From NCBI RefSeq assembly GCF_021648855.1, contig NZ_JAKJHX010000071.1, forward strand, positions 282 to 27,443: a stretch of DNA of 27,162 bases, written 5' to 3'. Source of the stretch: Tychonema litorale BBK16. GTDB taxonomy: Bacteria; Cyanobacteriota; Cyanobacteriia; Cyanobacteriales; Microcoleaceae. The notes below the pieces were generated by a model. The model had not been told where the DNA came from, did not search any database, and saw only the letters and a list, made by a program, of their open reading frames with translations. A program made the translations under genes and the position numbers. Shown one piece after another: positions 1 through 27,162 of this stretch. How positions within the stretch are numbered: position 1 is the stretch's first letter; every line of letters begins with the position of its first letter.

Positions 1-276
1 GAGTTGGTGATGGAGTTGGTACTCGTATAGGTACAGGCGTTGGTGCTGGAGTTGGTGATGGAGTTGGTACTCGTATAGGTACAGGCGTTGGTGCTGGAGT
101 TGGCGCAGGTGTCGGTGCTGGAGTTGGGGCTGGCGTTGGAGTTGGGGCTGGCGTTGGAGTTGGTGCTGGCGTTGGTGCTGGCGTTGGTGCTGGCGTTGGT
201 GCTGGCGTTGGTGCTGGTGCTGGTGCTGGCGTTGGTGCTGGTGCTGGTGTTGGTGCCGGAGTTGGTGAAATAGGAG
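1..276 (-). repeat. Low-complexity repeat coding a Pro-Ala/Thr tail, with a perfect 48-bp tandem duplication
   Basis: The 3' visible part of the haemagglutinin gene is a run of 6- and 12-base units (GGTGCTGGCGTT type on the plus strand) coding PTPA/PAPA-like repeats. Bases 1-48 and 49-96 are identical, a 16-codon unit that includes [11 protein letters not shown]. The array continues beyond the window. Such tails often act as flexible wall-spanning spacers; that role is inferred here. Confidence 0.85.
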
Positions 277-1924
277 AAGCGGTAAGCTTAATTGTGGTCG
301 GCTGTGTTATCTGTTCTTGAGGCTTACTATTACTGTAACTTCCATAGGCAATGACATTTGCCTTAGAAGGCCCTCCCGTGGCAATGATGCCAGCGGTACC
401 GTTGACTTGGTTATAGTCGGGGCCGACGGTGAAAAGAGTGTTCGAGGCTGCGTCACCCTGGCGAATGGTGATATCGCCAGCGTTAGCACTGGTGGTTGTG
501 GAGGCGGAAAGGCTGCAACCGATCGCGCAATTGGGTTCTGACTTGAAAGTACCTGTGGCTCGGAAATGACGGCCTGCGGTAATGTCAATATTTCCTCCGG
601 CTGTTCTACCTTCGGTGTTGATGTAGGTGACTTGGGCATCGTTGCGGGCGCTGAGGGTGACTGAACCGCCTTGTTTATCTTCTGAATGGGCGTCTATGTT
701 CCCTGTTTGAATGCTTAATTCTGCTGAAATTGCAATGTCTGCGGCGTTACCGTTTTTGTCGCTGGATGAAGCATTGATATTGCCTGTCTGTACTGTTCCT
801 GTACGGCTGGTGACGGTGATTTTGCCACCGCTGCTGTTGATCGAGTGGGAGTCGAGATTTCCGCTGCGAATGTCGCCTTTGGCTTCGATCGCGATCGCGC
901 CTGTTTGCGAACTCGTCAAGTTGCCAGTTGTCAGGTTGTTGGCTGCTTGAATGGCGATCGCGCGAGCATTTGCACCTTGTACAGCCACATCGCCCGCTGC
1001 TACTACTTGATTCGAGGCTGTGAGTACAATTTGACCGCTAGCATTGACGCTGACACCTGTGGCGTTCGCCCGGCCGATACCTGTGAGCAATTGTGGTAAA
1101 GATGCGATCGGCAATGTCGAAGTTATTTGCCCTGTTGCTGATGGTGGCTTGATTTCCAAACTTAGCAAATTGCCTTCCTGAACCAAGCGCACTACATTTT
1201 GTCCCGGCACCGAGGCTACAGTAATTTGACCGTTTGGGGCCGAGAGAGTGCCACTGCTGACAACCGTACCGCCGAGCAATGTTAAATTTTGACCTGACTT
1301 GACTGCTAAGTCAGCCGTGTTGATAATTGCTCCTGCTTGAGCGGCACCGAAGTTGAAAGAGTTGGGCGTGCCGGTGAGGGAGGTGTAGTTATTGATACCT
1401 GTGGCGTTAAATGAGTTAGAACCAAGCCCGATCGACGTGGCAGTAGTTGCGGTGAAAGCCGCCGGTACGTTTAAGCTGGCATTGTTGCCAAATATAATCC
1501 CAGAGGGGTTCATTAGAAACAGATTAGAATTGCCACCACTAACTTGAATTAAGCCATTAATCAGAGAGGGGCTGCCGCCACCTATGCGACCCAATATGTT
1601 GCGAATGTTGGGGTTTGATATAAAGTTAGCAATCTGATTTTGTGACAATCCGAATTGTTCAAAACTGTGGAAGAGATTTGCCCCATCGCCTGATAATTTT
1701 CCGCCTTGGATGTCGAAGCGAGTTTGTGCGGGGGTTCCGGTTTGGGCTGCGGGTGTAACAGTAGTCCCTGTTCCGTCTAGAGCTGGAACAATTGTTTGGG
1801 CTTGCGCTTTTGCAGATAAGAAATAAAAATTTACTAGGACAATTTGCAGACAAATTGCTAATTTAGTTATGCTTTTTTTTGATATAGCTTGGGGATTTTT
1901 TTGATTACTTTTTATGGTTTTCAT
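1..1924 (-). CDS. Filamentous haemagglutinin-type secreted protein (TPS domain), 3' end outside window
   Basis: Translating the minus strand from the ATG at 1924 gives 641 codons without a stop up to the left edge, so the gene is partial. AGAAG just before the ATG is a likely ribosome binding site. Residues 1-45 look like a long signal peptide: a Lys-rich start, the hydrophobic run [17 protein letters not shown], then AKAQAQ. Next comes the haemagglutination-activity (TPS) domain with typical pieces: [43 protein letters not shown]. Beta-helix-like sequence follows (repeats such as [23 protein letters not shown]), then a Pro/Ala/Thr tail from about position 275 leftwards. Proteins of this family are exported through an outer-membrane TpsB partner and act at the cell surface. 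No TpsB gene is in view. The family call is firm; the ligand or role is unknown. Confidence 0.9.
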
Positions 1925-2233
1925 CTTCTTTTAAAAATTCACCTAGATAAGTTTTAAGTAATATTGGTTTCAACATTTGCACATCCCCAGACATTTTTTA
2001 TAATCCAAGTATAACTAGCACTGCCTTGAGAATGTATATTCCCAATGACATATTTAACGGAAAAATAACATTAAAAATTGTTGCATTTCTTTTTATGAAA
2101 AAAAAGTCAGTTTCGGGAATTTATCTTACACCCGATTGCAGGTTTATAGATACTATCAATATCCCAGTAGGGACACGGCAGTGCCGTTTCCCTACAAGAT
2201 TATTTTAAATGCGTAACAGCTTATGAGGGTTTT
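1925..2233. other. Intergenic region between the haemagglutinin and DUF3352 genes
   Basis: About 310 AT-rich bases upstream of the haemagglutinin gene. Its promoter should lie here, but no convincing -35/-10 pair was found. The only clear structure is the GGGACACGG palindrome at 2167-2195. A 60-codon open frame on the plus strand (2026-2208) runs through that palindrome and has no gene-like features. Confidence 0.6.
2167..2195. repeat. Dispersed palindrome, GGGACACGGCA family (copy 1)
   Basis: GTAGGGACACGGCA is followed by its near-inverse TGCCGTTTCCCTAC, forming a hairpin of about 13 pairs. Related copies lie at 13491-13517 and 24224-24251. It is just past the DUF3352 stop (minus strand), so it could also serve as a transcription terminator. 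Confidence 0.75.
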
Positions 2234-3988
2234 TCAGGGAGACGGCGATGGGGAAATAGAACTCGTAGAAGAGGGAGTTGGGGAAGAGGAACTAGGAGAC
2301 AAGGGAACTGGAGAAGAAGTGGATTGTTCTGATTTTTTGAGGTTGACAAAAGCGTCGTAACGGGTGGTACGATCGCCAGTTACCGCCGCTGTAATCCCGA
2401 TCGACCGTATGGCATCAATCCAGATTTTTTGGTTGGAGGTCATAAATTCTGGTAGAGTTAAGTTTTTGGGGTTAAATGCACTCTCGGTATCGATGAAGAA
2501 GTTGCCGTTGTGAGGCTTAAGTTGCGATCGCACAGTTGATTGGAACAATTCGCTTCCGAATAGCGGACTTTTCGGCGCAGGAACAATAGCATCAATCACT
2601 GGAGCTCCTACTGTTAGAAATAATACATCCTTCATCCAGCCGCGAGTAACTGCGATCCCTCCAAAGGGCGATGTCCATTTAGTCGCTGGTTGACCGCCGG
2701 CTTTAATTTCCTCGACTCTAAACCCTTTAGTTTTCATAGTATCATCAAGCTGTTTGAGAGCTTTGTCAGCCCCACCACGGTTGCTGGTTTCCACCATAAA
2801 TACAAATCCAGCAGCAAACTTGTCTTTGGGATTCGGGGCGGGGGCTGGTATTAATGATAGGGAAAATTCTCCGCTCATCCACTCGATCAAGTCTTTGTCT
2901 AAATCCATGCCGGTAGTGGATTTTAGGGCTGTTCGCAAAATTTGAGGATTCACCGGTGCGATCGGGTTAGCATCCGCTCCCGATACATAATCTTCCCACA
3001 AACGCCGTAAGTTGCCACCAGATACCATCATTATCGTATTATTTGGCAGGCGGTTAGCCATTTTTTCAGCATTGTTTTCTACTGCTATCTTTTTCTGAGA
3101 GTCTGGTTTTAACCAAGAAATTGATTTGAATCCAATGCCTTCTGTATCCAGCGTAACTGTAGTAGCAAATCCCTGATTTTGTTGCAATTTTTCGAGGCTT
3201 TCTGGTGAGAATTCGCGGGCTGAATTAGCCGCAGTAAAAGCTGCTGCAACTGGCATATTGACGTAGACTTGACCGAAAGCACCTGGACTTTTTATTTGTT
3301 CTATGGCATCTTCATAGCCCGGAGTTTTTGCTAGGGAAGGTTCACCTTTATAGGTATCAATTATTCTGTCTGTGGCTGTGGGATCTGTGCTAATTGCCAG
3401 ATAGTTTGTGCCGAGTACGGCGACGGAGAAATTGCGATCGGATATGCCTTGAGTTTCTGTGACTTGCACACCTTTATAATTACGCTCAACCATTTTTCCT
3501 TGATTGAGGGGTTTGGGTTTTGCTAATAATTCTTTCGCTTTAATCGGGTTGGCAATTGGCAGGATAATTGCCACTGACTGTTGGATTGGGGGAGGTGGCG
3601 GTGCATTGGGGCCGGAGGGGGGTACGGGTATGGCGACTTTGTTTCGCAAAAAAGCCACCATTGCTGTGTCACCTACCCAGGGTTGAATGTCTTGCTGGTA
3701 GCGGTAGCCGTTGCTTGTGAGGAGGCGATCGCGCAATTCCGTTAAAAGTCTTTCAAAAGAAGCTTTTGACTCTGTAGTGCCAAATTCTCGCAGTCTAGTC
3801 CACTGCGATTCATCGGTGCTGATCGATATCGCCATCATGGTATCTTGAGGAACAACCGTAGCCCCTACGGGCAAATCCTTCCCGGATCCACGGGAGAGGA
3901 CGATCAAATAGGTGATGAAGCCTAAACTGATCAGAAGTGTAGCTGCTCCGATCGTAAACAGCAGAGAAGATTTATCTTTCTTAAACAT
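2234..3988 (-). CDS. Membrane-anchored DUF3352 protein
   Basis: A 584-residue protein when started at the ATG at 3988 (MFKKDKSS). The frame stays open up to 4135, but those 49 extra codons are mostly the translation of a TTGGGAA repeat array ([12 protein letters not shown] type) and are very unlikely to be coding. After a short Lys-rich start there is one membrane segment at about residues 8-31 ([23 protein letters not shown]), then a large presumably periplasmic or lumenal domain beginning [11 protein letters not shown], recognised as the cyanobacterial DUF3352 family. The C-terminus is a Ser/Pro-rich tail of about 30 residues. No biochemical function is known to me. No strong ribosome binding site precedes the chosen start. 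It stands alone, with repeats on both sides. Confidence 0.82.
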
Positions 3989-4030
3989 TATTTGTAAGGT
4001 TCGGGTACTCGCAACATCATAAATTATATT

Positions 4031-4162
4031 GGGGAATTGGGAATTGGGAATGGGGAATTGGTAATTGGGAATTGGGAATTGGGAATTGGGAATTGGGAAT
4101 TGGGAATTGAGCATTGGGAATTGGTAATTGAGCATTGGAAATTGAGCATTGGGGAATTAGGA
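4031..4162. repeat. Heptameric short tandem repeat (TTGGGAA)n with variants
   Basis: About 130 bases made of GGGAATT/TTGGGAA units mixed with variants (TTGGTAA, TTGAGCA). The regular core at about 4068-4110 has uninterrupted units. The period of 7 means a frame through it is read as a 7-residue-period peptide, which explains the false N-terminal extension of the DUF3352 gene. The same motif recurs at 12046-12112 and 27110-27162. Confidence 0.9.
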
Positions 4163-4229
4163 ATATAGCGTTTCTCAAATAGCGGTTAGTAGTTGTTAGT
4201 AGTTTTCCTAATAACTACTAGCTAATTAC

Positions 4230-4277
4230 CAATGCCCGATGCCCAATTCCCGATGCCCGATGCCCAATTCCCCATTC
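4230..4277. repeat. GCCCGAT/CCCAATTCC short tandem repeat
   Basis: AATGCCCGATGCCCAATTCCC is followed by near copies ending just before the stop of the gene at 4285. It is the complementary-strand version of the heptamer family (ATTGGGCATCGGGCATT). The stretch between it and the array at 4162 also holds a small inverted repeat around AGTAGTTTTCCTAATAACTACT. Confidence 0.7.
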
Positions 4278-4284
4278 CCGAATT

Positions 4285-5373
4285 TTAATTCCTAGCCTTA
4301 AAGTCTTTAAAGATAGTTTGAAATGAGTACATCAATCGATGAACATCGTTTGTAGCTCTCGGAAAAATATTAAGTTCCCATTTCTTGCGGGCGATAGTTA
4401 GCAATTTTGCTACAGGTTCCGAGTAACTATTAGAAATGAAATAACTGCCACCTTCATACCGAATATCTGACGCTAATCCGATAAAAGCACCAGCCATTTC
4501 TAGTTTTAGTTCTGAGATGTCATGCTGAGATTTCACTGCTAAAATCACTTGCGAATGTCGGGGTTCTCGATTCAGTAACCGACAGATATTAGCTTCTTTT
4601 TGGTACAACATTAACAGGTTGCAGTTTTGCAGAACTCCGGCTCTACCTTGGACTTTTACTCCTAGGTGAACTTCGACGGCTGGTTTGTCAGCAAATTCCA
4701 CGACTGCGTAAGTATATGGATGAGTATCACCGTGAATTTTGCCCGCTATTTTTCTAAATGTTAAATATTTGGGCGTTTCGTCTAAAACATTATTATAATA
4801 GATAGTCCCTCCTTCATTAGCAATTGCTTTTAATAGGATAGTGAACAGATAAACATCAAAGATATTTGCTTGTTCAATCGCTCCATTAAAATCGGGATTG
4901 ATAGCGAGGCTTAGTTTGCTTTTAATTTCGGCATTGGTGAGGTAGTTGCTGGGCCCAGATGGTAGTTTGTCGAGGAGTGTCTTGAGGGCGATCGCCTGTT
5001 TGTTGCGTGCGGCTGTCAGATTAGAGGTAAACTCAATAGTCTGGGCCGATTGTGCACTGGATGTGGCAAAGGTAATTTTGTTGCCGAGAGGAGAGGTTTC
5101 TGATTCTACTTTTAAGAAATAAGCAATCTCGTCTTCCATTTCAGAAGTGTGAACTGTTGCTTGTTCGATCGCATCAATTAACATCAAAAGTTGTTCTTTT
5201 GGTGTATAATCTTCGATCTTGAGTAAGGGTGTTTTTCTTTTTAGCGATCGCTCTTCAATCGTTTTGCCAATCTCTACGGTATCGGCTACTTGTTGAGCTA
5301 CCCAACCCAAATTAAATTCATTCAGAATTGCTGCCAGTTCTTGATAGACTTTGGCATACTCTATCTCGTCCAT
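4285..5373 (-). CDS. Unrecognised 362-aa protein, possible degenerate PD-(D/E)XK nuclease-like C-terminus
   Basis: A soluble-looking protein with no signal peptide or membrane segment. Residues 1-95 are mostly helical. The C-terminal half has a pattern that resembles restriction-endonuclease-like proteins: VEVHLGV (E234), GRAGVLQNCNLLML (N252 where an Asp would be expected), then VILAVK (A279 and K281, where E-x-K would be expected), followed by AFIGLASDIRYEGGSYF and SYSEPVAKLL. If the fold assignment is right, two metal-binding acids are lost and the enzyme is probably inactive. The fold call is an inference from pattern recall, not a search. Two in-frame stretches (GAIEQANIFDVYLF and the segment around 180-205) are hydrophobic but too short or polar for membrane spans. 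It is divergent from dapL. Confidence 0.6.
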   Translation of the reverse strand: MDEIEYAKVYQELAAILNEFNLGWVAQQVADTVEIGKTIEERSLKRKTPLLKIEDYTPKEQLLMLIDAIEQATVHTSEMEDEIAYFLKVESETSPLGNKITFATSSAQSAQTIEFTSNLTAARNKQAIALKTLLDKLPSGPSNYLTNAEIKSKLSLAINPDFNGAIEQANIFDVYLFTILLKAIANEGGTIYYNNVLDETPKYLTFRKIAGKIHGDTHPYTYAVVEFADKPAVEVHLGVKVQGRAGVLQNCNLLMLYQKEANICRLLNREPRHSQVILAVKSQHDISELKLEMAGAFIGLASDIRYEGGSYFISNSYSEPVAKLLTIARKKWELNIFPRATNDVHRLMYSFQTIFKDFKARN

Positions 5374-5565
5374 AATTGTTTATTCACTGCACACTATGCT
5401 AATTATACAAGCTAGTTGATTTTTTTGTCAATGTGCTATGTTTGTCGATCGATTAAATAAAATTACCAAAACAGGTAAAGATATGTTAAGAAATTTGACT
5501 CTTCCTTCTTCCTTCTTCCTTCGATAGAGAGTAAGCTATCTTACGACAAACACGCGATCGCAAAA

Positions 5566-6804
5566 ATGGCAACTATCAACGACAACTACCTGAAACTCAA
5601 AGCCGGCTACCTGTTTCCCGAAATTGGGCGCAGAGTGAAAGCATACGCAGATGCGAATCCCGACGCGCCCATCATCCGGCTAGGGATTGGCGATGTCACG
5701 GAACCATTACCAGAAGCTTGTCGCCTCGCGATGGTGGCTGCGGTGGAGGAAATGGGCTCGCGGGACACCTTCAAAGGATACGGCCCGGAACAAGGTTATG
5801 AATGGCTGAGGCAGAGCATTGCAGAGCACGATTTCAAGTCGCGGGGATGCGATATTGATGCTTCGGAAATCTTTATTTCCGACGGTTCCAAGTGCGATTG
5901 TGGTAATATTCTGGATATTTTTGGCAACGATAACGCGATCGCAGTCACCGATCCAGTTTACCCGGTGTATGTAGACACGAACGTGATGGCTGGACACACG
6001 GGAGACGCCAACGAAAATGGCGAATATGAGGGCTTCGTTTACCTACCAATTACAGCAGAAAATAACTTTACTGCTCAAATTCCCACCGACAAAAAAGTCG
6101 ATTTAATTTACCTGTGTTTCCCGAACAATCCGACGGGCGCAACAGCCACCAAGGAACACTTGCAAGCTTGGGTAAAATATGCTAAGGCTAACGGTTCGAT
6201 TATATTCTTCGATGCAGCCTATGAAGCGTATATCACCGATCCGAGTTTACCGCATTCTATCTACGAAATTGAAGGTGCGCGCGATTGTGCGATCGAATTT
6301 CGTTCATTCTCCAAGAATGCAGGTTTCACAGGTACTCGCTGCGCGTTAACAGTTGTACCGAAGACTTTAACTGGAAAAGCCGCCGATGGTTCCGATGTCG
6401 AAATTTGGAAATTGTGGAATCGCCGCCAATCTACTAAATTTAACGGTGTTTCTTACATTGTACAACGCGGTGCGGAAGCGGTTTATTCCGATGCTGGCAA
6501 AGCACAAATTCAGGCATTAGTCAATTTTTACATGGAAAATGCGGCGATTATTCGCGAGAAATTGACAGCAGCCGGAATCGAGGTTTTTGGTGGCAAAAAT
6601 GCACCTTATGTGTGGGTGAAAACGCCTAATGGTTTGTCGAGTTGGGATTTCTTTCAGAAGTTGCTGGAAACTTGCAATGTGGTGGGAACACCTGGTTCTG
6701 GTTTTGGTGCGGCGGGCGAGGGTTATTTCCGTATTTCGGCATTCAATAGTCGGGAGAATGTGGAGGAAGCGATGAGACGGATTGTGGAGAAGTTTAAGGT
6801 TTAG
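5566..6804 (+). CDS. dapL: LL-diaminopimelate aminotransferase
   Basis: A 412-residue PLP enzyme of fold type I that converts tetrahydrodipicolinate to LL-diaminopimelate in one transamination step with glutamate. It is the lysine/peptidoglycan route of plants, cyanobacteria and Chlamydia, and acts in the cytoplasm. Diagnostic pieces: the N-terminus [32 protein letters not shown] (36-49), the PNNPTG loop (186-191), FFDAAYEAY and the Schiff-base lysine K250 in [13 protein letters not shown]. Length and ends match the family, so the start is secure; a HIP1-like CGCGATCGC lies just upstream. Transcription probably ends in the large inverted repeat at 6821-6899. Confidence 0.97.
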
Positions 6805-6820
6805 AAGACAAATTGATTTG

Positions 6821-6899
6821 AGTGTTGGGTTTCGCAAAGCCTCAACCCAACCTACTATTTGCTATTTGTAGGTTGGGTTGAGGAACGAAACCCAACACT
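6821..6899. repeat. Large inverted repeat (AGTGTTGGGTTTCG...CGAAACCCAACACT)
   Basis: Left arm 6821-6855 and right arm 6868-6899 pair almost throughout (TTGGGTTTCG with CGAAACCCAA, CTCAACCCAACCTAC with GTAGGTTGGGTTGAG), with a loop of about 12 bases. This GTAGGTTGGGTTGAGG-type palindrome is a familiar dispersed element in cyanobacterial genomes. Its place 17 bases past the dapL stop makes it a plausible terminator or mRNA-stabilising hairpin. Confidence 0.85.
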
Positions 6900-6946
6900 C
6901 TATATGTTTAAAACGGATATTAAGGTGTAAAACAAAAAATGTGAGT

Positions 6947-6952
6947 TATAAT
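6947..6952 (+). promoter_or_regulatory. Candidate -10 element (TATAAT) for the three-gene operon
   Basis: A perfect TATAAT lies 37 bases before the start of the 198-aa gene and after the dapL hairpin. No good -35 is present at 16-18 bases, so this is only a candidate. Confidence 0.4.
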
Positions 6953-6989
6953 CTAAACCAGCCAACTTTATTGTGAGCGTGAAAAAGCA

Positions 6990-7586
6990 ATGTCCTATAG
7001 CGAATTCACCCTCAAAAAAGTCAAACAAGACTTTCAACTCACCCTAATAGAAGTTCCTACTTTTATTATTTCAGCGCCGCCGATTCAGCCGAGTCCAGCC
7101 CTAGCTGAGTTTATCGAAAAACGCCTACCTCTAGCCCTAGCATTGAATACCGAAAAAGCTCGTTCTGAAATGATTATCTGTCCAATTTTGCTAGAATTAA
7201 AAGATATTTTTAATCAACAAATTAGTCTTTTTTCTGGCAATGATTTTACCGTTGATCAATCTGTGGGACTTAACGGTGTCTGCGACTTCCTGATCAGCAA
7301 ATCGCCCGAACAACTTTTTATCGAAGCTCCTGCTATGATTGTGGTGGAAGCTAAAAAAGAAGACATCAACGGCGGACTTGGACAATGTATTGCTGAGATG
7401 ATTGCGGCTCAACGTTTCAACGAGAAAAACGGTGACTTTGTGAACAAGCTCTATGGTTGCGTTACGACGGGGAACTTGTGGAAATTTATCAAATTAGAAG
7501 AGCAAACTGTTACAATTGGTTTGAGAGAATACTCATTGCCACCAGTTGACGAAATTTTGGGGATTTTAGTTAGCTTTATTACTTAA
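6990..7586 (+). CDS. PD-(D/E)XK nuclease superfamily protein (198 aa), first gene of a three-gene operon
   Basis: The residue order fits the PD-(D/E)XK fold as seen in type I restriction HsdR N-terminal domains: E60 in a helix (KARSEMIICPIL), D99 in LNGVCDFLIS, E120-A-K122 in MIVVEAKKED, and Q132 in GLGQCIAEMIAAQRF. The whole protein is essentially this one domain, with no helicase part. Similar single-domain proteins are common in cyanobacteria, usually annotated hypothetical. It could cut or nick DNA, or be a structural or regulatory relative. Its stop is only 25 bases before the ATPase gene and it shares that orientation, so co-transcription is likely. The fold call is fairly sure from motif order; the biological role is inferred. 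Confidence 0.75.
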   Translation: MSYSEFTLKKVKQDFQLTLIEVPTFIISAPPIQPSPALAEFIEKRLPLALALNTEKARSEMIICPILLELKDIFNQQISLFSGNDFTVDQSVGLNGVCDFLISKSPEQLFIEAPAMIVVEAKKEDINGGLGQCIAEMIAAQRFNEKNGDFVNKLYGCVTTGNLWKFIKLEEQTVTIGLREYSLPPVDEILGILVSFIT

Positions 7587-7611
7587 TACCAGCCAATACT
7601 AGGAGTTCATT

Positions 7612-9117
7612 ATGCACTTGCTACGAGTTCAAGTTCCTGATTTTCGGGGATTGAAAAATATAGATATCACTTTTGAAAAGGATTTTGTTCCTAGTATTTT
7701 TCCGCTGGGAAGTCAAAATGGCGGCGGTAAAAGTACGCTGTTGCAATTAATTTTTACATTGTTACACTGTTCGGTTGATGAGGATAAAAAACCATTTTTA
7801 CAAAATCTGCTTCAGGGATTTAAAATTTCTGATGGCGAAGATAAAAGAGAATTGGCAATCATTGATATTTGGGATGGAAGAAAAACTATTGAGATTGTTT
7901 TTTTTGTGTCAAATGATGCTTTTGTAAAACAAGTATTATATTTAGACATTAAAGACAAAAATATCAATGAAGACTATCTCGGCTTTTCATGTCCAATGCA
8001 ATTAAAATTAATTGAAAATAAAATTGCGGATTTAGAATCGGTAAATAATAGTTTTCAAAATATCAGTAACAGATTAGATGCAATCAAAAGTATTGAAGAT
8101 AATAAAGAAAGAATTGACAGGGTTAGAAGAGAAATCATGTTTATTCAACAGTTAATATCAAATACAGAAAATCCAGTATTAAGACCAGTTATTTATTCCA
8201 GTACAAATGTGTCCATCAAAGAAATTCAAAACTTTCAAAATGATATCAAACAAAGACTAGAAATAGTTGAAATAAATCTCAGTGATTTGAAAAAAAAATA
8301 TGTGAAATGCGGGGAAACTTGGGAAAGAATCATTGAAGATTTAAAATCAAAAAATATGACATACATATGTAACTATTCAAGTGATAAGACTTCAAACAAT
8401 AAGCAAGATCAAGCTTTACTCTGTCATTCCAATGATATAGATAGGAATGAAATAGAGGTTATTTTAAATACACTTTCATCTAAAATATTTTTGGCAGCTC
8501 CATCTACGCAAATCTTTTTATTTTTTGATAAATCTACTAGAGAACTTTTATTTAGAAGTAAAGCCGAGATAAATCAGAGTTATTCCCAGGAACTTAACAA
8601 CTCAAGATTAAAATTAAAAAACTTTTTTACTTACGATTTTCTAGAAGTAGATTTATTAATTGAATCTTTTAAAACTGCTAGAGATATAGATTTCAAGGAA
8701 GCCATAGAAACTGGTGAATATGGTAATAATTATCAAACCTTGGTTAAGGAATTAACTTGCTTGTTAGCCAATAAAAAAATAAATCTTGACAAAGACCTTT
8801 CGGGATTAACTTTTAAATTGGACAATAATGGTGAAACTATAGAACTATATCCAGAAGATTTAAGTCATGGCGAACTCAAAAGACTTAGCATTTATATATG
8901 GCTCAAATCCCGGAACATAAAAGATGCTATAGTTTTGATGGATGAAGTTGAAATTGCTTTTCATCCAGATTGGCAATATCAAATTATATCAGACCTCAAA
9001 GAGTGGGCTCCCAGCAATCAATATATTCTGGCAACTCACTCCTACGCATTGTGTGAAGCTTTGACGCCGGCTCATGTTAAAGAAATTGAGCCAAAATTGA
9101 TTAAACAAGAATCCTAG
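7612..9117 (+). CDS. ABC/SMC-type AAA ATPase (501 aa), second gene of the operon
   Basis: N-terminal strand MHLLRVQVPDFRGLKNIDI is typical of RecF/OLD/SMC-like ATPases. Walker A is GSQNGGGKST (33-42, with a Gly-rich variant loop). A coiled-coil-like, Glu/Lys/Asn-rich insertion spans about 135-250. The ABC signature is LSHGE (417-421), Walker B is IVLMDEVE (440-447), and the switch His is in ATHS (474-477). No nuclease domain is fused to it. Such ATPases usually act as sensors or motors with a separate effector; OLD/Gabija, PARIS AriA and retron-linked ATPases are known examples. The gene is clearly more AT-rich than dapL or hisS nearby, with long runs of A and T, hinting at horizontal transfer. 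It lies 25 bases after the nuclease-like gene and 8 bases before the Toprim-like gene. Confidence 0.85.
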   Translation: MHLLRVQVPDFRGLKNIDITFEKDFVPSIFPLGSQNGGGKSTLLQLIFTLLHCSVDEDKKPFLQNLLQGFKISDGEDKRELAIIDIWDGRKTIEIVFFVSNDAFVKQVLYLDIKDKNINEDYLGFSCPMQLKLIENKIADLESVNNSFQNISNRLDAIKSIEDNKERIDRVRREIMFIQQLISNTENPVLRPVIYSSTNVSIKEIQNFQNDIKQRLEIVEINLSDLKKKYVKCGETWERIIEDLKSKNMTYICNYSSDKTSNNKQDQALLCHSNDIDRNEIEVILNTLSSKIFLAAPSTQIFLFFDKSTRELLFRSKAEINQSYSQELNNSRLKLKNFFTYDFLEVDLLIESFKTARDIDFKEAIETGEYGNNYQTLVKELTCLLANKKINLDKDLSGLTFKLDNNGETIELYPEDLSHGELKRLSIYIWLKSRNIKDAIVLMDEVEIAFHPDWQYQIISDLKEWAPSNQYILATHSYALCEALTPAHVKEIEPKLIKQES

Positions 9118-9125
9118 TATTATAA

Positions 9126-10079
9126 ATGAGTCTTAATCCAGAACAGCTAAAAGAATGGTGCGAGTTTATTTTGAAATCTCGCAAAATTCAAAACAAAATT
9201 GTGGTACTATGCGAAGGTGTTTCTCCAAAAATACAGGGTAGAGAGTCACCTCAAGCTTATAAAGCAATGGAGAAAATGCCAGATGCCAACTTCTATAAGG
9301 CTTGTATTCCTACATGGTGGAGACAGAATAGACCGGAATTTTTCAATTGTGGCGATCGCGCAACTGTAATCAATACTTATTTGAATCTTTTAACATTACA
9401 CGAACAGGATACCACTAACTCCTATTTAGATCCAGATCGACTTTTTGCAATGATAGATTTAGACTTACACTTGCAAGAGATTGATAATTACAGTTTTCCC
9501 GATACAGAAGCAATTTTTTGCAATCTTTACGAAAAATCGCAGGTGAAAGCACAAAATGCAAAACAGCACCGCATATGGATTACAGGTTTGATTCATAAAG
9601 AAGCATATTTTATCACACCTGAACTTCAATCAATATTTGATGATTATCCTAATTCTCCTATGTATCAGGATAATCCTGTTCAACTGAATAGTATTTATAT
9701 GGATATGGCTGATAAAATTAGTAGCGATCCAGACTTGAAGAATAACCTTAACATACGGAGAGCCCTCGATCGCATAAATCATTGTTCGGGATTATATTGT
9801 ACGCAATTAGACTTAGATAAATTTCAGGATTCATGGAAACATCAGTTTCAAAATACGACTGATGCAGCCCAGAAGCATGAGTTAATCCTAGCTTTGCTGA
9901 CAATCAAAAAAGCGAAGAATTATTGGAAGCAAATCAAGCCACCCGGTGACTGGAGTGGGGATGAGAAAAATTTTAGAGAACAACTATTGTTAGAAATTGG
10001 CAGATTTTATTCACAGCAAAGTAGCGATGTTAATTGTCATATTCCTTTTTTTTTCAAAGAATTGCATGAGTTCGTTTGA
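9126..10079 (+). CDS. Toprim-like (DUF4435-like?) protein (317 aa), third gene of the operon
   Basis: No match is recalled with certainty, but the N-terminal half reads like a Toprim domain: strand IVVLCEG with E30, then RLFAMIDLDLH with D111-x-D113, followed by FPDTEAIFCNLYE, similar to the T-E-x-E stretch after the DxD motif in DUF4435 proteins. The C-terminal half is helical with no recognisable motif and ends IPFFFKELHEFV. No signal peptide or membrane segment is seen. Toprim proteins next to ABC-type ATPases are effectors in several defence systems (AriB of PARIS, for example). Here only 8 bases separate the genes, so translational coupling is likely. The Toprim call is moderate; identity with DUF4435 is only a suggestion. 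Confidence 0.65.
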   Translation: MSLNPEQLKEWCEFILKSRKIQNKIVVLCEGVSPKIQGRESPQAYKAMEKMPDANFYKACIPTWWRQNRPEFFNCGDRATVINTYLNLLTLHEQDTTNSYLDPDRLFAMIDLDLHLQEIDNYSFPDTEAIFCNLYEKSQVKAQNAKQHRIWITGLIHKEAYFITPELQSIFDDYPNSPMYQDNPVQLNSIYMDMADKISSDPDLKNNLNIRRALDRINHCSGLYCTQLDLDKFQDSWKHQFQNTTDAAQKHELILALLTIKKAKNYWKQIKPPGDWSGDEKNFREQLLLEIGRFYSQQSSDVNCHIPFFFKELHEFV

Positions 10080-10224
10080 ATAAAACACCTCAATTATAAT
10101 TTGGCAATATAAGCCCTGGATTCATTTTCGGCAGTGTTGCAAAAAAATGAAATTCTTCGCTTCCTTCAGAATGACAGGATTATATTGAAATACTTCTAAG
10201 ATGCCCAATTCCCACTTATGAGTA

Positions 10225-11205
10225 TTAATAATTTTTGTACAAGTACAAGAAAGCTTCTACTTCAGTGGCGGTTGGTTGGGCAGAAATTGCACCTGGTTTC
10301 ATCGCCGTCATCGCACCTACTGCACTCGCATAAGTTACAACTTTTTTGGTTGTTTCTGCATCCCTTAAACTTTTAATTCCCACCTTGCACAACTGGCTAA
10401 CCAAACCAGCGACAAAGCCATCGCCAGCACCAGTAGTATCCTCAACATCTACTTGGAAAGCGGGGATTTTTCCTTCATTTTCTGAGATACAATAGGAGCA
10501 ACCTCGATCGCCCGCAGTGACGAAAACGCCTTCTGGGGAGTCGAGGCGGTAGGTAATAGCCCCAGCATCGGTAGTTGCAAATAGCCATTCGGCTTCATCA
10601 TCAGATAATTTCAGAAAATCAACTTTTTTTAAGAGTTCTTTGATTTGCGGTTTTGCTTCATCTGGATTCGGCCAAAATAGGGGTCTCCAATTAATATCAG
10701 CTATAATTTTAACATTATAAATTTCTGATAATTTAATAGCTTTAGTGATTGCTTCTCGACTGTCAGGAGTCGCTAATCCGAGAGTGCCTAAAACCAAAAA
10801 TTCAGCATTCTCGAACAGGACTTCCGGTATTTTGGCAGCGAGGAGGTGAGTGTCGGCAAACTCCGCAGTGTTGCATTCGCCAAAACCGACAAAAGATCGA
10901 TCGCCCATTTCATTCCGCAATACATAAACTTGGCGTGTCGGCGCAGTCGAATGACGCTGTACTCCCGTGGTATCAACCCCTACTTCTTGCAATACTTCCA
11001 CTAGAGAATCACCCAATTCATCCCTCCCCACAGCACCAATAAATCCCGCCGAAATACCCAATTTAACTAAAGCACAAGCAACATTAGCTGGCGCACCACC
11101 GGGATATCGTGTCCAAGATTCTACCTGTTCTAGCGTAAATCCCGATCGATCTGCTAGATAATCAAATAAAATTTCACCCAAACAGAGTACGCGAGGATAA
11201 GTCAT
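10225..11205 (-). CDS. PfkB-family carbohydrate kinase (probable fructokinase)
   Basis: A 326-residue ribokinase/PfkB-fold sugar kinase. The N-terminal signature is GGAPANVA (36-43) after LCLGEILFDYL; the C-terminal signature is DTTGAGDGF (256-264) with the catalytic base D262. The anion-hole GAGD and the flanking VTAGDRG and FLKLSDDEAEWLF segments are the usual ones for fructokinases, which phosphorylate fructose to fructose-6-phosphate, for example after sucrose cleavage. The exact sugar cannot be fixed from the sequence. It is a single gene on the minus strand, convergent with the Toprim-like gene and divergent from the PedR-like regulator. Confidence 0.88.
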   Translation of the reverse strand: MTYPRVLCLGEILFDYLADRSGFTLEQVESWTRYPGGAPANVACALVKLGISAGFIGAVGRDELGDSLVEVLQEVGVDTTGVQRHSTAPTRQVYVLRNEMGDRSFVGFGECNTAEFADTHLLAAKIPEVLFENAEFLVLGTLGLATPDSREAITKAIKLSEIYNVKIIADINWRPLFWPNPDEAKPQIKELLKKVDFLKLSDDEAEWLFATTDAGAITYRLDSPEGVFVTAGDRGCSYCISENEGKIPAFQVDVEDTTGAGDGFVAGLVSQLCKVGIKSLRDAETTKKVVTYASAVGAMTAMKPGAISAQPTATEVEAFLYLYKNY

Positions 11206-11461
11206 ATTGATTTTAGATTTTAGATTCTAGATTTTAGATTTTAGGCGATCGAGTTTGTCTCTGCATCCACTTCGGCACAACGCTTCAAGTGCCTGTATCT
11301 TTGGGTGTGTCGTGGCTGTGGTTGGACAAGGTGATACTCTGTTACTCTCGATCGGCTATCTCCGGGAACCATAGCACAAAAAGATTTGATTTTCTCTTCA
11401 GAGTTCATCCTTCATCCTCTAGAATTGTAAATAGGTAAATATGCACACATAGGAAAAATTT
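11206..11461. other. Divergent intergenic region between the sugar kinase and the LuxR-type regulator
   Basis: About 255 bases. Bases 11210-11244 are five ATTTTAG-type heptamers (one variant, ATTCTAG). The remainder carries no open frame or clear hairpin. Promoters for both flanking genes should lie here, but I cannot place them with confidence. Confidence 0.5.
11210..11244. repeat. Heptameric repeat (ATTTTAG)5
   Basis: Five units in 35 bases, the third changed to ATTCTAG. It starts 4 bases upstream of the sugar kinase start codon, so it is in that gene's leader. It is another short tandem heptamer family typical of filamentous cyanobacteria. Confidence 0.85.
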
Positions 11462-11737
11462 ATGAGTGGGAGCGTTTCTCAGACCCCTGTCACCCTGTCA
11501 GACAGAGAATTGCAAGTGGTAGAGTTAGTCGCGACGGGATTGACCAATGAGAAAATAGCCGAAAAATTGGAGATTAGCAAGCGTACAGTTGATAATCATA
11601 TTAGCAATATCTTGAATAAGACACGGGCTGATAATCGAGTTACACTGGTGCGCTGGGCTTTGCAGTGGGGGAAAGTGTGTTTAGACAATATCAACTGCTG
11701 TCCTCTACCAGGGCCAATCGATAAAGAAGTATCTTAA
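11462..11737 (+). CDS. pedR: Small LuxR-type transcription regulator, PedR-like
   Basis: A 91-residue protein that is almost only a GerE/LuxR helix-turn-helix: LSDRELQVVELVATG, NEKIAEKLEISKRTVDNHIS, ILNKTRADNRV, then RWALQWGKVCLDNINCC. There is no receiver domain. Size, the LVRWALQWGKVCL segment and cysteines 73, 79 and 80 resemble PedR of Synechocystis. From memory, that is a small LuxR regulator whose redox state is set by thioredoxin through a cysteine near position 80, linking photosynthetic electron flow to gene expression. The DNA-binding domain is certain; the PedR orthology is likely but made without alignment. A small unknown gene follows after 11 bases. Confidence 0.75.
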   Translation: MSGSVSQTPVTLSDRELQVVELVATGLTNEKIAEKLEISKRTVDNHISNILNKTRADNRVTLVRWALQWGKVCLDNINCCPLPGPIDKEVS

Positions 11738-11748
11738 AGTAGGGCGAA

Positions 11749-12063
11749 ATGTTGCAGATAGACAAACAAATGATGCAAACGGCACAAGAAAAACAACTGC
11801 GCTATCAAATTCAATGCCCTGGATTGCCACTGGCGGTGTATCGCGAAGTGGCAGCCCATTTGCGTCAAGTTGAAGGGGTGAAAACTGGCTTGATTCGGCA
11901 GCAGTCGCAGCAGTTTGATTACAACGATAGCCAAGTTGGGGGGTTGTGGATACAGTATCCCGAAGGGTTCGATTTGGTCGATCGCCAACGGGTCGATCGC
12001 ATTTTGGCTTATTATGGCGATCGATATGAAGCTTGGGAATCATTGGTTATTGGGAATGGGTAA
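11749..12063 (+). CDS. Small conserved-looking protein of unknown function (104 aa)
   Basis: It starts MLQIDKQMMQTAQEKQLRYQ; a start at the internal ATG at 11770 is equally possible. The body (YQIQCPGLPLAVYREVAAHLRQVEGV, FDYNDSQVGGLWIQYP, VDRQRVDRILAYYGDRY) has good coding character and resembles small cyanobacterial hypothetical proteins. No motif assigns a function. It follows the PedR-like gene by 11 bases and is probably co-transcribed with it. Its last codons (VIGNG) and stop are formed by the start of the ATTGGG repeat array, so the true C-terminus may have been altered by the repeat. Long open frames on the opposite strand here are shadows. Confidence 0.65.
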   Translation: MLQIDKQMMQTAQEKQLRYQIQCPGLPLAVYREVAAHLRQVEGVKTGLIRQQSQQFDYNDSQVGGLWIQYPEGFDLVDRQRVDRILAYYGDRYEAWESLVIGNG

Positions 12064-12112
12064 TTGGGCATGGGGCATTGGGCATGGGGCATTGGGCATA
12101 GGGCATAGGATA
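12046..12112. repeat. Short tandem repeat (GGGCATT/GGGAATG heptamers)
   Basis: ATTGGGAATGGGTAATTGGG is followed by GGGCATGGGGCATTGGGCAT units and GGGCATAGGGCATAGG. It fills most of the gap between the small unknown gene and hisS and forms that gene's last codons. Same family as 4031-4162. Confidence 0.85.
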
Positions 12113-12195
12113 TTGTTGACTGTTAATCGTTAGCTGTTAACTTAACAAATAACAACCAACAAATAAAAACTAAAAAATGACAACTGACTAACAAA

Positions 12196-13482
12196 ATGAG
12201 TGCAATTAAAACTTTACCGGGAACGCGGGATATTTTGCCCGATGAAATTCGATATTGGCAAAATATCGAAGAAATCGCTAGAACAATTTTGAAAAAAGCG
12301 GCTTATCGAGAAATTCGGACACCAATTTTTGAACAAACATCATTATTTGAACGTGGCATCGGCGAAGCTACCGATGTTGTGGGCAAAGAAATGTATACTT
12401 TTAAAGATAAGGGCGATCGATCGAGTACGTTGCGGCCAGAAGGCACTGCCGGAGTAGTTCGAGCTTTTATTCAAAATAGTTTGTACGCCCAAGGTGACGT
12501 GCAGCGCCTGTGGTATACTGGGCCGATGTTTCGCTATGAACGCACCCAAGAAGGTAGACAGCGGCAGTTCAATCAAATTGGTGTGGAAGTCTTGGGGAGT
12601 GCGAATCCCCGTGCGGATGTGGAGGTAATTGCGATCGCCTGCGATATCCTCAAAACTCTCGGTTTAAAAAATTTGCGACTTGATATTAACTCTGTTGGAA
12701 ATAAGGAAGACAGACAAAATTATCGACAAGCCTTAATCGATTATTTTACACCGTTCAAATCCGAATTAGATGCTGATTCCCAAGATCGCTTGGATCGCAA
12801 TCCGTTGCGGATTTTGGACAGCAAAAATCAGCGCACTCAGGAAATTGTCAAAGATGCACCCAGTATTTTGGACTATTTGGGAGATGAATCGCGATCGCAC
12901 TTTGAGCAAGTCCAGCAAATGCTCACAGATTTAGGAATTAGCTATCAGTTGAATCCGAGATTAGTACGCGGTTTAGATTACTATACCTACACTGCTTTTG
13001 AAATTATCTCCGACGATTTGGGCGCGCAAGCCACAGTCTGTGGCGGTGGCAGATACGACGGTTTAGTCAAGGAATTGGGTGGGCCAGAAACGGCGGCAGT
13101 CGGTTGGGCAATGGGTATGGAAAGGTTGATTATTCTGTTGCAAAAATTACAACCATTGCCCGCACCGAAATTAGATTTCTATCTGGTATCTAGGGGTGAC
13201 AAAGCTGAACAACAATCGGTATTGTTAGCACAAAAATTGCGATTTGCAGGGTTTAGTGTAGAGATAGATTTGAGTGGTAGTGCCTTTGGGAAACAGTTCA
13301 AAAGAGCTGACAGAAGCGGTGCTGTTGCGTGCTTAGTTTTGGGGGATGCGGAAGCTGAAAACGAGACGGTACAATTGAAGTGGTTGGCGAGTGGTGAACA
13401 AAGTGCGATCGCCCAATCAGAACTCCTAGCCATGACAGACGAATTACAGCAGAAGATAATACAGCAGTTCCCGCTGTTATGA
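12196..13482 (+). CDS. hisS: Histidyl-tRNA synthetase
   Basis: A class II aminoacyl-tRNA synthetase of 428 residues that charges tRNA-His in the cytoplasm. Visible motifs: LPGTRDILPDE at the N-terminus, TLRPEGTAGVVRAF (78-91, motif 2 region), FRYERTQEGRQRQFNQ (112-127), the histidine-specific LVRGLDYYTYTAFE (256-269), and GGGRYDGL plus AVGWAMGMERL for motif 3. The C-terminal anticodon-binding domain begins around KLDFYLVSRGD. Ends and length fit the bacterial family. The last codons (IIQQFPLL and stop) coincide with a dispersed repeat, TACAGCAGTTCCCGCTGTTATG at 13460-13481. That repeat may have replaced the native C-terminus by a few residues. Confidence 0.97.
   Translation: MSAIKTLPGTRDILPDEIRYWQNIEEIARTILKKAAYREIRTPIFEQTSLFERGIGEATDVVGKEMYTFKDKGDRSSTLRPEGTAGVVRAFIQNSLYAQGDVQRLWYTGPMFRYERTQEGRQRQFNQIGVEVLGSANPRADVEVIAIACDILKTLGLKNLRLDINSVGNKEDRQNYRQALIDYFTPFKSELDADSQDRLDRNPLRILDSKNQRTQEIVKDAPSILDYLGDESRSHFEQVQQMLTDLGISYQLNPRLVRGLDYYTYTAFEIISDDLGAQATVCGGGRYDGLVKELGGPETAAVGWAMGMERLIILLQKLQPLPAPKLDFYLVSRGDKAEQQSVLLAQKLRFAGFSVEIDLSGSAFGKQFKRADRSGAVACLVLGDAEAENETVQLKWLASGEQSAIAQSELLAMTDELQQKIIQQFPLL
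13460..13481. repeat. Dispersed CAGCAGTTCCCGCTG repeat overlapping the hisS stop
   Basis: This 22-base segment is found, perfectly, in inverted orientation at 16060-16081. It contains the TTATGA that supplies the hisS stop region. A second palindrome family starts 10 bases later. Confidence 0.85.
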
Positions 13483-13490
13483 AACACGGT

Positions 13491-13517
13491 ATGGACACGG
13501 CATTGCCTTGTCCCTAG
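13491..13517. repeat. Dispersed palindrome, GGGACACGGCA family (copy 2)
   Basis: ATGGACACGGCATTGCC followed by TTGTCCCTAG: imperfect arms of about 11 bases around GGCATTGCC. It is 8 bases after the hisS stop and could end hisS transcription. Confidence 0.7.
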
Positions 13518-13579
13518 GAGGATTGAACGATAAGTGGGTGTACCTCATGCCAGCGGTTTCTGCTGTAGCTGCATATTGT

Positions 13580-13658
13580 GATCCCCCCTAGCCCCCCTTA
13601 AGAAGGTGGGGACTGGAGTGTTCAAAGTCCCCCTTCTTAAGGGGGATTTAGGGGGATC
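13580..13658. repeat. Large inverted repeat (GATCCCCCCTAGCCCCCCTT family)
   Basis: Left arm 13580-13614 (GATCCCCCCTAGCCCCCCTT then AAGAAGGTGGGGACT) pairs with right arm 13626-13658 (AGTCCCCCTTCTTAAG, then GGGGGATTTAGGGGGATC). The loop is about 11 bases. This is a widespread cyanobacterial palindrome, probably a non-autonomous mobile element. Confidence 0.85.
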
Positions 13659-13815
13659 TAGACTCGGCGATCAACAAGAATTCTTAAGGCTTTTAGTCTT
13701 AAGCTGACACGAAGAAGGGCTCTTGGAGTGTCCCTACTGAAAACCGCCATTAACATTAATCCCAAAAACCAAGAGATATAATTTAAACATTAAAACATTT
13801 AACCTCTGATAAACT

Positions 13816-14607
13816 ATGACTGTAGCAATTAAAAACCAAAAGACCAAACTCACAATCACCTGGCCGCTACTACCAGAAGATTTCCAACTACCAGATGACC
13901 CCGTGGAAGACGAAAGCCAACCATTGTTAGCCGCAGCTTTACGCCAGCCCCTAACAGAATTCCCCGAATTAATCCAGGATGCTTTAATTGTTTCCAACTT
14001 TGCCCTTTGTGCCGGCATAAGTTTCCCAGAAGCAGCCACCGACGAACAGCGAACTATTTGCAAAGCGCCCGACTGGATGTACGTGAAACCCGTCAATCCT
14101 AAAAATGTCTCGCAAGTCCGCCGCAGTTACACGCCGCATACAGAAGGGATAATTCCTCAAATCGTGATGGAATTTCTCTCGGAAACCTATGGAGAAGAAT
14201 ACTCTGTAGAATTTACCTCGCGGGTGGGAAAGTGGTTTTTTTACGAACAAGTAATCAAAGTCCCCAGATACGTTATATTTCGAGCGAAAACAGCTCATTT
14301 AGAAGTTCATGCTTTAGAATCAGAGCACTATAATCGACAAAAAGCCGATGAAAACGGACGTTATTGGATACCGGGATTAGACTTATTTTTAGGAATGTGG
14401 GAAGGAACCCACGAAGGGAGAACAGGCTATTGGTTGAGATGGTGGAATGCAGCAGGCGAGTTATTGTTATGGTCGGAGGAACGAACTGAACAAGAACGCC
14501 AGCGAACAGAATTAGAACGTCAGCGGGCCGATCGCGAAAGCCTCCGCGCGCAAAGATTGGCCGAAAAACTGCGTCAAGCTGGGATTGAGTTAGACGATGA
14601 AGAGTGA
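13816..14607 (+). CDS. Uma2-family protein (DUF820, PD-(D/E)XK-like)
   Basis: 263 residues. The core reads like Uma2 proteins, which are greatly expanded in filamentous cyanobacteria: P85-D86 in CKAPDWMYVKP, then RRSYTPHTEGIIPQIVMEFLSE with E119, GKWFFYEQVIKVPRYVIF, NGRYWIPGLDLFLGMWEG and RTGYWLRWW. The lysine of a full E-x-K motif is not obvious (E119-F-L), so catalytic activity is uncertain. The C-terminus (220-260) is a charged coiled coil rich in Glu-Arg-Gln with EQERQRTELERQRADRESL-like periodicity, as in many family members. Cellular role is unknown; the restrictase-like fold is known for the family. It stands 93 bases before the DNA methyltransferase. Confidence 0.85.
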   Translation: MTVAIKNQKTKLTITWPLLPEDFQLPDDPVEDESQPLLAAALRQPLTEFPELIQDALIVSNFALCAGISFPEAATDEQRTICKAPDWMYVKPVNPKNVSQVRRSYTPHTEGIIPQIVMEFLSETYGEEYSVEFTSRVGKWFFYEQVIKVPRYVIFRAKTAHLEVHALESEHYNRQKADENGRYWIPGLDLFLGMWEGTHEGRTGYWLRWWNAAGELLLWSEERTEQERQRTELERQRADRESLRAQRLAEKLRQAGIELDDEE

Positions 14608-14700
14608 AATTATCAACTGATTAGTCGAATTCGATCGCGCTTTGGTATGATGACACTCTTGTGGTGCCGGCATCCAGCCCTGGACTAACTTTGCACTTTT

Positions 14701-15843
14701 ATGTTAATCGAACCTCTCCGTGCGATCGCCTGGACAAACAAACCGCGACTCATCTCCTTATTTTCCGGTTGTGGCGGCATGGATTTGCCATTCCACCAAG
14801 CCGGATTTGATGTAGTTTGGGCGATCGACTCCAACAAATATGCCTGCAAAACATTTAGTAGAAACATCGCCGATGCGATCGTCAATGACAGCATAGAAAA
14901 TATAGATATTACCCAAATTCCCGACGCAGAAATATGTATAGGAGGCTTCCCCTGTCAAGACTTTTCCCTAATTTGGAAACGGCCAGGATTGAAAGGAACC
15001 AGAGGCAATTTATATACATACTTCCTAGATTTTGTCAATAAAAAAAAGCCCAAAGCTTTTGTAGCAGAAAATGTCAAAGGCTTATTAAGTGCTAACAATT
15101 ATCAAGCAATCAAACAAATAATTTCCGACTTTGAAAGTATCGCTCCCGGCTACTTAGTTAAACCTAAACTTTACAACTTTGCTGATTATGGAGTTCCCCA
15201 ATTTCGCCAAAGAGTATTATTAGTTGGCATTCGGATGGATACAGGATTTAACTTTGTGCATCCCCAGCCAGAATATGGACAAAATCGTAAATATCCCTAT
15301 CGAACTGCGGGCGAAGCACTCAAAAATGTCGAAACAGTTCTCGATAATAACAAACATCATAGAATTCAAGCCCGCACTGTTGAAATTTTAAATCGCATCA
15401 AACCCGGAGGCAATTTCTCTGATATTCCCAAGGACAGTCCCTACTATGTGAAAGGCATGATTAGCCATGTTTATCGGCGAATTCATCCAGATAAACCATC
15501 ATCCACAATTATTGCTGGTGGCGGTGGCGGAACTTGGGGTTATCATCATTTAGAACCCCGTGCTTTGACAAATAGGGAGAGGGCAAGATTGCAAACTTTC
15601 CCCGATGATTTTGTTTTTGAAGGTTCTATGACTGAAGTGAGGCGACAGATTGGCAATGCAGTCCCACCGCAGGGAATTGCTGCTGTTGTTGACGCTTTGA
15701 TTCCCCTATTTCAGGGGGATTATCGGAAAGTAGATTTATATGAAATGAGTCAAAAGTTGCAGGGGATGTCAATTCAGGAACGATTAAAATGGGCTGAATT
15801 AGAGGTAAGTGAAAATATTTTACAATCCACAAGTGGTTTATAG
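14701..15843 (+). CDS. DNA (cytosine-5-)-methyltransferase, orphan
   Basis: A C5 cytosine methyltransferase of 380 residues. Motif I is RLISLFSGCGGMD (16-28), motif IV is GGFPCQDFS (81-89) with nucleophile C85, motif VI is ENVKGLLS (123-130), and motif VIII is QFRQRVLLVG (167-176). Motif IX/X are near LTNRERARLQTFPDDF and RRQIGNAVPP. The target-recognition region is between about 200 and 300. The target sequence cannot be read from this. No restriction endonuclease gene was recognised beside it, but the next open frame is a broken ATPase gene, so a former restriction or defence locus is possible. The start at 14701 leaves 15 residues before motif I, which is normal. Confidence 0.95.
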   Translation: MLIEPLRAIAWTNKPRLISLFSGCGGMDLPFHQAGFDVVWAIDSNKYACKTFSRNIADAIVNDSIENIDITQIPDAEICIGGFPCQDFSLIWKRPGLKGTRGNLYTYFLDFVNKKKPKAFVAENVKGLLSANNYQAIKQIISDFESIAPGYLVKPKLYNFADYGVPQFRQRVLLVGIRMDTGFNFVHPQPEYGQNRKYPYRTAGEALKNVETVLDNNKHHRIQARTVEILNRIKPGGNFSDIPKDSPYYVKGMISHVYRRIHPDKPSSTIIAGGGGGTWGYHHLEPRALTNRERARLQTFPDDFVFEGSMTEVRRQIGNAVPPQGIAAVVDALIPLFQGDYRKVDLYEMSQKLQGMSIQERLKWAELEVSENILQSTSGL

Positions 15844-15898
15844 TACAATATTTCTAAATATTGAGCTAATTATGTAGCTGATTGAGTGAATATTCAAA

Positions 15899-16000
15899 AT
15901 GCTGAAAGAACTTCATCTAAAACAAGTTGGAACCGCCCCCCAGTTCGATGTAGAATTTGCCGATCGCATTAATTTATTTACTGGTGATAATGGTTATTGA
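15899..16000 (+). pseudogene. N-terminal remnant of an AAA ATPase gene, cut inside Walker A
   Basis: ATG at 15899 opens 33 codons: MLKELHLKQV, then APQFDVEFADRINLFTGDNG, then Tyr and a stop. This matches the start of RecF/AAA-type ATPases, where LFTGDNGxGKT is Walker A. Here the sequence leaves the family after TGDNG, so the catalytic Lys is missing. In the next frame the DNA reads VIEPQFDEEQDTAVPAVK then a stop. That may be a fragment of the gene's far end, or chance. Repeat sequence starts within about 25 bases. The likely history is an internal deletion or repeat insertion. Confidence 0.7.
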
Positions 16001-16025
16001 ACCTCAATTTGATGAGGAGCAAGAT

Positions 16026-16081
16026 ACAGCGGTTCCCGCTGTAAAGTAGTACAGTGCCTCATAACAGCGGGAACTGCTGTA
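16026..16081. repeat. Palindromic CAGCGG element
   Basis: ACAGCGGTTCCCGCTGT (16026-16042) and ACAGCGGGAACTGCTGT (about 16064-16080) are each hairpins and are inverse to each other around a 20-base spacer. The right half (16060-16081) is the exact reverse complement of 13460-13481 at the hisS stop. Confidence 0.8.
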
Positions 16082-16212
16082 TGTGATTTCTGTACGATCG
16101 ACCGATCCTTTGTTGGTAAATTTAGCTTAGACAATTATTCAAATCCTTTCTCTTACCTGCTAATATATCTAAATATTGATGTTTGAGGCACTTAGTCTTG
16201 AGGTAAAGCACT

Positions 16213-16386
16213 ATGGTTACGGAAAAGGTTACTGTTAGTGAGCATAAATTTGTTATTTTACACCTCGATGAAACTACAAAACTGGTTTATCGAGTCCATG
16301 TCCACACACCTAATGATTTAGTGAAGGAAAGTACACATCATTATCCAATGGGAATCACTAGAGAAGAGGCTATTAAATTGTTCTAA
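16213..16386 (+). CDS. Small hypothetical protein (57 aa)
   Basis: Open frame MVTEKVTVSEHKFVILHLDE...THHYPMGITREEAIKLF with a GAGG ribosome binding site 9-10 bases upstream (TTGAGGTAAAGCACTATG). It is acidic-basic mixed with several His and no membrane segment. I do not recognise the family. Good Shine-Dalgarno and codon use make it a probable gene. Its stop is followed by the MITE-like element at 16415-16517. Confidence 0.5.
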   Translation: MVTEKVTVSEHKFVILHLDETTKLVYRVHVHTPNDLVKESTHHYPMGITREEAIKLF

Positions 16387-16414
16387 CTCTAATCTTTTTA
16401 TAACAGATTAGAAC

Positions 16415-16517
16415 TATAGCAATCCTAAATGATTTGAAAAATAATACGCGATCAAGATCCTTACACTACAAGGATTCTGACCTCGATCTATTTTGCGAAT
16501 GATTTAGGACTGCTATA
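16415..16517. mobile_element. MITE-like element with 16-bp terminal inverted repeats
   Basis: TATAGCAATCCTAAAT (16415-16430) is matched at the other end by ATTTAGGACTGCTATA (16502-16517), 15 of 16 positions inverted. Inside is a second palindrome: ATCCTT, 7 bases, AAGGAT, with GATCAAG and CTCGATC flanks. There is no coding capacity in the 103 bases. TA-rich ends (TATA on both sides) are consistent with a small non-autonomous transposon, but no target duplication can be shown. Confidence 0.6.
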
Positions 16518-16677
16518 CCATTTAGAGGCTGCTCCCAGATATGTGTAATTTAGTGCAATTTAGATAACCCAAGTCTGGCTATGTATGGTTTTGGGAGAGT
16601 TAAAAATTATCAACCAGATTTGAAAAAATAATCTTGAATTCAAAACCGGATAGTCATGAGGGCAAAGTTGTTTGAGG

Positions 16678-16830
16678 ATGGATTTAACAAGCTGGGGAAA
16701 TGAGGTTATCATCAAATTTGAAGTAGAAGATAATTGGTTTGAGATTATCCTACCTTCTTGTCAGTTGGTTTTGACTGATTCGGTTCCTGCCCACGAGCGC
16801 GATCGAGCACAATTTACCATCAAACATTAG
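16678..16830 (+). CDS. Small hypothetical protein (50 aa)
   Basis: MDLTSWGNEVIIKFEVEDNW...PSCQLVLTDSVPAHERDRAQFTIKH. GAGG directly before the ATG is too close to be ideal. It ends 48 bases before the 215-aa gene and may be co-transcribed with it. No family is recognised. It could also be a decayed fragment of a longer gene. Confidence 0.4.
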   Translation: MDLTSWGNEVIIKFEVEDNWFEIILPSCQLVLTDSVPAHERDRAQFTIKH

Positions 16831-16878
16831 CTTGATCTTGGTTGACGATCAAGGAAAATACATAAGGAGGAAAAGTCA

Positions 16879-17526
16879 ATGATAAAGTTTGCTCTAGGTC
16901 ACTACACCGATTTTAAATTTCCTAGCAACTTCGATATTCCCGATAAATTACAGGAAACACTTCGCACGGTTTGGGACAGAAAATATGATGATTTATACGA
17001 AAGAGGCGGAAAGTGCGATGTAGAAGAAGCTTTTGTAGAAGTAATGACCGTCTTTGGAATGCCTAATGATACAATAGCCCATCAGCGATATGTCTACATG
17101 GCCTATGGAATAGCATTAGCAGCTAAACCGACTATTAAAAATTACTTTCCTGAAGAACACAAGACTGATATCATTCAAGCAATTGTATCTTGTTGGCTGA
17201 AGGATGGCGGTGAGATTCCAGAAACTTGGGCAGATACTTTGTTTCCTCATATCAACAAAATCGGAAAATATCAAGCTACTGACGAAGCTTATAATATCTT
17301 CTACGGCTTGCTGCAAACACTTAATGCCAAAACAGCTCATAATGCCATCTTGAATATTTTGTATGATGCAATTACTGGTGATGCCATTTCTGGTTGTACT
17401 GAAGCCAGACGAGATATGTTTAATTGGTGGTTGATTGAAGTAATTCCTGCTGCTTATTGTTTAAATCTGCCATCTACTTTATATTCGGGAAAATGGGAAT
17501 TTCCGCCGTTGAGTAAGCTTGCATAA
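16879..17526 (+). CDS. Unrecognised 215-aa soluble protein
   Basis: A strong ribosome binding site (AAGGAGG, 8 bases before the ATG) sets the start at MIKFALGHYTDF. The protein is helical, slightly acidic and Trp/Tyr-rich, with no signal peptide, no membrane segment and no nucleotide-binding or metal motif that I can name. Pieces worth searching with: DIPDKLQETLRTVWDRKYDD, GKCDVEEAFVEVMTVFGMP, ARRDMFNWWLIEVIPAAYC. Four cysteines are present (C46 within GGKCD, others near SCWLKDGG, SGCTEAR and AAYCLN). It is in an accessory region and converges on the MidA-like methyltransferase gene. Confidence 0.75.
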   Translation: MIKFALGHYTDFKFPSNFDIPDKLQETLRTVWDRKYDDLYERGGKCDVEEAFVEVMTVFGMPNDTIAHQRYVYMAYGIALAAKPTIKNYFPEEHKTDIIQAIVSCWLKDGGEIPETWADTLFPHINKIGKYQATDEAYNIFYGLLQTLNAKTAHNAILNILYDAITGDAISGCTEARRDMFNWWLIEVIPAAYCLNLPSTLYSGKWEFPPLSKLA

Positions 17527-17552
17527 TCGATATAAGCAAATCGATCGAATAA

Positions 17553-18758
17553 CTAATCTGGCACCATCAAACCCTTCAATATTCCCCCCTTCTCCTCCTC
17601 TCTCAGCCCCTTAGACTGCACCAAAACCCCAAAACCTCCCAAACCCATCGGATCGATCGCACGATGCAACTCTTCCCTACGCCGCAACAACGTTGCCACA
17701 TCCAATATACTTGTGGATAGAGCAGCAATGCGATCGCCCAAACCCAACGCCATCAAAAACAAAGCCTGCTGAGTAAACCCTACCACATCCAAACCGCACA
17801 ATTCCCCCTGCTTTTCCAGCGCCGTAAAATTAACATGAGCGGTCAAATCCTGCCGTCCCAGATTAATATAAGGATTATTGTGATATCGATGGCGATAATA
17901 ACACTGTAGCGTGCCCTCCCTGCGCCTCGGATTGTAATAGCGGTGCGCTGGATGGCCGTAATCAATCGTCAACAAATATCCCCGCTGCAACTTTTGAGCA
18001 ACTGTACTCATCCAATCCAAAGCCGCCAAACTCACCTCGCTGCGATAACCATCCCCGTAAATACTCGCGGACAAATCGACTCCCAATAATTCAAAATATT
18101 CGGCAATTTTAGGCGTGGAAACTTCGCCAACTACTTCAAGAAAATTTATTTCTGGTTCTTGATTTATTGGAGTTTTTGTGGTAATGTATATTTCCCTAAG
18201 TTCCTCTTGTTCTAGAATAAATTGATGCACGGGAAAAGCATCGACTAATTCATTGGAAAAGAAACAACCGACAATTGAATTATCAACTATCTCGTCCCAA
18301 TTGCACCATTTAACACAGTCGAATTTACCTAGAATCTGCCGTTGTTCTGCTTGCAGGATTGGCGAAATTTCGACAATGATGTATGTTAAAGTTTTAAATA
18401 AGTCGGGATGTTGCCGTTGCAGGTATTGCAGCACATTTTCGGCAAATATTCCGCGCCCAGCGCCCATTTCGACGATCGCAAAGTTTTGAGGTTTACCTAG
18501 AATTTCCCACATTTCCACAAACTGCTCTGCCAAAACCTCGGCCAAATCAGCGCCCCAGTGGGATGATGTCATAAAATCGCCTTGTTTGCCGATCGCAGGT
18601 CGATCGCGATTATAGTAGCCGTATTGTGGATGATATAATGCTAAATCCATATATTCAGCAAAGGTAATTCGCTGCTGTGGACTGGTGGCAATTCTTTCGC
18701 AGATTAAATCACAGAGTTCCGGGTTGCTATCATTGATATCTGATTGCTGGGATGTCAT
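17553..18758 (-). CDS. MidA/NDUFAF7-like SAM-dependent methyltransferase (COG1565/DUF185)
   Basis: 401 residues. ITFAEYMDLALYHPQYGYY (31-49) and KQGDFMTSSHWG (58-69) are the hallmark N-terminal stretch of this family, followed by the SAM-binding EMGAGRG (97-103) and IIVEISPILQAEQR. GYLLTIDYGHP and the RREGTLQCYYRH and HVNFTALE segments are also typical. The human relative NDUFAF7 methylates an arginine of the complex I 49-kDa subunit during assembly. In this window ndhH, the cyanobacterial 49-kDa subunit, lies about 850 bases away on the same strand, an attractive but unproven link. The C-terminus is a little degenerate (KGLREEEKGG) and not diagnostic. Confidence 0.88.
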   Translation of the reverse strand: MTSQQSDINDSNPELCDLICERIATSPQQRITFAEYMDLALYHPQYGYYNRDRPAIGKQGDFMTSSHWGADLAEVLAEQFVEMWEILGKPQNFAIVEMGAGRGIFAENVLQYLQRQHPDLFKTLTYIIVEISPILQAEQRQILGKFDCVKWCNWDEIVDNSIVGCFFSNELVDAFPVHQFILEQEELREIYITTKTPINQEPEINFLEVVGEVSTPKIAEYFELLGVDLSASIYGDGYRSEVSLAALDWMSTVAQKLQRGYLLTIDYGHPAHRYYNPRRREGTLQCYYRHRYHNNPYINLGRQDLTAHVNFTALEKQGELCGLDVVGFTQQALFLMALGLGDRIAALSTSILDVATLLRRREELHRAIDPMGLGGFGVLVQSKGLREEEKGGILKGLMVPD

Positions 18759-18878
18759 AATTAAATTAAAGTTGATGTTATTTTATTTATGAAATAAAGA
18801 TTTTTTTTAACCGCAGAGGGCGCAGAGGAAGAGAGAAATATTGATGTTCAGTAATTTAAGATTGTTGTTATACAGGAA

Positions 18879-19076
18879 TTACGCAGAACCTCTATATGTT
18901 AAACGATCGCCCTCTTCTTCCAAACAAAGTGCAATAACTTCTTTGATATTGGCAATCAACTCATCAATAGTTTCTCCTTGGCTGTAACAGGCTTTTAGCT
19001 GTGGGACTTCCCCGACATAATAGCCATCTTCATCTCGTTCAATAATGACGTAGAACTCTTGCTTGCTGACATTCAT
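18879..19076 (-). CDS. HicB-family antitoxin-like protein (65 aa), solitary
   Basis: The start at 19076 (MNVSKQEFYVIIERDEDGYY) is preceded by AGAGG at 7 bases. A longer open frame to 19172 has no such signal and overlaps the neighbouring gene. The domain is the HicB partial RNase H-like fold: FYVIIERDEDGYYVGEVPQL, ACYSQGETIDELIANIKEVI, ALCLEEEGD. There is no DNA-binding tail. HicB normally neutralises the HicA mRNA interferase, whose gene should be adjacent; none is visible on either side. It follows the HigA-like gene by 40 bases on the same strand. Confidence 0.85.
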   Translation of the reverse strand: MNVSKQEFYVIIERDEDGYYVGEVPQLKACYSQGETIDELIANIKEVIALCLEEEGDRLTYRGSA

Positions 19077-19116
19077 TCTGCAACCTCTTTGTTCTTTAAA
19101 TTTTATTATATCATTA

Positions 19117-19494
19117 TTAAGCCGATCGCAAACTTGATATCTGAGATTCGCAATTTTCGATATTGCTCTCATTTTCCAATATTGAACGATCGGATTTAAC
19201 TCCTATTTGTAGCTGAAATCCCAAAGCATCCAGCAACGCCACCAACAGATAAACTTCATCTCCTCCTGTTTTCGATAGTAAATTCTGCAATTTTTCACAA
19301 TACAATTGAGCTGCATTTGAAAGCTGAATTATGCCCCCGCGAGCCTCAACTACATTACTAAGTGCTAGTGGCAAAAGTTCAGCTTCTACATTTTTTTCTT
19401 CCAAAATTGCCTCGATATAAGCAGCAGCAGCTTCAGGTTTTTTCAGAAATTCAATCAAGTCATCTTGGTAACTTACACTTTTAGGCATTATCAT
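19117..19494 (-). CDS. Addiction-module antidote protein, HigA-like (COG3636 type)
   Basis: 125 residues. SYQDDLIEFLKKPEAAAAYIEAILEE followed by LLPLALSNVVEARGGIIQLSNAA and LLVALLDALGFQLQIGV matches the antidote family that pairs with a RelE/HigB-like (Gp49-type) toxin. The helix-turn-helix region is divergent: the usual GLNRESLYRAL part is replaced by QLYCEKLQNLL. The toxin gene would be expected just upstream, but ndhH occupies that position. The translation start could be Met-1 or Met-3. The final 25 residues (RSILENESNIENCESQI) are an extension beyond the usual end. Likely an orphan or decaying antitoxin. Confidence 0.7.
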   Translation of the reverse strand: MIMPKSVSYQDDLIEFLKKPEAAAAYIEAILEEKNVEAELLPLALSNVVEARGGIIQLSNAAQLYCEKLQNLLSKTGGDEVYLLVALLDALGFQLQIGVKSDRSILENESNIENCESQISSLRSA

Positions 19495-19601
19495 CGGATT
19501 TTAGATTGTCAAAGGATTCACAAAAAGTAGCGATCGCACTTTTGAGCAAACAGCCCAAAAATGCGATCCTCTTCGAGGGCTTCGCTAACGCCTTTTTCCT
19601 T

Positions 19602-20786
19602 CTACCTGTCAACCGAACCCATAATAATGTCGATACTACCCAAGATTGCCACCAAATCGGCAATCTTCACACCGCGCACAATGTGAGGCAAAATCTGCAA
19701 ATTATTAAAATCCGCAGCCCGAATCTTCCAGCGCCAAGGAAACACGTTATCCTCTCCGATAATGTAAATCCCCAACTCACCCTTGCCGCTTTCAACGCGC
19801 ACGTAATGTTCGCCCTTGGGAATCTTAAAAGTCGGTGCAACTTTTTTGCCAATAAACTGATAATCAAAACTATTCCATTCAGATTTTGGCCCGCTTTCTA
19901 AGCGCTTCGCTTCCAAATTCTCGTAAGGGCCGCCGGGGAGTCCTTTCAAGGCTTGATAGAGAATCTTCACCGATTCACGCATCTCCCGAATCCGTACCAA
20001 ATACCGGGCCAAACAATCACCAGCAGCTTCTGTACAAACATCCCAGTCGAAGTCGTCATAACATTCGTAATGGTCAACTTTCCGCAAATCCCAATTGACG
20101 CCGGAACCGCGCAACATGGGGCCCGATAGTCCCCAGTTAATCGCTTCGGCGCGAGAAATCGTACCGAGGCCTTCAATCCGGCGGCGGAAGATTGGATTGT
20201 TGGTAATTAAACGTTCGTATTCGTCAACTTTGGGAAGGAAGTAATCGCAGAAATCTTCGCACTTATCTACCCAACCGTAGGGTAAATCGGCGGCAACTCC
20301 GCCAATGCGGAAATAGTTATTATTCACCATGCGATAACCTGTGGCTGCTTCCCACAAATCGAGAATTGGTTCGCGATCGCGCATAGTATAGAAAAAAGGA
20401 GTTTGTGCTCCTACGTCTGCCAAAAACGGCCCTACCCACATCAGGTGGTTGGCAATCCGGTTTAATTCCAGCATAATTACCCGGATATAACTAGCCCGTT
20501 TGGGGACAGCAATATTCGCTAACTTTTCCGGTGCATTGACTGTCACCGCTTCGTTAAACATCCCCGCAGCGTAGTCCCAGCGGCTCACGTAGGGGACGTA
20601 CATCACGTTGGTGCGGTTTTCGGCAATTTTCTCCATCCCACGATGCAGATAGCCCAAAACAGGCTCGCAGTCCACGACATCTTCGCCGTCCAAGGTGACA
20701 ATTAACCGGAGTACGCCGTGCATGGATGGGTGGTGCGGCCCCATGTTGAGCACCATTGGTTCGGTTCTAGTCTCAATTCTTGACAT
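19602..20786 (-). CDS. ndhH: NAD(P)H-quinone oxidoreductase subunit H (NDH-1)
   Basis: A 394-residue homologue of the complex I 49-kDa subunit (NuoD). In cyanobacteria it sits in the peripheral arm of thylakoid NDH-1, used for respiration, cyclic electron flow and CO2 uptake. Recognised segments: [79 protein letters not shown] (read as two halves), [18 protein letters not shown], and the C-terminus [23 protein letters not shown]. Start and length are those of the family. It is divergent from rsmH with a short intergenic space, so the two promoters must lie close together or overlap. Confidence 0.98.
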
Positions 20787-20844
20787 AATTAAATGAATTA
20801 ATGATTACTAGCTATTGTTGATTTTTGTTTCGCTGTTATTGATT

Positions 20845-21747
20845 ATGAAGGATATCGAGCTTTCTGAGAAGGATACTCTTGGATCGGATGTCAGTGTTGA
20901 CACCTATCATGTTCCAGTTTTGGGTCAAGAATTAATTGCGGGTTTGGCTGTGCGTCCAGGTGGCCGCTATTTGGATGCGACATTAGGAGGCGGCGGACAC
21001 ACGAGTTTGATTTTGGCGGCGGCTGCTGATGTTACAGTGGTGGCGATCGATCGCGATCGAGAAGCCATCCGTTTTTGCCAAACCCGATTTGCCAACGCTT
21101 CTGTCGAATTTTGGCACGGCAATTTTGCAGAATATCAGTCCGAAGATGCCACATTTGATGGCATCATAGCAGACCTAGGCGTTAGCTCAGCTCAGTTCGA
21201 TACGCCCGAACGTGGCTTTAGTTTTCGCCATCCAGCTACGTTAGATATGCGTATGAACCAGGAACAATCTTTGACCGCAGAAGAGATTATCAATCACTGG
21301 GACGAAGTTAAACTAGCAGATATTATCTACAAATACGGCGAAGAGCGACTGTCGCGGCGCATCGCGAGGCGGATTATCGCCCAGCGTCCTTTTGAAAGTA
21401 CAACAGAACTGGCAGGCGCGATCGCCTCTACCTTCCCACCCAAACAGCGCAACGGCAGAATCCATCCAGCCACCCGCACCTTCCAAGCTTTAAGGATAGC
21501 CGTCAACTCGGAACTGGCTTCTCTCGAAATTTTTCTTAACCAAGCACCCAAGTGGTTGAAACCCGGTGGGAGGGTGGGAATTATTACTTTTCACAGCCTG
21601 GAAGATAGGCCAGTTAAGCATCAACTCCGAGGGACGGACTGTTTGCAGGTACTGACGAAAAAGCCGATCGTGCCACAATCTGAAGAAGTAAGTAGAAATC
21701 CCCGCGCTCGTTCTGCTAAGCTCAGACTGGCAGAAAAATTAATTTGA
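20845..21747 (+). CDS. rsmH: 16S rRNA (cytosine(1402)-N(4))-methyltransferase
   Basis: 300 residues from the ATG at 20845 ([10 protein letters not shown]); the frame is open 10 codons further ([10 protein letters not shown]) but that part is hydrophobic and atypical. The enzyme N4-methylates C1402 in the decoding centre of 16S rRNA. Motifs: [29 protein letters not shown] (SAM loop), [41 protein letters not shown], the [19 protein letters not shown] block, and the C-terminal [14 protein letters not shown] and [10 protein letters not shown]. In many bacteria it heads the dcw cluster; here it stands alone, as in other cyanobacteria. Confidence 0.96.
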
Positions 21748-21859
21748 TTCGGCTGGGTAGCATTTATTTAAAGTTGATCGGAGTTCCGGTTTATTTGAGC
21801 TACTACAAAGTAAATCGGAGTTTAAGACCTGATTAATTCGCCTAGGAGTAGGGAATAGC

Positions 21860-23533
21860 ATGAGTCGGGGAGATGGAAGCAAGCTGAAACTAATGGTAGT
21901 CGATGACGAACCCGACAACTTGGATTTGCTGTACCGGACGTTTCGACGCGACTTTCAGGTTTACAAAGCAGATAGTGCCCTCAGCGCCCTTGAAGTTTTA
22001 GACGAACAGGGCGAGATGGCAGTGATTATATCTGACCAGCGGATGCCTGAAATGAATGGCACCGAGTTTTTGGGGAAAACAGTCGAGCGCTTTCCTGATA
22101 CGATTCGGATTTTGCTGACGGGATACACAGATGTTGAAGACTTGGTGGAGGCAATTAACTCAGGTCAAGTTTTCAAATACATCACCAAGCCGTGGAATCC
22201 TGAAGAACTGAAATTAGTTATCAATCAAGCCTCGGAAACTTACAAATACTATAAGCAGCGTAGCGTCGAACTGCGCCGCGCTTTACGCAAAGAATCTCTG
22301 TTCAATGAGGTGATGGGCGTGATTCGCGGGTCTCTAGATTACTCTAGTATGGTACAAACTATTGTCCAAACCGTAGGTAAAACTTTTGACGCTAGCCATT
22401 GTATGCTACGGCCGGTAGAAGGCGATCGCTTATTGCCGAGCACTTTTCCCTACCAAGCCCAAACAGCAGAACCTAGCAGCTTTTCTTTTAATGAAGACTT
22501 GCTAGTTCAAGCCGTAGCCAGCCGCGAAACTCAACAGCAAAGTGGCACTCAGTCAGCCGGTAACTCCGTGGAGATTGCAGTACCACTGACTTACCAGCAA
22601 GACATTCTGGCGGTACTTGCGCTTTGCCAACTTGACAACAGCAATACTTGGTCGCCAGAAGATATAGAGTTAATAGAAGGTGTCGGAGCTCAAGCAGCCC
22701 TCGCTCTCTCTCAAGCCAAACTCTATCAGCGGACTCTGGATTTAGCCCAGCAGATGCAAAACGAGTTGGAAGTGGCCCGCCAAATCCAAACAAACTTGTT
22801 GCGTCAAAATTGGCCAGATTTTGAGACTGTCAGAGTGCAAGCTTGTTGTTATCCCGCCCGCGAAGTTGGAGGCGACTTTTTTGAAGTCTACGTCCACTCG
22901 CAAGGGGATATTTGGATAGCGGTGGGGGATGTTTCCGGTAAAGGTGTTCCGGCTGCTCTATTTATGGCTAGTGCGATTTCGGTGATGCGACGGGAACTTT
23001 CCCAAGAAATTTCTCCCGAACCAAGCCAAGTCATGACGAACATGAATAGTAGTATGGCAGACGACCTAATTGGCAACAATCATTTTATTACAATGGTTGT
23101 CGCTCGTTATACACCTTCAACGGGACACATGGCTTTTGCTAATGCTGGTCACATTTATCCGATTGTTTGGTCTCACTCAGAAGTGAAAGCTCAAGCTGCT
23201 AGTGGTTCAACACCAGTAGAACCGAATTTCCTGAAAGCTCGTGGCATTCCCTTGGGGATATTACCAGTTTGGAAGGGCAAATCGGGTGCGATCGACCTCA
23301 AGTCAGGAGATGTATTTCTGCTGACGAGTGATGGGATTACTGAAGCTACTGTGATGAGTAAGGCTGTCCCTGGGGAAGAACAAACTCGTTCTATGCTACA
23401 ACAAGAGGGGCTTTGGGAACTTTTGATTGAGGAGCCTGGTTCGTTTAACTTGGACAATTTGTTGGTTCACATTCGAGCCGATAATCCAGTTCAGGAAGAT
23501 GACCAAACTATACTCTCTCTCGAAGTTCTCTGA
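21860..23533 (+). CDS. Response-regulator-controlled PP2C phosphatase (REC-GAF-SpoIIE, RsbU type)
   Basis: 557 residues in three parts. REC domain (about 8-125): acidic DD15-16, phosphoacceptor D59 in IISDQRMPEMNG, T87 in ILLTGYTD and K110 in YITKPWNPEEL. GAF-like domain (about 150-290). A short helical linker (LAQQMQNELEVARQIQTNLL, about 294-314) leads into the SpoIIE-type PP2C domain with REVGGDFFEVY (D339) and GDVSGKGVPAALFMA (D357), and later FANAGH and LLTSDGITEA. Such proteins dephosphorylate an anti-sigma-factor antagonist (STAS) when the receiver is activated. The downstream gene is an RsbW-like kinase, so the pair forms two arms of a partner-switching route; no STAS gene is in the window. 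Confidence 0.92.
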   Translation: MSRGDGSKLKLMVVDDEPDNLDLLYRTFRRDFQVYKADSALSALEVLDEQGEMAVIISDQRMPEMNGTEFLGKTVERFPDTIRILLTGYTDVEDLVEAINSGQVFKYITKPWNPEELKLVINQASETYKYYKQRSVELRRALRKESLFNEVMGVIRGSLDYSSMVQTIVQTVGKTFDASHCMLRPVEGDRLLPSTFPYQAQTAEPSSFSFNEDLLVQAVASRETQQQSGTQSAGNSVEIAVPLTYQQDILAVLALCQLDNSNTWSPEDIELIEGVGAQAALALSQAKLYQRTLDLAQQMQNELEVARQIQTNLLRQNWPDFETVRVQACCYPAREVGGDFFEVYVHSQGDIWIAVGDVSGKGVPAALFMASAISVMRRELSQEISPEPSQVMTNMNSSMADDLIGNNHFITMVVARYTPSTGHMAFANAGHIYPIVWSHSEVKAQAASGSTPVEPNFLKARGIPLGILPVWKGKSGAIDLKSGDVFLLTSDGITEATVMSKAVPGEEQTRSMLQQEGLWELLIEEPGSFNLDNLLVHIRADNPVQEDDQTILSLEVL

Positions 23534-23535
23534 AT

Positions 23536-23601
23536 CTGTCAAGGACCCCGACTTCTAGTCGGGGACTTCAGATATCAAAAACTGAAGCCCTCAATTGACA
23601 G
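23536..23601. repeat. Nested hairpins between the phosphatase and kinase genes
   Basis: A strong inner hairpin, CCCCGACT (23546-23553), TCT, AGTCGGGG (23557-23564), sits inside a wider one formed by CTGTCAA (23536-23542) and TTGACAG (23595-23601). There is no T-run, so it is more likely a processing or attenuation structure, or a dispersed repeat, than a classic terminator. It sits between two genes of one functional unit. Confidence 0.6.
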
Positions 23602-23669
23602 GTCACAGATGGTCGTATTTCATCCCTGTTTCTGAAGATACAGGATTTCTAAACTTACAGGATTTTTTT

Positions 23670-24092
23670 ATGAATACTGAGCTTCACGTACCAAGCGACT
23701 TGCGGTTTTTGACAATTGTTGAAAACTGGCTGCTGAGCAGTTTGGAAGTTGAGCTAGGTGAGCACGTAGATTGGCCCCGTCAATCAAATCGTTTGCGCTT
23801 GGTGTTAGCAGAAGCCTATTCCAACGTCATCCGCCATGCTCACAAAGACCAACCTGAGTTGCCAGTCTTAATTCGCTTAAATTTAAAAAATCGGGACATT
23901 GGTTTAGAAATTTGGGATTACGGTAAAGGTTATGAGATGAATACTTACAATCCCCCACGTCCAGAAGCTAAACAGGAAAGCGGCTACGGCTGGCTGATTA
24001 TGAGTAGACTTATGGATCGCGTGGACTATAGTTTGCAAGTAGATGGTCGTAACTGTCTGAAATTGGAAGCTAGTTTGCCAGAAAAATCTTAA
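23670..24092 (+). CDS. RsbW-type anti-sigma factor / HATPase-fold serine kinase
   Basis: 140 residues from the ATG at 23670 (MNTELHVPSDL); the 25 extra upstream codons cover the hairpin region and lack typical character. GHKL-fold kinase: N-box VLAEAYSNVIRHAH (45-58, with E48 and N52), G1 box IWDYGKGYE (81-89), G2-like SGYGWLIMSRLMDRVDY. RsbW homologues bind and inhibit a sigma factor, or phosphorylate a STAS antagonist, reversed by a PP2C phosphatase. The upstream gene is such a phosphatase, 137 bases away on the same strand. An AGG near 9 bases before the start may be the ribosome binding site. Confidence 0.88.
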   Translation: MNTELHVPSDLRFLTIVENWLLSSLEVELGEHVDWPRQSNRLRLVLAEAYSNVIRHAHKDQPELPVLIRLNLKNRDIGLEIWDYGKGYEMNTYNPPRPEAKQESGYGWLIMSRLMDRVDYSLQVDGRNCLKLEASLPEKS

Positions 24093-24404
24093 TTAGTTAT
24101 TGGTTAGTGGTTATTAGCAACAATCAACAACTAACGAGTAATATCAAATCCGCTAGCATCGGAATTATTAATATTACTCACAGCCAGGACACTCAAAATG
24201 CCGTATCCCTACAATTAATCATGTTAGGGACACGGCATTGCCGTGTCCGACCTACCATAAGGAGTGCAACCAGAATTGATATGACAGGATTAAGTAGCAG
24301 GACACAATTAATTACACAAAACTTTGGGCGACAAGCCTTGTCTAGTAAAGAATCAGCAAAAAATCAGTGTGTAATTAATTCTGTCCAATTACTTATGATG
24401 TAAC
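24093..24404. other. Intergenic region between the RsbW-like gene and the OCP C-terminal homologue
   Basis: About 310 bases. A 98-codon open frame across it (24107-24403) is mostly repeat and intergenic sequence and is not convincing. The notable structures are a GGGACACGG palindrome and an inverted partial copy before it. Both flanking genes end here (convergent), so terminators are expected. Confidence 0.6.
24197..24251. repeat. Dispersed palindrome, GGGACACGGCA family (copy 3, with inverted partial copy)
   Basis: TTAGGGACACGGCATTGCC is followed by GTGTCCGAC (24224-24251). In front of it is AATGCCGTATCCCTA (24197-24211), which is an inverted partial copy, so two hairpin configurations are possible. 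The site lies between convergent genes and could terminate both. Confidence 0.75.
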
Positions 24405-24833
24405 CTAAAACTTGGTTAGGGGGCGCAAGTTTAGCAATTCTTGGGGAGAAGCTAACAGCTTGACCGTGGTAGAAAGGATTTCTTGTTGAGAATTGACTAC
24501 AAACAGCCATCCTACATTGATGCTAAATAAAGCAGTTTGTACCATCCCGCTAACCTGAACTTGAATTTGGCCATCTTCTAAGGTTTGACTGATTCCCTGC
24601 TGCGGATGCAGTTTCATTCCTTTGGCTTCTGTTTTCAAGTAGGTGCCGATCGCACTTTTGCCGACAATTGGCTCTGCAAACGGTGCATTCAGAACGCCCT
24701 GGGCCTCAAATAAATTGGCCGTTGCTTCAAAATCGCCCCTGTTGAAAGTTTCAAAATATCCCAGTACGGCTGGCTCACAGATGTCGATCGTGTCGATCGC
24801 TTCAGTTAAAATAAATGGAGTTGTTGCCGTCAT
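24405..24833 (-). CDS. Carotenoid-binding C-terminal domain homologue of OCP (CTDH)
   Basis: 142 residues, an NTF2-like domain equal to the C-terminal half of OCP: VLGYFETFNRGDFEATANLF, FAEPIVGKSAIGTYLKTEAKG, PQQGISQTLEDGQIQVQVSG and a C-terminus, LLASPQELLNLR, that matches that of OCP. Y26 and W109 align with OCP residues Y201 and W288 that hold the keto-carotenoid oxygen. CTDHs are carotenoid carriers that can pass pigment to other OCP-like proteins. The only cysteine is C19; the cysteine near position 103 described for some CTDHs that form disulfide dimers is absent (F103 here). It lies next to the OCP gene on the same strand. Confidence 0.93.
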   Translation of the reverse strand: MTATTPFILTEAIDTIDICEPAVLGYFETFNRGDFEATANLFEAQGVLNAPFAEPIVGKSAIGTYLKTEAKGMKLHPQQGISQTLEDGQIQVQVSGMVQTALFSINVGWLFVVNSQQEILSTTVKLLASPQELLNLRPLTKF

Positions 24834-24941
24834 AAAAATCAGAATTTTAGATTAATGAATCTACTGTAGTCATTCTATTTGTGGCAGCAACTCCCTCAAA
24901 AGATATAAGTAGATTCCACGTTTATGAAGAACAGACGATCG

Positions 24942-24969
24942 AACCCAGACACCTCTGGGCATCTGGGTT
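24942..24969 (-). terminator. Candidate terminator after the OCP gene
   Basis: AACCCAGA (24942-24949) and TCTGGGTT (24962-24969) form an 8-pair stem with a 12-base loop, about 38 bases past the OCP stop on the minus strand. It is followed by only a moderately T-rich tract, so termination may be partial, which would let some read-through reach the CTDH gene. Confidence 0.55.
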
Positions 24970-25006
24970 TCTGTAGAGTCCTGTTGGAGGAACAGAATTG
25001 GAGTTT

Positions 25007-25969
25007 CTATTTGCGGATCAAGTTTAGCAATTCTTTGGGAGATGCTAATAAGTCGATCGCCACAAAGAAAATTTGACCTTGAGGATCAAGCAAGAAACGC
25101 CACGCAATGTTCATGCCTACATTCGAGCCAAACCAAGGAGTTTCGACAGTGCCAGTGACTTTAACTTGTCGGTAGCCGTCTTCTGCGGGTTCAGATATAC
25201 CTTGCTTAGGCATCATTTTGAGTCCGATGCACTCTTCCCGCATATAGTTAAGGATAGCTTCGCGACCCACAATCGGCTTTTGGAACGGCGGTTGCAGAGC
25301 ACCTTCTTCCGCAAACAAAGCCACAGCAGGAGTAAAGTCGAAGGCATTCATGTTGTCAATGTAGCTGAGCACAGTCTGCTCACTGATACCTTCAATCTGG
25401 GTTTTCACCCGCCCTTCAACTGCCGTGGGAGTGCTTTTAGGGGCTGAGCGTTTGCCGTACTCTTGGCTGAAATCAGGATCGTAGCCCATGTGGACTACAG
25501 TGTTACGAAGTACAGTAATTTGCTGACCGGGATCGAGTTTTTTCAGGGTTTCAAGGACTGTGGTGGCTTCGAGAGACATTTGATAGCCAGCGGGAATCGG
25601 AGCGACAAGGCCTTGCTTCATCAATTGTCCCAACTCGTACCAGAAACCAAGTTTGGTGTTGACGCGCAAAGATGTGTAGATGCGGCCGATGGTGGTATCA
25701 GCGTTGCTAGCCAAGTCGAACATGGTTTTGCTTTGAGCCTCTGGCGACATTTGCTTGATTTCGCCCAGGATGCCTTCGACAAGCGCCATGCTGGCTACTC
25801 CTGGGGCGGCAGCGGTAATAGTGATGCCCATTTCGGTGTAGGCATACCAAAGCAGTGCCAGTTGGTCTTCAACGCTGAGTTTGTAGAATGATTCCGTGGT
25901 AGCCGGAACAACGCTAGCAATCTCGGTGCTGGAGAAGATAGATTGAGCTGATTGAATACTAACTGCCAT
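25007..25969 (-). CDS. ocp: Orange carotenoid protein
   Basis: 320 residues, a two-domain blue-light-activated carotenoid protein that quenches phycobilisome excitation. The N-terminal all-helical domain has Y44 and W110, and R155 of the inter-domain salt bridge (ITVLRNTVVH). The C-terminal NTF2-like domain has Y203 and W290, equal to the keto-carotenoid ligands Y201 and W288 of Synechocystis (shift of 2 in the linker, about 165-195). Segments EDQLALLWYAYTEMG, KLGFWYELGQLM, APIPAGYQ, PWFGSNVGMNIAWRFLL and LLASPKELLNL are typical. Sequence such as SKTMFDLASNADTTIGRIY differs from canonical OCP1. No FRP (recovery) gene is beside it, so it may be a paralogous OCP class; I cannot assign it without a tree. 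Confidence 0.95.
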   Translation of the reverse strand: MAVSIQSAQSIFSSTEIASVVPATTESFYKLSVEDQLALLWYAYTEMGITITAAAPGVASMALVEGILGEIKQMSPEAQSKTMFDLASNADTTIGRIYTSLRVNTKLGFWYELGQLMKQGLVAPIPAGYQMSLEATTVLETLKKLDPGQQITVLRNTVVHMGYDPDFSQEYGKRSAPKSTPTAVEGRVKTQIEGISEQTVLSYIDNMNAFDFTPAVALFAEEGALQPPFQKPIVGREAILNYMREECIGLKMMPKQGISEPAEDGYRQVKVTGTVETPWFGSNVGMNIAWRFLLDPQGQIFFVAIDLLASPKELLNLIRK

Positions 25970-26173
25970 GTGTATGTTGCGAGATTCGCGCTTTTAGTGA
26001 GGTAATTGAGTTAGCGAACCTTAATCTCCCTTGCTTAAAATTATGTAACGTTTTTGACAAATTAGAGATCAAATTTTTAAATATAAAGATCCTGAAAGTA
26101 TGATGATTCTTGGGGCTAAATTGGTTGATATCACTAGACTAATTGCACAATTTATGATATATGAGTTTACTTT

Positions 26174-27109
26174 ATGAAAGTATCAATAAATAGCGATCGA
26201 ATTAAGCAAAAATCTCTAGAGTTGGGATTTCACAAGGTGGGGATAGCCTTGGTAGACGAGGGCACTGATGAGGAATCACAAAGGTTGCAGGCATGGTTGG
26301 ATAAAGGCTATCAAGGGGATATGGGATGGATGGCCAACCCCAAACGTCAGGATATTCGCGCTGCCATGCCAGAGGTGAAGTCCTTAATATGTGTCGCCAT
26401 CAACTACTATACGCCTCACCAACGCCCCGAAACTGCTGAATATGCCAAAATTTCTCGCTATGGCTGGGGACGGGATTATCATAAAATCCTGCACAAAAAA
26501 CTGAAGGTTTTGGCAGATTGGTTGCGATCGCAAGGTGAAGGAATTGAAGCACGGTATTATGCTGACACCGGGCCAATTCAGGATAAAGTTTGGGCGCAAC
26601 GGGCGGGAATTGGTTGGATTGCCAAAAATGGTAATGTAATTTCGCGGGAATACGGTTCTTGGGTATTTTTGGGTGAAGTTTTGACGAATTTGGAGTTAGT
26701 ACCAGATTCTGAGCATACCCAACATTGCGGTACTTGTACTCGCTGCATTGAGGCGTGTCCGACTGGGGCAATTACTGAGCCTTTTGTTGTAGATGCCGAT
26801 CGATGTATAGCGTATCATACGATCGAGAATCGAGCCGAAAAATTACCCGACGAAATTGCATCTAATTTAAAAGGTTGGGTAGCAGGTTGCGACATTTGTC
26901 AAGATGTTTGTCCTTGGAATCAGCGTTTTGCAAAACCAACAGACGTTATGGAGTTTGAGCCTTATCCTGAAAATATAGCGCCGACACTTACTGAATTAGC
27001 AGAAATTTCCGATGAAGAGTGGAACCGCAGATTTACGGCTTCGGCATTGCGGCGAATTAAACCCGGAATGCTGCGGCGAAATGCGAGGGCTAGTCAAATT
27101 AATAATTAG
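26174..27109 (+). CDS. queG: Epoxyqueuosine reductase
   Basis: 311 residues, a cobalamin- and Fe-S-dependent reductase that makes queuosine from epoxyqueuosine in tRNA (last step of the pathway). [20 protein letters not shown] contains the proposed general acid, D131. Two 4Fe-4S clusters: [16 protein letters not shown] (C185, C188, C191, C195) and [12 protein letters not shown] (C239, C242, C246) with C211 as a further ligand. The C-terminus lacks the HEAT-like extension found in longer homologues, which fits the short cyanobacterial form. The start ATG at 26174 lies before the normal N-terminus with no good alternative. Divergent from OCP. Confidence 0.96.
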
Positions 27110-27162
27110 TTGGGAATTGGGAATTGGGAATTGGGAATTGGGAATTGGGAATTGGGAATTGG
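27110..27162. repeat. Heptameric repeat (TTGGGAA)7+, running off the window
   Basis: Perfect TTGGGAA units from just after the queG stop to the end of the window. It is the cleanest copy of the family in the window and continues beyond it. Confidence 0.95.

Follow-up and report, generated by a model that had tools for sequence, protein, structure and literature searches.

Genes B and C of the filamentous cyanobacterium Tychonema litorale BBK16 form a real and conserved PARIS-like pair, a distant cousin of PARIS that formally fails its definition. The pair lies in a 27,162-nt stretch of contig NZ_JAKJHX010000071.1 (hereafter the window), in which an earlier note had described a three-gene operon. 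The three open reading frames, named here A (198 aa), B (501 aa) and C (317 aa), were found where that note had placed them, on the plus strand and with gaps of 25 bases (A-B) and 8 bases (B-C), and every one of the motifs it had named was present in the translations. The unit is nevertheless two genes, B and C, rather than three. We consider it probable that they constitute a PARIS-like abortive-infection module, in which the ATPase B holds the Toprim nuclease C until a phage trigger frees it. The features on which the argument rests are the following (window coordinates):

6990-7586, plus strand: gene A, 198 aa, PD-(D/E)XK-like neighbour, judged to lie outside the system
7612-9117, plus strand: gene B, 501 aa, OLD/ABC-type ATPase, AriA/PtuA-like, proposed sensor
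7720-7734, plus strand: Walker A GGGKS, residues 37-41 of B; G37-S41 invariant in 23 B proteins
7906-8361, plus strand: hypervariable coiled-coil insert, about residues 99-250 of B, proposed trigger-sensing region
8860-8874, plus strand: ABC signature LSHGE, residues 417-421 of B; L417, S418, G420 and E421 invariant in 23
8938-8946, plus strand: end of Walker B, MDE, residues 443-445 of B; invariant in 23
9126-10079, plus strand: gene C, 317 aa, AriB-like Toprim protein, proposed nuclease effector
9213-9215, plus strand: E30 of C, proposed Toprim glutamate at the end of strand 1 (after strand 26-29); invariant in 79 proteins
9282-9284, plus strand: D53 of C (DxxFY), paired by hhalign with the EGxxDxxFY aspartate of cyanobacterial AriB
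9456-9464, plus strand: D111-x-D113 of C, Toprim DxD at the end of strand 106-112; invariant in 79

Pairing and distribution of B and C

The pairing of B with C is constant across the sequences compared. A search of 386 cyanobacterial genomes with C matched 19, 18 of them strongly and one (G318) weakly and partially (26% identity, residues 108-236), and the 18 genomes holding B at E<=1e-20 were identical to the 18 with a strong C; in the window's own genus, four of the six genomes drawn carried the pair. B stands directly upstream of C in 25 of the 26 loci fetched (L023-L048, tblastn), the exception being the G318 locus (L048), where tblastn at E<=1e-3 recovered neither gene and which was set aside. 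Since two of the loci (L027 and L032) are one contig present twice, with equal length and equal matches, merging this duplicate and adding the window leaves 25 distinct loci, across which the gap between B and C ranges from -11 to 98 bases. The pair is also present in the methanotrophs Methylobacter and Methylovulum (C identity 42% and 39%), where its neighbours, in a cluster of metabolic genes (L029, L030), are what we take to be pqqB on one side and pqqC on the other. No C was found in the records of viral contigs, plasmids and phages that were searched.

As the earlier note had observed, the ATPase gene is AT-rich: GC is 0.302 and GC3 0.24 in B, whereas the aminotransferase gene upstream has 0.479 and 0.483, and a window gene that is presumably hisS has 0.447 and 0.416. 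The horizontal acquisition that the note had read from this is plausible for B-C; composition and the methanotroph relatives speak for it, whereas the insertion sites are fairly stable within each clade.

Relationship of the pair to PARIS

PARIS, described as a TOPRIM-linked OLD-ABC (PMC12839542) and also named Class 4 OLD (PMC10568477), is called where AAA_15 reaches at least 32 or AAA_21 at least 27 bits and DUF4435 at least 27 bits, both genes being needed (PMC9122126), and deletion of either gene is reported to abolish defence (PMC9122126). B scores 51 bits against AAA_21 and passes the ATPase half of this rule, while C scores 15.4 bits (E 0.016) against DUF4435 and falls outside it. C also had no PADLOC match at E<=1, the AriB model included. 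Among 79 relatives of C, the AriB model matched four weakly (best 0.015) and unrelated models scored equally, the sub-threshold family matches of these relatives being no stronger than those to unrelated models in the same scans. Four canonical cyanobacterial AriB proteins, by comparison, match the AriB model at 3.4e-28 to 6e-47. DUF4435 itself was found in 42 of the 148 genomes of the order, the window's own included, where it adjoins an AriA-like ATPase: contig C61 of that genome (L079, L097) carries a canonical AriA-AriB-like pair (AriB 3.4e-28, AriA 1.1e-22). Of the 30 DUF4435 loci fetched, six were left out of the AriB-like alignment as fused, short or broken, so that it comprises 24; the AriA-like alignment used in the comparison below comprises 20.

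The likeness to PARIS lies in architecture and predicted fold. Judged from its sequence, B has intact ATPase motifs, although it is without the P of the DEPE motif of AriA, and the acidic residues of C are invariant. The longest and best structural resemblance of the C model is to AriB, and this model and the alignment together point to an AriB-like Toprim fold with its acidic residues. The earlier remark that an ABC ATPase with a Toprim partner recalls PARIS is thus upheld, as is the description of the third gene as divergent with a Toprim-like site; an unrelated fold for the third protein, which would have spoken against a system, is not what the model gives, since C models closest to Toprim proteins. 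Foldseek of the C model against PDB and viral libraries gave no match at E<=0.001, and a sequence search of solved structures with C returned nothing relevant. We propose E30 as the catalytic glutamate; hhalign pairs the glutamate of AriB with E49, not E30. The loop between E30 and D53 is weakly modelled, and by our interpretation C has about 20 residues more than AriB between the EG and DxxFY motifs.

AriA is reported to detect phage proteins such as Ocr and to release AriB, an RNase that then dimerises and cuts tRNA, with two metal ions proposed and the E26A mutant inactive (PMC12409363); the AriA ring holds up to three AriB (PMC11455837). By analogy, and supported by the pairing, the motifs and the predicted fold, B would sense and C would kill. 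The OLD/ABC ATPase B would assemble and keep the Toprim nuclease C inactive, until a phage product binds B, probably via the fast-evolving coiled-coil insert. B would then change its ATPase state and free C to cleave nucleic acid of the host. To go by AriB, the likeliest substrate would be tRNA or another structured RNA; E30, D111 and D113 would hold the metal ions for cleavage, and host growth would stop before the phage finishes. The complex of B with C, the holding back and freeing of C, the trigger, the choice of catalytic glutamate, the cutting of RNA and the role in defence are in this way all inferred.

Alternatively, B and C might be a split OLD-type DNA nuclease whose Toprim protein, like Gabija and Class 1/2 OLD, targets the DNA of the phage itself instead of host RNA. 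ATPase and Toprim chemistry are common to those systems and to B-C, whereas in B-C the ATPase and the Toprim-like protein are separate genes. Gabija further has a UvrD-like helicase, and none adjoins B-C in the window as judged by reading the flanking open reading frames, one matching Aminotran_1_2 and one that we take to be sugar-kinase-like; membership of Gabija was rejected on these two grounds. With AriB, a reported RNase (PMC12409363), as the longest and best resemblance of C, we regard direct attack on phage DNA as unlikely. The TOPRIM-linked OLD-ABC conflict systems cited in PMC12839542 are alike in general architecture and kind, and may already include the B-C subfamily. In the literature text available to our search, no publication was found that treats this subfamily or a hypervariable sensor in AriA.

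The middle of the ATPase and the genomic sites of the pair

The part of B that would read the trigger under the PARIS-like mechanism is its least conserved. Over 23 B proteins, mean pairwise identity is 67% for residues 1-98 and 61% for residues 281-501 of the head, and 19% (aligned columns) for residues 99-234, which vary in length from 11 to 140 residues and belong to a region of long helices in the predicted structure. Region 99-280 was compared in 121 B proteins, that of the window and the 120 homologues listed out of 1457; its lengths group into classes of about 50, 115 and 175 residues, with a few of about 75. Among the homologues listed, 674 of the 1387 pairs whose C-terminal parts are 85-95% identical differ in its length by at least 20 residues. 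Length class changes 14 times on the tree of the head (minimum 3, shuffled mean 54.4), so that the class is in part inherited and in part swapped or reshaped, with modest support.

Selection was estimated with our own script by Nei-Gojobori counting on 12 locus pairs, some of them interdependent. Values of dN/dS of 0.08-0.24 for the N part of B, 0.09-0.69 for its C-terminal part and 0.22-0.50 for gene C indicate purifying selection on B-C outside the insert; for the insert they were 0.42-1.18 in 11 of the 12 pairs, a range that alignment error may inflate, and the remaining pair (L043-L044) was without replacement changes. The middle of B was least conserved in all 239 comparable pairs (14 others were too short), and in the canonical cyanobacterial AriA residues 91-180 were the least conserved of four segments in 59 of 61 pairs above 45% identity. 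In these alignments a fast-evolving middle is common to B and AriA and not peculiar to B, and the mechanistic parallel with PARIS is thereby strengthened.

B-C follows the same aminotransferase gene (Pfam Aminotran_1_2; presumably dapL), directly or with one gene between, in 10 of the 25 loci. Seven loci lie a few genes from a gene for leucyl-tRNA synthetase (identified by Pfam in one representative), three next to the gene for the complex I 49-kDa subunit, two in the pqq region and one elsewhere, and in two the contig ends too early for a site to be assigned. Within a clade the site is stable, with 6 label changes where 5 is the minimum. The content behind the aminotransferase gene varies among relatives, with defence or PIN-domain genes in several. 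We compared six genomes without B-C at this position, two of which carry it elsewhere: G039 has PD-Lambda-1 and a caspase-domain protein, G022 a PD-T4-4_A-like ATPase, G253 PIN-domain genes, G318 an A-family gene, G201 an alanyl-tRNA-synthetase-like frame and G064 unscanned genes. A clear defence match was found in two of the six. The position (L091, L092, L093, L095, L096) is possibly a cyanobacterial defence hotspot.

In two of the 15 genomes searched (G064, G243), DarT is some 2.5 kb away from B-C, and four more carry it elsewhere; an AbiJ-domain gene stands between DarT and the pair (Pfam on L040; L044 by clustering), and DarG was placed near the pair in the same two genomes by neighbour scan and gene order. 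Matches place known defence genes beside B-C or at its site in a few relatives. The neighbour scan, of 14 B-C loci and 14 control stretches from the same genomes, gave no separation overall, with 68 families matched among 117 open reading frames versus 67 among 99. Matches to PD-T4-6 models, which lead or fill both lists, are presumably generic kinases. Among the families listed (25 of 68 and 25 of 67), DarT, DarG and NsnB occurred only near B-C and mad3 only in controls; NsnB is weak evidence, because its model matches 2-15 places per genome. Putative nuclease genes of the Uma2 type are found repeatedly close to B-C, downstream of C in L024, L027, L028 and L033 and upstream of B in L047; two representatives from L024 were assigned by Pfam (Uma2) and PADLOC (PDC-S03, PDC-S17), and the remaining ones by clustering.

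The stability of the sites within clades, beside housekeeping genes, and the absence of B-C from those records of phages, viruses and plasmids that were searched would also suit a toxin-antitoxin or genome-maintenance pair, in which C would be a toxic nuclease and B its antitoxin ATPase, serving stability or stress and not phage defence. This we judge quite improbable, because presence is patchy, both across the 386 genomes and within the window's genus, and because the fast insert and the defence genes that adjoin the pair or occupy its site fit defence better.

The upstream gene and the standing of the pair

The earlier note had proposed a three-gene system with conserved synteny, in which A would act with B and C and add a PD-(D/E)XK nuclease. 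A lies close upstream of B on the same strand, and its active-site residues are conserved: E60, D99, E120 and K122 are identical in 17 of 17 sequences (the window and 16 tblastn segments) and Q132 in 16 of 17. It matches the PADLOC model PD_DExK at 3.2e-52 and no Pfam family at E<=1. A whole or partial A-family gene also precedes B in four other loci (L023-L026), the frame being short or partly matched in L025 and L026, which with the window makes five of the 25 distinct loci, all of Microcoleus or Tychonema type; of the 18 B-C genomes, only the window's own has A directly before B on the same strand. In L028-L031 and L033-L047, tblastn found no A in the flanking sequence fetched; the A-family gene of L027/L032 lies on the opposite strand, about 1.6 kb beyond C. 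The A family occurs in 90 of the 386 genomes, versus 18 for B-C, and is multicopy, many genomes, the window's own included, having at least eight copies; G318 has a family member, and no B-C, after the same aminotransferase gene. Over the matched part, the A of L024-L026 shares 95-99% identity with that of the window, versus 80-82% for C; B is 67% identical over its length in L024 and, in L025 and L026, 67% over residues 242-501 and 89% over residues 1-98, so that A and B-C evolve at different rates. A is therefore a bystander, a common and unrelated neighbour; we rejected the trio as a unit, and joint action of the three genes is very unlikely. The earlier note had itself held that homologues of the 198-aa gene always found alone would dissolve the trio, and this largely applies, the five loci with A before B apart.

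A perfect TATAAT ahead of A, cited in support of an operon, does exist (6947-6952) but was dropped as uninformative: the window holds 26 copies versus 20.04 expected, at least 26 were reached in nine of 100 shuffles, and among the promoter-like hexamer pairs listed none lies ahead of A. Between the aminotransferase gene and A lies a palindromic repeat (6825-6900), apparently of a dispersed kind: with up to two mismatches allowed, the window's own genome contains 19 copies of the right arm (6869-6897) and none of the reversed control.

That B is PtuA in a Septu (PtuAB)-like system is hardly credible: PtuA is the best PADLOC model of B (1.7e-21) and ties with AriA in predicted fold, and the PtuA of Septu and of retrons Ec78/Ec83 resembles B in ATPase fold and sequence, but the Septu partner PtuB is an HNH protein, and C models as Toprim-like, with no HNH or PtuB match in the Pfam and PADLOC scans.

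For the PARIS-like pair B-C, we advance only tentatively the possibility that it is a separate PARIS-type branch, with a Toprim effector outside DUF4435 (an extra loop by the catalytic site, possibly a different RNA target) and with the insert as an exchangeable trigger-recognition element of the OLD-ABC/Toprim class. If so, inserts of the natural length classes (about 50, 115 and 175 residues) would recognise distinct phage proteins. The insert common to B and canonical AriA marks one defined stretch where the trigger may be read, and B-C adds a natural example for learning what Toprim effectors cut. Since B-C keeps the PARIS architecture but fails the DUF4435 rule, such alarms may be under-counted, above all in cyanobacteria.
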